A stretch of DNA of 64,000 nt from an uncultured Bacteroidia bacterium (GTDB taxonomy: Bacteria > Bacteroidota > Bacteroidia > Bacteroidales > UBA932), in contig CACYWN010000010.1 of NCBI GenBank assembly GCA_902778105.1, positions 17,857 to 81,856 on the forward strand. Direction: 5' to 3'. The stretch's first letter is position 1. Each line of letters starts with the position of its first letter. Positions 1-64,000 of this stretch are shown here, piece after piece. Under the pieces are notes generated by a model that saw only the letters and a program-made list of their open reading frames with translations, did not search any database and was not told the DNA's origin. The position numbers were made by a program, and so were the translations under genes.

Positions 1-682
1 TGCCGCCGATGTAGCGGTTCTTCTGCGTGTCGGCGTAGTTGTCCTGGGCATAGTCATAGGCCTGCTTGAGCCGGGCCTCGGTCTCCGCGCAGAGGACGCT
101 GTCCTTCAGCGCGAGCGCGACGGATTCCCCGTACAGGGCTGTCAGGGCGCTGGCGTAATGCAGGCAGCTGTCCAGGAGGGCGGCCTTCTCGGGGTCCGCC
201 TCCTCCTGCGGGGCCGGCGCGAGCGCGAGCGAGTCGGCCCCCGCGAGGGAGTCGGCGGGCTGCCTCTTGAGCATGCCCTGCAGCGTTTCGTTCAGGAGCT
301 CGTAGCGACGGAGACCCGAGCGGGCGGCGATCCGGTACTGGTCGTTCAGGAGCACCTGCTCGTGGAAGGCGGAGGTCACGCGCGAGACCTCCTCCAGGGC
401 GAAGGCCATGTCGAAGGTGAACTCCGGCCGCTGGGTGTACAGCATGATGGTCACCTCGTCGGCGGACTTGAGGACCCGGTCGAAGGCCTCCCGCTGCGTC
501 CGGTTGTTCACCATCAGGGTGTCGGATTCCTGGGCCGATGCATAGGACTGCCGCAGCTCCTGCAGCAGGCTGTTCAGCGTGGACTGGAAGTCCTTCTCGG
601 GGACCACGGCGCGGGTCGGAAGGGCCAGCGGCAGGGAAACGGCCAGGAGGACGGCGTATCGGTAGCGAGATCGAATGCGCAT
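1..682 (-). CDS. Exported protein of unknown function, partial (C-terminus beyond window)
   Basis: The frame opens at ATG 682-680 on the minus strand and stays open to the window edge, giving about 227 residues. The N-terminus (MRIRSRYRYAVLLAVSLPLA) has a basic stretch and a hydrophobic core, so it looks like a signal peptide or signal anchor. The rest is helical and charged, with the stretch LYTQRPEFTFDMAFALEEVS. I have a vague memory of similar wording in uncharacterised Bacteroidales envelope proteins but cannot name a family. It starts only 11 bases after the stop of the patatin gene and is probably the next gene in that operon, so an envelope role is an inference from context. Codon use matches its neighbours. 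Confidence 0.7.
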   Translation of the reverse strand, partial: MRIRSRYRYAVLLAVSLPLALPTRAVVPEKDFQSTLNSLLQELRQSYASAQESDTLMVNNRTQREAFDRVLKSADEVTIMLYTQRPEFTFDMAFALEEVSRVTSAFHEQVLLNDQYRIAARSGLRRYELLNETLQGMLKRQPADSLAGADSLALAPAPQEEADPEKAALLDSCLHYASALTALYGESVALALKDSVLCAETEARLKQAYDYAQDNYADTQKNRYIGG

Positions 683-693
683 AAGGCCAGTCT

Positions 694-3240
694 TTAGAAG
701 GTAAATCCGATGGAGGCGTACGTGGTGAATCCGGTGATGTCGCACCACTGGACGGCGACCCGCAGGGGGCCGATGATCGTCTGCCGGGCGTATTCAGCGC
801 CGAAGGCGTAGACTTGGGATCCCAGGAACATAAATTCGAAGGAAGAGTCCCGCAGGAAGACTCCGGCCCGGGCCGTCGCGTAATTCTTGCGCAGGAAGCG
901 GTAGCGGAGGTCCAGCTGCGGCACGAGGGTGAGTTTGGCGGTCTCCCGGAAACCCAGGGGGAAGCCGAAGAAGGGAATCTGGCGCTCGGCGTACCGGTTC
1001 GGCAGGAAACCGCCCACGACCACGGCGTGCCTGAAGTTCATCTGTTCCGTTTCCAGCGAGTTGAAACCGAAGTAAACGGCAGGCTGGACCGTAAAATTCT
1101 CTCCGATGGTGAAGGCGGCCTCGAAGCTGCCCATGAAGCTGAAATAGGGAAGAACCGGGTCTCTCCGGGTGAACCAGTCGTCGGGAACGTCCGGGGCGCC
1201 TTCGCTCTCATCGGAGGTATCACCTTCCGCCCGGGTCGGGAACTGGAAGCCTGCCGCATCGCCCTGGCTGCCGTCGTCAATGTCCTCGTCAGGATGATAC
1301 TCCCAATTGTTATCCCAGTAGTAAGAGGGCTTCTTCCGCCCGTAGAAGACATAGCGGCCGTCGGCCAGGAACCGGACGCCCCGCGTGGGGAAATAGCCGT
1401 CGTCGAAGGTGTCGTGCTTGAAGGTCCCGAAACCGGAGAGCCACAGACTCCGCCAGTCCCAGCCGTCGTTGTGGTCCGTGAAGCCCAGGCGGTGCTCGTA
1501 GGGATTCATTTCGGCCGTCACGCCGACCCGGAGGGAGCCTTTCCGAAGCCGGGAGTCTTCCAGGTAACCGTCCACGGCGGCGTGGAAGAGCTTCTCGTGG
1601 GTGTCGTTCGCCCAGCCGAGCGTCGCATTTGTCAGGCCCAGGCGGCCGACGATGCCGTAGGAGGGAAGGCCGATCCGGGACTTGGTGCCCCAGTCCACGG
1701 TCAGCGCCGGATTCGTGCCCAGCTTGAGATCCGCGGTCATGCGCATGCCGGTCAGGCGGCGGGTGCCCAGGCCGTAGTGGAGGGCGACGGCCACGGTCTC
1801 GTCGGTATCGGCCCGGAGGCCGACGGCGAGGTCGTTCGTCTGGCCCTTCTGGCATTCGAAGACGAGGGTGTAGGGCTCTTCGGACCCTTCCAGGTGGTAG
1901 GTGACAGATTCGAAGGCGTTGGTGCCGTAGATGCTGTTCAGGAGGCGTTCGATGATGGTCCGGTCATATATCCCGTCGGCCGGGTAGTCCTTGGGGTGGA
2001 GGATCCAGCGCTTCTCCCGCTCCTTGATGCCGAGGAACTTGACCTCGCCCACCTTGACCTTCTTCTGGGCCAGGTTGAGGGCGGCCGGGTGGCTGGCGAC
2101 CTCGGGCTTCCGCTTTCCGGCGACGAGCTTGGCGATGGCCTCGAACAGCTCCTTCTGCTGGATCGCGTTCTGGTAGCCCTGGTCGATGATGTCATCGACG
2201 GAAGCGTCGTCGAAGGACAGCATCGTGTAGCCCTTCAGCTCGTGATGGACGCCTACGTCCAGCATCTTGCGGGCAGGGCCGTTCGCGGAGGAGGCCAGGA
2301 GGGTGATGGTCTGCAGGAGGAAGTCGACGGGGGAGTTGAGCTCGTTCAGTTCGCGGTGGATGGACATGTCCGAGCCGATGATGATGTCCGCGCCCATCGC
2401 CTTGGCGATATCGACGGGATAGTTGTTCCGCATGCCGCCGTCCAGGAGCACCTCGCCGTTCTTGCGCACGGCGCGGAAGTAGAACGGAATGGCCATCGTG
2501 GAACGCAGGGCGTCGGTGATGCTGCCGGAGGTCCAGTACTTGGGCGTCATCGCGTACAGGTCCGTGGCGACGCAGGCGTAGGGGATGGGCAGGTCCGCGA
2601 AGCTGATGCTGTCCTGGTAGCCCACGGTCACGGAGCTGAGCATGTTCCGCACGTTCAGGCCGTACAGGAAGCCGTCGGGCATGCCGAGGCCCATCCGGGA
2701 GATGGACTCGTTGAGCATGTCGGCCGAACTGTGGCCGGACTCCGCCGCCATCTTGTCGGCGATCCGTTCGTTCTTCAGGCGGTCCGCCAGGTCCTCGTCA
2801 TCGTAGTGGTGCGGGATGCGGAGCGTGTAAGTCTCGCGGTATTTGCGGAGTTTGTAGCCGATGTATTCCGTGGGAACGTCATCCGACATCATAATGGGCC
2901 ATTCGATGGCGCGCACGAGGGAATCCAGTTGGTCGTGCTTGTAGCCCAGGGCGTACAGGCCGCCCACGAGGCCGCCCATGCTGGTGCCCGTGACGATGTC
3001 GACGGGAATGCCGAGCTCTTCCATATACTTAATCACGCCCAGGTGCGCGAGGCCGCGGGCGCCGCCGCCGGCGAGGACCAGGCCCACCGTGGGCCTGTAC
3101 TGCCGGATGGAGTCCATCCGGGCCCGCACCTTGGCGAAGGCGATGGAGTCGGCCGCAGGATTCGCACTGGGCAGGATTTGCGCAAAACCGGGAAGGGAAA
3201 GAGCGCAGGAGAGGACAAGCAGCGTTACAAGTTTTTTCAT
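694..3240 (-). CDS. Patatin-like phospholipase with C-terminal outer-membrane beta-barrel
   Basis: 848 aa with signal peptide (MKKLVTLLVLSCALSLPGFA). The patatin domain covers about residues 50-350: oxyanion-hole GGGARG at 58-63, nucleophile motif GTSMGG with Ser87, and the DGG motif with Asp266, so the Ser/Asp dyad of RssA/patatin hydrolases is intact. Residues about 390-460 look like a POTRA-type linker. About 470-848 resembles a surface-antigen (BamA/Omp85-like) beta-barrel of alternating short strands ending in a phenylalanine (IGFTF). This matches PlpD-like, type Vd-like phospholipases. Inferred role: outer-membrane lipid hydrolysis or surface display of a lipase. It has its own -7 element just upstream and leads the operon with the partial gene at the left edge. 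Confidence 0.9.
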   Translation of the reverse strand: MKKLVTLLVLSCALSLPGFAQILPSANPAADSIAFAKVRARMDSIRQYRPTVGLVLAGGGARGLAHLGVIKYMEELGIPVDIVTGTSMGGLVGGLYALGYKHDQLDSLVRAIEWPIMMSDDVPTEYIGYKLRKYRETYTLRIPHHYDDEDLADRLKNERIADKMAAESGHSSADMLNESISRMGLGMPDGFLYGLNVRNMLSSVTVGYQDSISFADLPIPYACVATDLYAMTPKYWTSGSITDALRSTMAIPFYFRAVRKNGEVLLDGGMRNNYPVDIAKAMGADIIIGSDMSIHRELNELNSPVDFLLQTITLLASSANGPARKMLDVGVHHELKGYTMLSFDDASVDDIIDQGYQNAIQQKELFEAIAKLVAGKRKPEVASHPAALNLAQKKVKVGEVKFLGIKEREKRWILHPKDYPADGIYDRTIIERLLNSIYGTNAFESVTYHLEGSEEPYTLVFECQKGQTNDLAVGLRADTDETVAVALHYGLGTRRLTGMRMTADLKLGTNPALTVDWGTKSRIGLPSYGIVGRLGLTNATLGWANDTHEKLFHAAVDGYLEDSRLRKGSLRVGVTAEMNPYEHRLGFTDHNDGWDWRSLWLSGFGTFKHDTFDDGYFPTRGVRFLADGRYVFYGRKKPSYYWDNNWEYHPDEDIDDGSQGDAAGFQFPTRAEGDTSDESEGAPDVPDDWFTRRDPVLPYFSFMGSFEAAFTIGENFTVQPAVYFGFNSLETEQMNFRHAVVVGGFLPNRYAERQIPFFGFPLGFRETAKLTLVPQLDLRYRFLRKNYATARAGVFLRDSSFEFMFLGSQVYAFGAEYARQTIIGPLRVAVQWCDITGFTTYASIGFTF

Positions 3241-3270
3241 TACGGAAAAGCGTGGTTATTCTTTAACTTT

Positions 3271-3278
3271 CAAATATA
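3271..3278 (-). promoter_or_regulatory. Bacteroidetes -7 promoter element (TATATTTG) for the patatin gene
   Basis: TATATTTG on the minus strand fits TAnnTTTG and lies about 30 bases before the ATG at 3240. It is back to back with a plus-strand element at 3300. Confidence 0.6.
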
Positions 3279-3299
3279 CGGTTTTTTTCCAAGAATTGT

Positions 3300-3307
3300 T
3301 ACCTTTG
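3300..3307 (+). promoter_or_regulatory. Bacteroidetes -7 promoter element (TACCTTTG)
   Basis: TACCTTTG fits TAnnTTTG and lies 21 bases before the ATG at 3329. It would drive the small membrane protein and the coupled peptidase gene. Confidence 0.6.
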
Positions 3308-3328
3308 TATATCCAACAAGTTTGCATT

Positions 3329-3775
3329 ATGGCTAAGACAACCGGAAAAATCATTGCATGGATCATCGTGATCCTGCTGCTCGTGGGAGCTGGCTTCGGC
3401 TATTACAAATTCATGTGGGTGTTCAGCGACGGTACGAAAACCGGCGAACTGAACTCCCTTACCTACACCGGATACATCTGGAAGACCTATGAGGGCGAGA
3501 TGATCCTCTCCGGCTACGGCAACAAGGCCGGGCAGAGCGGGACGGTCCAGTCCAAGATCTTCAAGTTTTCCGTGGACGACAAGGCCGTCGCCGAGCAACT
3601 CCAGCAACTCACCGGACAGCGGGTCACCGTCCATTTCAAGGAGTACAAGGGTGCCCTTCCCTGGCGCGGTTATGAACGGGCCATCGTGGACCGGATCGAC
3701 AATGCCGAACCCGTCGTGAGCGAACCCTCCAACCGTCTTCCTTATGATGCTTCCGCCGAACAGGTCTTCCTATGA
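3329..3775 (+). CDS. Small membrane-anchored protein of unknown function
   Basis: 148 aa. Start at ATG 3329, just after a TACCTTTG promoter; a longer upstream frame would run through the promoter and antisense to the patatin gene. One N-terminal membrane segment (IIAWIIVILLLVGAGFGYY, about residues 8-26) is followed by a roughly 120-residue domain with FSDGTKTGELNSLTYTGYIW and KTYEGEM. These resemble a conserved Bacteroidetes family of single-pass proteins of unknown role that is sometimes mislabelled 6-phosphogluconate dehydrogenase; no dehydrogenase feature is present. The stop overlaps the next start (ATGA), so the two genes are probably translationally coupled. The link to the peptidase may be functional, but this is inference. 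Confidence 0.8.
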   Translation: MAKTTGKIIAWIIVILLLVGAGFGYYKFMWVFSDGTKTGELNSLTYTGYIWKTYEGEMILSGYGNKAGQSGTVQSKIFKFSVDDKAVAEQLQQLTGQRVTVHFKEYKGALPWRGYERAIVDRIDNAEPVVSEPSNRLPYDASAEQVFL

Positions 3776-5760
3776 GAAAATACATGATCCTTCTGGGCGC
3801 CACCCTCGTGGGCGGCGCTCTTTTTGCCCAGCCCCGTATCCTGGGAACGCATGCCGCGCATGACGGAAAACTCCTGACGATGGAGGACGCCGTCGCCAGC
3901 CGGGCCGTCTATCCGGAGAACCGCTATTATACCTGGCTCAACGACAACGAGTACCGGTTCCTCAACGGATCCCGCTGGGATTCCGACCGGGTGGACGAAA
4001 ACCTGGAACTCCCGCAGGACCTCTCCGGCTGGACGGCCTTCACCGAAGGGAACAGCCTCTATATCACGGACTACAGGGACACGGTCGCCGTGGCCGTCTC
4101 CAACGACCGCGAGATAGTCTACGGCCAGTCCGTAAGCCGGAACGAATTCGGCATCGACGGAGGAATCTTCTGGTCCCCCTCCGGAGCGAAACTTGCCTTC
4201 TACCGCAAGGACGAATCCCGCGTGACGGACTTTCCGCTCCTGGACATCGAGACCCGGACCGGCGGGTTGGAACTCCTGAAGTATCCGATGAACGGGATGG
4301 ACTCCGAAATCGTCTCCCTCGGGATCTACGACCTGGAAAAAGGAAGCACCGTGTACCTGAATGTGCCGGATTTCACCCCGGAGCGCTTCCTGACAAACAT
4401 CAGCTGGTCACCGGATGACAAGTCGGTCTATGTCCAGGTTCTCGACCGCACCCAGCACCATCTGAAGCTGAACCAGTACTGTGCCGCGACAGGACAGTTC
4501 ATCCGGACGCTCCTCACCGAGGACAATGACGCCTGGGTGGAACCGCTGGACCCGGTTCACTTCGTAAAAGGACGCCGCGACCTGATGATTTACCGCACCG
4601 ACAACCGGGACGGTTTCAGGAGCCTGTATCTGCTTGACACATTGGGAAATATCCGCCGCATCACGGACGTGGACGCCGATGTCGAATATGTCGGCAACGA
4701 CGGAGTGGACATCTTCTACACCTCGGCCGAGGTCTCCCCCATCGAGAACCACCTGTACAAGATGAGCGTCAAGGCTCCCGCGAAGAATGCCGTCAAGAAG
4801 GCGAAGTTCGGGAAGCCGGTCGCCCTTACTCCGGAACGCGGCTGGCACGCCATCTCGATGAATGATGCCTGTACCTGGTTCTTCGACCGCTACTCCAACC
4901 TGGATACCCCGGGAATCACGCTGCTGCGCAGTACGGACGGAAAGAACACCCGGACCTTGCTGGAAGCGGCCGACCCGCTCGCCGAATACGCCTCCTGCGC
5001 CGTCGAACTGGGCACTGTTCCCAGCGCGGACGGCCAGTTCGACAACTATTACCGGCTCTATTACCCGAAGGATTTCGACCCTGCGAAGAAGTACCCGGTC
5101 ATCCTGTATGTCTACGGCGGACCGCATTCCCAGATGGTCCAGGATTCCTGGCTCGGGAACGTGCGGATGTGGGAAATGCTGATGGCCCAGAAGGGTTATC
5201 TCGTCTATGTCCAGGACAACAGGGGCACTTCCAACCAGGGCGCCGCTTTTGAAAAAGCCATCAACCGCCAGTGCGGACAGGCCGAAATGGCCGACCAGAT
5301 GGTGGGTATCCGCCGCCTGATGGAACTTCCCTATGTGGACAAGGACCGGATCGGCGTCCATGGCTGGAGCTATGGCGGCTTCATGACCATCAGCCTGATT
5401 ACGAATTACCCGGACGTGTTCAAGGTCGGCGTTGCCGGCGGACCGGTCATCGACTGGAAGTGGTACGAAATCATGTACGGCGAACGCTACATGGATACGG
5501 AAGCGACGAACCCTGAAGGATTTGCGAAAACTTCCCTGATCAATAAGGCAAAAGACCTGAAAGGCAAGCTCCTCATCTGCCAGGGCGCCGTGGACAACAC
5601 CGTCGTCTGGGAGCATTCCCTCAGTTTCGTCGAGGAGTGCATCCGGAACAATGTCCAGGTGGACTACTTCCCCTATCCGACGGACCAGCACAACGTGATG
5701 GGCGTCCGCCGGATCCACCTGATGGACAAGGTGACGATGTATTTCGAGGACTACCTGTAA
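3772..5760 (+). CDS. S9B family peptidase (dipeptidyl/prolyl tripeptidyl peptidase IV-like)
   Basis: 662 aa with an N-terminal signal peptide (MRKYMILLGATLVGGALFA). Residues about 40-400 carry the repeated pattern of an eight-bladed propeller. About 410-662 is the alpha/beta-hydrolase domain, with nucleophile motif GWSYGG (Ser533), Asp608 in GAVDNTV and His640 in TDQHN; the spacing matches S9 enzymes. The stretch NEFGIDGG before the catalytic half resembles the region that binds the free amino terminus in Bacteroidetes S9B peptidases. Expected role: periplasmic removal of Xaa-Pro di- or tripeptides from peptide N-termini for amino-acid uptake. It overlaps the upstream gene by four bases, and its 3' end overlaps the convergent GH28 gene by ten. 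Confidence 0.92.
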   Translation: MRKYMILLGATLVGGALFAQPRILGTHAAHDGKLLTMEDAVASRAVYPENRYYTWLNDNEYRFLNGSRWDSDRVDENLELPQDLSGWTAFTEGNSLYITDYRDTVAVAVSNDREIVYGQSVSRNEFGIDGGIFWSPSGAKLAFYRKDESRVTDFPLLDIETRTGGLELLKYPMNGMDSEIVSLGIYDLEKGSTVYLNVPDFTPERFLTNISWSPDDKSVYVQVLDRTQHHLKLNQYCAATGQFIRTLLTEDNDAWVEPLDPVHFVKGRRDLMIYRTDNRDGFRSLYLLDTLGNIRRITDVDADVEYVGNDGVDIFYTSAEVSPIENHLYKMSVKAPAKNAVKKAKFGKPVALTPERGWHAISMNDACTWFFDRYSNLDTPGITLLRSTDGKNTRTLLEAADPLAEYASCAVELGTVPSADGQFDNYYRLYYPKDFDPAKKYPVILYVYGGPHSQMVQDSWLGNVRMWEMLMAQKGYLVYVQDNRGTSNQGAAFEKAINRQCGQAEMADQMVGIRRLMELPYVDKDRIGVHGWSYGGFMTISLITNYPDVFKVGVAGGPVIDWKWYEIMYGERYMDTEATNPEGFAKTSLINKAKDLKGKLLICQGAVDNTVVWEHSLSFVEECIRNNVQVDYFPYPTDQHNVMGVRRIHLMDKVTMYFEDYL

Positions 5761-7127
5761 GTCTCGAAACGGACGTTATTCAGCTGAAGCATCCCGGCGT
5801 CATCGACCTGGGATGCTTCTTCCGTATAGAAGAAGAGGCAATCCTTCAGGGTGATGCCATGGATCATCTGCAAAGTGCCGGAAGCCTTGATGCCGATGCG
5901 CGTATCCCGGCAGATGACATGGGAGATATGGATGTCGGTAAAGTCCGGAAGGAAAGCCTCGGATTCAGCGGCAACCGCATCGTCCCGGCCGACGGGACGG
6001 TCGGCATAGGAAGTTTCGAAAACCACGGCTTCTCCCTGGATATCAGACATATAGATATCGGAAATCCAAATGTTTCCAGTCTTTCCGCCCCGTTCCGGCG
6101 CACTCTTGAACCGCAGGCCCGTGTCCGTCCCCGAGAAGGTATTGTCCTGCACGATGATATTGAACATTCCGCCGGAGAATTCCGAGCCGATGACAAAGCC
6201 GCCGTGGGCATGGAAGACGGTGTTGTCCACGATGAGGATGTTCTCACAGGGACCGCTTTTCAGGGCATCCGCCCCCGCTCCGGCCTTCAGGCAGATGCCG
6301 TCGTCGCCCACATCGACGGTATTGTTCACAACCAGCACGTTCCGGCACTGCATCAGGTCGATGCCGTCACCGTTCTGTGCATTCCAGGGGCAGCGCACCG
6401 TCACCCCGTCGATCGTCACTTCCTTGCAACGCTGCGGGACCAGATGGAACTTCGGGGCATTTTGGATGGTAACACCTTGAAAAAGAATTCGTTCACAGTC
6501 CGTAAAACGGATCAGGTGCGTGCGCATCTTTTCCTGGGCCTCATAGGTGTCGGCAATGTTGTCGAAGGAATGCAGGTCAAAGGGATACCAGAGATCCCCC
6601 TTGGGCGTCACGGTGCCGCCCATCCGCTTGAAGGCATTCCATTCCGTATCGCTCACTTTCCCCCGCTTTACGCCGCGCCACCATTCGCCGTTTCCGTCGA
6701 TGATGCCTTCTCCCGTGATACTGATGTCGGTCCGCTTGCTGGCCGTAATTCCCGGAACAGCCTTCCCTTTCTTCAGATGGGCTGCCCGGTCAGGCGTGAG
6801 CAGGATCACCGCGTTCTTCTCCAGATGCAAGTCGATATGGTCCTTCAGGGAAATGGGCCCGGTCAGGAAAATACCGGCCGGCACCACCAGATGTCCGCCA
6901 CCCTGTTTGGCCAAGGCTGAAATAGCCTTGGAAAAGGATTCGGTATTGTCGGTCAAGCCGTCCCCCACTCCGCCGAAATCCGTCAGCAGAACGGTCAATG
7001 CAGGGATGGACGGCTGAGCCGGCTCCTGAAGGGCCACCGGCAAGTTCTGGTAATACTTCTCATAGGACCCCGCACGGGCGGACAGCGCCAGGACGGCAAG
7101 GAGGATCGATATGCAGATTCTTTTCAT
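5751..7127 (-). CDS. Glycoside hydrolase family 28 (polygalacturonase-like), secreted
   Basis: 458 aa from ATG 7127. The upstream in-frame ATG at 7148 lies inside the TATCTTTG promoter, so the shorter start is chosen; it begins with a clear signal peptide (MKRICISILLAVLALSARA). The body is a right-handed beta-helix with GH28 signatures in order: NGDGIDL (Asp254, Asp257), GDDGICLKAG (Asp275, Asp276), HGGFVIGSE (His308) and LRFKSA, matching the catalytic aspartates, the histidine and the RIK-type motif. The family hydrolyses galacturonic acid or related alpha-linkages in pectin. It stands alone without susC/D here, so exact substrate and exo/endo mode are not visible. Confidence 0.92.
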   Translation of the reverse strand: MKRICISILLAVLALSARAGSYEKYYQNLPVALQEPAQPSIPALTVLLTDFGGVGDGLTDNTESFSKAISALAKQGGGHLVVPAGIFLTGPISLKDHIDLHLEKNAVILLTPDRAAHLKKGKAVPGITASKRTDISITGEGIIDGNGEWWRGVKRGKVSDTEWNAFKRMGGTVTPKGDLWYPFDLHSFDNIADTYEAQEKMRTHLIRFTDCERILFQGVTIQNAPKFHLVPQRCKEVTIDGVTVRCPWNAQNGDGIDLMQCRNVLVVNNTVDVGDDGICLKAGAGADALKSGPCENILIVDNTVFHAHGGFVIGSEFSGGMFNIIVQDNTFSGTDTGLRFKSAPERGGKTGNIWISDIYMSDIQGEAVVFETSYADRPVGRDDAVAAESEAFLPDFTDIHISHVICRDTRIGIKASGTLQMIHGITLKDCLFFYTEEASQVDDAGMLQLNNVRFETYR

Positions 7128-7145
7128 GTCAAAACGGTTGTCCTG

Positions 7146-7153
7146 CAAAGATA
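7146..7153 (-). promoter_or_regulatory. -7 promoter element (TATCTTTG) of the GH28 gene
   Basis: A perfect TAnnTTTG match on the minus strand, 18 bases before the chosen ATG. It decides the start of the GH28 gene. Confidence 0.65.
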
Positions 7154-7177
7154 AATGTTATCTTCATAAAATTTCAC

Positions 7178-7185
7178 TATATTCG
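7178..7185 (+). promoter_or_regulatory. Possible -7 promoter element (TATATTCG)
   Basis: Seven of eight positions match TAnnTTTG. It lies 39 bases before the IMPase-family start at 7225 in an AT-rich stretch. Weaker than the other elements. Confidence 0.35.
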
Positions 7186-7224
7186 CATATAAATCAAGAA
7201 GTCTTTTCCAACCGACCCACTTGC

Positions 7225-8019
7225 ATGAATCACCTACCCGATATCGAACAAGTTGTCGCCATCGTCCGGGAAGCTTCGTCCCTGATGGTCCGGGACGGGT
7301 TTGAAATCCAGGAGAAAGGCGCGCCGGAGAACATCGTGACCTCCTCGGACGTCGCAGTCCAGCATTTCCTGACCCGGCGGCTCGAAGCGCTCCTGCCCGG
7401 AAGCGGATTCCTGTGCGAAGAGGAGGACTATGCCGATACGTCCCATCGGCAGGTATGGATCATCGACCCGATTGACGGGACGACCAATTATGCCCGCGGC
7501 ATCGGCTTCTGCTGCATCAGCGTTGCTCTCACGGAGGACGGAAAGCCCGTGCTGGGCGTTGTCTACAGTCCCTGGAGGAATGAGTTATACTGCGCCCAGG
7601 CGGGAAAGGGAGCCTTCTGCAACGGACAGCCCATCCACGTTTCCGGGCGGTCTTTCGAAAACGGGCTGCTGTTCACCGCCATGAGCACCTACCGGAAGGA
7701 TCTCGCCCGCACGTGCAGCGACATCATCTATGACCTTTACCAGGAATGCAACGACCTCCGGAGAACGGGCTCCGCAGCGATGGAACTGTGCCTGATGGCC
7801 ACCGGAAAGGTCGAACTCTACTTCGAAATCCGCCTGTATCCCTGGGACTATGCCGCTGCAGCGCTGATCCTCCAGGAAGCCGGCGGAACCATCTGCGGAT
7901 TCGACGGAAGCTTTCCTCCCCTTAACCGGACCTCCCCGGTCATCGCCGCCAATACGGCGGAGAACTGCCGCAGGATCCTCGATACCGTGCACCGGCATCT
8001 CACGGAAATTCCCTATTGA
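7225..8019 (+). CDS. Inositol-monophosphatase family protein
   Basis: 264 aa from ATG 7225, preceded by an AT-rich promoter region. All metal-binding motifs of the Mg2+-dependent, Li+-sensitive phosphatase fold are present: acidic CEEED at 64-68, DPIDGTTN with Asp81 and Asp84, and the C-terminal WDYAAAALILQEAGG in which the Trp-Asp is the third metal site. The family covers inositol-1-phosphatase (SuhB), 3'(2'),5'-bisphosphate nucleotidase (CysQ) and FBPase-like enzymes; the sequence favours the inositol-monophosphatase branch, but the substrate is open. Cytoplasmic. The esterase gene follows after 15 bases and may be cotranscribed. Confidence 0.9.
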   Translation: MNHLPDIEQVVAIVREASSLMVRDGFEIQEKGAPENIVTSSDVAVQHFLTRRLEALLPGSGFLCEEEDYADTSHRQVWIIDPIDGTTNYARGIGFCCISVALTEDGKPVLGVVYSPWRNELYCAQAGKGAFCNGQPIHVSGRSFENGLLFTAMSTYRKDLARTCSDIIYDLYQECNDLRRTGSAAMELCLMATGKVELYFEIRLYPWDYAAAALILQEAGGTICGFDGSFPPLNRTSPVIAANTAENCRRILDTVHRHLTEIPY

Positions 8020-9153
<1,134 letters not shown>

Positions 9154-9176
9154 CTCCCGATTACGTGAGAACACGG

Positions 9177-9212
9177 AGACGGCTGGCTTCCGGGCCAGCC
9201 GTCATCGTTTTT
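9177..9212 (+). terminator. Rho-independent terminator after the esterase gene
   Basis: GACGGCTGGC pairs with GCCAGCCGTC across a six-base loop, followed within four bases by a run of five T. It ends the plus-strand transcript before the convergent lipoprotein gene. Confidence 0.85.
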
Positions 9213-9216
9213 CCCG

Positions 9217-9654
9217 CTACTTGTACCGGCGGAAGGTATAAGTGGTCTTCGTACCCAGGGATTCTTTCTGAATGACCAGTTTTGCACGCGTCATTTCAAG
9301 GACCTTGTATGTTCCGGAAAGGCGCATTTCGTATTTGAGGCCTTGCGTGAGCCAGAGCGTCTTGGTAAAACTGAGCTGTTTCCTGGAGGCGTTGTAGGAA
9401 AACTGCGAGCCGTCGACATCCACATCCTTGAGGTCGAACTGCGTGAAGCTTCCTTTCTTGGCAAGTGCAATGCGGGGCTCACTCAGGGAAAGGTAGAAAT
9501 GGACGCCGGAGTAATCGACCTGATTCTTGGATTCCAGTGCCCATACGCCGTAAATCGATCCCGACAGATCACCGGTATGACGGATCCTCGTTCCCCCGCA
9601 GGAAGTGAGCAGGAGCAGGCTGACAAAGGCAGCAGCAATTAAAATCTTCTTCAT
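9217..9654 (-). CDS. Small lipoprotein of unknown function
   Basis: 145 aa. The N-terminus MKKILIAAAFVSLLLLTSCGG has a lipobox (LTSC), so the mature protein is a lipid-anchored domain of about 125 residues with alternating beta strands (IYGVWALESKNQVDYSGVHFY and later KYEMRLSGTYKVLEM), reminiscent of lipocalin-like or META-type barrel domains. No catalytic motif is visible. It stands alone, converges on the esterase gene, and probably uses the TATTTTTG element at 9775-9782. Function unknown. Confidence 0.8.
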   Translation of the reverse strand: MKKILIAAAFVSLLLLTSCGGTRIRHTGDLSGSIYGVWALESKNQVDYSGVHFYLSLSEPRIALAKKGSFTQFDLKDVDVDGSQFSYNASRKQLSFTKTLWLTQGLKYEMRLSGTYKVLEMTRAKLVIQKESLGTKTTYTFRRYK

Positions 9655-9774
9655 ATTACCAGTTCGTTGACAAGTATGTAATTCATTATTTATCAGTTAA
9701 CTTCTAAAAAGGCTGGCCTTTCCTGGGTCTTGTTTCTTTCCGGTTGCCATGATGCCGTCATTTCAGTATATCTA

Positions 9775-9782
9775 CAAAAATA
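9775..9782 (-). promoter_or_regulatory. -7 promoter element (TATTTTTG) upstream of the lipoprotein gene
   Basis: Matches TAnnTTTG on the minus strand in an AT-rich tract. It would give a leader of roughly 115 bases before the ATG at 9654. Confidence 0.45.
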
Positions 9783-9844
9783 ACGTTTTTTCTGGAAAAA
9801 AGTTAGTATTGTATTCGTTGACCACTGACTCGGAAGGGTTGATC

Positions 9845-10056
9845 GTATTTTTATGAAAAGGGCCTCCACCAGGGTGAAGGTCCTGCGTAAATAGATGAAC
9901 ACAAGGTGTTCGGTCTCTGAGTGGAGACAGAAAAGCCCATTTTTGCTTCCTGCGAGAAACCTAAGTGCGTCGTCGGAGGCGTTTACAAGGGTTTTTGCTT
10001 CCGACGAGGACCCCTTGGAAATCGATCGCCGGGTACATCTGAATGTACAAGTTAGA
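9845..10056. other. Gene-poor interval with five consecutive inverted repeats (possible structured RNA)
   Basis: No convincing coding frame is found between the lipoprotein promoter and tRNA-Val. Five hairpins follow one another: 9860-9883 (GGGCCT/AGGTCC plus three inner pairs), 9897-9911 (GAACAC/GTGTTC), 9913-9928 (GTCTC/GAGAC), 9971-10006 (CGTCGGAGGC/GCTTCCGACG, one G-T pair) and 10033-10048 (GTACAT/ATGTAC). The 11-mer TTTTTGCTTCC occurs twice (9940-9950 and 9992-10002). On the minus strand the 9860-9883 hairpin is followed by TTTT, like a weak terminator, so a minus-strand RNA ending near 9855 is possible. I do not recognise a known RNA family. Confidence 0.45.
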
Positions 10057-10090
10057 CGAAAAAAGGCACCTGCATCGCTGCATGTGCCTT
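10057..10090 (-). terminator. Terminator hairpin downstream of tRNA-Val
   Basis: On the minus strand GGCACATGCA and TGCAGGTGCC form a stem with loop GCGA and one mismatch, followed directly by TTTTTT. It lies just past the 3' end of the tRNA. Confidence 0.75.
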
Positions 10091-10098
10091 TCTTTCTG

Positions 10099-10173
10099 TG
10101 AGGACTGGCAGATTTGAACTGCCGACCTCTTGCCTGTCAAGCAAGCGCTCTAAACCAACTGAGCTAAGCCCTC
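10099..10173 (-). tRNA. tRNA-Val(GAC)
   Basis: On the minus strand the sequence starts GAGGGCTTAGCTCAG and folds as a standard cloverleaf. The acceptor stem is GAGGGCT/AGTCCTC with one G-T pair and an A discriminator. The D-arm is GCTCAGTTGG...GAGC. The anticodon stem CTTGC/GCAAG carries loop TTGACAG, so the anticodon is GAC (valine, GUC/GUU). The T-arm is GGCAG TTCAAAT CTGCC. CCA is not encoded. A TACCTTTG element lies upstream and a terminator downstream, so it is an independent unit. Confidence 0.93.
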
Positions 10174-10189
10174 ATTCATTTGCGGAATG

Positions 10190-10197
10190 CAAAGGTA
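10190..10197 (-). promoter_or_regulatory. -7 promoter element (TACCTTTG) of tRNA-Val
   Basis: A perfect TAnnTTTG match on the minus strand, 16 bases before the 5' end of the tRNA. Confidence 0.6.
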
Positions 10198-10230
10198 GGA
10201 ACTTTTTTTCATTCTCGCAAGAGTGAAACC

Positions 10231-11460
10231 CTATTTTTTCAACTTTTCCTCCGCATAGGCCCGGGTCAGCCGGAAAGTTTTCTTGCGGGAGGAGGGAGCT
10301 TCAAACATGGCATCGTTCATGACCTGCTCGCAGATGCTGCGGAGACCGCGGGCACCGAGTTTCCGCTCGATGGAAGTATCCACGATGAGGTCCAGGACAT
10401 CCGGATCGATCTCCAGTTTCATCCCGTCCATTTCGAAGAGCTTCTCGTACTGGCGGACGATGGCGTTCTTGGGCTCGGTCAGGATACGGCGGAGGGAATC
10501 CCGGTCCAGCTGGTCCAGATACGTGACGACCGGAAGCCGGCCCACGATCTCGGGAATGAGCCCATAGGCACGGAGATCCTGGGCATCGACATACTGAAGG
10601 AGGTTGTCCTTGTCGATCCGCTGCTTCTCCTCGGCCCCGAAGCCGATGATCTGGGTATTCTTGCGCTGGGCGATATGCCGTTCGATTCCCTCGAAGGCAC
10701 CGCCGCAGATGAACAGGATGTTCTGCGTATCCACATGGATGAACTCCTGCTCGGGGTGCTTTCGGCCGCCCTTCGGCGGAACGTTCACCACGTTGCCTTC
10801 CAGGAGCTTAAGCATCGCCTGCTGCACGCCCTCGCCCGAAACGTCGCGGGTGATGGACGGGTTGTCGGACTTGCGGGCGATCTTGTCGATCTCGTCGATG
10901 AAGACAATCCCCCGCTCCGCCTTCTTCTGGTCGAAATCGGCCTCCTGCAGGAGCCGGGTGAGAATACTCTCCACGTCTTCACCCACATAACCGGCCTCCG
11001 TCAGGACCGTCGCATCCACGATGGTGAACGGGACATCCAGCTGCTTGGCGATAGTCTTCGCCAGCAGGGTTTTGCCCGTTCCGGTGGGTCCGACCAGCAG
11101 GATGTTGGACTTCTCCAACTCCACACCGTCGTCCGCCTTGTCGATCAGATTGTGGCTGATGCGCTTGTAATGGTTGTACACAGCAACGGCCAGCACGACC
11201 TTGGCGCGGTCCTGACCGATGACGTACTGGTCCAGGAAGGCCTTGATGTCCTTGGGTTTGGGAGCCTTGTCCACCGAACCGACCGAAGACGCAGCGCCTT
11301 TGGACGGGGTGTGTTCCAGTTCCGCCACATACTGGGCGGCCATCTTCGCACAATCCGAGCAGATGAACCCGTCGATGCCCTGGAGCATGAACGGGACCTC
11401 CGCATCGGACCGGCCGCAAAGGACGCAATGGCTGTGCGTTGTCTGGGACTTCCTGGCCAT
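10231..11460 (-). CDS. clpX: ATP-dependent Clp protease ATP-binding subunit ClpX
   Basis: 409 aa. The N-terminal zinc-binding domain has Cys12, Cys15, Cys34 and Cys37. The AAA+ domain has Walker A GPTGTGKT at 124-131, Walker [12 protein letters not shown], and sensor 2 GARGLRSI near the C-terminus. ClpX unfolds tagged proteins in the cytoplasm and feeds them to ClpP. Its start ATG shares one base with the clpP stop (TGATG), so the two are translationally coupled, and the order tig-clpP-clpX is the common bacterial one. Length is normal for the family. Confidence 0.97.
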
Positions 11461-12128
11461 CAGCGGGATTTCTTGTACAGGATTTCGTCGACCATGCCGT
11501 AGGCCTTCGCCTCCTCGGCCGTCATCCAGAAGTCGCGGTCCCCGTCGGCGGTGACGCGCTCAAGCGGCTGACCGCTGTGTTCGGAGATGATGCGGAAGAG
11601 CTCGGTACGGGTCTTCTCGATCTCGCGCGCTGCAATGAGGATGTCGCTGGCCTGGCCCTGGGCACCGCCCAGCGGCTGATGGATCAGGACGCGGGAATGC
11701 GGCAGCGCCGTCCGCTTGCCCTTGGTGCCGGCGCAGAGGAGGACGGAGCCCATCGAGGCGGCCATACCGGTGCAGACGGTCGCCACATCCGGCTGGACGA
11801 TCTGCATCGTGTCGTAGATGGCAAGGCCGGAAGAGACCTGACCGCCCGGCGTGTTCAGGTACAGGGTGATGTCCGCCGCGGAATCGGTGGAAGCCAGGAA
11901 AAGGAGCTGGGCCATCACGATATTCGCGACATCGTCGTCGATGGGGACACCCAGAAAGATGATGCGGTCCATCATCAGGCGGCTGAACACGTCCATCTGC
12001 GCGACATTGAGCTTGCGCTCCTCGGTGATGGTCGGGTTGATGTAGGCATCCAGGGCGGATGCATAACGAGACAGGGTCATCGTACCGATGCCCCTGTCCT
12101 TTGCTGCGAATTTCTCGAATTCGTTCAT
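11460..12128 (-). CDS. clpP: ATP-dependent Clp protease proteolytic subunit ClpP
   Basis: 222 aa. The catalytic triad is intact: Ser125 in GMAASMGS, His150 in RVLIHQP and Asp199 in the DGDRDF region, with the same spacing as in E. coli ClpP. ClpP forms a double heptameric ring that degrades proteins delivered by ClpX. It starts 28 bases after the tig stop and is coupled to clpX through TGATG. The N-terminal extension before the core may be a short propeptide. Confidence 0.97.
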
Positions 12129-12156
12129 AGACTCTTCACTTCGTTCAGAATGCCAC

Positions 12157-13473
12157 TTACTTCAGCGCACGGAACTTCTCTTCCGAAATCTTCTTGGTCT
12201 GGACGGAGACCTTCTCCCGGATGGCGGCGATGGTCTTGTTGTCTTCCACCTGCTCCTCAAGCCGGCGGACCTGGTTCTCATCCTCCAGGACGTTGCGGGC
12301 GGAGCTCTTGATCAGTTCCTGCGGGACATTGCCCATGCCGTACATCGCATACTGGTAGGCGACGAAGCTTTCGGCGGCCTCCTCGAGGTCCTGCTTCTCC
12401 ACCTTGAGGCCGAGTTTCTGCATCATATAGCCACGGACAAGCTGCCACTTGAAGTCCGTGATGAAGCCCGGGAATTCCTTCTCGACTTCCTCGGCGGAGT
12501 ACTTGCCCTCATTGGCATACACGAGCCAGCGCTTCAGGAAGGCTTCCGGAAGCTCCACAGCGGCCTTGTCCACGAAATACTTGCGGACATCGTTGCCGAA
12601 GCGGTAGTTGGATTCCTGGGTATGGTTCGCACGGATCCGCTCGGCGACTTTCTCCATGAACTGCTCCTCGGAGGTGACGGCGCCCTCGCCGAACATTTTG
12701 TCCCAGGTCTCCTGGTTGGATTCGGCGGCGACGAAGGTCTTCACGTTCACGACGGTGAAGGTGAACATCGGATCCAGTTCGGCAAGCTTCGCCTTGTCCA
12801 CCTTGAGCATCGACGCGCGGTCGGTCTCGTTCTCGAAGGCCTCGTTCACATTGAGCGTGACCTTCTCACCGGCCTTCTTGCCGACGAACATCGGGCGGGC
12901 CAGTTCGGACACCTGGGCCAGGGAGACATATACGCCTTCGGCGCTGTGGCTGTCATTGGCGATGTCGGCGACGATATAGTCATTCTCACCGGCGGCCTCG
13001 CCTTCCTGCAGCGAACCGTACTGCTGAAGCATCTGGGCACGCATGGCCTTCTTGGCATCTTCGGTCACATTGATCTCGTAGTAAGGGATCTTGTCGCCCT
13101 CACCCACCTCGAAGGTCAGCTCCGGCGTCTGGGCGATGTCGAACTTGAAGGTGAAATCGTTGCCGGCCTTCCACTCGAGCTGCGGCTGGTCTTCCGCCGG
13201 AAGCGGTTCGCCCACCACGCGGATCTTCTCCTCGCGGATAAAGTTGTCAAGCTGCTCGGAGACCAGGGAGTTCACGCTCTCGTAAAGGGCCTGGTCGCCA
13301 TAGAAGCGCTGGATGAGGGACATCGGGGCCATTCCCTTGCGGAACCCTTTGATGTCGGCGCGGCGGCGGTATTCGTTCAGTCTTTTCTTGAGGGCGTCGG
13401 CGTAGTCGGCGGCGGCGATTTCGATGCCCACCTGGTAGTTCAGGGCATCGGGCTGGGTTTTGGTAATGTTCAT
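12157..13473 (-). CDS. tig: Trigger factor (ribosome-associated peptidyl-prolyl isomerase/chaperone)
   Basis: 438 aa. The ribosome-binding signature GFRKGMAP lies at 43-50 in the N-terminal domain. A middle PPIase-like domain (about 145-240) and a long helical C-terminal arm follow, as in trigger factors. The middle domain is divergent, as usual in Bacteroidetes, so prolyl isomerase activity is less certain than chaperone activity. The gene heads the tig-clpP-clpX unit, with a TATCTTTG element 36 bases upstream of the ATG. Confidence 0.93.
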   Translation of the reverse strand: MNITKTQPDALNYQVGIEIAAADYADALKKRLNEYRRRADIKGFRKGMAPMSLIQRFYGDQALYESVNSLVSEQLDNFIREEKIRVVGEPLPAEDQPQLEWKAGNDFTFKFDIAQTPELTFEVGEGDKIPYYEINVTEDAKKAMRAQMLQQYGSLQEGEAAGENDYIVADIANDSHSAEGVYVSLAQVSELARPMFVGKKAGEKVTLNVNEAFENETDRASMLKVDKAKLAELDPMFTFTVVNVKTFVAAESNQETWDKMFGEGAVTSEEQFMEKVAERIRANHTQESNYRFGNDVRKYFVDKAAVELPEAFLKRWLVYANEGKYSAEEVEKEFPGFITDFKWQLVRGYMMQKLGLKVEKQDLEEAAESFVAYQYAMYGMGNVPQELIKSSARNVLEDENQVRRLEEQVEDNKTIAAIREKVSVQTKKISEEKFRALK

Positions 13474-13509
13474 TGTATCGTTTAGTTTATATTAATCTGA
13501 AAAGGGGCG

Positions 13510-13517
13510 CAAAGATA
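13510..13517 (-). promoter_or_regulatory. -7 promoter element (TATCTTTG) of tig-clpP-clpX
   Basis: A perfect TAnnTTTG match on the minus strand in the AT-rich gap between pgpH and tig. Confidence 0.6.
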
Positions 13518-13545
13518 GTAAAAAAACGGCGAAGTAACAACCGGC

Positions 13546-17596
<4,051 letters not shown>

Positions 17597-17610
17597 TCAA
17601 TATAAACGTA

Positions 17611-17618
17611 CAAATATA
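17611..17618 (-). promoter_or_regulatory. -7 promoter element (TATATTTG) of gyrB
   Basis: Perfect TAnnTTTG on the minus strand, 26 bases before the ATG. A second match (TATTTTTG) lies at 17620-17627, so the exact one in use is open. Confidence 0.55.
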
Positions 17619-17629
17619 GCAAAAATATA

Positions 17630-19324
17630 TCAGAAATTCAAGAGGATCCCGGCCGTAAAGTACATTCCCGCCTGGGCGTGGACGGGGATCCGCTGGATGG
17701 CCTGTCCAAGCAGGTTTCCGCCCTTGACCCAGAAGCCGAAATGGCGGGTGAAACGGTACTCGGCGTTCAGGCCGAGATCCACCCAGCCGGGAACCACAAG
17801 CAGCGACATCGACCTATAGCTGGAACGGCGGCGGGTGGACCATGCGACGTCCAGTCCTGCCGTGAAACGGTCGCCCCAATGCCAGGCCGGCCGGATCCAT
17901 CCGACGAAGGACGCGGGCGTAAAGACGGACTCGGCGGAAAGGTCGGTCCAACGGTACGCCATCTTGCCGTCCACCGTCACGTGGTCGGACTTCCAGCCAT
18001 AATCGAGTTCGACGAAGAGGAGGTTGTAGTCCGACTCATACAGGGCCGTCTGGTAATGGCTGCGGTCATCGAAGGCAAACCCTTCCACCGGCGCGAACTT
18101 CCAGCGGGCATAGCCGCTCTGGAGGTCATACCGGAAGCGGCTGGCGATGTTGCCGCGGGCGCCCAGCATGGCACGGATCCGTTCCCGGGAATGCCCGAAC
18201 TCATTCACCCCGCTGAACGGAGATGAGAAGAAGCGGCCGGACAGCGTATGGAAGCGGTCCCCTCCGGTCGCAGAGGTCTGAAGGATCAGGCGGTCGTCCA
18301 GCAAGTGGAAGTCCACATGGACATCCGGATAAAGGATGCCTGAAGGGTGGCGGTACTGCTCCGGCCAGACGGAGAAATCGTCGGAATAGATGAAAGAGGA
18401 GACGCGGGCGCCGAGGCTGAATCCCCAGCAGTCCAGCGAGAATTCATATTTCGGCGTGACGGAAAGCAGGCCCGTGTAGCCGGCCATGTCTCCCCGGTAA
18501 CGCACCAGGTCCACATCCAGGTCCGCCACGATCCGCCGCCCTTCCCCCAGGACAGAGCCGAATGTCCCGTCCATCGCAAACAGGCTCTCCGTAAAGTCGG
18601 AAGAAACCACGCCCAGGGACTCGTGCGAGAAGTCGCTGCCGAAGAAATGGTAGTTCACGGCCGCATCATACAGGAAATGGGGTTCATCCGTGGGGAAGGA
18701 ACGGACCCTGCCCGCCGCTTCCAGACCGCCCATCTTCTGATAGTGATAAGCGTCATTGGCCATCCGGTTCCGGTAGCCAAGGTCCAGGGTGGCCACGCCG
18801 CCCTCCCAGGCATAGGTCCCGTCCACGCCGGCCTTGGTGTCGGCGAGGTATCCGCCCATCCTCTCCCCGGAAGGGACCAGCAGATGGACGTCGTTTTCCT
18901 GTTTGGTGTCGAACTGATGATACTTGCCGAAATAGGAGCGGTGATTCGCATACACGTCCACCTGCAGATTCTCCCTGCGGAGCGGAGCCCAGACCAGTTC
19001 CAGTTCCGGATGCAGGGTATACCCCGCTCCGAGACGGAGATAGAAGCGCTCCTGGGTGGAAGGACGGGGAGTGGGTTTCAACTGCACGTAATAGGGCTTG
19101 AACTCATAGGCTCCCTGATACGGTTTTTCGAAGACGGAATAGTCGAAATCCAGGTTGAACTGCATCACCGTGTCCGGCACGGCAAGGACCTGGGCAGGCT
19201 TGACGATCGAGGCTGCGCCGCCCTCATAGGCGTTCGTGACCTCCACGGTGGGATTGAGGTTCTGTCCATAGGCCAGGGCGGACACCGCCGCCAGAAGGGC
19301 CGTCGAAAGGATATGCTGTCTCAT
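17630..19324 (-). CDS. Outer-membrane beta-barrel protein (TonB-receptor-like, no plug)
   Basis: 564 aa with signal peptide (MRQHILSTALLAAVSALAYGQ). The mature part is almost wholly made of alternating aromatic/hydrophobic beta strands (RFYLRLGAGYTLHPELELVW, SHYQTALYESDYNLLFVELD) and ends in an aromatic-rich barrel strand (GILLNF), so it is an outer-membrane barrel. No plug or TonB-box region is visible. It follows the large TPR protein gene after a seven-base gap. A TPR protein plus such a barrel is a pair I remember from Bacteroidales genomes, but its function is unknown to me. Confidence 0.75.
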   Translation of the reverse strand: MRQHILSTALLAAVSALAYGQNLNPTVEVTNAYEGGAASIVKPAQVLAVPDTVMQFNLDFDYSVFEKPYQGAYEFKPYYVQLKPTPRPSTQERFYLRLGAGYTLHPELELVWAPLRRENLQVDVYANHRSYFGKYHQFDTKQENDVHLLVPSGERMGGYLADTKAGVDGTYAWEGGVATLDLGYRNRMANDAYHYQKMGGLEAAGRVRSFPTDEPHFLYDAAVNYHFFGSDFSHESLGVVSSDFTESLFAMDGTFGSVLGEGRRIVADLDVDLVRYRGDMAGYTGLLSVTPKYEFSLDCWGFSLGARVSSFIYSDDFSVWPEQYRHPSGILYPDVHVDFHLLDDRLILQTSATGGDRFHTLSGRFFSSPFSGVNEFGHSRERIRAMLGARGNIASRFRYDLQSGYARWKFAPVEGFAFDDRSHYQTALYESDYNLLFVELDYGWKSDHVTVDGKMAYRWTDLSAESVFTPASFVGWIRPAWHWGDRFTAGLDVAWSTRRRSSYRSMSLLVVPGWVDLGLNAEYRFTRHFGFWVKGGNLLGQAIQRIPVHAQAGMYFTAGILLNF

Positions 19325-19331
19325 CTCGTTG

Positions 19332-22274
19332 CTAGTTAGGAAGTTTACGCAGACGCAGGGCTACCTGGTCCAGGACATCGTCGCCGGGACCGTATGCCGT
19401 GTAACCGGACTTGATACTCTCGAAGGTAGCCTTGGCCTGGGCCATGTTCCCGTTCTCGGCGAAGGTGTCTCCGAGGACGATGAAAGCCTTGGCCAGCCAA
19501 TAGTTCTGTCCGCCCGCCTTGCCGGCGAAATCATAAACCTTTTCCTGGATTCCGTTGAAATCGGCCCGGTCGAACTGGTCCTGGATGATCAGGTAGGCAG
19601 CCTCGGCCCCCTCGTCGGTGGAAGGATCCCTGGCGAGCTGCGAGAACAGGCCGTAAGCCTCGGCGCGGCGGCTCATCCCGAGGCAGGACTTGGCGCTCAC
19701 ATACAGGGCTTCCCGTTTCTCGGCCTCCGTGGCACGGCGGTCGGAACGGACGGGAGTCGCAGCGGACAGGGCGTCTTCATATTCGCGGGCCCGGAAGGCC
19801 GAACGCATCATACCCAGCGAAGCGGCATACTTGTTCTCGTCCATCCGCGCGTTTTCCTGCAGCTTCTGATAGGCCCCATAAGCCTTCCCATAACGCTCCA
19901 GGCCGAAAGACAGGTCGGCGAAATGCAGATAGGCCGTTTCCAGGAACGGGGCTTCCAGACCGCGGTCCAGGGCGATGGCATAATGGTCGCAGGCCTTTTC
20001 CTTATCACCCAGGCCCCGGTAACTCTCAGCGAGGTAGAACTCGGCCTCCGTCACCTTGGAGCCGGAAGGATACTTCTCCAGATAGCTCCTGAAAGTGGAT
20101 TCCGCCTTGGCGTAGTTGCCGGAGAGGAAGATCTCCTCCGCCGTGCCGAAATACATGGCCTCTTTCTGGTCATCCGTCCGGGCCACCTTGTCGCCCAGGC
20201 TGTTGACATAGGCCAGGTAAGCATCCGGTTCCTGGCGGGTGCGGTAAATGGATTCGATGGCGAGCAGGGCATCATCGGCATAGTCACCGCCCTGCTGCGC
20301 GACTTGCTTGTAATAGTCCAGCGCCTTCGCGTCGTCTCCCCCGTTCCTGGCGATCATAGCCAGTTCCAGGAGGGACTTGGCTGCAAAGGAAGGATCGTCG
20401 GTCGCGCTGCGGAGCGTACGGAAGGTACGGACGGCATCGTCCTCCTCCCCGACGGAAACATAAGCGCGGCCCAGTTCGTACATCGCCTCGGAATAGTAAG
20501 GAGAAGAAGGATCCGCCTGCTTCACGCGCTCCAGGAACTGGACCTTGCGCGGAAAGTCGCGGACCAGGCCGCAGGCGACACCGGCCCGGAAATACGGATA
20601 GATGTCGTCCGGATCCGGATAGTCGGCCAGCTTGCGCTCGAAGGCGGCGATGGCCGTCGTATAATCCTTCTGGAAGAAGTAGCAGTCCCCGATCCGGGTC
20701 TCGGCATCGGAGCCGAACGCGTCGTGACGGCCCTCCAGGTAATTGTTGAACCACTTCAGGGCGGCAGGATAGTCACCCTCCTTGAAATACGTATAGGCGA
20801 GGTTATACGGAATCAAATCCCCTTCCCGCCTGCCGTCCAGGGCCGACAGGTTGTACAGGTCCATCAGGACGCTCCTCGCATCGCCATATTTCTCGTCGCG
20901 GAAATAGGACTCCGCCACCCAGTACCGGGACAGCTGGTTGAACGGGTCGTGCCGGGGACTGTAGTAAGCGGCGGCCTTCAGATACGGGACCGCGTCCCGC
21001 CAGGAACCGTTGCCGATCAGCTGGCCGGCCCTAAGGAAATAGGCCTTCATGTAGTTGGACTGCATCCGGGGATCCAGTTCGTCGATGTTGTCGTAGGCGG
21101 CGACGGCGGCCTCGTAGTCGTGGTTCGCCAGGGCGGCCATCGCCATGTAGCTGTAGATCTGGTCACCCTTGGCCAGGGCGTCATAGCGCTTCATGTAGTC
21201 GTTGAAGGCCGACACGTCGTTGTTCAGGTCGAACGCGAGTTTGGCATAATTGAAATACGCGTCCTCCTGGATATCCTTGTTGAACCCGAGGGCGGCCGCC
21301 TCCTTGAAAGCGTCCAGCGCGGCCACCTTGTTGCGCAGCTGGATGTAGCTGTAGCCCATCTGGTAGTTGGCGATCTGGCCCAGGGAATCCGTCCGTTCGG
21401 GCATCTGGCTGAAATTGTCCACGGCGCCCTGCCAGTCCTTCACGCTGTACATGACGGAGCCGGCATAGAAATAGTCCGAGCGGTTGCGGGCCGTCTTCCC
21501 CGCAAGGTTCTTCTGGTAATAGGAACGGGCTTTTTCCGTGTCTCCGAGGACCAGATAGGACTCGGACATGATGCGCGCGAGGTGGGGCTGCCGGTCCTCG
21601 GGGACCTTGTCGAAAAGGTCCTCCCCGAACTTCACCACATACGGATAGTCCTTTTCCATGAAGCGGCACTCCAGGATATAGTAGTTCGCCAGCTGGGTGA
21701 AACGGGGGTCGGAGGAAGATTCGGCGAACCAGTCCGCCGCCTCCCGGAAATCGCCCTGCGAATAGCAGACATAGCCGAGGGAATACTGGCCAGGGGCCGT
21801 ATAGTCGGAGTACGGGAGCGTCTGCATCCGCTCGAACAGGGTCCGGGCAAGGGACAGGTCACCGCTTCCAAATGCGCTGTAAGCCTTCTTGTAAGCAAAT
21901 TCCGGGACCTCCTCCTTCGCAATCTCGGACTGGGAGACGCAGTCGAACCGGTAGGAAGCGCCCTCGTAGTCCTCCCGGTCGAACAGGTCCTGCGCCCACC
22001 GGAAATTCACCCGGGGAACCAGGATGGATTCGGGCCAGCGGTCCAGGAAGGATTCCGCCAGCTTCTCATACCCTTCGGAGCGCATCTCGATGGCGCAAAG
22101 GGCGGCATAGCCTTCGGCCTCGCTGCCGGGAATCCGTTCGAAAAGGCGGGCGGCCTCCGCGTACATCCCGTGCCCGTAAAGCTCCAGGGCGCGGCTATAT
22201 TCCGGTGACTGTGCCGACGCGGCCGTCACGAGGAGGGCGGCCGTCACGGCCAGGAAGAGTCTTTTTGTCATCAT
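19332..22274 (-). CDS. Large exported tetratricopeptide-repeat protein
   Basis: About 980 aa from ATG 22274 (MMTKRLFLAVTAALLVTAASAQ, signal peptide); a longer frame would run across the divergent ftsE start. Nearly the whole protein consists of helix-turn-helix repeats of about 35-40 residues with TPR spacing, such as YSRALELYGHGMYAEAARLF, AESYRGLGDKEKACDHYAIA and LFEPGK-free repeats with conserved Ala/Tyr. Such proteins are periplasmic scaffolds. The barrel gene follows within seven bases, so the pair probably acts together in the envelope. A TATTTTTG element lies 17 bases upstream. Confidence 0.85.
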   Translation of the reverse strand: MMTKRLFLAVTAALLVTAASAQSPEYSRALELYGHGMYAEAARLFERIPGSEAEGYAALCAIEMRSEGYEKLAESFLDRWPESILVPRVNFRWAQDLFDREDYEGASYRFDCVSQSEIAKEEVPEFAYKKAYSAFGSGDLSLARTLFERMQTLPYSDYTAPGQYSLGYVCYSQGDFREAADWFAESSSDPRFTQLANYYILECRFMEKDYPYVVKFGEDLFDKVPEDRQPHLARIMSESYLVLGDTEKARSYYQKNLAGKTARNRSDYFYAGSVMYSVKDWQGAVDNFSQMPERTDSLGQIANYQMGYSYIQLRNKVAALDAFKEAAALGFNKDIQEDAYFNYAKLAFDLNNDVSAFNDYMKRYDALAKGDQIYSYMAMAALANHDYEAAVAAYDNIDELDPRMQSNYMKAYFLRAGQLIGNGSWRDAVPYLKAAAYYSPRHDPFNQLSRYWVAESYFRDEKYGDARSVLMDLYNLSALDGRREGDLIPYNLAYTYFKEGDYPAALKWFNNYLEGRHDAFGSDAETRIGDCYFFQKDYTTAIAAFERKLADYPDPDDIYPYFRAGVACGLVRDFPRKVQFLERVKQADPSSPYYSEAMYELGRAYVSVGEEDDAVRTFRTLRSATDDPSFAAKSLLELAMIARNGGDDAKALDYYKQVAQQGGDYADDALLAIESIYRTRQEPDAYLAYVNSLGDKVARTDDQKEAMYFGTAEEIFLSGNYAKAESTFRSYLEKYPSGSKVTEAEFYLAESYRGLGDKEKACDHYAIALDRGLEAPFLETAYLHFADLSFGLERYGKAYGAYQKLQENARMDENKYAASLGMMRSAFRAREYEDALSAATPVRSDRRATEAEKREALYVSAKSCLGMSRRAEAYGLFSQLARDPSTDEGAEAAYLIIQDQFDRADFNGIQEKVYDFAGKAGGQNYWLAKAFIVLGDTFAENGNMAQAKATFESIKSGYTAYGPGDDVLDQVALRLRKLPN

Positions 22275-22290
22275 CGTCTGTATTATTGTA

Positions 22291-22298
22291 CAAAAATA
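22291..22298 (-). promoter_or_regulatory. -7 promoter element (TATTTTTG) of the TPR/barrel operon
   Basis: Fits TAnnTTTG on the minus strand; divergent from the ftsE element 15 bases away. Confidence 0.55.
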
Positions 22299-22312
22299 CG
22301 AATTTTTCTGAT

Positions 22313-22320
22313 TATCTTTG
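22313..22320 (+). promoter_or_regulatory. -7 promoter element (TATCTTTG) of ftsE-nth
   Basis: Perfect TAnnTTTG match. It overlaps a possible TTG start at 22318, so the ATG at 22342 is the more likely ftsE start. Confidence 0.6.
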
Positions 22321-22341
22321 TCTATCACAGTCCAAAAACGC

Positions 22342-23043
22342 ATGGAACCCTTGATCCAATTCAGCGGCGCGGACATCCTGGGCGGAGACAGCGTCGTCAT
22401 CTACGGCCTTGACATGACCATCATGCCGGGAGATTTCGTGTACATCGTCGGCAAGGTGGGCAGCGGAAAGACCTCCATCATCCGGACCATCACGGCGGAA
22501 AACCGCCTCACGGCCGGGGAAGGCATGGTCTGCGGGTTCAACCTCCGGGGTATCCGTACAAAAGACATACCGATGCTGCGCCGGCGGCTGGGCGTCGTCT
22601 TCCAGGACTTCCAGCTGCTGATGGACCGGTCGGTGGAATCCAACCTCGAATTCGTCCTCCGGGCTACGGGCTGGAAGGACCGCGTCGCCATCGACACCCG
22701 GATCAACGAAGTTCTCGAAGACGTGGGAATGGCTACCAAGGCCCACAAGATGCCCCACCAGCTCTCCGGCGGCGAGCAGCAGCGCATCGCCATCGCCCGG
22801 GCCCTCCTGAACCGGCCACAGGTGATCCTCGCCGACGAGCCGACCGGCAACCTGGACGGCGAGACGGCCGACGGCATCCTCAAACTCCTCCGCAAGCTCA
22901 ACGAGGAAGGCACGGCCATCGTGATGGTCACGCACAACCGCTCCATTTTCGAACGCTACTCCGGCCGGGTCTTCTCCTGCGCCGACGAGCACTGCACCGA
23001 ACAGTTCGAGGACAATACTTTCGACCTGGAGCTGACGATATGA
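22342..23043 (+). CDS. ftsE: Cell-division ATP-binding protein FtsE
   Basis: 233 aa from ATG 22342. ABC ATPase with Walker A GKVGSGKT at 37-44, Q-loop VVFQDFQLL, signature LSGGEQQR, Walker [13 protein letters not shown] and switch His in [14 protein letters not shown] and the [17 protein letters not shown] opening are typical of FtsE, which with FtsX controls septal peptidoglycan hydrolases. No ftsX lies next to it. It is translationally coupled to nth (ATGA overlap). Confidence 0.87.
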
Positions 23044-23690
23044 CACGCAAGGAACGCTTCGCAGGCATCGTGGACTGGTTCGAATCGAACGTCCCCGTCG
23101 CCGAGACCGAACTCCACTACGGGAACCCCTATCAGCTGCTGGTGGCCGTCATCCTGTCGGCCCAGTGCACCGACCGACGGGTGAACATGGTCACCCCTCC
23201 CTTGTACGAGCGCTTCCCCACCCCGCAAGACCTGGCTTCCGCCACCTTCGACGAGGTGTATCCCTATGTCAAAAGCGTTTCCTATCCCAATTCCAAGGCG
23301 ACGCACCTCATCGCGATGGCGCAGAAACTCTTGGCCGATTTCGGCGGCGAAGTACCCTCCGACATCGATGCGCTGATGAGCCTTCCGGGCGTCGGCCGCA
23401 AGACGGCGAACGTCATCGCCTCCGTCGTCTATGACAAACCCGTCATCGCCGTGGACACCCATGTCTTCCGCGTCTCGCACCGGCTCGGGCTTTCGGACGG
23501 CAAGACCCCCCTTGACGTGGAACGGGACCTGGAGCGGTACATTCCGGAGCACCTGCGGGCACGCTCCCACCACTGGCTCATCCTCCACGGCCGATACACC
23601 TGTACCGCCCGTAGTCCCAAGTGTGAAGGATGCGGACTTACCGACTGGTGCCGGCAGTACGCGACGGAGTATAGAAAAACAGGATTGTAA
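23040..23690 (+). CDS. nth: Endonuclease III (DNA glycosylase/AP lyase)
   Basis: 216 aa. Helix-hairpin-helix LPGVGRKTANVIASV with catalytic Lys121, and Asp139 in AVDTHVFRVSHRLG, are both present. The [4Fe-4S] site is intact: Cys188, Cys195, Cys198 and Cys204 (C-x6-C-x2-C-x5-C). Removes oxidised pyrimidines in base-excision repair. Start overlaps the ftsE stop by four bases. The last 53 bases overlap the end of the convergent CPBP protease gene. Confidence 0.95.
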   Translation: MTRKERFAGIVDWFESNVPVAETELHYGNPYQLLVAVILSAQCTDRRVNMVTPPLYERFPTPQDLASATFDEVYPYVKSVSYPNSKATHLIAMAQKLLADFGGEVPSDIDALMSLPGVGRKTANVIASVVYDKPVIAVDTHVFRVSHRLGLSDGKTPLDVERDLERYIPEHLRARSHHWLILHGRYTCTARSPKCEGCGLTDWCRQYATEYRKTGL

Positions 23691-24477
23691 CCGCCAGTCC
23701 CAGGATGACGGCCGGAACGGAGGCTTCGGCCCCGAAGTCGCCTCCTGTCATCCAGACCGGGCCTTCAATCACAGGGGAGATCAGCGAACAGGTCTCATTC
23801 CCGGATACCGCAAAACCGAAGACCGGTCCCTGGAAGAAATTCCACGCCCAATGGATCCCGATGGGAAGCCACAGGCTCCCGGACCATTTGTAGGCTGCGC
23901 CCAGCAACAGACCGGCTTCGATGGTGATGGCGATGGACGACCACACCGTGGCGTTGTCATTGGTAATGTGGAGGAAACCGAACAACAGGGACGAAAGGAC
24001 CAGGGCAGCCAGGGTCCCCCACCGCTCATCCAGCATCCGGAACACGATTCCCCGGAAGAGGACCTCCTCCCCGACCCCGACGACGAGGAACTGGAACAGG
24101 CTCTTGACCAGGGAAACCGTATCCCACTGGACCGAGCCGATGCGGTAGCCCCCCAGCAGGGCGATGCAACCGGTGAGCAGGGCGAAAAAAACGGTGCCGA
24201 TGCCGAATCCGCCCCACAGGTCGGCATTCAGTTTCCGCATCGCCAGGTCCGGTGCCCGCCGGTATCCGTCAATCCGGCGCCATACGGTATACAGTCCCAG
24301 GATGGCGCCCGAACTCAGCAAGGCCAGGTTGATATAGATCCAGACAGGAATGGGATGTTCTTCATCCACTACCACCGGCAGCTGCGAAAAGCCCAGGATG
24401 AGGGTGAATGCGAGGAATCCGGCAACAAGCAGGAGCAACCACTTCCACCAGGCCAGTTTTTTACCCGTTTCTTTCAT
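23638..24477 (-). CDS. CPBP-family intramembrane metalloprotease (Abi/CAAX type)
   Basis: 279 aa with about eight membrane segments. The family motifs are visible in order: EEVLFRGIVFRML (EExxxR), then FLHITND, then the C-terminal HWAWNF. Members are membrane-embedded glutamate-dependent metalloproteases, some used in prenyl-protein processing or bacteriocin self-immunity; the target here is unknown. The start lies 17 bases inside the end of the methyltransferase gene, so the two are coupled. The 3' end overlaps convergent nth by 53 bases. Confidence 0.85.
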   Translation of the reverse strand: MKETGKKLAWWKWLLLLVAGFLAFTLILGFSQLPVVVDEEHPIPVWIYINLALLSSGAILGLYTVWRRIDGYRRAPDLAMRKLNADLWGGFGIGTVFFALLTGCIALLGGYRIGSVQWDTVSLVKSLFQFLVVGVGEEVLFRGIVFRMLDERWGTLAALVLSSLLFGFLHITNDNATVWSSIAITIEAGLLLGAAYKWSGSLWLPIGIHWAWNFFQGPVFGFAVSGNETCSLISPVIEGPVWMTGGDFGAEASVPAVILGLAVTILFFYTPSRTAGTSR

Positions 24478-25897
24478 TTCTCTTTGTGATTATCAAATAA
24501 TTACCAGGTTCGGAAGGGGCATCGGCCCGAACCCCGAACACATGGATGTCTCCCCCGGAAACGCAGCCGGTCTTCCGGCGCAGAAGTTCGGAGGTCATCG
24601 GGATGTTCCGGGCCGTCACCTCGGCCTGCGGCCAGCGCTTTCCCACCTCCTTCATCGTCCGGTTGTTCAAAGGCAGCACTTCCAGGACCTCGAAAGTCTT
24701 CCCGAACAGCCGCAGTTCCTCCGGAACCGCCTCGCCCACATACAGATGCGTATGCTGGCCCAGTTTGGTCAATCCAAACCCGCACGGCAGCCCGAACGCC
24801 CCGGCCTTGAGAAGGGCCTTTCCAGGTTCGAAGAGACAGATTTCTCCACTACGCTTCGCTCCGGTCGAAATGACAAAGGATGACGCTCCGGGCGCAACAA
24901 CCGGATTTCCGACGGATCCTGAGCCGGTTGCTGAGCCTGTCGAAGCAGCCGCAGGATCGGAGGGAATCGCCATCACCGAGCCGTCTTCAACCGCGAAAGT
25001 CGATCGGAGACCGTCCCATTCCCGGTCCAGCAGGAACAGCAGTTCCTTGCACTCCCCTCCCGACGCTACGACGTGTACCTCCCGCACATGCTCCAGCCGC
25101 TTGCAGGCCATGGTAATATCGGCCATCGGCGACAGTTTCAGAAGCACGTACCGGCTCGCCGCGAACAATTCCGGCAGCAAGGCCAGCACATCCGGCTGGC
25201 ACTCCTCGATCAGAAACACCTTCTTCCCGTCCTCCGCCCTCCGGGCAGGGTCCAGATAGATGACGTCCGGTTCGAATCCGTCCAGCAATTCCGCGACTTT
25301 TCCGGGCTCCACCCGCTCATTCCGGAACCGCACATTCTCCGCCCCCAACTCCTTGAAATTCAGCCGGGTCGCATGCACCAGCGACTCATTCATCTCATTG
25401 TACAGGACCGCTTCCGCCACTTGCGAAAACGCCCAGCTGTCCACCCCCATTCCTCCGGTCAGGTCGGCAATCCTCGGGCGGGAGGACACACCCCCTGAAA
25501 CCGTCTCCGCTTCGCTCCGACCCCTCCCACAGGCTTTGTCTCCATCGTCAGAAAGCGAGCTTTCTGCCTCGGATCCAAACCCTGCGGGCCCCTCCCTCTT
25601 ATGCGGCCGAGGGTGGCCACAGGTTTCAGGGGGTGTGCCCGCCCGCCCGGCACCAGCCGCTAATGAAGCCTTATATCGGGCGGTTTCCGAGGAGCTGCAC
25701 TGTTCGCCGGAGAGGCGGGATGGATAGACCAGGGAGGGAACTGCGTACCACTGAGGAACCTTGGTCCAGAGTTTCCTCCTCACTTCCAGCGTCGTGACGG
25801 CAAGGTCCAGGTCGATGTCCGGGTACTTGTCCCGGGACAGCAGGAGACGGACCGGATCGTCCTGCGCGTGTTGCAATATGAAGTCAGTCAAAGTCAT
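24461..25897 (-). CDS. Class I SAM-dependent methyltransferase (THUMP-like family) with two palindromic in-frame insertions
   Basis: 478 aa from ATG 25897; the further ATG at 25918 lies in the TATTTTTG promoter. Recognisable family parts are YPSRLSGEQCSSSETARYKASL, SAM motif I RIADLTGGMGVD (about 142-153), VIYLDPARR, LLKLSPM and the C-terminal CLFEPGKALLKAG and LPLNNRTMKEVGKRWP. As I remember the family, it is near 390 aa. The excess falls in two places: residues about 83-141, encoded by an inverted-repeat element at 25475-25650, and residues about 313-354, encoded by a repeat at 24835-24960. Both keep the frame and are low-complexity (Gly, Ser, Pro, Ala). A nucleic-acid methylation role is likely but unproven. 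Overlaps the downstream CPBP start by 17 bases. Confidence 0.85.
   Translation of the reverse strand: MTLTDFILQHAQDDPVRLLLSRDKYPDIDLDLAVTTLEVRRKLWTKVPQWYAVPSLVYPSRLSGEQCSSSETARYKASLAAGAGRAGTPPETCGHPRPHKREGPAGFGSEAESSLSDDGDKACGRGRSEAETVSGGVSSRPRIADLTGGMGVDSWAFSQVAEAVLYNEMNESLVHATRLNFKELGAENVRFRNERVEPGKVAELLDGFEPDVIYLDPARRAEDGKKVFLIEECQPDVLALLPELFAASRYVLLKLSPMADITMACKRLEHVREVHVVASGGECKELLFLLDREWDGLRSTFAVEDGSVMAIPSDPAAASTGSATGSGSVGNPVVAPGASSFVISTGAKRSGEICLFEPGKALLKAGAFGLPCGFGLTKLGQHTHLYVGEAVPEELRLFGKTFEVLEVLPLNNRTMKEVGKRWPQAEVTARNIPMTSELLRRKTGCVSGGDIHVFGVRADAPSEPGNYLIITKRNERNG
24835..24960. repeat. Dispersed repeat inside the methyltransferase gene (C-terminal copy)
   Basis: Contains an inverted repeat CAACCGG (24898-24904)/CCGGTTG (24924-24930). 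Next to it is GGTTGCTGAGCCTGTCGAAGCA, which matches 20 of 22 bases at 57741-57762. The minus-strand translation includes FVISTGAKRSGEI and STGSATGSGSVGNP, low-complexity protein unlike the enzyme around it. Confidence 0.7.
25475..25650. repeat. Palindromic element inside the methyltransferase gene (N-terminal copy)
   Basis: A perfect 16-base inverted repeat (CACACCCCCTGAAACC at 25487-25502 and its complement at 25622-25637) is flanked by CGGGCGGG (25475-25482) and CCCGCCCG (25638-25645). A second perfect palindrome, CAGAAAGC-GA-GCTTTCTG, lies inside at 25549-25566. The element is read through in frame by the methyltransferase gene. Confidence 0.75.
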
Positions 25898-25907
25898 CTT
25901 TGCTTTG

Positions 25908-25915
25908 CAAAAATA
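25908..25915 (-). promoter_or_regulatory. -7 promoter element (TATTTTTG) of the methyltransferase gene
   Basis: Fits TAnnTTTG on the minus strand and ends 11 bases before the ATG at 25897, which would leave a leader of only a few bases. Confidence 0.55.
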
Positions 25916-25927
25916 CATAATAATCGT

Positions 25928-25935
25928 TACATTTG
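25928..25935 (+). promoter_or_regulatory. -7 promoter element (TACATTTG) of the phosphohexomutase gene
   Basis: Perfect TAnnTTTG match, 29 bases before the ATG at 25965; divergent from the methyltransferase element. Confidence 0.6.
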
Positions 25936-25964
25936 TATGATTCGGAATAACCCTAAATACGGAT

Positions 25965-27635
25965 ATGCATATGAAAGATTACAAGGAAGTGGTCAAAAGC
26001 TGGCTCGAGGGAAACTTCGACGCCGAGACCAAGGCTGAGGTCAAGAAGCTGCTGGATACCGACCCCGTCGGGCTGGAAGACGCCTTTTACCGGAACCTCG
26101 AATTCGGCACCGGCGGTCTCCGGGGCATCATGGGCGTAGGCACCAACCGGATGAACAAGTACACGGTGGGAATGGCTACCCAGGGCCTTGCAAACTATAT
26201 CAAGGAGCACGTCGACGGCGCCGCCAGCGTGTGCATCGCCCACGACAGCCGCAACAATTCCCGCCTGTTCGCCGAGATTTCCGCCGACGTCCTCTCCAAC
26301 AACGGCATCCACGTGTTCCTGTTCGACGCCCTGCGCCCCACCCCGGAACTGAGCTATTCCATCCGTCTCAAGGGCGCCACCGCCGGCATCATGGTCACGG
26401 CCAGCCACAACCCGAAGGAATACAACGGCTACAAGGTCTTCTGGAGCGACGGCGGTCAGATCACCGCTCCCGTGGACAAGGACATCGTCGCCGAGGTCGC
26501 GAAGATCGAGGACCCGGCCGACGTGCGTTTCCAGCCCGTGGAAGGGACGGTTCCCGGCGGCATCGAGATGATGGGCGCAGAGGTGGACGAATGCTACCTG
26601 AAGGACCAGCTCTCCCTCATGCTCTCACCCGAATCCGTCGCCCGTCACGCGGACCTCAAGATCGTCTACACGCCGCTGCACGGCTGCGGCGTCAAACTTA
26701 TGCCGGAAGCCCTCGCCCGCATCGGATTCAAGAACATCATCCACGTTCCCGAACAGGACGTCAGCGACGGTAACTTCCCTACCGTCGTCTCCCCGAACCC
26801 CGAAGAACCGGCCGCGATGAAGATGGCCCTCGACAAGGCCGATGAGACCGGCGCGGACCTCGTCCTCGCGACCGACCCGGATGCCGACCGTCTGGGCATC
26901 GCCGTCCGGAACAACGAAGGCAGGATGGTCCAGCTCACCGGCAACCAAACCTGGAGCTTCCTCACCTACTACATCCTCACCCGCTGGAAGGAACTCGGCA
27001 AGCTGGACGGCCATCAGTACTGCGTCAAGACCATCGTCACCTCAGAACTGATCGCCGCGATCTGCGCACATTTCGGGGTGAAGTGCTACAATGTCCTCAC
27101 CGGCTTCAAGTACATCGCCGAAATCCAGAAGCAGCAGGAAGGCAAGGCTGAGTTCATCTGCGGCGGCGAAGAGTCCTACGGCTTCAACCTCGGTTCCTTC
27201 GTGCGGGACAAGTGCGCCCAGGTCGCCGGCTGCGCCGTGGCCGAGTGCGCCGCCTGGGCGGCCGACCAGGGCATGACCCTCTGGCAGCTCCTCCAGAAGG
27301 TATACAAGGAATACGGCCTGTACGTGGAAAAGATGGTCTACATCGTCCGCAAGGGAAAGAGCGGCGCCGAGGAAATCCAGCAGATCATGGCCGATTACCG
27401 CGCCTGTCCGCCGAAGGAAATCGCCGGCAGCCCGCTCGCCAAGGTCATCGACTACAACAAACCGGAGGAGACCGGACTTCCGAAGTCCAATGTCCTCCAG
27501 TTCTTCAACGAGGCCGGCGACGTGGTCTCCGTCCGTCCTTCCGGCACCGAGCCCAAGATCAAGTTCTACTTCGGCGCCCGCGGCGAGGACGCCCCCGGGA
27601 AGATCGAACTCCTCAAGGCGCAGTTCATCAGCTGA
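25965..27635 (+). CDS. Phosphoglucomutase/phosphomannomutase family (phospho-sugar mutase)
   Basis: 556 aa; ATG 25965 and ATG 25971 (MHMKDYKE) are both possible. All four alpha-D-phosphohexomutase sites are present: active serine in GIMVTASHNPKEYNGYK (Ser147), Mg2+ loop DPDADRLG, sugar-binding GGEESYGF and phosphate-binding RPSGTEPKIKF. Interconverts hexose 1- and 6-phosphates; the length suits the Bacteroidetes phosphoglucomutase/phosphomannomutase group, but substrate preference is not visible. Cytoplasmic, monocistronic. The last eight bases overlap the convergent phosphatase gene. Confidence 0.93.
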   Translation: MHMKDYKEVVKSWLEGNFDAETKAEVKKLLDTDPVGLEDAFYRNLEFGTGGLRGIMGVGTNRMNKYTVGMATQGLANYIKEHVDGAASVCIAHDSRNNSRLFAEISADVLSNNGIHVFLFDALRPTPELSYSIRLKGATAGIMVTASHNPKEYNGYKVFWSDGGQITAPVDKDIVAEVAKIEDPADVRFQPVEGTVPGGIEMMGAEVDECYLKDQLSLMLSPESVARHADLKIVYTPLHGCGVKLMPEALARIGFKNIIHVPEQDVSDGNFPTVVSPNPEEPAAMKMALDKADETGADLVLATDPDADRLGIAVRNNEGRMVQLTGNQTWSFLTYYILTRWKELGKLDGHQYCVKTIVTSELIAAICAHFGVKCYNVLTGFKYIAEIQKQQEGKAEFICGGEESYGFNLGSFVRDKCAQVAGCAVAECAAWAADQGMTLWQLLQKVYKEYGLYVEKMVYIVRKGKSGAEEIQQIMADYRACPPKEIAGSPLAKVIDYNKPEETGLPKSNVLQFFNEAGDVVSVRPSGTEPKIKFYFGARGEDAPGKIELLKAQFIS

Positions 27636-28686
27636 TGCCCGTCATCCTGCCGTCCCGGATGGACAGGCGCTGACATACCTCACCCCCTACAAGGCGGACC
27701 CAGGTGCGGAACCCGGGTTCGCCTTGTCGGAATTCGAAAACGCGTCCACCGCTGGGTCCCAGATGGTTATATACCGTATCACAACCGCTGAACCGGCCGT
27801 ACACATAGAACATCGGTCCGTAGCGGAGGACGTAATCGCAGTCGTGGTCGTGACCGTTCACGATCGCTTCGACATCCCCCATCTCCCGCATCTGCGCCAA
27901 CAGGCCCGAATTCAGGCGGGAGGGACAGGGCGGTTCCTCGTTGTTCCCCACCAGTTCCCGGTCAGGAGATGCCAGTCCTTCTTCGGTCTCCCGCAGCGGG
28001 ATATGGAAGAAAGCGAGGGCGGGCAGCGGCTTGCCGCCGTTTTCCTTCCGCAGCCGCTCGCTTTCCTGCCGGTACCAGCCGATCTGGTCGTAACGGATGT
28101 AATCATAGCAATGGATCTCTTCCTCACCCCGCAGGACGACGGCGTCGCCAGAGTCGAACAGGAAGAAAGCCCGTTCCAACCGGTCGGAAGAAAGCGTAAA
28201 CAAGTCGTTGGAATGGCCGTATATGCCTTTGTCCGCAGGCGCGTTCAGGCAGCCCGGGACAGACCGGATCACGTCGTATAACGCCGCCCTGTCCAGGTCG
28301 AACTGCCCGTCATGGTTCCCCATCGCCACGGCGAAGGGGATGCCGCGCTCCGCCATCGGCGCCAGGATGATCCGCGCCGATTCCCCGGACGGCACCCCGA
28401 AGATGACGTCGCCCGTATGGATCACGAAATCAGGGCGCTCGGTGTCCAGCAACTCCTCCACGCACCGGAGCGCCCGCTCGGACCGGGGATCGCCGGCGAT
28501 ATAGTGGGTGTCCGTGAGCTGGAGAATCTTGAAGGTTCCGTCCGGGCGGAAATGGAAATCCCGGGAAACCCGGAAACCCGTCTTTCCTTCGGAAGAACGG
28601 TCGGAACGACACGAAAAAACGGAAGGAGCCGTGGCCGCCGCGGCCGTCAGGAAGACAGCGTCTTTGAGAAAGGACCTGCGTTTCAT
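27628..28686 (-). CDS. Exported calcineurin-like metallophosphatase
   Basis: 352 aa from ATG 28686. The N-terminus MKRRSFLKDAVFLTAAAATA carries the Tat motif (RRSFLK) and a Cys after the hydrophobic stretch (VFSC), so the protein may be a Tat-exported lipoprotein. Metallophosphoesterase motifs are in order: LTDTHY (DxH), HTGDVIFG (GD), GNHDGQF (GNHD), FFHIPL and GHDHDCDY (GHxH-type). A phosphodiester or phosphomonoester is the likely substrate. It has its own TATATTTG element, divergent from the flavoprotein gene. Confidence 0.9.
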   Translation of the reverse strand: MKRRSFLKDAVFLTAAAATAPSVFSCRSDRSSEGKTGFRVSRDFHFRPDGTFKILQLTDTHYIAGDPRSERALRCVEELLDTERPDFVIHTGDVIFGVPSGESARIILAPMAERGIPFAVAMGNHDGQFDLDRAALYDVIRSVPGCLNAPADKGIYGHSNDLFTLSSDRLERAFFLFDSGDAVVLRGEEEIHCYDYIRYDQIGWYRQESERLRKENGGKPLPALAFFHIPLRETEEGLASPDRELVGNNEEPPCPSRLNSGLLAQMREMGDVEAIVNGHDHDCDYVLRYGPMFYVYGRFSGCDTVYNHLGPSGGRVFEFRQGEPGFRTWVRLVGGEVCQRLSIRDGRMTGIS

Positions 28687-28706
28687 GATGGGAGAGTAAT
28701 TACTTT

Positions 28707-28714
28707 CAAATATA
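28707..28714 (-). promoter_or_regulatory. -7 promoter element (TATATTTG) of the metallophosphatase gene
   Basis: Perfect TAnnTTTG match on the minus strand, 20 bases before the ATG at 28686. Confidence 0.6.
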
Positions 28715-28726
28715 CGCAATAATCCG

Positions 28727-28734
28727 TACATTTG
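28727..28734 (+). promoter_or_regulatory. -7 promoter element (TACATTTG) touching the flavoprotein start
   Basis: Perfect TAnnTTTG match ending four bases before the ATG at 28739. Transcription would start at or next to the start codon, giving a leaderless message. Confidence 0.55.
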
Positions 28735-28738
28735 GGGT

Positions 28739-30250
28739 ATGAAACTTCGTTTTGTCTGTTTTCTCCTGGGCCCGATCCTCCTTTCCTGCGCGGAATCCTA
28801 CGACATCGTCGTCATGGGCGGAGGCGCCGGAGGTACAACGGCCGCCATCGAAGCCGCCCGGTGCGGTGCAAGCGTCCTGGTCGTGGAAAAGACGCCATGG
28901 CTGGGCGGAATGCTCACCTCCGCCGGAGTCAGCGCCATCGACGGCAACTACCGGCTCCGCGGGGGGATCTTCGGCGAGTTTACCGACTCTCTGGCCGCCC
29001 GGTACGGCGGTTACGAAGCCCTCAAGTCGGGCTGGGTGTCCAACGTCCTGTTCAATCCGGCCATCGGCAACCGGGTTTTCCGGAACATCACCGAAAAAGC
29101 CGGAGTCTCCCTCCGCTTTGAGACTGCCGCTACCCGTTTCCGGCAGCGCAGCGGCGGAGGATGGACCCTGACCCTTTCCGACGGTTCTACCATCCGGACC
29201 AAGGTCCTGATCGACGGGACAGAACTGGGGGATGTGGCGGAAGCTGTCGGCGCGGAAGCCCTGGACGACCGTGTCTCGGCACAGGACCTCACTTACGTCG
29301 CCATCGTCAAGGAGTACGACCACGACGTAAGCATTCCCGAACCGGAAGGCTATGACATCGACCTGTACCGGAGCTGCTGCGACAATCCCCTCGCGGACAA
29401 CCAGGACGGCTTCAACCCCTACGGACAGCAGCTCTGGAGCCCGGACATGATGCTCTCCTACGGCCGGCTTCCGGACGGATACATGATGATCAACTGGCCC
29501 GTATGCGCCAACGACTATTTTGCGGAATACCTGGACATGGATGCGGAAGGCCGGGCGGAGGTGGTCCGGAAGGCGAAACGCCGCACGCTGGGCTTCATCT
29601 ACTTCCTCCAGCACGAACTGGGATACCGGAACATCGGCATCGCCGACGACGTCTATCCGACCGAAGACGGCCTCCCCTTCTACCCTTACTACCGGGAGGC
29701 CCGGAGAATCGCCGGCAGGGATACGATGACCGTCGATGCGGCCAAGCATCCCTATGATTACGACTTATACACACGCGCCATTGCCGTCGGAGACTATCCC
29801 GTGGACCATCACCACGTCCAGAATCCCCGCCGGGAGGAGCTTTCCCACCTCTGGTTCGGGAAGATCCCTTCCTTCAGCGTACCGATGGGCGTCCTCGTTC
29901 CCGTCCGCGTGGAAGATTTCCTGGTCGCCGACAAGGCCATCTCCACCTCGTGGGAGATGAACGGCGGCACCCGCCTCCAGCCCGTCGTCATGGGCCTGGG
30001 ACAGGCGGCGGGCGCCCTGGCGGCCATCGCCGTGAAGACCGGGCGCCATCCGTCCGAAGTACCGGCCGCCGAAGTGCAGTCCGTCCTGCTGGACCACGGC
30101 TGCTACCTCCTTCCCTTCCTGGACCTCAAACCCGCCGACCCCGGCTTCCGCGAGCTGCAGGAAATGGGCGTCCGCGGCGAAGTCCGGGGCACCGGCCGCA
30201 GCGTCGGCTGGGCCAATGAAACCTGGGTCAATCTGCCTGAAGATGAATAA
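28739..30250 (+). CDS. FAD-dependent oxidoreductase lipoprotein
   Basis: 503 aa. The N-terminus MKLRFVCFLLGPILLSCAES has a lipobox (LLSC, Cys17). The dinucleotide-binding motif follows at once: YDIVVMGGGAGGTTAAIEAA, with the acidic end of strand 2 in VLVVEK. This is the FAD-binding part of the PF12831-like oxidoreductases often found beside glycan genes in Bacteroidetes. Near the C-terminus GQAAGALAAIAVKTG fits the flavin-contact helix. The substrate is unknown. Transcription may be leaderless (TACATTTG ends four bases before the ATG). The stop overlaps the next start by eight bases. Confidence 0.88.
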   Translation: MKLRFVCFLLGPILLSCAESYDIVVMGGGAGGTTAAIEAARCGASVLVVEKTPWLGGMLTSAGVSAIDGNYRLRGGIFGEFTDSLAARYGGYEALKSGWVSNVLFNPAIGNRVFRNITEKAGVSLRFETAATRFRQRSGGGWTLTLSDGSTIRTKVLIDGTELGDVAEAVGAEALDDRVSAQDLTYVAIVKEYDHDVSIPEPEGYDIDLYRSCCDNPLADNQDGFNPYGQQLWSPDMMLSYGRLPDGYMMINWPVCANDYFAEYLDMDAEGRAEVVRKAKRRTLGFIYFLQHELGYRNIGIADDVYPTEDGLPFYPYYREARRIAGRDTMTVDAAKHPYDYDLYTRAIAVGDYPVDHHHVQNPRREELSHLWFGKIPSFSVPMGVLVPVRVEDFLVADKAISTSWEMNGGTRLQPVVMGLGQAAGALAAIAVKTGRHPSEVPAAEVQSVLLDHGCYLLPFLDLKPADPGFRELQEMGVRGEVRGTGRSVGWANETWVNLPEDE

Positions 30251-31409
30251 GAGAAACCTTGCCATCGACATGTTCAGGGGCCTCACCATGCTCCTGATGG
30301 TTTTCGTCAATGAATTCTGGAAAGTGTTCAACGTCCCCCACTGGCTGGAGCATTTCGCCACGATGGAGGACGGCATGGGCCTTTCCGACATCGTATTTCC
30401 CATGTTCCTCTTCGCCATGGGCATGTCCATCCCCTACGCCCTGGAGCGCAGGAGGGAGAAGGGGTATTCCACGGAAAGTACGCTCAAGCACATCTTCAGC
30501 CGCACGCTTGCGCTGCTGGTGATGGGCGCGTTCATCTGTAACCAGGAATCGCGGGAAATGACCGGGAACCGGGGCCTGTGGGTCGTCCTGATGGTCGTGG
30601 GATTCTTCCTCACCTGGAACCAGTACCCCAAAGACTGGAAACCCGCCCGGTGGCTCAAACTCTCCGGCGTGATCCTCCTCATCGCTCTCGCCCTCTGTTT
30701 CCGGTCCACGGACGGAGGCCTCTTCCAGGGCCTCTGGTGGGGAATCCTGGGCCAGATCGGCTGGATGTACCTGTTCTGCGCCCTGGTCTGGCTGCTGTGC
30801 CGGGAACGCCCGTGGATCATTCCGGTCATCTGGGCAGGCCTCTGCCTGGTGAACCTGTCCGTCATCCCCATGCGGGACGGAAGTCAGTTCGTCGGCCCCA
30901 ACATCCTGGCCGATTTTGCCAATGCGCTCCAGCTGGGCAAGTGCTACGGTCCCATCATGGGCCTGGGAGGCATCATGCTCACCGTCGCGGACTGGAAGCT
31001 TTCCGACCGCCCCACCGGGCAGCGGATCGGCCTTGGGCTCGCAGCTGCGGCCGTCCTGGCCGTGCTGGGAATGGCGGCCCATACCGGCTGGATCGTGTCC
31101 AAGAACCTCGGGACGCTCCCCTGGTGCCTTTTCGTCTGCGCCATTTCCGTTGCCTTGTACACGCTTCTGCGCTACATGGAAAAAAGGGGCTGGACCGGCT
31201 GGTTCAAACCCCTTGCTCCTGCGGGAACCGCTACCCTGACGGTGTATATGATTCCCTATCTGTTCGTTGCGCTGTGGATCTTTGTCAATCCGACCATTCC
31301 GCAGTGGCTGACGGGCTGGGTGGGCGTCGGCAAATGCGCCCTCATGGCGGCCGTCTATATCGCCTGCGCCTGGGGATTGACCAAGGCCGGCATCAAACTT
31401 AAAATCTGA
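30243..31409 (+). CDS. DUF5009/HGSNAT-like multi-pass membrane acyltransferase
   Basis: 388 aa from ATG 30243, which overlaps the flavoprotein stop by eight bases; the longer frame inside that gene is rejected. About ten membrane helices. The N-terminus LAIDMFRGLTMLLMVFVNEF followed by LSDIVFPMFLFAMGMSIPYA is the signature of the NagX/DUF5009 group related to heparan-alpha-glucosaminide N-acetyltransferase. Such proteins are thought to move acyl groups across the membrane onto sugars. Coupling to the exported flavoprotein suggests a shared envelope pathway, but the substrate is unknown. Convergent with the PUL, with an 11-base overlap. Confidence 0.85.
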   Translation: MNKRNLAIDMFRGLTMLLMVFVNEFWKVFNVPHWLEHFATMEDGMGLSDIVFPMFLFAMGMSIPYALERRREKGYSTESTLKHIFSRTLALLVMGAFICNQESREMTGNRGLWVVLMVVGFFLTWNQYPKDWKPARWLKLSGVILLIALALCFRSTDGGLFQGLWWGILGQIGWMYLFCALVWLLCRERPWIIPVIWAGLCLVNLSVIPMRDGSQFVGPNILADFANALQLGKCYGPIMGLGGIMLTVADWKLSDRPTGQRIGLGLAAAAVLAVLGMAAHTGWIVSKNLGTLPWCLFVCAISVALYTLLRYMEKRGWTGWFKPLAPAGTATLTVYMIPYLFVALWIFVNPTIPQWLTGWVGVGKCALMAAVYIACAWGLTKAGIKLKI

Positions 31410-32682
31410 CGTCCCAGTAATCGAACGCCCGGATGTGGCAGAGGTCGAAGAGGAAGAATCCGTCGGCCTCGGCCTGGATGGTCTTTTCGATTTCGGGCAG
31501 GAGGGCGGCCTGGCCGCCTTTTTCGAATCCCTTCTCGTTGCCGATGTCCGGTCCGGCGTAGAAAGGCACGTCGCCGCAGAGGCGCTTCCGGCCTAGCCGC
31601 GCGTAGGCTTCCATCGTCTTCTCGGTGTCACCATGGACATTGGCCGCCGGACAATAGGTCCCGAGAAGCATGAAATCCACCAGGTCCGCCAGGCCCGTCG
31701 CCTGATAGGCCGGCGTCGCCCAGGCGAAAGTGGGTTCCTCCTTCGCCAGGTCATACTTCGGGCTCGTCCAGTTCACGCCGCTCCGGTAATACTCCGAGAA
31801 CCAGGCTCCCACATAGATTCCCAGCGGGAGGTCCTTCCGGACGGAATGCACCTTGTCCACGCACCGGGCCACGAAATCGTGGATGACCCGGCAACGGAAA
31901 GTGAGCCACTCCGTTTCCAGCGCATCGGGCGTCTTGTCCAGGAAGATGTGCCCCGGTTCCGTGAATACCGGCCAGCGTTCCGGTTCCCGGCCGATATAGG
32001 CCGCAAACTGCTCCCGGGCCGTTTCCGTATAACCGGCGTCCATCGCATAGTCATCATAGCGGCAGCGGTCCATGACGATGCCGTCCAGGCCTTTGTAGGA
32101 GGCCAGATCGCCCAGCATCGTCAGGAGGAAATCCTGCACCTCGGCATTCGCGGGATCCAGGAAGCGGCCGCCCACGGTGGCCGTATCCAAGGCGTGGTTG
32201 ACCAGTTCGCCGTCCTTCCGGTAATCCACCGAGCACCAGGTCCTGCGCTCAGGATGGTCATAGACCATGCCATGCTCGATGCCGGGTCCTTTCCACCCGC
32301 CGACCATCATGTTGACGCCGGCATGGACCCGAAGGCCCGCAGCATGACCCGCGTCGATGAACGCGCGCAGGTAATCGAAGTCCGCCGTCCGCTCCCGGAG
32401 TCCCCAGCCTCCATCCACCCAACCGGGCACCTTCCGCAGGGCCGGAGCGACGGAGGAAGCGAACAGGACGTCCCCGCTGGTGGGCCTCACGTCCACGACG
32501 ATGTCCGTGAAGCCCATTTCGGCGATGCGCTTGCAGTCCGTCGCAATGGAATCCGCATCGTCGGCATAGCTGGAGAAATTGGCGGCGGCGTCGATCCACA
32601 CGAAAGAGGGTTTTTCCGGCACCGTGTGCGTGCAGGAGACAAGGGCGGCAAGGCTTAAGTACAATAAGGTTCTTCTCATCAT
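31399..32682 (-). CDS. GHL10-like glycoside hydrolase lipoprotein (second paralogue, last PUL gene)
   Basis: 427 aa from ATG 32682 (MMRRTLLYLSLAALVSC, lipobox LVSC); ATGs at 32691 and 32679 are alternatives. The TIM-barrel start FVWIDAAANFSSYADDADSI, GFTDIVVDVRPTSGDVLF and GLRVHAGVNMMVGG matches the family-10-like glycosidases (PF02638 type). GIVMDRCRYDDYAMD and FDLCHIRAFDYWDVRF are conserved with the paralogue at 34500-35876, so the two come from a duplication. Acidic residues in VDVRP and MDRCRYDD are candidate catalytic groups. Separated from the upstream PUL gene by a 10-base-pair stem-loop. Specificity unknown. Confidence 0.82.
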   Translation of the reverse strand: MMRRTLLYLSLAALVSCTHTVPEKPSFVWIDAAANFSSYADDADSIATDCKRIAEMGFTDIVVDVRPTSGDVLFASSVAPALRKVPGWVDGGWGLRERTADFDYLRAFIDAGHAAGLRVHAGVNMMVGGWKGPGIEHGMVYDHPERRTWCSVDYRKDGELVNHALDTATVGGRFLDPANAEVQDFLLTMLGDLASYKGLDGIVMDRCRYDDYAMDAGYTETAREQFAAYIGREPERWPVFTEPGHIFLDKTPDALETEWLTFRCRVIHDFVARCVDKVHSVRKDLPLGIYVGAWFSEYYRSGVNWTSPKYDLAKEEPTFAWATPAYQATGLADLVDFMLLGTYCPAANVHGDTEKTMEAYARLGRKRLCGDVPFYAGPDIGNEKGFEKGGQAALLPEIEKTIQAEADGFFLFDLCHIRAFDYWDVRF

Positions 32683-32703
32683 TTTGTCCATCGGCAAGAG
32701 GAA

Positions 32704-32736
32704 AGAGGCCGGCTCACGTAGTATGGGCCGGCCTCT
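32704..32736 (-). other. Intercistronic stem-loop in the PUL operon
   Basis: AGAGGCCGGC (32704-32713) and GCCGGCCTCT (32727-32736) pair perfectly over ten bases with a 13-base loop. No T-run follows on the minus strand, so it looks like an mRNA-stabilising or processing hairpin rather than a terminator. Confidence 0.55.
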
Positions 32737-32753
32737 GCGGATCTACTTGGAAA

Positions 32754-34496
32754 TCAGAGTTTCGGGAAACGGACTTTCACGACGTGACCCTGGGAAGAGT
32801 CAACGTAGTACACAACGAGGTCGTCGCCGTCGACCACCGGAAGAACGTCCACCGTAGAGTTCTCCGTGTCACCGCAAACCGTCTGTGCAAGGCCGTTGTT
32901 GTATTCAGCCTTGCTGAGCACGGTCGGATTCGCAGGATCGGTTACATCGACAACCCACAGATAAGCGGGCATTCCCCAACCTTCGCTGAACCATACATAA
33001 CCCATCTGGGCGACCACAAGGATTGTCTTGCCATTCCACGTTGTGACATGCATACCCTGGGGACCACCGGCCCAGTCACCGGCACCTTCGACGCATACCG
33101 ACCAATTGCTTCCGTCATAATAGTTCACATTGTACAGGCCATCATATCCGCCAAAGAAAAAGCCGTCCGCCGCACTGGACCCGGCCGGAACAAAGGCCGC
33201 ACGGTTCGAGAGCCAGAGGTCGTCTGCCTGGTCGGCAGGGCCGGTCAACCATCCGCTTTCAGGATTGTTCACGACCGGATTCCACTCGTTATAATAGGAT
33301 TCCGCAGCCTTTCCATCCGCGATCGTCCAATAGAGCGTATAGGTAAGCCCGCCTGAGGAAATAACGCCTCCGGAAACGGCCGTCACGACACCGGCGCCGA
33401 ACACGTCACCCTTTGCAGCGACCTTGTCGATTCCCGTAGATGCGTTCCAGGCCTCATTGACAAAATGGATCAGATGGACCGGTTCGGCAAGGGCCTTGTC
33501 GGTGGCCTTGACGGCATAGACATCATACAGGCCTAAATAGGCACCCAAGTTGGCAAACAGGACATTGCCGGCATCATCATTGGCGATGCATTGGACGGGA
33601 AGGTCTCCCGTAGCGAGCGTACCTTCGAAAGCGCCGGTAGCGGGATTGACGATATGGACGCTTTGGGAGTCACTCACAAGAAGTTTCCCGTCAAAAACAG
33701 CGACGGAAGCTGTCGCACCATCTCCCACATAGAATCCTTCAGGAAGGAAAGTCTGCCAGAGCTGGGCGGAATGGCCTTTCTGTTCCAGATAGAAGCGCTC
33801 CACGTGGTCCTTTGTTTCGCCGGTGGGGTTTCCTTCATCGTCCATAACCGGATCCTGAATCTGGGGAAGGGTGAACTTCACATATGCCTGGCGGGGGTCA
33901 TAGCCTCCATTGGCAGCCACTTTGAATGCAAGGTCGATGGTATGGGCAGCCTTATCCTCCGTAATGGTAACAGGAGCCCAGGGGAAAGCCTCGTCGGCAC
34001 CATCATATTTCTTGACGGTAACATCCATATTGGTGAGGATGTTCACCTTGAGGTCACCACCGGCAGTCTCGAAAGCGGCAGGATTGTCGGCTTTCGTAAA
34101 GAAAACGAGACCCTGGAAGAACAGGATGCTCTCCGTCTTCGAGCCGGCTTTGAGGTCCAGCTGGACCAGGCGGCCGATCTTTCCTTCAGGCAATCCGTCG
34201 AAAGTCACACGCAGGTCGACAGCTTCTGCGGCATCACCTTTACTCTTGTCCAGGACAGCGCCCGATTCAGAGCCATCCGGATAGCTGAGACTGGCAGTCC
34301 AGGCCTTCCCGGCGCCAAACTTGACCGTATAAATGGAAGACTCCGCATCCACATCCACGATCTTGTCAGTCGTGAGGGTAAGATCCGGAACGGTGGGGGT
34401 AGGATCCGGGGTGGGTTCCGGTTTCTCTTCTTCCGGTTTGCTGCAAGCCGCTACAGCAACAAGGGCGGCAGCAAGAAAATAGAGTACTTTTTTCAT
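32754..34496 (-). CDS. PUL lipoprotein with BACON-like domains and a propeller-like C-terminus
   Basis: 580 aa. Lipobox in MKKVLYFLAAALVAVAACSK, then a Pro-rich spacer (PEEEKPEPTPDPTPTVP) typical of surface lipoproteins. Residues about 38-240 look like two BACON-type beta domains, which often hold carbohydrate-binding functions. The C-terminal half has repeated short beta stretches such as AVFDGKLLVSDSQSVHIVNP, CIANDDAGNVLFA and VDVLPVVDGDDLVVYYVD, suggesting a beta-propeller. Its C-terminal half resembles that of the lipoprotein at 36904-38640. Starts four bases before the upstream GHL10 stop in the same operon. Likely a surface glycan-binding protein, but this is inference. Confidence 0.78.
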   Translation of the reverse strand: MKKVLYFLAAALVAVAACSKPEEEKPEPTPDPTPTVPDLTLTTDKIVDVDAESSIYTVKFGAGKAWTASLSYPDGSESGAVLDKSKGDAAEAVDLRVTFDGLPEGKIGRLVQLDLKAGSKTESILFFQGLVFFTKADNPAAFETAGGDLKVNILTNMDVTVKKYDGADEAFPWAPVTITEDKAAHTIDLAFKVAANGGYDPRQAYVKFTLPQIQDPVMDDEGNPTGETKDHVERFYLEQKGHSAQLWQTFLPEGFYVGDGATASVAVFDGKLLVSDSQSVHIVNPATGAFEGTLATGDLPVQCIANDDAGNVLFANLGAYLGLYDVYAVKATDKALAEPVHLIHFVNEAWNASTGIDKVAAKGDVFGAGVVTAVSGGVISSGGLTYTLYWTIADGKAAESYYNEWNPVVNNPESGWLTGPADQADDLWLSNRAAFVPAGSSAADGFFFGGYDGLYNVNYYDGSNWSVCVEGAGDWAGGPQGMHVTTWNGKTILVVAQMGYVWFSEGWGMPAYLWVVDVTDPANPTVLSKAEYNNGLAQTVCGDTENSTVDVLPVVDGDDLVVYYVDSSQGHVVKVRFPKL

Positions 34497-34499
34497 AAC

Positions 34500-35876
34500 T
34501 TAATTAGTTAAAGTGTTGAGATAATCTGAAAATGCATGTTCGAAGGGAGTCCAGTAATCAAACATCCTGATGTGGCACAGGTCGAAGACGAAATAGCCAT
34601 CGGCCGCATTGATACAGGCATCCACCGTCCTGGGGATATAGGCGCTTTTTCCTCCATTCTGCCAGCCCTCCGGATTGCCGACATCCGGCCCTCCGGAGAA
34701 AACGGTGTCTCCCATCAGCAGGCTGCGGGCCCGCGTACAGAAGCCTTGCATGGTCCACTCTGAGGTTCCGTAGATACTGGACGATGCGGCATAGCAGCCC
34801 AACAGCATGAAATCGCAATGATCGGCAAAACCGTATTTGTGATACTCGCTGTTGGCCCAGTGGGGATATGCCTTATGGGTGGGATAGCGGGGACTGGCCC
34901 AATTGACCCCGGAAGAATAATACGACGAATACCAGGCTCCCACATACACGCCGAACTGGACAGACGGATTGACGTCATGAACGGTATCAGCCGCCATTTC
35001 GACAAAATCATGGATGGTTTTCGCCCGGAAGGCAAGCCAGGCATACTGGTCCTCCCCCATGGGAGACGGGACATCCTCCACCCCGGCCTCAAATACGGGC
35101 CATTTGGCAGGTTCGTGTCCCAGATAATCGACGAACTTACGGTGCGAAACATCGGAGAAGTCGCTCTGGAGTCCGGCATCTGAATAGCGGCAGCGATCCA
35201 GAACAATCCCGTCGACATCGTATGCGGCCAGTTCTTTGAGCAGGGAAAGCAGATACGCCTGCACATCGTCGTCGGCAGGATTCAGGAATACCGTCCCCTG
35301 GACTCCGTCGTAGAAAGCGCTTCTCAAACCATCGGAAGTATAGTCCACCGATGCCCATGAAGCGGGAATGTCCCCTGAGAAAATGGGACCTTCACTCTCC
35401 AGTCCGTAATAACCGCCATAACCGCCCACAAAGGTGTTGATGGCGGCATGGACTTTAAGACCTACGGCATGCCCGGCATCGACAAAGGCCTGCAGATAGT
35501 CAAAGGTCGCCGTCCTTTCAATAAACCGGTAGCTGCTTCCGATCCAGGCTGCCAGGCGCCGGGCTTGTGGAGCGACGGAAGAGGACCAGAGAACAGTACC
35601 TTCCGTGGGACGGACATCCACAACGATATCCGTGAAGCCACAATCGGCCACCTGCTTGAGTTCCTTGGCGATATAGGCCTTGTCATTGGCATAATAACGG
35701 AAATTGGCCGATGCGTCGATCCACACATACCGGGGCTTAGCCTGGGACGGAACCGGATCCGGAGGGGTGACGGGAATCACGGGATCCGGTTCCACCTTCG
35801 GGTCAGGCTCCAAAGTTTCCGGCCGTGTACAGCACACGGCCGATATGGCAAACAGCACCGTCCAAAATCTCTTCAT
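34500..35876 (-). CDS. GHL10-like glycoside hydrolase lipoprotein (first paralogue)
   Basis: 458 aa from ATG 35876 (MKRFWTVLFAISAVCCTRPE, lipobox AVCC); a longer frame extends into the NAGPA gene and is rejected. After a Pro-rich spacer comes YVWIDASANFRYYAND, GFTDIVVDVRPTEGTVLW, FDYLQAFVDAGHAVGLKVHA and GIVLDRCRYSDAG, then the end motif FDLCHIRMFDYWTP. The pattern matches GHL10-type TIM-barrel glycosidases. It is a clear paralogue of the gene at 31399-32682. Likely outer-membrane or surface exposed; substrate presumably the PUL glycan. Confidence 0.83.
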   Translation of the reverse strand: MKRFWTVLFAISAVCCTRPETLEPDPKVEPDPVIPVTPPDPVPSQAKPRYVWIDASANFRYYANDKAYIAKELKQVADCGFTDIVVDVRPTEGTVLWSSSVAPQARRLAAWIGSSYRFIERTATFDYLQAFVDAGHAVGLKVHAAINTFVGGYGGYYGLESEGPIFSGDIPASWASVDYTSDGLRSAFYDGVQGTVFLNPADDDVQAYLLSLLKELAAYDVDGIVLDRCRYSDAGLQSDFSDVSHRKFVDYLGHEPAKWPVFEAGVEDVPSPMGEDQYAWLAFRAKTIHDFVEMAADTVHDVNPSVQFGVYVGAWYSSYYSSGVNWASPRYPTHKAYPHWANSEYHKYGFADHCDFMLLGCYAASSSIYGTSEWTMQGFCTRARSLLMGDTVFSGGPDVGNPEGWQNGGKSAYIPRTVDACINAADGYFVFDLCHIRMFDYWTPFEHAFSDYLNTLTN

Positions 35877-35881
35877 CGTAT

Positions 35882-36907
35882 CTATTTTATATAGATGCAA
35901 CTTCCCACGGAACGTTGCATTCCGTCGGTAGGTTGCACCGTTTCCATACCGTTTACCAGCAGGCAGGTGGAGCCTCCGCCATCGAGATTGACGGCATCCG
36001 TACAACCGAATTCCTTCAGGATCCTGGCTACATTCTCCGTAGAATAGCCATTGACTCCCTCCGTCATCTCCCGGCCTTCGCAGACAAACAGCACCAGTTT
36101 CCTGTCGGCGGTGACACCGATAGCGGTACGTGGATCCGGATTGATGCAGTTCACATCATAGTCCCCGGGCAGGCACTCGAAACGCCAGGTGTCCCTGATT
36201 TCTCCGTTTTTCACCAGGACAGGTCCGGCGCCGATAGCGGTCTTAGCCTCAAACAAGGCTCCCTCTGACGGGAAGGTTGCACCGGGTATAGCCTGGGGGG
36301 TACTCCCGTATCCGTTTTCTGCCGGGTTCTGGTAAATGTAGTGATGATCCGCATCGGAGAAGTAGGTCCAGGAGGCTTCCATGGAGCCGTCGGCATGTTC
36401 AATGAAAGCGGCTTTGGTAGGATAGTACATGGTGACCCAGTCCTCCGAAGCATAATTGATGTTGGGCGACAGCAGTTCGCCGTTTTCCACAGCGATACTG
36501 GCCGGGTAGTTGACTCCCGAGTCCGTGTAGAAAAATCCACCGTTCATCACCAGAACAGGGTTTCCCTGCTCATTGAATACCTCCGTCGGCGTTTTCAGGG
36601 CATCTTCACTGCCGTCCAGTTCCGGATCGCGGAGGCCCCAGACATGCCAGGAGGCCTGCGTCAGGTCAACCGTAGCAATATAGGCCTCGGCCTTCTTCCC
36701 TTTCAGTTTCGAAGGGGAATGGTACAGTTTCACATAAGCGGGAAGGCTTCCATATCGACCATCCACGATCTCCTCCCAAGGAGCGTCATCAGCATCGGGG
36801 TCATCCCAGGGCCAGACATCGGGGAGGCCACTCCCCTGCTTATTGCAGCCACAGGCGGTAGCCATGACAGCCAAGGCCGCCCCCATCATATAGAAAAGCT
36901 TTCTCAT
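35882..36907 (-). CDS. Phosphodiester glycosidase (NAGPA family) lipoprotein
   Basis: 341 aa from ATG 36907; overlaps the upstream stop by four bases (ATGA). Signal MRKLFYMMGAALAVMATACG with lipobox (ATAC). The PF09992 core is clear: VLVMNGGFFYTDSGVNYPASIAVENG, RTAIGVTADRKLVLFVCEGR, then GYSTENVARILKEFG and AVNLDGGGSTCLLVNG, the hallmark DGGGS motif. Related to the human enzyme that removes GlcNAc from GlcNAc-1-phospho-6-mannose, so it is expected to split a sugar-1-phosphodiester. In a PUL with an N-acylglucosamine 2-epimerase this suggests amino-sugar phosphodiester glycans, but substrate is inferred. Confidence 0.87.
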   Translation of the reverse strand: MRKLFYMMGAALAVMATACGCNKQGSGLPDVWPWDDPDADDAPWEEIVDGRYGSLPAYVKLYHSPSKLKGKKAEAYIATVDLTQASWHVWGLRDPELDGSEDALKTPTEVFNEQGNPVLVMNGGFFYTDSGVNYPASIAVENGELLSPNINYASEDWVTMYYPTKAAFIEHADGSMEASWTYFSDADHHYIYQNPAENGYGSTPQAIPGATFPSEGALFEAKTAIGAGPVLVKNGEIRDTWRFECLPGDYDVNCINPDPRTAIGVTADRKLVLFVCEGREMTEGVNGYSTENVARILKEFGCTDAVNLDGGGSTCLLVNGMETVQPTDGMQRSVGSCIYIK

Positions 36908-38640
36908 ATCTCGAAACAATCTGCTACGTAGGCACCGATAACCTGCGTATGGTGGTCATAATAATACAGATACATCCGATAGCCATCGGCGGAAGGTACC
37001 AGGACGACATCACCGGAAGCACCGGTGGGCTCATTACGGGCTCCTTTCTGGAAGATAGCCAGATTGTCGTTTCCCATCAACTTGCGGACGCCTGAAGGAT
37101 CCGTTGCATCGTACAGGCGCAGTCTGGGACGGATATCCCACTGCGGGAAGTGACTCACGGCAAAGAGCGTCAGATAAGGCGTTCCGTTGAATACTTTCAG
37201 GTCCAGGCAGTTGGGATTGACACCCCAGTTGCCCACCCGGTCCAGCCAATGGTCTTTGTCTTTGGCATCGACATAATGGAGGATATAGCAATCGGCACTT
37301 TCACTGGTCACCGACGGATCCGAGTTTTCCCCGTAATAGTCCACGAACCAGCCATCCTTGTCAGGATTGTCGGAAACGGCGCAGACAGTCGCACTGTTTA
37401 CCGGAGCGGAACCCCAGGCAAGGCCCAGGCCGGCAAAACTCTTGGTCTTCACTTCGGTCACAACGCCGCCGCGGACAAGCAGATACACGATTTCGGAAGA
37501 CAAGGTCAAGTCAACGACACCTTCCGAAGTCAATACGATACAGGCATTCTCCTTCACATTCCCCGAAACCTTGACGCGGTGACCGACGGGTGTGGTCAGC
37601 GGATTGGTGAAGGTATACAGCAGTTCAGGAGCCTCCGAAACCGAAGAGGTAACATACAGGTTGACGTCCTGTGCCTCCAGGCCGCCGGTAGCAAAGCTAG
37701 CGATAACCATATGACCGGCATCATCACTGGTGAGGCAGTCGGCCACGGCGCTTCCAAGGTTGATCTCCCCCTTCTTGGAACCGGTAAAAGCATCCAGGTA
37801 AACAGGTGTACGGCCATTGCCCAGGCCCACAACCACATTCGTACCCAATCCTGCCAGCGACACGAATGAATCGTCCGTATAAGGCGGCAGGCCGGCCATG
37901 GTTTCAGGATCCACATTGAACAGGCGGGCGACAGACTCTTCCCTCATACCGGAACCAAGCAGGCTGGGAATACCCTGCTCCACGACATAAGTGCGTTCGG
38001 AGACACCGTCATGTGCCTGCACGGTTACGCTGGCGCCCGTATTCAGATTATACCGGGCCTTCTCGTTGTAGGCCTTTCCATTGACTTTGACCAACTTTGC
38101 ATGCGGAGAGACCTGGCCGGTAATCTGTACCGACGAGAGGTCGTCCAGATAGGGTATCAGGATCTTTGACGACTCCTCATAGATAACGGCCGAAGTTTTC
38201 ACGTCCTCGACCATCATGGCTACCAGGGAACAGGAAGAAGATTTGGTGCGCTTGCCTGTAATCGTAATTTCACGGGAATTGCCCTTGGGATCCGTGAGCG
38301 TGAAATAGTTTTCCACCGTAAGGTCAAGCACACCCAATTTCGGCGTGATCGTATAATTGGGCTGCAGTTCAGCCTGAACACGCAGTTTCAGCATGTGGAT
38401 GAGGGTCTCGTCATTGGAGACTTCCGGATAATAGAACGGAATGGGGATTTCCAAAAGCGTGGCATCGGGGTCCGTAACCGTAAGCTTCGCGAGTTCCTGT
38501 CCGGCATAAGGGCCATCCACCAGGATGGCGGTCAGGCTGGTAAGCCCCTGCCGCTCCGCCGTGGGCTCCACATACTCGGGCTTGTGGCAGGAAGCAAGCG
38601 CCACAAGCGCAGCCAAAAGAATATACAGATGCTTTTTCAT
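36904..38640 (-). CDS. PUL lipoprotein (DUF5018-like N-terminus, propeller-like C-terminus)
   Basis: 578 aa from ATG 38640, two bases past the SusD stop. Lipobox LASC in MKKHLYILLAALVALASCHK. Residues about 30-220 are Ig-like beta domains reminiscent of DUF5018. The rest has repeated strands with LDAFTGSKKGEINLGSAVADC, TSDDAGHMVIASF and CYILHYVDAKDKDHW, similar in style to the lipoprotein at 32754-34496, so the pair seems to share a C-terminal domain. Directly follows SusD, the usual slot for surface glycan-binding proteins. Function inferred from position. Confidence 0.75.
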   Translation of the reverse strand: MKKHLYILLAALVALASCHKPEYVEPTAERQGLTSLTAILVDGPYAGQELAKLTVTDPDATLLEIPIPFYYPEVSNDETLIHMLKLRVQAELQPNYTITPKLGVLDLTVENYFTLTDPKGNSREITITGKRTKSSSCSLVAMMVEDVKTSAVIYEESSKILIPYLDDLSSVQITGQVSPHAKLVKVNGKAYNEKARYNLNTGASVTVQAHDGVSERTYVVEQGIPSLLGSGMREESVARLFNVDPETMAGLPPYTDDSFVSLAGLGTNVVVGLGNGRTPVYLDAFTGSKKGEINLGSAVADCLTSDDAGHMVIASFATGGLEAQDVNLYVTSSVSEAPELLYTFTNPLTTPVGHRVKVSGNVKENACIVLTSEGVVDLTLSSEIVYLLVRGGVVTEVKTKSFAGLGLAWGSAPVNSATVCAVSDNPDKDGWFVDYYGENSDPSVTSESADCYILHYVDAKDKDHWLDRVGNWGVNPNCLDLKVFNGTPYLTLFAVSHFPQWDIRPRLRLYDATDPSGVRKLMGNDNLAIFQKGARNEPTGASGDVVLVPSADGYRMYLYYYDHHTQVIGAYVADCFEI

Positions 38641-38641
38641 A

Positions 38642-40282
38642 CTACTTCCACTCATCATATTGGTTCACAAGCGAATTGGATTCCAGTTCCGATTTGGGCA
38701 TCGGGAAACGGTACAGGCGCTCCGGGAAATTGCGGTCTTTCTCATCTACCGAAACGTAGGTATAGCGGAAACCACTTCCCTCCGGTTCTATCTTCAGGCC
38801 GTGCTGCTGATAAGCGCTCAAACCCTCGGGATACGGCTGGGCGGCCACTTCCCATCGGCGCAGATCCCAATAGCGCAGGCCTTCAAAGGCCAATTCCACT
38901 TTCCTTTCCTGGACGATAGCCTTCCAGAGATTATCCCCGCTCTTATCGGTGTAAGAGAGTCCAACACGGCTGCGGATCTCACGCACGGCGGCATTGGCGC
39001 CCGCATTGTCGTTGGTCCGATAGCAGGCTTCCGCTTTATTCAGCAGCACTTCACCGTAACGCAGAAGGGTAAAGGGGTGACTGCTTCCGGAGGTCGTTAC
39101 ACTGTAGCCCTCATCGACATGTTTCCGAAGATAGTAGCCGGTAACCGTCTTTCCTTTGGGCTCCTTGTCCGTTTTCCAGGCGGCCCACCCGTCGATACCA
39201 CCCACATAGGGTTCGATCGTGCGGCCTTTCCAGGCAGAGCCATTGTACAGGATACTGGCCTGGAAACGAGGTTCCAGCAACTCGTAAGGAGGCGTATTGG
39301 TGGTTGAACCATGCCAAGCGCTCCAGGACGGGAATCCGCCCGTAGCGAGTTCATAGCTCTCAACGATCTCCTGGGTGGGGACGGCATAGGCACCGCCCTT
39401 CATGTCTTCGATGGCATAATCTCCGCCCGGAGTATAATAGAAGTCGAAACTGTGCGTGAGGCCCGATGCATAATCGAAGGTATACTGAATGATTGCCTCC
39501 CGGTTGCCGGCGGCAAGCGACTTGCCATAAGCGTCGGCATACACGGGCTCCAGGGAATACCCCAGTTCCGCTACGGCGTTTGCAGCCGCGATCACGGCAT
39601 CGTAACGCTTGGCATAGAGCATGGCCCGGGTAATGAAACCATAAGCCATGCCTTTGTTGATACGGCCGCCGGCAACGGCAGGGGCGGGCAGGTTTTCCGC
39701 AGCAAAATCCAGATCAGCCTGGACCATATCCCATCCTTCGCTTTCGGAGGACACGGCCTTATCCTTCACGATAGCCGCGAGATCCTCATCATACAGGATG
39801 ACGTCTTTATAGCGTTTGATCAGCTCGAAGTAGAAGTATCCTCTCAAGAAACGCAGTTCGGCTTCCAGCCTGACCTTGTCCGCTTCCGGCATCTGACCGT
39901 AGGCGTGAAGATAGTTGATCGCTTCATTGGTCTCCCGGATGGCCACATACAGCGAACCCCACATGCCCAGGTACACGTCGATGGTCTGGGCGGTTACCGT
40001 GCTTTCGAAATAAGCCAGATAGGAAGGGATATACGCCATCGCATTGAAGTTGTACGAGGTATACTTGAGTTCGTCGGTAAGGGCTTCGGTAAGGCCGGCT
40101 GCCGTAGGGGCAGAATAATATCCCCAGATGTAGGAATACAGGTGATTGACGGAATACTCCGCGTTCCGGGTGGTTTCCCATAGGGTTTTGGCCGATACCC
40201 TGTCTGTCGGCGTAAGGTCCAGCGTGTTGTTGCAGGCCACAAGTGCGGCAAGGGCCGCAGTCAGAAACAATACTTTTTTCAT
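38642..40282 (-). CDS. SusD/RagB family nutrient-binding lipoprotein
   Basis: 546 aa. Lipobox LVAC in MKKVLFLTAALAALVACNN. SusD hallmarks: NTLDLTPTDRVSAKTLW at the mature N-terminus, TPR-like helices with RLEAELRFLRGYFYFELIKRYKDVIL, and the C-terminal KAEACYRTNDNAGANAAVREIRSRVGLSY and AFEGLRYWDLRRWEV. It forms the lid of the SusC transporter and presents oligosaccharides. Follows susC by 16 bases in the same operon. Confidence 0.95.
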   Translation of the reverse strand: MKKVLFLTAALAALVACNNTLDLTPTDRVSAKTLWETTRNAEYSVNHLYSYIWGYYSAPTAAGLTEALTDELKYTSYNFNAMAYIPSYLAYFESTVTAQTIDVYLGMWGSLYVAIRETNEAINYLHAYGQMPEADKVRLEAELRFLRGYFYFELIKRYKDVILYDEDLAAIVKDKAVSSESEGWDMVQADLDFAAENLPAPAVAGGRINKGMAYGFITRAMLYAKRYDAVIAAANAVAELGYSLEPVYADAYGKSLAAGNREAIIQYTFDYASGLTHSFDFYYTPGGDYAIEDMKGGAYAVPTQEIVESYELATGGFPSWSAWHGSTTNTPPYELLEPRFQASILYNGSAWKGRTIEPYVGGIDGWAAWKTDKEPKGKTVTGYYLRKHVDEGYSVTTSGSSHPFTLLRYGEVLLNKAEACYRTNDNAGANAAVREIRSRVGLSYTDKSGDNLWKAIVQERKVELAFEGLRYWDLRRWEVAAQPYPEGLSAYQQHGLKIEPEGSGFRYTYVSVDEKDRNFPERLYRFPMPKSELESNSLVNQYDEWK

Positions 40283-40298
40283 AACTGTTTCTCCCTTA

Positions 40299-43200
40299 TT
40301 ACAGCGTCAAAGTTATACCGCCCATCATCAGGCGCTGCTGCGGATAGTAACCGTTGTTCACGCCAGGCGATTCCGGGTCGATTCCTTCCGGAAGACCGTC
40401 GATGGTGAACAGGTTCTGTCCCTCGACAAAAAACCGGAGAGACTGGATTCCCAGCTTGGAAGTCCACTTCCTGGGAAGTGTGTATCCCAGCTGGGCACTC
40501 TTCAGGCGTACATATTTACCGTCCCTGATCCAGAACGTGGAACTGAGTCCGTTGTCACCTCCATGGGTGGTCTTGGCCAGGGTCAGACGCGGGAATGTCC
40601 CTTCGGGATTGAATGCGCTGTACGCATTCTGAACCAGGAACAGCGGCGAATTGCCTCCTTCCTTGAAGGTCTGGGTCCAGATGGTATTGTCGTCATTGTC
40701 GTTGTAGTACGTACCCGTCATGGAAATGTCGAAGAGGGCGCCACCCGTAAACTGGGCGTTGAAATCAATCCCCTTCCATGCGAGGTTGAAATTCAAGCCG
40801 AACGTGAGTTCCGGGCGGTTGGAACGGCCGAAATAACCTTTGTCGTCCTCATCGATCTTGCCGTCGCCATTGAGGTCGATGTAGCGGATGTCGCCCACAT
40901 TGGGACGCGTACCGTACCAGGAGGCCTCATCGATTTCCTCTTCGGTCCTGAACAGGCCGTCGGCCTGCCAGCACATGATGCTGCCCACGGTGGTCCCCAC
41001 ACGTTTACGCCAGTCGACAATATTGGGATCATCGTTGTAGACCAGCCAGCGCGTCTTCGAACGGGTGAGACTGCCGGTCACCTCATAGTAGAAGGGATCG
41101 TCTCCCAAGGTGAAATGATTACGATGACGCACAAGGATATCGATACCCTTGGCATCAACGGCATTCTTATTCACCCACGTAGGATAATAACCACCCATGG
41201 ACGAAGGGAATCCGGTAGACTGATAAGTCAGCATGTCGTAGGTATAGTTGTAGAAGCCGTCGACCTCCATTCCCAGCAGACCTCCCCAGAGGGAAAAGTC
41301 CATACCCACATTCCAGCTCTGGGTTTTCTCCCACGAGAGGTCGGTATTGGGAATGCCGGACGTGTAGTAAGCGGGACTTACCACCGTTGCTCCTCCCTTC
41401 TGGCCATACGCTACGTTGGATGACTGGGAGTAAGTGCTCAGGAAGGCATATTCGCTGACACTGTCATTACCCAGAAGGCCTACGCTGGCACGCAATTTCA
41501 AGTCATCCAGCCAGGAGATGCCTTTCATGAACTCTTCCTGGGACAGACGCCACCCGAGGGACACAGAGGGGAAGAATCCCCAGCGGGTCCTGCTCATGCC
41601 GGCAAATTTATAGGATCCGTCGTAACGGCCGGTCACTTCCGCCAGGTATTTTTCCGCATAGTCGTAACGGGCCCTGAACACGAAACCAAGGCTCCGGGAA
41701 GCGCCGCTCCAACCACTGACCGGTGAATTGGAGGCGACTCCGTTCGACAACTCCGGAAGAGAGTCGAACGGAAGGCCCTGTGCATACGCGGCCAGTCCGT
41801 TCCCCTTATAGTCACGGATTTCCGCAAGGGCCATCAAATCGACATGGTGCTTGCCGAAAGCCTGCACATAACCGGCGCTGGCCTGCCCCACCATCTGCTG
41901 CGAGAAAGTCACGCCTTCCCCCAGGTTGTTCACATTGTTGGCGATATGGGGATTGTCCGTACGTTGCTGCCAGACCCATCCGGCATCTGTACGGACCCGT
42001 TGCATAAGGGTATAAGGAGTACTCAGGTTCTTATTGTAACTCACCCCGTAGTCATAGGAGCCGGAAGCCTTCAGGGACAGTCCCGGAATAAAAGGGATAT
42101 TCCAGATGAGGGCGGCATTGACAGAAGCCGAAGCACTTCTGGTTTTTTTGTAACCCGACTCATAGATGGCGGCAAGCGGACTGACCAGGAAACTCTGGTT
42201 GTCCTGGACTGCGCCGGTATAGTAACCATCGTATTTCTCAGGAAGATACGGGTGCATCTGGACAACCTGGCGGGCAATGGAGAACCAGCCGACCTCGGTG
42301 GCCCCGCCGTCCGAGCCACCCGAAAGGAATGCAGGGGTTGAACGGTCGCCGATAACGCCTGACAAGCCGACCTTGTAGCTGAGCTGCTGGGAGAGGCTCC
42401 CTTCGATGTTGGAGCGGATGTTATAGCGTGTAAAATCAAACTTGTCGATATTGCCCTTCTGGTTTAATGTACCGGCACTGACAAAGAACCGGGCCTTGTC
42501 ATTACCGCCCTGGACAGTCACATTGTGCTTCTGCGTCAGGCCGGTTCCGAAGACTTTCTTCACGTAATCGACATTGTCCCAACCGTCCGTCCCAGCCTGC
42601 ATGGCTGCGATATTCTTCTGGGTGAAATACGGGACATAATCCTCGGGAGAAGCGATCTCGCCGTTAGACAGCAGGTCCATCATCTGCGCCACATCATAGT
42701 AATAGGCAAACTGCGGACCGTCCATGAAACGCGGGAAATTAGCGTTCATGGAAGCGCCCACTGAACCATTGTAGGTAATCCGGGTATCGCCCTTGTCACC
42801 CTTCCGGGTGGTGATGATGATTACGCCGCCGGCCGCCTTGAGGCCGTACACCGCCGCCGAAGCGCCGTCCTTCAGGACCGAAACGCTCTCAATGTCGGCC
42901 GGGTCGATGTCGTTGATGTTGTCCACAGGATAGCCGTCCACGACATAGGCGACGCCGTACACGGAACCGCGGATGCGAAGCGAGGCCTGGTCCAGGCCCG
43001 GTTCACCGGACTCCTGCACGGAGGAGATGCCGGGAAGCTTGCCGCCCAGCACCTGGGAAACATTGGTCGCAGGCGCTTTCAGGATTTCATCACCCTTGAT
43101 GGCGGATACGGCCGCCGTCAGGGTCTCTTTCTTCGCCGTTCCGTATCCCACGACGACCACGTCTTCCAGGTAAAGGGCATCCTCCGTCAGGGTGACGCTG

Positions 43201-43475
43201 ATGGCAGAGCGGCCGTCAAAGGTACGCTCCACCGTGGACAGGCCCAGACAGGAGAATTCGATGACATCGCCCTCGGCCGCGCGCAGGGAATAACTTCCAT
43301 CCGCCGCCGTCATGGTGCCGTTCGTGGTGCCTTTCACCAGCACCGTGACACCCGCGAGGGGTTTGCCATCCGCATCGGTCACTTTGCCCCGGACCTGGGC
43401 CTGGGCAAAGGCTGCTGCCTGGACCAGGAACAGTCCGGCCAGCAGAGCAACGATCAGACGGGTAAATGATTTCAT
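40299..43475 (-). CDS. SusC/RagA family TonB-dependent outer-membrane transporter
   Basis: 1058 aa from ATG 43475 (MKSFTRLIVALLAGLFLVQA); ATG 43487 also fits. Signal peptide, then a CarboxypepD_reg-like domain (VRGKVTDADGKPLAGVTVLV), the TonB-box region (EDVVVVGYGTAKKETLTAAV), plug with SVLKDGASAAVYGLKAAGGVIIITTRKG, and a long barrel ending in a terminal aromatic strand (GGITLTL). Imports the PUL oligosaccharide with SusD across the outer membrane. The epimerase gene ends 15 bases upstream, so the two are likely one operon. Confidence 0.96.
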   Translation of the reverse strand: MKSFTRLIVALLAGLFLVQAAAFAQAQVRGKVTDADGKPLAGVTVLVKGTTNGTMTAADGSYSLRAAEGDVIEFSCLGLSTVERTFDGRSAISVTLTEDALYLEDVVVVGYGTAKKETLTAAVSAIKGDEILKAPATNVSQVLGGKLPGISSVQESGEPGLDQASLRIRGSVYGVAYVVDGYPVDNINDIDPADIESVSVLKDGASAAVYGLKAAGGVIIITTRKGDKGDTRITYNGSVGASMNANFPRFMDGPQFAYYYDVAQMMDLLSNGEIASPEDYVPYFTQKNIAAMQAGTDGWDNVDYVKKVFGTGLTQKHNVTVQGGNDKARFFVSAGTLNQKGNIDKFDFTRYNIRSNIEGSLSQQLSYKVGLSGVIGDRSTPAFLSGGSDGGATEVGWFSIARQVVQMHPYLPEKYDGYYTGAVQDNQSFLVSPLAAIYESGYKKTRSASASVNAALIWNIPFIPGLSLKASGSYDYGVSYNKNLSTPYTLMQRVRTDAGWVWQQRTDNPHIANNVNNLGEGVTFSQQMVGQASAGYVQAFGKHHVDLMALAEIRDYKGNGLAAYAQGLPFDSLPELSNGVASNSPVSGWSGASRSLGFVFRARYDYAEKYLAEVTGRYDGSYKFAGMSRTRWGFFPSVSLGWRLSQEEFMKGISWLDDLKLRASVGLLGNDSVSEYAFLSTYSQSSNVAYGQKGGATVVSPAYYTSGIPNTDLSWEKTQSWNVGMDFSLWGGLLGMEVDGFYNYTYDMLTYQSTGFPSSMGGYYPTWVNKNAVDAKGIDILVRHRNHFTLGDDPFYYEVTGSLTRSKTRWLVYNDDPNIVDWRKRVGTTVGSIMCWQADGLFRTEEEIDEASWYGTRPNVGDIRYIDLNGDGKIDEDDKGYFGRSNRPELTFGLNFNLAWKGIDFNAQFTGGALFDISMTGTYYNDNDDNTIWTQTFKEGGNSPLFLVQNAYSAFNPEGTFPRLTLAKTTHGGDNGLSSTFWIRDGKYVRLKSAQLGYTLPRKWTSKLGIQSLRFFVEGQNLFTIDGLPEGIDPESPGVNNGYYPQQRLMMGGITLTL

Positions 43476-43490
43476 ATCTTGAGGCATTGT

Positions 43491-44675
43491 TTACTTTTTG
43501 TCTGCGATTTCCTGCAGGATGGTCCCGATCTGGTAGAGACCGCGGGGAACATGGAAGCAGCCCTTCCATTTGCCGCCCTTGAGCGGCAGGAGCACCTCTC
43601 CCCTGCGGTTCAGGTACCCATACCATTCCGGATACTCCGGGTCCTTGAAATGCGTCCAGAGATAATCATCCAGCCTGAGGAACCACTCCAGGGCCTTTTC
43701 GTTGCCGGTGAGCCGGTAGCCCTTGATCATGGCGATGGCGCTCTCCAGGTGCACCCACCAGAGTTTCTGGTCCCATTCCAGTTCCTGGGTGGGATAGCCC
43801 TTGCGGTCCATGAAATAGAAGATGCCGCCGTACTCCTTGTCCCAGCCGTAGTCGATGACCCGGAGGGCGATCTCCATGCTCTTGTCGATGATGTCCTGCC
43901 GGTGCAGGCGGATGCCCAGGTTCATCATGAACCACAGGGCCTCCAGGTCGTGGCCGGGGTTGATGCGCCGGCCTTCGAAGCAGTCGATGAGGCTGCCGTC
44001 CGGGGCGAGGTTCTCCACCATCACGCCCAGGTCCGGCTGGTAGAACACGTCGAAGACCTCGTGCAGGGCCTCGTCGATGGTCTTGTCCAGCAGGGACTTG
44101 TCCTCGATGATGGGCTCGATCTCCAGGGCCATGTTGCAGATGATCATCGGGAGGGCGAAGTCCTTCATGGGGCGGGTGCCGGGAACGGCCTTCAGCCACC
44201 GGCCCTTCGGATTCGAGCGGCGGTCCAGGATGCGCTGGAAGGTCTTCCGGGCGATGTCGGCATAATGCCCATTCCCCGTTGCGACGGCCAGCTGGGCGAA
44301 AGCCATGCAGGCGAACGTGTTGGAGAAGATGTTGTAGGGGGCGATGATGGGCTTTCCCTCGCGCGTGAGCGAAAAATAGAAGTCGAAGTTCCCGTCATGG
44401 CCGTATTCTTCCAGGAAGCGGGCCCCCTGCTGCGCGCAGGCGAGCCAGGCCGGATTTTTCTCCACCTGGTTGTACAGCATGGCGAACAGCCAGACCTCCC
44501 GGCCCTGCAGCCAGACAAACTTGTCGGTATCGAAGACGCTTCCATCCCGGTTCAGGCAGGTGAAGTAACCGCCGAACTCCTTATCCTGGGATTTTTCCAG
44601 CCAAAAAGGCAAGACGTTGTCGTACAATTCCTTACGATAACGTGCTGCCATGGCTCCAAAGTCAATAGCATTCAT
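43491..44675 (-). CDS. N-acylglucosamine 2-epimerase (AGE/RenBP family)
   Basis: 394 aa from ATG 44675, 40 bases after a TAAATTTG promoter; longer starts run into that promoter. The (alpha/alpha)6-barrel pattern of the AGE family is clear (FVWLQGREVWLFAMLYN, IFSNTFACMAFAQLA). Catalytic histidines His242 in INPGHDLEALWF and His375 in KGCFHVPRG match the positions known from cyanobacterial AGE. The family interconverts GlcNAc and ManNAc; cellobiose 2-epimerases are relatives, so the sugar is not certain. It lacks a signal peptide, so it is cytoplasmic and acts after uptake. It heads the PUL operon. Confidence 0.88.
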   Translation of the reverse strand: MNAIDFGAMAARYRKELYDNVLPFWLEKSQDKEFGGYFTCLNRDGSVFDTDKFVWLQGREVWLFAMLYNQVEKNPAWLACAQQGARFLEEYGHDGNFDFYFSLTREGKPIIAPYNIFSNTFACMAFAQLAVATGNGHYADIARKTFQRILDRRSNPKGRWLKAVPGTRPMKDFALPMIICNMALEIEPIIEDKSLLDKTIDEALHEVFDVFYQPDLGVMVENLAPDGSLIDCFEGRRINPGHDLEALWFMMNLGIRLHRQDIIDKSMEIALRVIDYGWDKEYGGIFYFMDRKGYPTQELEWDQKLWWVHLESAIAMIKGYRLTGNEKALEWFLRLDDYLWTHFKDPEYPEWYGYLNRRGEVLLPLKGGKWKGCFHVPRGLYQIGTILQEIADKK

Positions 44676-44714
44676 AGGACGATTCTTTATAAACGGATTC
44701 CGTATGGTCTGCGA

Positions 44715-44722
44715 CAAATTTA
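44715..44722 (-). promoter_or_regulatory. -7 promoter element (TAAATTTG) of the epimerase-susC operon
   Basis: Fits TAnnTTTG on the minus strand, 39 bases before the epimerase ATG. Candidate operator repeats lie just upstream. Confidence 0.6.
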
Positions 44723-44746
44723 ATAAACGCCAGGAAAAAATCAAAG

Positions 44747-44777
44747 GTTTTTAACATTTTATTAAAAACAAAAATGT
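44747..44777. promoter_or_regulatory. Candidate regulator-binding inverted repeats in the divergent PUL promoter region
   Basis: GTTTTTAA (44747-44754) and TTAAAAAC (44762-44769) form a perfect 8-base dyad. A second perfect dyad ACATTTT/AAAATGT (44754-44760 and 44771-44777) overlaps it. They lie between the epimerase and ROK promoters, a fitting place for the ROK protein to bind. Confidence 0.35.
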
Positions 44778-44829
44778 CAATTTTAACAGTTCAAGTATAT
44801 TACCGCTTGTATAATTGTCGGATTAATCC

Positions 44830-44837
44830 TATCTTTG
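44830..44837 (+). promoter_or_regulatory. -7 promoter element (TATCTTTG) of the ROK operon
   Basis: Perfect TAnnTTTG match. CTTG at 44807-44810 is 19 bases upstream and could be the -33 element. The ATG follows at 44856. Confidence 0.65.
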
Positions 44838-44855
44838 CGTTGATTCGATACAATC

Positions 44856-46055
44856 ATGGAACCTTTCCTGGACAGCCTGCTGAAAAACCGCTATCCTGCG
44901 GAGAAAAAAAGCATTCTCGCCCTCTGCGAGAATGGAGACACCTACTCCCTCTCGGACCTCGCCCATGAACTGGGAACCAGCATACCCAAGGTCACGCGCA
45001 TCGTCAGCGAGATGGAGCAGGCGGGCATCCTGTCCGACTGGGGCAAGCAGGAATCGGCCACCGGACGCCGGCCGAGCCTGTACGGGCTCAACCCGGACGC
45101 AGGCTTCTTCGTGGGCGTGGAGGTAGGGAAAGGCGAACTCACGCTGGCCGTCACGGATTTCACCGGCCGGCTGATCCAGTTCCAGGACGGGATCGCCTTC
45201 ACCCTGACCGGCACGGAAGAGTCGGTCCTCGGTCTTTGCGCCTGCGTGAAGAAACAATTGCGGAAATATCACCTGGACCCCTCCCAGGTCCGTGCCGTGG
45301 GCGTGAACCTCACCGGCCGGGTCAACCACCGGACCGGGTACAGCTACAGCTATTACATCAGCGAGGAAAAACCCATCCGGAGCATCCTGGAACAGGGATT
45401 CGGCTGGCCGGTCTTCATCGAGAACGACTCCCGGGGCATGGCCTTCGGCGAATACATGAGCGGCATTGCGGGCGACGCCCGGACGGTCCTTTTCCTGAAC
45501 GTAGGCTGGGGACTGGGCATGGGCATGGTCCTGGACGGGAAGCTGTTCAGCGGAAAATCCGGCTTTTCCGGCGAAATCGGCCACTTCCCCCTGCTGGACA
45601 ACCACCAGATCTGCCGCTGCGGCAAGGTGGGTTGCCTGGAGACCGGCGCCTCCGGACTCGCGCTGCACCGCCTCATCGGGGAAAGGCTGGCGGAAGGCCA
45701 TCCCTCCATCCTCTCGGCCGCCTTTGCCGAAGGCCGGGAAATAACCTTGAATGACATTCTGGACGCCGTGGCCAAGGAAGACGTGACGGCCATCGAGTGT
45801 GTGGAACAGGTGGGAAGCACCCTGGGACGCGCCGTCGCGGGTCTCATCAACCTGTTCAACCCGGACGTGGTCGTGATCGGCGGGCGCCTGTGCGTGACGG
45901 AGCAGTACCTGATGCCGCCCCTGCTGGGTGCCGTGAGCCGCCTGTCCCTCAACCTGGTGAACAACGACACCGTCATCAAGGTATCCCGTCTCGGGAACAA
46001 GGCCGGTGCGGTGGGCGCCAGCCTTCTCTCCAAGCACAGACTGTTAAACCGATAG
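44856..46055 (+). CDS. ROK family transcriptional regulator (NagC/XylR type)
   Basis: 399 aa. An N-terminal winged helix-turn-helix (YSLSDLAHELGTSIPKVTRIV, SEMEQAGIL) is followed by a ROK sugar-kinase-like domain. The zinc motif CRCGKVGCLET lies after GHFPLLDNH, and GVEVGKGELTLAVTDFTG is the ATPase-like phosphate loop region. The DNA-binding domain makes it a regulator rather than a kinase. Likely effector: an amino-sugar or sugar phosphate from the PUL glycan. It is divergent from the epimerase-susC operon, so it may control both; the next gene follows after two bases. Confidence 0.9.
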   Translation: MEPFLDSLLKNRYPAEKKSILALCENGDTYSLSDLAHELGTSIPKVTRIVSEMEQAGILSDWGKQESATGRRPSLYGLNPDAGFFVGVEVGKGELTLAVTDFTGRLIQFQDGIAFTLTGTEESVLGLCACVKKQLRKYHLDPSQVRAVGVNLTGRVNHRTGYSYSYYISEEKPIRSILEQGFGWPVFIENDSRGMAFGEYMSGIAGDARTVLFLNVGWGLGMGMVLDGKLFSGKSGFSGEIGHFPLLDNHQICRCGKVGCLETGASGLALHRLIGERLAEGHPSILSAAFAEGREITLNDILDAVAKEDVTAIECVEQVGSTLGRAVAGLINLFNPDVVVIGGRLCVTEQYLMPPLLGAVSRLSLNLVNNDTVIKVSRLGNKAGAVGASLLSKHRLLNR

Positions 46056-46057
46056 AT

Positions 46058-47143
46058 ATGGAAAACAGACGAGAATTCCTCAAGAAAAGCGCTCTTGCCG
46101 CCGCTGCCGCCCCCCTGTTGGCATCCGGCTGCAAATCCTCTTCCGGCACCGACAAATACGGCATCGAGCCGGACCCGTCCGTCGAAAGCCGGCTCATTGT
46201 TCCCAAGGGAAACGCCCTTCCCATCACGGGCACCTTCCTGGATGAGATCTCCCACGACATTCCCCACCAGAACTGGGGCGAACGGGAGTGGGACCGGGAT
46301 TTCCGGTACATGAAGGCCATCGGCATCGACACGGTCATCGACATCCGGTGCGGCTACCGGAAGTTCATCACCTACCCCTCCCCGTATCTCCTCAAGAAAG
46401 GTTGCTACATGCCCTCGGTGGACCTCATCGACATGTTCTGCCGCCTGGCGGAAAAATATGGGATGAAATTCATGCTGGGGCTGTACGATTCCGGAAAGTA
46501 CTGGGACACAGGCGATATGTCCTACGAGGTGGAGTCCAACAAGTACGTCATTGACGAAGTCTGGGAGCGGTACGGCTCCAAGTACAAGAGCTTCGGCGGG
46601 TGGTACATTTCCGGCGAGATTTCCCGCGCCACCAAGGGCGCCATCGAGTCCTTCCGGACGATGGGACGCCAGTGCAAGGAGGTCTCCGGCGGCCTGCCCA
46701 CCTTCATCTCTCCCTGGATCGACGGCAAGAAAGCTGTCATGGGAACGGGGGAAATGACCAATGAAGAAGCCGTTTCCGTCGCCCAGCACGAGAAGGAATG
46801 GAACGAGATCTTCGACGGCATCCACGAATATGTCGATGCCTGCGCGTTCCAGGACGGCCATATCGACTACGACGAGCTGGACGCCTTCTTCAGCGTGAAC
46901 AAGAAACTCGCGGACCGGTACGGGATGCAGTGCTGGACCAATGCCGAAACCTTCGATCGGGACATGCCCATCCACTTCTTCCCGCTGAAGTTCGACAAGC
47001 TCCGGCTCAAGCTGGAAGCGGCGAAGCGCTGCGGCTACGACAAAGCCATCACCTTCGAGTTCTCCCACTTCATGAGCCCGCAGTCGGCCTACCTCCAGGC
47101 CGGGCACCTGTATGACAGATATAAAGAGTACTTCGGACTATGA
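46058..47143 (+). CDS. DUF4434 domain protein, exported (Tat/lipoprotein signal)
   Basis: 361 aa. The N-terminus MENRREFLKKSALAAAAA has a Tat-type motif (RREFLKK) and a lipobox-like ASGC. The DUF4434 core is plain: LPITGTFLDEISHDIP, NWGEREWDRDFRYMKAIG, IDTVIDIRCGYRKF, then FGGWYISGEI and a TIM-barrel pattern to CGYDKAITFEFSHFMSPQ. DUF4434 proteins look like glycosidases or sugar-active enzymes but lack a settled function. Starts two bases after the ROK gene and overlaps the MFS start by four bases (ATGA), so the three form one operon. Confidence 0.85.
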   Translation: MENRREFLKKSALAAAAAPLLASGCKSSSGTDKYGIEPDPSVESRLIVPKGNALPITGTFLDEISHDIPHQNWGEREWDRDFRYMKAIGIDTVIDIRCGYRKFITYPSPYLLKKGCYMPSVDLIDMFCRLAEKYGMKFMLGLYDSGKYWDTGDMSYEVESNKYVIDEVWERYGSKYKSFGGWYISGEISRATKGAIESFRTMGRQCKEVSGGLPTFISPWIDGKKAVMGTGEMTNEEAVSVAQHEKEWNEIFDGIHEYVDACAFQDGHIDYDELDAFFSVNKKLADRYGMQCWTNAETFDRDMPIHFFPLKFDKLRLKLEAAKRCGYDKAITFEFSHFMSPQSAYLQAGHLYDRYKEYFGL

Positions 47144-48441
47144 GCAACAAGGAAAAAAGCATGGGATACATCGTCTTCCTGTCCGTCGTGGCGGCCATCG
47201 GCGGTATCCTGTTCGGCTATGACACGGCCGTGATTTCCGGCACGACGGAAATCGTGAAGGCCCAGTTCGGCCTGTCCACGGGCATGGAAGGCTGGTTCGT
47301 AGGGTGCGCCCTCATCGGGTCCATCATCGGCGTGCTGGTCGCCGGCATGCTCAGCGACTTCCTCGGGCGCAAGAAGACGATGCTCATCTCGGCCCTGATG
47401 TTCTCCGTATCGGCCATCGGCTGCGCCGTATGCGGGAATTTCGGCCAGCTGGTCGTCTACCGCATGATCGGCGGCTTCGGCATCGGCGTCGTTTCCATCG
47501 TCTCCCCCATCTACATCTCGGAAGTGGCGCCCGCCGAAAAGCGGGGGACGCTCGTGTCCCTGTACCAGCTCTTTATCACCATCGGCTTCCTGCTGGCCTA
47601 CCTGATGAACTACCTCATCCTGCGCGGGGCGGCAGTGGACGCCACGGGAACGGAACTGGGCACCCGCATGTTCAACCAGGAATACTGGCGGGGGATGTTC
47701 GGCTGCGAAGCCATCCCGGACCTCCTGTTCCTGGTGCTCATCTTCTTCATCCCGGAGAGTCCGCGCTGGCTCGCCATCCGCGGCCAGCGGCAGGACAAGA
47801 GCGAGGAATGGAAGGCCCTCCGCGAGCCCGGCATCCTGAAAGCCGTGCTCATCGGCAGCGCCATCGCCATCCTGGGCCAGTTCATGGGCGTGAACGCCGT
47901 GCTGTATTACGGGCCCAAGATCTTCCAGGACGCCGGCCTGAGCGGGGAAGGCTCCATGTTCTCCACCGTCCTCGTGGGCGTGGTGAACATGCTGACGACG
48001 GTCATCGCCCTCCTCATCATCGACAAGGTGGGCCGGAAACAGCTGGTCTGGTGGGGCGTCGGCGGAATGATCGTCTGCCTGCTGTGCATCGGCACCTGGT
48101 TTGCCGTGGGCACGATGCCCACCTGGTTCCTTCTGACCTTCTTCCTCCTGTACGTCTTCTGCACGGCCATCTCCATCAGCGCCGTGGTCTTCGTCCTCCT
48201 GTCCGAGATGTATCCGAACAGAGTGCGAGGCCTGGCGATGTCCATCGCCGGCCTCGCACTGTGGGTGGGCACGTACCTGATCGGGCAGCTGACGCCCTGG
48301 ATGCTGGAGAACCTGACTCCCGCAGGCACCTTCTTCCTCTTCGCCTTCTGCTGTCTCCCCTACCTCTTCATCATGTGGAAGTACGTTCCGGAGACCACCG
48401 GCAAGACGCTCGAGGAAATCGAGAACTACTGGAAGCAGTAA
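47140..48441 (+). CDS. Sugar-porter MFS transporter (XylE-like)
   Basis: 433 aa with twelve membrane helices. Sugar-porter signatures are present: GGILFGYDTAVISGT, DFLGRKKTM (GRR/K motif), YISEVAPAEKRG, PESPRWLAIRGQ, and the C-terminal VPETTGKTLEEIE. Likely a proton-linked uptake system for the monosaccharide released by the exported PUL enzymes. It is slightly shorter than usual (about 460), mainly in loops. Coupled to the DUF4434 gene by a four-base overlap. Its stop is directly adjacent to the convergent argS stop. Confidence 0.92.
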   Translation: MSNKEKSMGYIVFLSVVAAIGGILFGYDTAVISGTTEIVKAQFGLSTGMEGWFVGCALIGSIIGVLVAGMLSDFLGRKKTMLISALMFSVSAIGCAVCGNFGQLVVYRMIGGFGIGVVSIVSPIYISEVAPAEKRGTLVSLYQLFITIGFLLAYLMNYLILRGAAVDATGTELGTRMFNQEYWRGMFGCEAIPDLLFLVLIFFIPESPRWLAIRGQRQDKSEEWKALREPGILKAVLIGSAIAILGQFMGVNAVLYYGPKIFQDAGLSGEGSMFSTVLVGVVNMLTTVIALLIIDKVGRKQLVWWGVGGMIVCLLCIGTWFAVGTMPTWFLLTFFLLYVFCTAISISAVVFVLLSEMYPNRVRGLAMSIAGLALWVGTYLIGQLTPWMLENLTPAGTFFLFAFCCLPYLFIMWKYVPETTGKTLEEIENYWKQ

Positions 48442-50223
48442 CTACATTCTCTCCGGAAGCTCGATTCCGAGGATGCCCATCGCGCTGCGGAGCGTGCGGG
48501 CCATCACGGAGATCAGTTCCAGACGGAACTTCAGCAGACCCTGGTCCTCCTCACGGAGGATCGGGGTTTCGTGATAATACTGGTTGAACTCCTTCGCCAA
48601 GTCATACGCGTAGTTCGCCAGCACGGCAGGGCTCAGGGCCGCTCCGGCCTCGGCGACCTTGGCCGGGAAAGTGCCCAGGAGCTTGATGAGGCGGATCTCC
48701 TTCGGCGAAGGGACGAGGGCGGTCGTGACGTCGGCGGGGCCGAACGCCACCGTCGCCTTCCGCAGGATCGAGCAGATACGGGCGTGCGTGTACTGGATGA
48801 AGGGACCGGTATTGCCGTTGAAGTCGATGGATTCCTTCGGGTTGAAGAGCATCGTCTTCTTGGGATCGACCTTGATGATGAAATACTTCAGGGCACCGAG
48901 GCCGATCATGTGATACAGCCGTTCCTTCTCCTCCTCGGAGATGTCGGCCAGCTTGCCGCTTTCCTCGGAGGTCTTCTTCGCCTCCTCATACATGCTCTGG
49001 ATGAGGTCGTCGGCATCGACGACGGTTCCTTCGCGGGACTTCATCTTGCCTTCGGGAAGCTCCACCATGCCGTAGGACAGGTGGTAGATCTGGTCCGCCC
49101 AGGCAAAGCCCAGCTTCTTGAGGATAAGCTTCAGGACCTGGAAATGGTAGTCCTGCTCGTTGCCCACGACATACACGTGGGAATCCAGGTCGTACTTGGC
49201 GAACCGGCGCTCGGCGGTGCCAAGGTCCTGGGTGATGTACACCGAGGTGCCGTCGCCGCGGAGGACGAGTTTGCGGTCCAGGCCGTCGGCCGTGAGGTCG
49301 CACCACACGGAGCCGTCGGCTTCCTTCACGAAAACGCCTTCTTCCAACCCTTTCTGCACCAGTTCCTTGCCCAGGAGGTACGTCTCGGACTCGTGGTCCA
49401 CCTGGTCGAAGGTGATGCCCAGGGCGGCATACGTCTCGTCGAAGCCGGCATAGACCCAGCCGTTCATCATGGACCAGAGCGCCCGGACGTCGGGATCGTT
49501 CTGCTCCCACTTCACGAGCATTTCGTGGGCCTCTTTCAGGGAGGGGGCGGCCTTCTTGGCCTCGTCCTCGGACATCCCCTCTTCCATCAGCTTCTTGACC
49601 TCGGCCTTGTACATCTTGTCGAAGGCCACATAGCAGTCGCCCACGAGGTGGTCGCCCTTGATGCCGGTGGATTCCGGGGTCTTGCCCTGGAACTCCTTCT
49701 GCCAGGCCAGCATGGACTTGCAGATATGGACGCCGCGGTCGTTGACGATCGTGGACTTGATGACCTCGTTGCCGCAGGCTTTGAGGAGGCGCGACACGCT
49801 GTCTCCGAGGAGGTTGTTGCGGATATGGCCCAGGTGCAGGGGCTTGTTGGTATTCGGGGAGGAGAACTCCACCATGATGCGCTTGCCGGTAGCGGGAAGC
49901 TGGCCATATGCGTCGTTGGAGGCGATTTCGGCAAGGGTCTCGTCCCAATACACCGGCGAGAAGGACAGGTTCAGGAAACCCTTCACGGAGTTGAAGGCGG
50001 CGATCTCCGGGACATTCTCCACGAGCCACGCACCGATGGCGTTTCCCGTCGCATCGGGGGCGCTGTGCGTAATCTTGAGGAGCGGGAAGGTCACGAGGGT
50101 ATAATCTCCCTCGAACTCTTTCCGGGTCACGGAAACCTGCAGGATATTCTCTTGTACATCGGCCCCGTACAGGGCCTTGATGGCCTCGGCGGCCTTCTTC
50201 TGGATAAAAGATTCGGGTGACAT
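48442..50223 (-). CDS. argS: Arginyl-tRNA synthetase
   Basis: 593 aa. The class Ia signature HLGH lies at 130-133 inside SSPNTNKPLHLGHIRNN, with the preceding FSSPN as usual in ArgS, and the KMSKS-like loop reads KMKSREGTVV. The N-terminal Add1 domain and C-terminal DALR anticodon-binding domain (IQYTHARICSILRK, LPERM end) are both present. Attaches Arg to tRNA-Arg. Directly adjacent to the convergent MFS gene (no spacer). A palindromic repeat element separates it from upstream rpoD, so it may be transcribed with that gene or from its own promoter. Confidence 0.96.
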   Translation of the reverse strand: MSPESFIQKKAAEAIKALYGADVQENILQVSVTRKEFEGDYTLVTFPLLKITHSAPDATGNAIGAWLVENVPEIAAFNSVKGFLNLSFSPVYWDETLAEIASNDAYGQLPATGKRIMVEFSSPNTNKPLHLGHIRNNLLGDSVSRLLKACGNEVIKSTIVNDRGVHICKSMLAWQKEFQGKTPESTGIKGDHLVGDCYVAFDKMYKAEVKKLMEEGMSEDEAKKAAPSLKEAHEMLVKWEQNDPDVRALWSMMNGWVYAGFDETYAALGITFDQVDHESETYLLGKELVQKGLEEGVFVKEADGSVWCDLTADGLDRKLVLRGDGTSVYITQDLGTAERRFAKYDLDSHVYVVGNEQDYHFQVLKLILKKLGFAWADQIYHLSYGMVELPEGKMKSREGTVVDADDLIQSMYEEAKKTSEESGKLADISEEEKERLYHMIGLGALKYFIIKVDPKKTMLFNPKESIDFNGNTGPFIQYTHARICSILRKATVAFGPADVTTALVPSPKEIRLIKLLGTFPAKVAEAGAALSPAVLANYAYDLAKEFNQYYHETPILREEDQGLLKFRLELISVMARTLRSAMGILGIELPERM

Positions 50224-50237
50224 TCAGGATGGTTTTT

Positions 50238-50343
50238 AGATTCCTTCGCTTCGCTCGGAATGACAGAAACCTGTCACTCCGAAGAGGTCGTAAGACTATT
50301 CCTCTGTCATTCTGAGGAGGTCGTAAGACCGACGAAAGAATCT
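50238..50343. repeat. Palindromic dispersed repeat between argS and rpoD
   Basis: Outer arms AGATTC (50238-50243) and GAATCT (50338-50343) and inner arms GGAATGACAG (50257-50266) and CTGTCATTCT (50304-50313) form inverted repeats. Two direct copies of a 27-base unit containing AGGTCGTAAGAC lie inside (50271-50297 and 50304-50330). It resembles a repeat type I remember as dispersed in Bacteroidales intergenic regions. Confidence 0.7.
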
Positions 50344-50349
50344 TTTCGG

Positions 50350-51210
50350 TTAACCGAGATAGCCTTTTAACAACTTGCTGCGGGACGGGCTCTTGAGACG
50401 GCGGATGGCCTTCTCCTTGATCTGGCGCACGCGCTCACGGGTGAGGCCGAAGCGTTCGCCGATCTCCTCGAGGGTCATTTCCTGGCAGCCGATGCCGAAG
50501 AAAGACTTGACGATCTCGCGCTCACGGTCCGTCAGGGTGGAAAGGGCGCGCTCGATCTCGGTGTTCAGGGATTCGTTCACGAGGCCCTTGTCCGCCATCG
50601 GGGAATCGTCGTTGGGGAGCACGTCCAGGAGACTGTTGTCCTCCCCTTCCACGAACGGGGCGTCCACGGAGACGTGGCGGCCGCTCACGCGGAGGGTGTC
50701 GGAAATCTTGTCCTTCGGAACGTCGATCATTTCGGAGAGCTCCTCATTGGAAGGCTGGCGCTCGTACTCCTGTTCGAACTTGGAGAGGGCCTTGTTGATC
50801 TTGTTCAGGGAACCCACCTGGTTGAGCGGGAGACGCACGATGCGGCTCTGTTCGGCGAGGGCCTGGAGGATGCTCTGGCGGATCCACCACACGGCATAGG
50901 AGATGAACTTGAAGCCACGGGTCTCGTCGAATTTCTCGGCGGCCTTGATCAGGCCCAGATTGCCTTCATTGATCAGGTCGGGGAGGCTCAGTCCCTGGTT
51001 CTGATACTGCTTGGCGACGGAAACGACGAAACGGAGGTTCGCACGGGTGAGCTTTTCCAGGGCCACGGGATCGCCCTTGCGGATGCGCTGGGCAAGTTCC
51101 ACTTCCTCTTCCGGGGTCACCAACTCTTCCCTGCCGATCTCCTGGAGGTATTTGTCCAGGGACGCGCTCTCGCGGTTGGTGATGGATTTAGTAATCTTTA
51201 ACTGTCTCAT
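50350..51210 (-). CDS. rpoD: RNA polymerase primary sigma factor (RpoD/SigA, Bacteroidetes short form)
   Basis: 286 aa. Region 1.2 [25 protein letters not shown], region 2 [37 protein letters not shown] and [16 protein letters not shown], region 3, and region 4 with helix-turn-helix [27 protein letters not shown]. Region 1.1 is absent, as in Bacteroidetes, whose primary sigma factors have about 290 residues. The TAnnTTTG elements listed elsewhere are what this sigma is expected to read. A perfect hairpin with T-run separates it from htrA, so its own promoter or readthrough must be involved. Confidence 0.95.
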
Positions 51211-51216
51211 CTATAT

Positions 51217-51258
51217 AAAAAACAATTACGGTCAGCCTCGTAAGAAACTGACCGTAAC
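51217..51258 (-). terminator. Stem-loop with T-run between htrA and rpoD
   Basis: TTACGGTCAG (51226-51235) and CTGACCGTAA (51248-51257) pair perfectly over ten bases. On the minus strand the stem is followed by TTGTTTTTTA. It lies only about 16 bases before the rpoD start, so it could be the htrA terminator or an attenuator for rpoD. Confidence 0.7.
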
Positions 51259-51284
51259 GCTTTTACACTAACTTTGGCAGTCTC

Positions 51285-52736
51285 TTACTTGCCAAAGCCG
51301 AAATAGAAGGACTTGCCGTTTTCATCCACACCTTCAATGTAGATGCCGCGCTGGGCCTTCTTCGCCTTGGCGATCACGTCTTCGGGTTTCGAAACGGGCT
51401 CGTCATTCACATACAGGATGACGGAACCGCTGGTCGCACCGGCCTCGGCCATCTTGCCCTGGCCCACGGAAACGATCTTCACACCCGAACGGAGGCGCAT
51501 CGCCTTCAGTTCATCGGGTTCCATCGCCTTCAGCCTGGCGCCGTAGAACGCCACCGAGCCGTCCACATCCACCTCGCCGGTCTGGGTGGCAGCTGCATGG
51601 AAGGTAACCTCGGCGGAATTCTCCTTGCCATCCCGGATATACGTGATGACGGCCTTGTCGCCCGGATGGTAGCTGTTCACCTTCTCCTGCACGGAGGCAC
51701 CGTCCGTAATCATCTGACCGTCAATGGCTATGATCACGTCGCCCTGCTTCAGGCCAGCCTCTTCCGCGGCACTTCCCTTCGAAACCTCGTAAATATATAC
51801 GCCGTTCATCGAATTAAGTTTCAAATCTTCTTGAATTTTTTTATCAATGGGCTGCATGGTAATGCCCAGCATGGCCCGCTTGACGGAACCGAAGTCGATG
51901 AGGTCACCGGCCACGCGCTTGACGATGTTCACCGGTACGGCAAAGGAATAGCCTGTATAGGAGCCGGTCTGGGAGACGATGGCGGTGTTGATGCCCACCA
52001 GTTCGCCCTTCTTGTTGACGAGGGCGCCGCCGGAGTTGCCGGGGTTCACGGCCGCATCGGTCTGGATGAAGGATTCGATCTTGAATTCGCCGCTGCCGTC
52101 GGGCATGGAACGTCCCTTCGCGGAGACGATGCCGGCCGTGATGGTGGAGCGGAGCTGGGCGCCCAGCGGAGAGCCGATCGCGAGGACCCACTCACCCAGG
52201 CGGAGTTGGTCGCTGTCTCCCATCGGGATGGTCGGAAGGTTCTGCGCATCGACCTTGATGATCGCAACGTCCGTCGCCGGGTCGGTACCCACGACGGTGG
52301 CGTCGTACTGCTGGTTGTCGTTCAGGGTGACGGAAATCTTGGTCGCGCCGGAGACGACGTGGTTGTTGGTGACGATATAGCCGTCCGGACGGATGATCAC
52401 GCCGCTGCCGCTGCCTTTCTGTTCCCGGGACTGGGGCTGGCCGAAGCCATACTCGTCACCGAAGAAGTACCGGAAGAACGGGTCGATGTTCAGCGACTGG
52501 GCACGGGACTGGACGGTCACCTCCACATAGACGACGGCCTCCACCGCGGATTCAGCCGCAAACGTAAAATCGGGGTAGTCGGATTCTGCCAGATTGACAG
52601 TCCGGTATTCCACCGTTCCGTTCTCGCCCACCAGGCGGGCGGGGTCCAGGTTCTTTTCATTGGCCTTTACGACACCATAGGCCGTCAATCCCCCCGCGAG
52701 GATTGAGAGCAACACTGTTAAAATGCCTCTTTTCAT
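51285..52736 (-). CDS. Deg/HtrA family periplasmic serine protease
   Basis: 483 aa from ATG 52736 (MKRGILTVLLSILAGGLTAYG, signal anchor or signal peptide). Catalytic triad: His126 in TNNHVVSG, Asp156 in TDVAIIKVD, Ser235 in GNSGGAL. PDZ domain(s) follow, with NSMNGVYIYEVSKGSAAEEAGLKQGDVIIAIDG and a second weaker one at the end (GVKIVSVGQGKMAEAGA). Degrades or refolds damaged envelope proteins. The stem-loop after the stop lies before rpoD. No clear TAnnTTTG element was found upstream. Confidence 0.93.
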   Translation of the reverse strand: MKRGILTVLLSILAGGLTAYGVVKANEKNLDPARLVGENGTVEYRTVNLAESDYPDFTFAAESAVEAVVYVEVTVQSRAQSLNIDPFFRYFFGDEYGFGQPQSREQKGSGSGVIIRPDGYIVTNNHVVSGATKISVTLNDNQQYDATVVGTDPATDVAIIKVDAQNLPTIPMGDSDQLRLGEWVLAIGSPLGAQLRSTITAGIVSAKGRSMPDGSGEFKIESFIQTDAAVNPGNSGGALVNKKGELVGINTAIVSQTGSYTGYSFAVPVNIVKRVAGDLIDFGSVKRAMLGITMQPIDKKIQEDLKLNSMNGVYIYEVSKGSAAEEAGLKQGDVIIAIDGQMITDGASVQEKVNSYHPGDKAVITYIRDGKENSAEVTFHAAATQTGEVDVDGSVAFYGARLKAMEPDELKAMRLRSGVKIVSVGQGKMAEAGATSGSVILYVNDEPVSKPEDVIAKAKKAQRGIYIEGVDENGKSFYFGFGK

Positions 52737-52797
52737 AGTACACATGTTTTATTGCCGGGAAAAAATTCAAGATTTATGCCATTTGCGAGATTTTTCT

Positions 52798-52805
52798 TAT
52801 ATTTG
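52798..52805 (+). promoter_or_regulatory. -7 promoter element (TATATTTG) of dnaN
   Basis: Perfect TAnnTTTG match, 58 bases before the dnaN ATG. Longer frames that start upstream of it are rejected. Confidence 0.55.
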
Positions 52806-52863
52806 TCAGTTGAGCGGCCCCACGAAGCCGTTCCACTCCGCGAATCATAAAAATGCGCATGAT

Positions 52864-53985
52864 ATGAAACTGAACATTTCCAGCACCGACCTCCTCAAGG
52901 GGCTTCTGGACGTCTCCAAGGCCATTCCGTCCAAGTCCGCCCTGCCAATCCTCGAAAACTTCCTGTTCGTCCTGAAGGGCGGAAAGCTCGAGGTGACGGC
53001 TTCGGATTCCGAGCTTACGCTCCGGACGTCCATCGAGGTGGAAGGAGCCGAAGAGGAGGGAAGCATCGCCGTTCCCGCCCGCCACATGATCGACCTCCTG
53101 AAGGAGCTCCCCGACCAGCCGCTCCGCATCCGGACCCTCAACGACAGTTCCTTCGAATGCAGCTGGGCCAGCGGCAATTCGGTCCTCCCCTACTTCCCGG
53201 CCGACGACTATCCGGAGATCAAGGGAACCGGCGAGGACGCCCAGAAAGTGGAATTCCCGGCCGCCAGCCTGGTCGAGGGCATCCAGGGCACCGTCTATGC
53301 CACCGCCGACGACGAGATCCGTCCTGCGATGAACGGTATCTTCTTCGATATCGACACGGACTCCACGACCCTCGTCGCGTCCGACTCCCACAAACTCATC
53401 TGCTACACCACCACGGATGTGAAAGCCTCCGAGAAGGCCTCCTTCATCCTTCACAAGAAACCCGCCGGCGTGCTCCGCAGCATCATCGGCAAGGACGTGG
53501 AGAAGGTGGACGTGGCGTTCGACGGCAGCACCGCCCAGTTCACTTTCGGCGGAACGATGATGATCTGCCGGCTGGTCGTGGGCAAGTACCCGAAATACCG
53601 GGACGTCATCCCCAAGAACAACGCCAACGTCCTGAAGATCGACCGCACCCTGCTCCTCAATACGGTACGCCGGGTGGCGGTCTGCTCCAACAAGGCATCG
53701 AACCATATCAAGTTCACCCTCAAGGAAGGCCAGCTGGAAGTCTCCGCCCAGGACCTGGGCTTCGCCCTCGCCGCCTATGAGAAGATCAGCTGCGACTATG
53801 CCGGCGACGAACTCACTATCGGCTTCAAGTCCACCTTCCTGACGGAGATCCTCTCCAACATGGGCTGCAACGGAATCGTCATCAAGTTCGCCGACGCCCG
53901 CCGCGCCGCCCTCATCCTCCCTGCCGAGGAAGAGGCCGAGACCGAAAAGATCTGCGGCATCCTGATGCCGATCATGATTTCGTAA
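52864..53985 (+). CDS. dnaN: DNA polymerase III subunit beta (sliding clamp)
   Basis: 373 aa from ATG 52864 (MKLNISSTDLLKGLLDVSKA); an upstream in-frame ATG at 52723 would lie before the promoter. The three-fold repeated clamp domain pattern is present: LPILENFLFVLKGGKLEVTASDSELTL, then FPAASLVEGIQGTVYATADDEIRPAMNGIFFDI, and the C-terminal IKFADARRAALILPAEE. Encircles DNA and holds polymerases. The exonuclease gene starts six bases downstream. Confidence 0.95.
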   Translation: MKLNISSTDLLKGLLDVSKAIPSKSALPILENFLFVLKGGKLEVTASDSELTLRTSIEVEGAEEEGSIAVPARHMIDLLKELPDQPLRIRTLNDSSFECSWASGNSVLPYFPADDYPEIKGTGEDAQKVEFPAASLVEGIQGTVYATADDEIRPAMNGIFFDIDTDSTTLVASDSHKLICYTTTDVKASEKASFILHKKPAGVLRSIIGKDVEKVDVAFDGSTAQFTFGGTMMICRLVVGKYPKYRDVIPKNNANVLKIDRTLLLNTVRRVAVCSNKASNHIKFTLKEGQLEVSAQDLGFALAAYEKISCDYAGDELTIGFKSTFLTEILSNMGCNGIVIKFADARRAALILPAEEEAETEKICGILMPIMIS

Positions 53986-53991
53986 AAGATT

Positions 53992-54960
53992 ATGGAACTG
54001 AACCTTACAAGGCCGCTGCTCTTTTTTGACATTGAGAGCACCGGCCTTAACATTGCCACGGACGGCATCATCGAACTGAGCTTTGTCAAGGTATTTCCCG
54101 GACAGGAGAAGCCCGAAGTCAAGACCTGGAAGATCAAACCCTGGGACTACCGCAACCATCGCGTCATTCCCATCAATCCCAGCGCCTCGGAAGTGAACGG
54201 TGTGAAGGACGAGGACCTCGTGGACTGCCCGAAATTCATCGAAGTCCTTCCCGAGGTGGCCCGATGGCTCAGCGGCAGCGACCTGGCCGGCTTCAACTCC
54301 ACCAAATTCGACCTTCCCCTGCTGGCCGAGGAGATCGAACGGGTCCGCGAATACTGCCTGACCCGCATCTCCGACCCCAAGGCACACGACAAGGCGGCTC
54401 AGATGCTCCAGTGCATCGAAGGGATCAACCTGCACGAGAGCAGGATGGTGGATGTCCAGAACATCTATCACCATATGGAGCCGCGGAACCTCCGGGCCGC
54501 CTACCGCTTCTACTGCGGCGGGAAAGACTTCGAGAATGCCCACTCGGCGGAAGCCGATACCATGGCCACCTACGAAGTCCTGAAAGCGCAGCTGGACCGT
54601 TACCAGGCACCGTCCGAGACGCAGCAGGAAGTCCTGAAGAACGACGTGGACGCCCTGTCCCGGATCGGCGGACGGGCCCGGAACGTGGATTTCGCCGGCC
54701 GCCTGTACCTGAACGACGACGGGGAACCTACTGTCAGTTTCGGCAAGCACAAGGGCCGTACCGCCCGGGACATCTGGGAAAACGAGCCCTCCTACTTCGC
54801 CTGGATCGAGAACGGCGACTTCACCCTGGACACCAAGCAGCAGTTCGCCCGACTCAAGAAGCAGTATCAGCAGGAGCGCAAAGAAGCGCTCAACCGGCCG
54901 GCTACAGCCGATGAACTTGCCGGCCTGGCCAGCAAGTTCAACAAAGGCAAATTATTCTGA
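53992..54960 (+). CDS. DnaQ-like 3'-5' exonuclease with C-terminal QSregVF/DUF3820-like domain
   Basis: 322 aa. DEDDh exonuclease motifs: ExoI FFDIESTGLN (Asp, Glu), ExoII GFNSTKFDLPLL, ExoIII HSAEADTMATYEVL (His, Asp). These are followed by a linker and then, at about 245-290, FGKHKGRTARDIWENEPSYFAWIENGDF, matching the small DUF3820 (QSregVF-like) domain. The combination, starting six bases after dnaN, suggests a proofreading or nuclease role linked with replication or repair. The C-terminal KFNKGKLF tail is basic. The domain fusion is visible; the role is inferred. Confidence 0.88.
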   Translation: MELNLTRPLLFFDIESTGLNIATDGIIELSFVKVFPGQEKPEVKTWKIKPWDYRNHRVIPINPSASEVNGVKDEDLVDCPKFIEVLPEVARWLSGSDLAGFNSTKFDLPLLAEEIERVREYCLTRISDPKAHDKAAQMLQCIEGINLHESRMVDVQNIYHHMEPRNLRAAYRFYCGGKDFENAHSAEADTMATYEVLKAQLDRYQAPSETQQEVLKNDVDALSRIGGRARNVDFAGRLYLNDDGEPTVSFGKHKGRTARDIWENEPSYFAWIENGDFTLDTKQQFARLKKQYQQERKEALNRPATADELAGLASKFNKGKLF

Positions 54961-54969
54961 GTCAGGTAT

Positions 54970-56334
54970 CTATCTGATCCTGTACAAGACACTGGCATGC
55001 GGCTGCAGGACGGCGGAGATGCTGTCCTTCCCGCTGCGGGAATGCTCACCGGTCCAAAGGTCGGTGAGTTTCTTTCTGCCCTTCAGGCCCAGGTCGGCGA
55101 GGGAGACCTCGACGTGCTGTTCCTCTTCGGCCATATTGAACAGGGCCAGGTAGGTTTCTCCCGTAACGGCGTCCACCGAGGTGACGGCCAGCCGGTCCTC
55201 CGTCCTGAACACCTGCCGGACATCCCGGCTCTGCGAATGCATCCGCAGCACCTCCCGATTGGTCAGGAGGGAGGTCGTGAATTCGTCCAGCGAAGGCATG
55301 TCACCGCCGAACATCAGCGGGGAGCGGAGGATGCAGAAGAAAGTCATCAGCGAGCGCTGCTCGTCCTTCGTGAGCCGGGACGGACGGTCTTTCCCCCGTT
55401 CTCCGCGGATGGACAGGCGGCCGAGCGGAATCATGTCGCAATCCGGCCAGGTACCGGTCTGGATGTACGGATACCAGTCCTCCGCGACCCGCATCAGGTT
55501 GGTCACGTCTCTCCACAGGTCCCATACATCGTTGACCATCCGCCACATATTGGCATGCGTGCTGATATGGGCAGCCTCCGAGGGCGGCGTGGCACCGGGA
55601 GAGGTACTGAGGACGATCGGCCTTCCGCAACCGTCGATGGCCTTGCGGATCATTTCGATCTCCTCCTTGTGATACGGAGAGGAGAGGTCGTCGATCTTGA
55701 TGAAATCCACCCCCCAGGAAGCGTACAGTTCGAAAATGGAGTTGTAATACTCCTGGGCACCGGGTTTCGATGCGTCGACGGAATAGTTGTCGTGCAGCCA
55801 GCGGCAGAGGCGGTCCTCATTATAGACCTGGTCGGCCGTGATGCCGTCGGTTCCCTTGACGGGAGTCTTCTGGTTGACGGCGATCTTCGGAATGCCACGC
55901 ATGATATGGATGCCGAATTTGAGACCTTTCCCGTGGACATAGTCGGCCAGCGGCTTGAAACCGGCGCCGTCCGCCGCGGAAGGGAAACGGTTGACGGCAG
56001 GCTGATACCGTCCCCATTCGTCCATCACGTACCGGGGATCGGTCTCGTTATAGCCGCCCGCCTTGTCATTCTCGACGAACCAGCGGATATCCACGACGAT
56101 GTATTCCCAGCCATAGTCGGCCAGATGCTCCGCCATGTAGTCGGCATTCGCCTTCACCTCCGACTCGACGACGGTCGGGCCGTAGCAGTCCCAGCTGTTC
56201 CAGCCCATGGGAGGTGTCAGGGCCCAGTCGCGGAAATCGCCGAAACCGGCCGGTTGTCCGTCGTTTTGCTGCTGAGGTCCGCCGCAGGCGCAGAGAAGCC
56301 CTGCCGCGAGAAGGATACTGGTTATCTTTTTCAT
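54970..56334 (-). CDS. GH27 alpha-galactosidase-like lipoprotein
   Basis: 454 aa. Lipobox LCAC in MKKITSILLAAGLLCACGG. The GH27 barrel is complete: LTPPMGWNSWDCYG, YIVVDIRWFV, GLKFGIHIMRG, and the nucleophile motif GVDFIKIDDLS with Asp215 in KxD. The second acid is probably the Asp in RMVNDVWDLW. A C-terminal beta domain (LALFNMAEEEQHVEVSLADLGL) follows. Expected to release terminal alpha-galactose, or a related sugar, from plant or host glycans. Converges on the exonuclease gene with nine bases between stops. No susC/D beside it. Confidence 0.9.
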   Translation of the reverse strand: MKKITSILLAAGLLCACGGPQQQNDGQPAGFGDFRDWALTPPMGWNSWDCYGPTVVESEVKANADYMAEHLADYGWEYIVVDIRWFVENDKAGGYNETDPRYVMDEWGRYQPAVNRFPSAADGAGFKPLADYVHGKGLKFGIHIMRGIPKIAVNQKTPVKGTDGITADQVYNEDRLCRWLHDNYSVDASKPGAQEYYNSIFELYASWGVDFIKIDDLSSPYHKEEIEMIRKAIDGCGRPIVLSTSPGATPPSEAAHISTHANMWRMVNDVWDLWRDVTNLMRVAEDWYPYIQTGTWPDCDMIPLGRLSIRGERGKDRPSRLTKDEQRSLMTFFCILRSPLMFGGDMPSLDEFTTSLLTNREVLRMHSQSRDVRQVFRTEDRLAVTSVDAVTGETYLALFNMAEEEQHVEVSLADLGLKGRKKLTDLWTGEHSRSGKDSISAVLQPHASVLYRIR

Positions 56335-56352
56335 GTTCGGTTTGATTAGTGA

Positions 56353-57360
56353 TTATTCTACGCGTAAATAATAAGTCGTTTCCGAATCACCGCCTTCCAG
56401 GGCGGTGCGGAGGTCCTGCAGGATCACATCGGGACGGACGGGGCCCGTTTCCCAGAACGCATTGCCGCCGCCCCCGGTCGACAGTTTCGTATTGTTCCAG
56501 ACCTGTTTCTGCAGCACCGGGAAATCGGCGAACAGCGGATGGACGCTCCGGAGCTGGGACTTGGTGGAGCACCAGCCCGGATTGAGCCAGCAATCGGCCT
56601 CCCGGGCATATGCATAGGCCTTTTCCACAGAGATGACGGAAGACTGGACCTGCCCGGGAACGGCCCCGAGGACCTCCCCGCCCGCATCGTGGATGAGCCG
56701 GGTCATATAGTTGTCGCCGCCCGGGATGTACCACTGGTCGGCATAGGGGATGTTCACCAGGACCTTTTTCGGAGTGTCCGTTTCCCGGACCAGCGCCAGG
56801 TACCGGTCCCGGATGCCCGCAAAAAGGGAATCGGCAGCCGGTCCGCATCCTGTCATCAGTCCAAACAGCTTGAGATATTCAGCCCGGGCCAGCGGATGGC
56901 TTTCCAGATGCTCGTGGATGACAACGGTTCGGATACCGAGGTCCCTCAGTTTCGCCACATAGGGGGGCTCGGCAGAAGAGACGGAATAGGTCAGTACCAG
57001 GTCCGGCCGAACCTTCAGGATGGTCTCGTAATCCAAGGCGGCGTCATAGCCCACGTCCACGGCGTGCGCACGGACATCCGGGTCCGCAACATAGGAAAGG
57101 CCAGAAACGGCCGTTGCCACGGAATCGCATCCGAGTGCATCGAGGAAACCGATATAGGAAGACGACATGCAGACGATGCTGTGCATGGGCCGGGACACCT
57201 CCAGCGTATCCGGAGGAGCCCCGTAAGGCGAACGGATGACGGCCCTGTTCCCCTGGATATCCAGCCACCGTGCATACTCCATCCCTTCCGGCGACACAGG
57301 ACGTACAGGTGATGCGCAGGAAACCAGAAGGACGAACAGCGGAAGCAGGAGTCGTTTCAT
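56353..57360 (-). CDS. ABC-type substrate-binding lipoprotein (BtuF/FecB-like, orphan)
   Basis: 335 aa from ATG 57360 (MKRLLLPLFVLLVSCASP, lipobox LVSC). The fold fits cluster A-II periplasmic binding proteins for cobalamin, heme or siderophores: HSIVCMSSSYIGFLDALGCDSVA, KVRPDLVLTYS, VIHEHLESHPLARAEYLKLFG and the C-terminal HPLFADFPVLQKQVWNN. No permease or ATPase lies near, so it is orphaned here. A TATTTTTG element lies just upstream. Ligand unknown; metal chelate or corrinoid is the family expectation. Confidence 0.85.
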   Translation of the reverse strand: MKRLLLPLFVLLVSCASPVRPVSPEGMEYARWLDIQGNRAVIRSPYGAPPDTLEVSRPMHSIVCMSSSYIGFLDALGCDSVATAVSGLSYVADPDVRAHAVDVGYDAALDYETILKVRPDLVLTYSVSSAEPPYVAKLRDLGIRTVVIHEHLESHPLARAEYLKLFGLMTGCGPAADSLFAGIRDRYLALVRETDTPKKVLVNIPYADQWYIPGGDNYMTRLIHDAGGEVLGAVPGQVQSSVISVEKAYAYAREADCWLNPGWCSTKSQLRSVHPLFADFPVLQKQVWNNTKLSTGGGGNAFWETGPVRPDVILQDLRTALEGGDSETTYYLRVE

Positions 57361-57368
57361 AGCAATTT

Positions 57369-57376
57369 CAAAAATA
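57369..57376 (-). promoter_or_regulatory. -7 promoter element (TATTTTTG) of the binding-protein gene
   Basis: Fits TAnnTTTG on the minus strand, eight bases before the ATG at 57360. Confidence 0.5.
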
Positions 57377-57388
57377 CGGAAAAGTATG

Positions 57389-57396
57389 TATTTTTG
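57389..57396 (+). promoter_or_regulatory. -7 promoter element (TATTTTTG) of the small unknown gene
   Basis: Fits TAnnTTTG, 17 bases before the ATG at 57414; divergent from the binding-protein element. Confidence 0.5.
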
Positions 57397-57413
57397 CAAA
57401 AAACAGAAACGGA

Positions 57414-57749
57414 ATGATCCATACGGACAAAGTCAAGCTGATGGACAGCGGTACGGTCCTTTTCCGGGCGGACAGCCAGGAAGACGCCACGGCGAAAGTA
57501 CTCCGGACACTCAAAGGGGCGGAAGTGGAAGAATACGCCCCGGGAGCCTTCCTGGCCGATTTTTCCGATGCCTTCTTTTACAGCGTCGTCCGCGCCGTCG
57601 TGGAGCCGATGTCGGAAAAGGGCCGCTATGCAGCCAGTTTCCAGGAAGCCAACCGATGCCGGTGCATCCTCTGGCCCTTCCCCTCCCGGAAGGCCTGGCG
57701 CCGGATGGACCGCATCAAGGCCGAACTCCGCGGGGAATGGGGTTGTTGA
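57414..57749 (+). CDS. Small protein of unknown function
   Basis: 111 aa with no signal peptide or membrane segment. Visible stretches include MIHTDKVKLMDSGTVLFRA, ADFSDAFFYSVVRAVVEPMS and CRCILWPFPSRKAWRRMDRI. A TATTTTTG promoter directly upstream and codon use like that of its neighbours support it as a gene. Its last codons and stop (GGG GTT GTT GAG context) fall inside a dispersed repeat, so the C-terminus may have been changed by an insertion. I do not recognise a family. Confidence 0.6.
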   Translation: MIHTDKVKLMDSGTVLFRADSQEDATAKVLRTLKGAEVEEYAPGAFLADFSDAFFYSVVRAVVEPMSEKGRYAASFQEANRCRCILWPFPSRKAWRRMDRIKAELRGEWGC

Positions 57750-57762
57750 GCCTGTCGAAACA
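57741..57762. repeat. Short dispersed repeat at the 3' end of the small unknown gene
   Basis: GGTTGTTGAGCCTGTCGAAACA matches 20 of 22 bases of 24926-24947 inside the methyltransferase gene. It supplies the stop codon of the small gene upstream. Confidence 0.6.
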
Positions 57763-57794
57763 AGAAAAATTGTTTGGATTCCAAATATTTTTCC

Positions 57795-57802
57795 TATATT
57801 TG
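57795..57802 (+). promoter_or_regulatory. Promoter of tRNA-Thr (TTTG and TATATTTG)
   Basis: TTTG at 57773-57776 and TATATTTG at 57795-57802 are 18 bases apart and fit both Bacteroidetes promoter boxes. The tRNA starts 28 bases downstream. Confidence 0.65.
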
Positions 57803-57830
57803 CAGTCCCGATTCACCGAAATCGGTTCAA

Positions 57831-57903
57831 GCCACTTTAGCTCAGTCGGTAGAGCAGCGCATTCGTAACGCGCAGGTCGGGAGTTCGAGCCTCCTGAGTG
57901 GCT
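57831..57903 (+). tRNA. tRNA-Thr(CGT)
   Basis: Cloverleaf with acceptor GCCACTT/GAGTGGC and a T discriminator, D-arm GCTCAGTCGGTAGAGC, anticodon loop TTCGTAA (anticodon CGT, threonine ACG) and T-arm CGGGAGTTCGAGCCTCC. One A-C mismatch sits at the top of the anticodon stem. CCA is not encoded. Closely resembles E. coli tRNA-Thr(CGT) in the anticodon region. Confidence 0.92.
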
Positions 57904-57907
57904 CGGG

Positions 57908-57936
57908 AAAAAGCAGGTCAGGATGGCCTGCTTTTT
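57908..57936 (+). terminator. Terminator of tRNA-Thr
   Basis: AAAAAGCAGG (57908-57917) and CCTGCTTTTT (57927-57936) form a perfect ten-pair stem with a T-run in the 3' arm. Confidence 0.8.
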
Positions 57937-57948
57937 CGTTATTATCGC

Positions 57949-57956
57949 TATCTTTG
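57949..57956 (+). promoter_or_regulatory. -7 promoter element (TATCTTTG) of the BaiN-like gene
   Basis: Perfect TAnnTTTG match between the tRNA terminator and the ATG at 57976, giving a short leader. Confidence 0.6.
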
Positions 57957-57975
57957 CAGCATAATTGAGAATTCT

Positions 57976-59472
57976 ATGAAATCGGATATCATTGTGATCG
58001 GAGGAGGAGCCTCCGGCCTGGTGGCGGCCATCGGTGCTGCCGAAGTACTGGCCCAGACGGAAAACGGAGGAACGGTGACCGTTCTGGAGAAAATGCCCAA
58101 GGCTGGCCGGAAGATGATGATCACCGGCAAGGGCCGCTGCAATTTCACCAACGTCAAGGAGTGGGGCGACTTCTCGGACCACGTCCGCACCGATACCAAT
58201 TTCGTGAGCCCGTCGTGGCATAACCTCACCCCGGAAAAACTGATTGAACTACTGAAAGCCAATGGCTTACGGAGTGTTGTAGAGCGCGGAGACCGTGCTT
58301 TCCCTGCATCTCACATGGCGGGTGATGTGGTAGATACCCTCCTGCGTGCCTGCACGCTTGCGGGCGTAAAAGTCGTCACCGGGTGCGAGGTAAAGACCGT
58401 GGACAAGACGCCCAGGGGGTACAGCCTTGATACGGTGAAGACCATCGTCAAGGAACACCGGATCCCGAGCGACGACCCGCGCAGGAAACCCCAGTTCAAG
58501 ACCGAGACCAAGATCGAGACGGAGGAATACACCTGCACGAAACTCATCATCGCCACCGGTGGGCTTTCCTATCCGGGCACCGGCTCCACCGGCGACGGCT
58601 ACATGTGGGCCGAGGAACTCGGGCACACCGTGGAGCCGTGCTATCCGTCCCTGACAGCCCTCGTTCCCGAAGGTTACAAGACGGAGCAGAACGCCCTCGT
58701 GGGCGAAATCAAGCAGGCTTTCCGCGGCCGGACCGTCTACGGGAAAGTGAAGGAACGCAAAATTGCTCCCCTGCCGGAGTGGTATCCCAAATTCGAGAAG
58801 CACATCGAGCGCATCAAACCGCTCTCCGAGACCGGGGAACTGTTCAACGGAAACAACCTGGAGAACGTGCAGCTCACCCTGTTCATTGGCGGAGAAGAAG
58901 TCCAGAGTGAATTCGGAGACATCGAGTTCACCGACGGCGGCCTGGAAGGCCCGCTCGGCTTCATGGTGAGCCGCAAGGCCGTGAATGCCCTCAACAACGG
59001 GCAGAAAGTGAGCGTCTCCATCGACCTGAAACCGGCCGTGGAACTGGAAAAGCTGGATGAGGACATCCACGGGAAATGGGACGAGGTCATCCATGACGAC
59101 CGTTCCAAAGGCCAGTCCTTCCAGCGCGTATTCCGCATCATGCTGGGCAAGCTGATGCCCTGGGAACTTACCCTCGCCTTCCTGAAGACCAACCCGAAAG
59201 TGAGTGTGGACACCCTCGCCGCCGCGATGAAGGACTGGAAACTGGATATCGCCGGTTTCGTGGGATTCGAACGCAGCGTCATCACCGCGGGTGGCGTCTC
59301 CACGGGCGAAGTCGTCGCGAAAACCCTTGAATCCAAGAAACAGCCCGGCCTGTATTTCTGCGGAGAGGTCTTGGACATGGATGCCGACACCGGCGGCTAC
59401 AACCTCCAGCTCGCCTTCTCCACGGGCTACCTGGCCGGCCAGTCCGCCGCCAAGGCCCTTACCGAGAAATGA
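57976..59472 (+). CDS. NAD(P)/FAD-dependent oxidoreductase (BaiN/HI0933 family)
   Basis: 498 aa from ATG 57976. The N-terminal FAD motif is IIVIGGGASGLVAAIGAAE, followed by EKMPKAGRKMMITGKGRCNFTN, the hallmark of the HI0933/BaiN group; GGLSYPGTGSTGDGYMWAEELGH and the C-terminal GVSTGEVVAKTLESKKQPGLYFCGEVLDMDADTGGYNLQLAFSTG complete it. The family acts as flavin reductases on unsaturated compounds; the substrate here is unknown. Cytoplasmic. Its stop overlaps the TonB-receptor start (ATGA). The combination with a TonB-dependent receptor is unusual for this enzyme. Confidence 0.9.
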   Translation: MKSDIIVIGGGASGLVAAIGAAEVLAQTENGGTVTVLEKMPKAGRKMMITGKGRCNFTNVKEWGDFSDHVRTDTNFVSPSWHNLTPEKLIELLKANGLRSVVERGDRAFPASHMAGDVVDTLLRACTLAGVKVVTGCEVKTVDKTPRGYSLDTVKTIVKEHRIPSDDPRRKPQFKTETKIETEEYTCTKLIIATGGLSYPGTGSTGDGYMWAEELGHTVEPCYPSLTALVPEGYKTEQNALVGEIKQAFRGRTVYGKVKERKIAPLPEWYPKFEKHIERIKPLSETGELFNGNNLENVQLTLFIGGEEVQSEFGDIEFTDGGLEGPLGFMVSRKAVNALNNGQKVSVSIDLKPAVELEKLDEDIHGKWDEVIHDDRSKGQSFQRVFRIMLGKLMPWELTLAFLKTNPKVSVDTLAAAMKDWKLDIAGFVGFERSVITAGGVSTGEVVAKTLESKKQPGLYFCGEVLDMDADTGGYNLQLAFSTGYLAGQSAAKALTEK

Positions 59473-61829
59473 TTCCAGTGCGTCGCATCCTGGGTACGGT
59501 CTTCCTCGTCCTCCTGTCCATTGCGGCACAGGCCCAAGGAAAACGCATCGTCGTCTCCGGCTATGTCCGCGATGCGGAGAGCGGTGAGCCGCTCCCCCAG
59601 GCCGTCGTCTTCCTGGAAGACCGGAAAACGGGCGTAGCGGCCGACCTGAACGGCTTCTATTCCCTGAACGCACCCGCCGGAGACCATACTGTCTTCTGTT
59701 CCTACGCCGGTTACGAGACCCAGTCGTCCGACGTGCACCTCACCCAGTCCCTCAAGTTGGATTTCCACCTGCAGACCGATCGGAGCGAACTGGAGGCGGC
59801 TACGGTTTTCTCGCGCTCCAAGCGGGAGGAAATCAAGCTCCCGCAGATGGGCCTGGAACGGGTGGATGCCGCCCTGGTCAAGAAGATGCCCACTCTCATG
59901 GGCGAGAACGACATCATCCGCGTCATCCAGATGATGCCGGGCGTGCAGACCCCCAGCGAAGGCTCCACGGGATTCAGCGTCCGTGGCGGCGGCATCGACC
60001 AGAACCTGATCCTCGTCGACGGGGCACCCGTGTACAACTGCGGCCATTTCCTGGGATTCCTTTCCATGTTCAACGGGGATGCCATCCGCGGTGCGGACCT
60101 CTATAAAGGTGATTTCCCGGCATCCTACGGCGGACGGCTCTCCTCGGTCCTGGACATTTCCACCAAGGACGGAAACAACCGGTCCTTCGGAGGAAACGCC
60201 TCCTTCGGCCTGATCACTTCCAAACTGTTCCTGGAGGGACCCATCGTTCCCGGGAAGCTTTCCTTCATGCTCGCGGGACGGCGGACCTACATGGACCTGA
60301 TCCTTCCCGTCATCGGAGCCAAGCTTCCGGACAAGACGCAGATGTACTTCTACGACCTCAACGGGAAGCTCAGCTGGGTGGCGGGCGAAAAGGACCGGCT
60401 GTACCTGAGTGCCTTCAGCGGCAAGGACGTGTTCGGCTTCAGCATGCAGGAGTTCAACCTCGCGGAAATGGTCTTCGGATTCGCCAACCATACGCAGTCG
60501 CTGCGCTGGAACCACGTGTACTCCCCCCGGGTCACCTCCGATATCATCCTCTATAACTCCCTGTACCGCAATGATATCGGGACGGAGATGGACAACGCCG
60601 ACTTCGATACCCGGCAGGAGATCCGCGAGACGGGCATCAAGGCCGGATGGACCTGGTACATCAACGGGAACAATACGCTCAAGGCGGGCCTGCAGGCGGC
60701 GTGGTTCGGTGTGGTACCGGGCAATACGAGTCCCCGCAACGACGAGTCGATGGTCAAGGAAGTCAAGATTCCCGAGAACTACGCCTTCCAGCCCTCCGCC
60801 TATCTGCAGAACGAACAGAAGATCGGCAGCCTGACCCTCCGCTACGGCTTTCGCTTCTCCACATTCACCTCCCGCGGCCCCACCCAGCAGAAGTATTTCG
60901 ACCCGGATACCCATGAACTGACGGAAACGGTCGAGGTGGAAAAGGGCAAGGCCATCCAGACCTATTCCGGCCTGGAGCCCCGGATATCCGCTTCCCTGCC
61001 CATTACGGAAGATCTTTCCATCAAGGGTGCCTGGGTACGGTCGTTCCAGTACCTCCAGCAGTCCCGGATCAGCATCACCGGCAGCCCGGTGGATGCCTGG
61101 TTCACCGCTTCCCCCAATGTGAAGCCGCAGCGCTCAGACCAGTATTCGCTGGGCGTCAACGCCCTCCTGTCCGACCAGGCCCTGCAACTTTCCCTGGAAG
61201 GTTTCTACAAGGACAACCGGAACACGATGGACTTTGTGGACAATCCCGGCCTCGTCCTCGCCGACCCCGACCGGGAAGGGCTGCTCCGGTTCGGGAAATC
61301 CCGGTCCTATGGCGCGGAACTGATGCTCAAGTACGATTTCGCCCGCTGGAACGGCTGGCTCGCCTACACCTGGTCCCGGGCCTGGTACGATATACCGGAA
61401 CTGAACGGCGGCAAGCCCTATCCGTCCCCGCTGAACCACGAGCACGCCGTGAATTTCGTCCTCTCCTACGACTTTACCAAGCAGTGGTCCGCCTCTACCG
61501 AATGGGTATTCTACAGCGGATCGCCCACGACCTATCCCGTAGGACGTTTCGACTATATGGGCCGATGGGTGCCCGTCTATTCCAGCCGCAACGAAGACCG
61601 GTTGCCCGACTACCACCGGATGGACCTCTCGCTCACGTACCGGACCAAGCGGCGCGTGGCCGGAAAGCGCTGGTCCACCGAATGGAACCTCTCCCTCTAC
61701 AACGCCTATTCCCGGCATAACGCCTGGTCCATCGCCTTCACCTACAGCAAGAAAGACGAGGAGCCCCAGTCGGCGAAGATCTATCTCTTCACCATCATTC
61801 CGTCCCTTTCCTGCAACATCCAGTTCTGA
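59469..61829 (+). CDS. TonB-dependent receptor with CarboxypepD_reg-like domain
   Basis: 786 aa, signal peptide MIPVRRILGTVFLVLLSIAAQAQ. A CarboxypepD-regulatory-like domain (VSGYVRDAESGEPLPQAVVFL) is followed by the plug (NDIIRVIQMMPGVQTPSEGSTGFSVRGGGIDQNLILVDG) and a barrel ending in SLSCNIQF. It is shorter than SusC, so it is the general TonB-dependent group. It starts within the BaiN stop and is followed by the DUF4249 lipoprotein after three bases, forming a receptor/lipoprotein pair. Confidence 0.92.
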   Translation: MIPVRRILGTVFLVLLSIAAQAQGKRIVVSGYVRDAESGEPLPQAVVFLEDRKTGVAADLNGFYSLNAPAGDHTVFCSYAGYETQSSDVHLTQSLKLDFHLQTDRSELEAATVFSRSKREEIKLPQMGLERVDAALVKKMPTLMGENDIIRVIQMMPGVQTPSEGSTGFSVRGGGIDQNLILVDGAPVYNCGHFLGFLSMFNGDAIRGADLYKGDFPASYGGRLSSVLDISTKDGNNRSFGGNASFGLITSKLFLEGPIVPGKLSFMLAGRRTYMDLILPVIGAKLPDKTQMYFYDLNGKLSWVAGEKDRLYLSAFSGKDVFGFSMQEFNLAEMVFGFANHTQSLRWNHVYSPRVTSDIILYNSLYRNDIGTEMDNADFDTRQEIRETGIKAGWTWYINGNNTLKAGLQAAWFGVVPGNTSPRNDESMVKEVKIPENYAFQPSAYLQNEQKIGSLTLRYGFRFSTFTSRGPTQQKYFDPDTHELTETVEVEKGKAIQTYSGLEPRISASLPITEDLSIKGAWVRSFQYLQQSRISITGSPVDAWFTASPNVKPQRSDQYSLGVNALLSDQALQLSLEGFYKDNRNTMDFVDNPGLVLADPDREGLLRFGKSRSYGAELMLKYDFARWNGWLAYTWSRAWYDIPELNGGKPYPSPLNHEHAVNFVLSYDFTKQWSASTEWVFYSGSPTTYPVGRFDYMGRWVPVYSSRNEDRLPDYHRMDLSLTYRTKRRVAGKRWSTEWNLSLYNAYSRHNAWSIAFTYSKKDEEPQSAKIYLFTIIPSLSCNIQF

Positions 61830-61832
61830 CCC

Positions 61833-62711
61833 ATGAGAAAGTACCTGCTCCCCTTCCTTGCGATCCTGTGCGCCTGCACGGAGAAGGTCGACCTCCAGTC
61901 CCGGTCGGACTACCACGACTACCTGGCGGTCGAGGCCACGCTCACCGACCGGCCGGAGGACGCCCAGCGGATCGTCCTGTCCCGTTCCATCTCCTATTTC
62001 CACAACGAATCCCAGCCGATGGTCCAAGGGGCCTCCGTGAAGGTCAATGACGTGGTATTCACGGAGAAGGAACCCGGCATCTATGAAGCGCCGGAAGGCT
62101 ATGCCTGCGAAACCGATGTGGAATACAGGCTGCGGATCCAGCTTCCGGACGGCGGCAATTACGAGGCCGAAGCGACCATGCCCGAGCCCGGCTTCCGGAT
62201 GGACGCCGTCGACTACGCCTTCGCCGGTGGAAAGACAATGGATTCCGACAGCCTATGGACCGTGGCCGTGTGGGGATACGAAAAGGACATCGACAGCAAC
62301 TACCTGCTCACCCATGCCGTAAACGGCCTGTACCAACCCTTCCAGCTGGCCCTGGTTTCCGATGACAAGTTCTTCAACCACAACGACGTGCAAGGGTTTC
62401 CAATCACGGCCCTCATGCAATCCGAAGTGCTGCGGAAGCAATATGGCGACTGCTACAAGTACCTGGAAACCGGCGATGAGATCACCTTGGAAATCTGGAC
62501 CTTGGACAAAGGCTACTACGAGTTCCTGCTTTCCCTGACGATGAACAGTGTCTCCATCCCGCTCTTCACGCCCCAGCCGGCAAACGTCCCCACCAACATC
62601 CGGGGCGAGCACGTCCTCGGTTACTTTGCCGTCTGCCCGGTCGCCCGCGCCAGCGTCACCATCGAGGACCCTTTCCGACCGTATTTCAAGCGGATGTTCC
62701 CGTTCTTATAG
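61833..62711 (+). CDS. DUF4249 domain lipoprotein
   Basis: 292 aa. Lipobox LCAC in MRKYLLPFLAILCACTEK. The DUF4249 pattern is visible: LAVEATLTDRPEDAQRIVLSRSISYF near the start, then GASVKVNDVVFTEKEPGIYEA, YRLRIQLPDGGNYEAEATMP, and a C-terminal LGYFAVCPVARASVTIEDPF. DUF4249 lipoproteins commonly sit next to TonB-dependent receptors as their partners. The stop overlaps the convergent isomerase-like gene by six bases. Substrate unknown. Confidence 0.85.
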   Translation: MRKYLLPFLAILCACTEKVDLQSRSDYHDYLAVEATLTDRPEDAQRIVLSRSISYFHNESQPMVQGASVKVNDVVFTEKEPGIYEAPEGYACETDVEYRLRIQLPDGGNYEAEATMPEPGFRMDAVDYAFAGGKTMDSDSLWTVAVWGYEKDIDSNYLLTHAVNGLYQPFQLALVSDDKFFNHNDVQGFPITALMQSEVLRKQYGDCYKYLETGDEITLEIWTLDKGYYEFLLSLTMNSVSIPLFTPQPANVPTNIRGEHVLGYFAVCPVARASVTIEDPFRPYFKRMFPFL

Positions 62712-63896
62712 GAGCTCTTCCAGCAGGGCCTTGCAATGGCCCGGGATGATGATGTGGTGGTTTCCGATGGGGTCGGTCAGGAAATAGCGGGCGTCCTCCG
62801 GCTTCAACCGCAGGATAACCTGGGTGCGACAGAGGTTCGGTTCGTACTGGTTGTCAAGAAGTTCTCCCTCTACGGCGAAGTGGCGCCCAAGGTCGCCGGA
62901 GACCTTGAAGACGGTGACGGGACCCGCCGGGAAGATGCCGTGGATGCCCACGCCGATGCCGGATTCGAAATGGGTGTCGAACTGCCAGTTCTCCACCATG
63001 TTGAACGGGATGGTGCAATGGGCGAAGAGGATACGGCCGGTCTGGACGTCGATCTGGGCCGGGTTGGCCTGGAAGCCGCTCACGCCGGTAAGGGCATGGG
63101 AGATCATCATGGAAAGCAGGGCCGGCACATCGCCTTCGCAGCTGGCGGGGATATCCTCCGAATTGAAGCAGGAAAGGGCCAGGCAACCGGTGTTCCCGAC
63201 CGTCGAAAGAAGGTCGAAGCACCTGAGGGTGAAAGCGTTCAGCCGATATCTGTCCACCAGCACTTTCAGGGCGTTGTAGATCTGCACCGCTCCGGGGTAG
63301 GCGGCCCGGACCCGGGGGGCCATCTCCTGCCCGGCAGGGGCGGGTTCTCCCTTCGCCTTGCCGATCTCGGCCAGCAGTTCTTCCATCGGCACTTCCACCA
63401 TCCGGACCCCGAGGCGGTCCAGCAGGGCGATGGGGTCCGCGTGGCTGGCGATCAGCCAGTCGGAGGGTTGGCCGATGACGCCGATGCGCATCTCCTTGAG
63501 CCGGGCACGGGCCTCCTGGACCTTTTCCAGTATGTGGATCCGGTCGGCCACATAGGCGTCGCTGCCGTGCAGGACTTCACCCTTGAGTCCCTGCAGGCGG
63601 AGGTAGGACAGGATTTCCAGGCTGGCCGCCAGCGAATTGCTCTTCCCGGAAGTGAGCAGGTAATACCGCTCGATGCCGCGGGCGAGCATTTCCGGCAGCA
63701 GGGCCTTGAAAATACCCTCCGCGCCGCCCGTCCGGACGTAGATGAGGTCCAGCGTATGGGTCCCGAAATCCGAGAAATCGGAGCCCTTGAATTCGAAACC
63801 GCCTTCCGGGAAAACGCCCTTCAGGAAAGCGTCGGACAATTGGGAAACGGCCGCTTCGTCGTGCAGGCTGGATGTGATGGTATAGATAGCTGTCAT
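62706..63896 (-). CDS. L-fucose/L-arabinose-isomerase-like protein
   Basis: 396 aa from ATG 63896 (MTAIYTITSSLHDE). The fold resembles the fucose/arabinose isomerase group (COG2407): DLIYVRTGGAEGIFKALLP near the start, IGVIGQPSDWLIAS, ALSCFNSEDIPASCEGDVPALLSMM in the middle, and FAHCTIPFNMVENWQFDTHFESGIGVGIHG toward the end, whose His and Glu residues are candidate metal ligands. Likely a sugar isomerase or relative; the substrate is not visible. Its ATG comes three bases after the T-run of the SRP RNA gene, so it may depend on readthrough from ffs. Confidence 0.7.
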   Translation of the reverse strand: MTAIYTITSSLHDEAAVSQLSDAFLKGVFPEGGFEFKGSDFSDFGTHTLDLIYVRTGGAEGIFKALLPEMLARGIERYYLLTSGKSNSLAASLEILSYLRLQGLKGEVLHGSDAYVADRIHILEKVQEARARLKEMRIGVIGQPSDWLIASHADPIALLDRLGVRMVEVPMEELLAEIGKAKGEPAPAGQEMAPRVRAAYPGAVQIYNALKVLVDRYRLNAFTLRCFDLLSTVGNTGCLALSCFNSEDIPASCEGDVPALLSMMISHALTGVSGFQANPAQIDVQTGRILFAHCTIPFNMVENWQFDTHFESGIGVGIHGIFPAGPVTVFKVSGDLGRHFAVEGELLDNQYEPNLCRTQVILRLKPEDARYFLTDPIGNHHIIIPGHCKALLEELL

Positions 63897-63899
63897 AAC

Positions 63900-63907
63900 A
63901 AAAAAAA
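63900..63907 (-). terminator. T-run after the SRP RNA, just before the isomerase-like start
   Basis: Eight T on the minus strand follow the SRP RNA 3' end. No separate hairpin lies before them, so termination may use the SRP rod itself and be incomplete. Confidence 0.45.
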
Positions 63908-63908
63908 G

Positions 63909-64000
63909 GGAAAGCTGATTACATCGCACCGCTACGACCTCCTACCCTTGCTGCATTCCTGCCCTGGGGGAGTTCAGAGGGAGCTGGTCGTGTAAGACTT
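63909..64000 (-). ncRNA. ffs: Signal recognition particle RNA (small bacterial type), 5' end at or beyond the window
   Basis: On the minus strand the apical hairpin GCA-GGAA-TGC with AGCAAGGG and CCCCCAGG on either side is the conserved SRP RNA domain that binds Ffh. The outer helix pairs ACGACC...TCC with GGA...GGTCGT. The 3' arm runs on to a T-run at 63900-63907. The 5' arm runs into the window edge, so the true 5' end may lie outside. Confidence 0.88.

Follow-up and report, generated by a model that had tools for sequence, protein, structure and literature searches.

A dispersed palindromic element carried in frame in a putative methyltransferase gene of an uncultured Bacteroidales bacterium

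The methyltransferase gene and its palindrome

Within the stretch of 64 000 nucleotides analysed here (the window, taken at its full length), a methyltransferase gene reads straight through a long palindrome. The locus raises the questions of what this segment is, how its two arms remain complementary and whether it is kept in the protein.

The host gene lies at 24461–25918 on the minus strand and encodes a putative methyltransferase of the PG_1098 type (485 residues), for which the matches to PF22013 and PF18096 are both above their cut-offs. The open reading frame is uninterrupted across the palindromic element, as the initial annotation had stated, and the element corresponds to residues ~90–148. 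Inverted-repeat analysis of the window places the element at 25475–25649 (175 bp), with arms of 28 nt that are complementary at 26 of 28 positions (93%) and a spacer of 119 nt. The 16-base inverted repeat that first drew attention to the locus was found where it had been described, at 25487–25502 and 25622–25637, as was the flanking outer pair CGGGCGGG/CCCGCCCG, and the two together form the 28 nt arms. When up to two mismatches are allowed, the window contains two occurrences of a 15-base arm motif where 0.10 would be expected, a count reached in none of 100 shuffles.

The element is assigned to the plus strand from the orientation of its body in model R1, on the basis of the inverted repeat, the model match and the dispersed copies described below. 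Its left arm (25475–25502) and right arm (25622–25649), both on the plus strand, form the closing stem and enclose a body of three hairpins and probably a pseudoknot. Hairpin 1 (GTCTCCGCTTCGCTCCGAC) occupies 25503–25521 on the plus strand and is defined by the sequence and an alignment of 24 other copies. Hairpin 2 (25526–25588, plus strand; CCCACAGG...CCTGCGGG) has an enlarged loop, as in the copy in yggS, and was assigned from the sequence and the match to that copy. A CCCTC motif at 25594–25598 (plus strand), the proposed first strand of the pseudoknot, could pair with GAGGG at 25609–25613, which lies within hairpin 3 (25602–25621, plus strand; TGCGGCC GAGGGT GGCCACA), itself assigned from the sequence and the alignment. 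The five pseudoknot pairs are invariant in the 24 copies, CCCTC included, and such invariance is by itself uninformative. In other types of the element the two strands, compared by eye, read CCCGT/ACGGG, CCCAT/ATGGG and CCCCC/GGGGG.

Comparison with homologues indicates how much the element adds to the protein. The interval between the EQCSS and DLTGG motifs is 261 nt in this gene versus 84, 84, 96 and 99 nt in four element-free relatives, which have merely a short linker at the element site; therefore ~54–59 residues are added by the element (the original estimate was ~58). In 3LL7, the only solved relative found, five residues lie between the aligned blocks versus 62 in this protein. An AlphaFold2 model built from 25 aligned sequences has a mean pLDDT of 83.1, with 309 of the 485 residues at 90 or above. 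Because residues 102–144, within the insert, have pLDDT values below 50 in this model, the insert is probably a disordered loop. Predicted peptides of the insert include SEAETVSGGVSSR and EGPAGFGSEAESSLSDDGDK.

The methyltransferase gene also contains another insert that resembles a repeat (window positions 24839–24961, residues ~320–360), with TTTCGACCGGAGCGAAGCG at 24852–24870. Residues 325–338 and 340–344 within this second insert have pLDDT values below 50, and several relatives' matches stop at ~326–328 and restart at 359–362. A similar-looking motif is found at L163, at the repeat-rich spot corresponding to this second insert.

A dispersed family recognized by its body

A BLAST search of the host's own genome (2.66 Mb, 84% complete) with the element gave 30 rows, namely the element itself (one), its own arms (two) and 27 others, among which at least two copies give two rows each. 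The yggS copy (L002) matches the methyltransferase element at 94% over query positions 21–161, yet its outer arms are clearly different. The 15-base arm of the methyltransferase element was located exactly twice in the own genome, each time inside this element. A genome search with the arm had been proposed; the family does exist and is reached through its body, while the arm itself is confined to this element. The outcome that had been named as a refutation, an arm occurring nowhere else in the genome, was thus literally observed, but it is a poor test of family membership here, since the arm is private to its locus and the body is the part found again elsewhere.

A covariance model was built on 24 copies (18 from the own genome and six from relatives), leaving out five of the 29 copies then in hand, the methyltransferase element among them. 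This model matches the omitted element at 25487–25637 on the plus strand with 68.8 bits. At a threshold of E ≤ 0.001 it finds 29 copies in the own genome, counting those of diverged types, of which 21 (L061–L081) were read as full main-type copies, ten genic and 11 intergenic. The alignment shows that the body between the arms is conserved across copies, and the family is detectable only via this body. The elements are ~100–190 bp in size with a closing stem of ~20–28 bp. A chance palindrome is ruled out by the dispersed BLAST matches, the arm-motif shuffles and the covariation over 24 copies.

Matches were found in 38 of 119 genomes drawn from the host's family (11 of 25 genera) and in four of 198 sampled across the order, of which two lie outside the family; both searches used stricter filters, under which the own genome gave 25 and 18 matches versus 29, and the counts are lower bounds. 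One scan of named genome contigs for an exact 38-base body pattern found 17 stretches, all titled Bacteroidales or Bacteroidia and several titled as being from ruminant stomach or caecum. The host genus is presumably Cryptobacteroides. Carriage by viruses was considered and set aside, an exact 29-base body pattern, the sole pattern scanned, having no match in viral contigs. A known RNA family was likewise discarded as a candidate: a search of ten loci against Rfam 15 gave six matches up to an E value of 5, all below their gathering scores.

Copies were studied in ten host genes (the methyltransferase, yggS, truA, an M20 peptidase, ribF, an aminotransferase, trmB, murB, a murU-like nucleotidyltransferase and a glycosyltransferase), and the host flanks of the copies in the own and related genomes were placed by tblastn. 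This gave 44 rows, or 42 after two pairings of a copy with the wrong gene were removed; L097 and L118, which have no element coordinates, gave none. A single frame is read on both sides of the element in 38 of the 42 rows, many of which are orthologues, so that the number of independent events is nearer to the number of genes plus flips. Among the other four, the frame differs at L145, where the neighbourhood looks rearranged, and for L139, L153 and L163 just one of the two flanks was placed. No stop codon falls within the element in any of the 39 readable gene rows. Judged by eye, at least five frames of the body are used in genes, in both orientations. The cores are open in 35–46 of 50 copies for five frames and in 12 of 50 for the sixth, and the mean number of open frames per whole copy is 3.96 for genic copies (26 copies) versus 2.54 for intergenic copies (24 copies).

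The ribF gene carries the element in three related species. The G003 allele of ribF is shorter and was probably produced by loss of 78 nt, in frame, between AGGGT repeats. When RibF and MurB are aligned with solved structures, the insert is located between the matched blocks. In another genus a further gene, which we take to be rfbB, contains an in-frame copy. Since the frame is conserved, stops are absent and the ribF deletion is probably in frame, we infer that the genic inserts are translated and kept in the protein. The presence of a strong hairpin within essential genes invites the idea that the protein lacks the insert because the transcript is spliced or the ribosome bypasses it, as in the mitochondrial byp elements; none of the present results supports this. 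Under that explanation frame and stops would be irrelevant, yet 38 of 42 rows are in frame and none of 39 contains a stop; moreover, open frames are more numerous in genic than in intergenic copies and the G003 allele resembles a 78 nt in-frame loss between repeats. We regard removal or skipping as extremely improbable.

In the aminotransferase copies of two species (L143, 755–938; L152, 1201–1378) we observed an extra in-frame body segment, GPSLLCGRGW becoming GPSRFPGGSLTPYGPPGDICPSGCGRGW.

Arms, body and the folded strand

Over arm positions 5–20 the mean identity among 20 copies from the own genome is 34%, with a largest value of 88%. The innermost arm bases, AAACC/GGTTT, are conserved and the remaining arm follows a weak pattern, G-rich and then pyrimidine. 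The arms of each copy nevertheless pair: in the 24-copy alignment, both partners vary at 22 of 25 stem pairs. For the whole structure, 236 cells are changed on both sides versus 60.0 in shuffles, and 93.9% are paired versus 72.9% when shuffled and 36.6–47.5% when slid; 68 further pair types were counted, a value that the shuffles also give (64.7, with 100 of 500 reaching 68).

Many element sites are common to related species, and we compared 37 pairs of orthologous copies. Four pairs in which the body is flipped relative to the host (L123/L126, L139/L153, L145/L150 and L080/L120) were set aside, as were two with a misplaced edge. The edge lies inside the body in these two same-orientation pairs, L142b/L154b and L073/L150, and also in the flipped pair L145/L150. 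The remaining 31 pairs are not independent of one another, as genomes recur among them. They differ at 128 of 620 arm positions: 92 with both sides changed and pairing kept, 32 on one side and four mixed. Inclusion of the two misplaced-edge pairs gives 161 differences (103 both-sided, 43 one-sided and 15 mixed). A filtered count gives 79 changes (63 both-sided, 14 one-sided and two mixed), but the filter dropped pairs with fewer than ten of 20 like arm positions (ten of 37), and thereby truly diverged arms too. In L120/L132 the arms differ at 11 of 20 positions with flanks diverged by 8.6%, and in L142/L127 at eight of 20 with flanks diverged by 6.5%. The arms of these two pairs have changed faster than simple drift and correction would allow, and some arms have been largely replaced between close species, which counts against a simple version of the template switching proposed below. 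The core differs at 115 of 2222 positions (5.18%) versus 2990 of 25 002 (11.96%) in the flanks, over 33 same-orientation pairs with flanks of up to 400 nt per side. Such low divergence is unlike that of a purely neutral resident copy; it points to the body being selected at each site or to conversion among the copies.

The mismatches that remain in the stems bear on which strand folds. Read on the plus strand in 62 of 64 copies, 72 of 1054 pairs are mismatched: 37 of the A.C type, one of the G.T type and 34 others. When orthologues are merged by hand the ratio of A.C to G.T is about 32 to 2, and without the entries numbered 14 it is 25 to 2; several loci have a common A.C near position 14, a numbering that varies with the edge chosen. 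By hand-labelled context, the ratio is 21 to 1 where the mRNA is the plus strand, 16 to 1 in intergenic copies and 2 to 0 where the mRNA is the minus strand; outside the genus it is 4 to 1, a sample too small to judge. Since the ratio is similar across mRNA-strand contexts and between genes, the bias is not a matter of folding of the host mRNA. Because an A.C mismatch on the plus strand is a wobble-type pair on the minus strand, and these mismatches are almost all on that strand, the minus strand seems to be the folded strand. Folding predictions for two copies gave −62.4 versus −59.3 and −79.8 versus −72.7 kcal mol−1 for the minus and plus strands, respectively, and hairpin 3 together with the GAGGG pseudoknot could, from its sequence, form on the minus strand. 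Two explanations present themselves, namely selection on a folded minus strand, as RNA or single-stranded DNA, and a mutational bias between the strands; C-to-T change on the minus strand may be the source of the A.C bias. An earlier reading, in which the plus strand folded and the scarcity of G.T reflected copying at the DNA level, was abandoned as the mismatch count points to the minus strand.

Several of these observations would also be expected of a structured RNA or regulatory mRNA element, the stem and body of which are kept by ordinary compensatory selection on the folded RNA. The strong covariation across 24 copies, the joint change of the pseudoknot strands, the confinement of wobble mismatches to one strand, the low core divergence, the greater stability of the minus strand in both copies folded and the one-sided changes (32 of 128) are all in its favour. 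However, a function within the host mRNA itself is unlikely, since the element occurs in either orientation relative to its host genes and its orientation is reversed between species. In addition, A.C outnumbers G.T by 21 to 1 in plus-strand mRNA genes and by 16 to 1 in intergenic copies, and none of the ten loci reaches the gathering score of an Rfam family. On balance we consider this explanation unlikely.

In our view, the most consistent interpretation, to which we assign a probability of roughly 0.68, is that of a selfish, non-autonomous palindromic element with a body translated as a disordered loop and with template switching preserving the complementarity of its arms. During replication, one arm would serve as the DNA template for the other, and the same switching between arms would also yield the body flips. 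Arm co-change and body flips would both be explained because template switching is a single process that homogenizes arms and inverts spacers, as the available text of a study in yeast describes for inverted repeats (PMC8604942). The accessible part of a further report has template switching maintaining RNA stems (PMC8794818). The yeast coding-gene products are like the present case in their arm homogenization and spacer inversion, but, as described in that text, they are isolated repeats with inverted spacers of a few bases, whereas here, in a dispersed family, the inverted spacers would be of ~60–120 bases; the small size of the yeast inversions counts against the proposed explanation (PMC8604942). 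The conserved body, folded on the minus strand, would be the signal for a trans-acting enzyme that moves the element. Genic copies would be tolerated with the body usually open in five of six frames and located in surface loops, and the host protein would thereby bear a disordered insert.

A more specific proposal, which we put forward tentatively and consider doubtful, is that structure, rather than sequence, defines the ends of the element. The signal would be the body, one strand of which folds, with a pseudoknot, as single-stranded DNA or RNA, and replication would re-template the stem at each locus. If true, each copy would have private self-correcting terminal repeats, and a strand-specific enzyme in this Bacteroidales family would recognize the folded body. 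More generally, the many orthologous copies, each locus having its own stem, amount to repeated natural experiments on how arms are corrected and spacers inverted in bacteria. The element is also well suited to testing how hairpins are kept intact when DNA is copied.

Mobility and relation to known elements

The own genome has six Y1_Tnp-type genes (L211–L216), five of them above the Pfam cut-off. Inverted-repeat hairpins, mostly of differing sequence, lie near these genes. A diverged copy of the element is found near L214 (35.8 bits), and weaker matches near L211 and L212 (29.4 and 23.1 bits) look like those loci's own simple hairpins. Movement of REP elements uses one DNA strand. An element of the REP/BIME type moved by RAYT transposases would therefore fit the one-strand mismatch bias, and the Y1_Tnp-type genes with hairpins nearby are in its favour. 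Of 34 Y1_Tnp loci, however, only L214 has a diverged copy nearby, with L211 and L212 weaker; the fetched flanks of 28 loci in nine of the eleven other element-bearing genomes contained no element, and the remaining two of the eleven have no Y1_Tnp match. Apart from the diverged copy near L214, the element is thus not found beside RAYT genes as REP/BIME elements are, and we judge this explanation very unlikely. No mobilizing enzyme for the element was found among the Y1_Tnp loci and flanks of the element-bearing genomes, which also weighs against the preferred reading of a selfish element.

One comparison of an occupied with an empty site, at L151, shows CTCCG on both sides of the element, but the empty allele is too diverged there to establish a target-site duplication. 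A derivation of the arms from the target is unsupported, the empty relatives having a short linker only, and the insertion boundaries are approximate.

The initial annotation likened the palindrome to the RPEs of Rickettsia. The likeness holds for a dispersed palindromic family lying in frame in conserved genes; it does not establish membership of the RPEs, the element occurring in another taxon and its long stem not being conserved in sequence. According to the available text of two reports, RPEs and the WPEs of Wolbachia are palindromic repeats of 100–150 bp in open reading frames that leave the frame intact, lie in solvent-exposed positions and are similarly placed in orthologues (PMC3767692; PMC2229807). 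The trait of lying within reading frames without loss of frame is shared here (38 of 42 rows in frame and no stops in 39, many being orthologues). Occurrence in Rickettsia or Wolbachia is not, the 17 stretches with the exact 38-base pattern being confined to Bacteroidales or Bacteroidia titles. Compared with RPEs by description only, the present element belongs to another bacterial group and has a locus-specific outer stem with mostly two-sided change and bodies that flip. By analogy, the element works like the Rickettsia RPEs; it is set apart by its locus-specific, mostly co-changing stem, its flipping body and its one-strand wobble bias.

Two further systems invite comparison. Bacterial MITEs (the 107 bp Correia element, ERIC and YPAL/RU-2) resemble the element in their size of ~100–200 bp, their long stem-loops and, in some cases, in-frame gene fusions; in the text available, those listed have terminal repeats of 4–24 bp, apart from one without any, and four of the seven have target duplications, whereas here the long arms are non-conserved (PMC2229807). 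Conserved terminal inverted repeats, as in MITEs, are therefore absent, as the 34% mean identity over arm positions 5–20 in 20 own copies indicates. The coding genes of Nematomorpha mitochondria contain perfect inverted repeats with concerted arms, for which template switching is a possible mechanism; there, in the available account, both arms encode conserved protein and no shared dispersed body is described, whereas here the body recurs and the arms are extra (PMC6649704). In the accessible part of PMC5771137 the MITEs of Porphyromonas gingivalis are treated as non-coding.

No protein-coding palindromic elements in Bacteroidales appeared among the literature matches listed, a coverage mostly outside subscription journals, and the present copies look like a family of such elements outside the described Rickettsia and Wolbachia groups. 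Gene callers probably annotate such inserts as ordinary protein sequence. The copies in genes also raise the matter of how RibF, MurB or TrmB accept ~40–60 foreign residues.

Lastly, we note some unusual arrangements of copies. At L151, L171 and L225 two copies in opposite orientation lie within ~60 nt of one another. The diverged copies L082–L086, on contigs C32 and C40, have arms of GTGAGGGGTGTGAGGTGTCC and adjoin a transposase-like open reading frame; on C32 two of the diverged copies are ~1.9 kb apart in opposite orientation.
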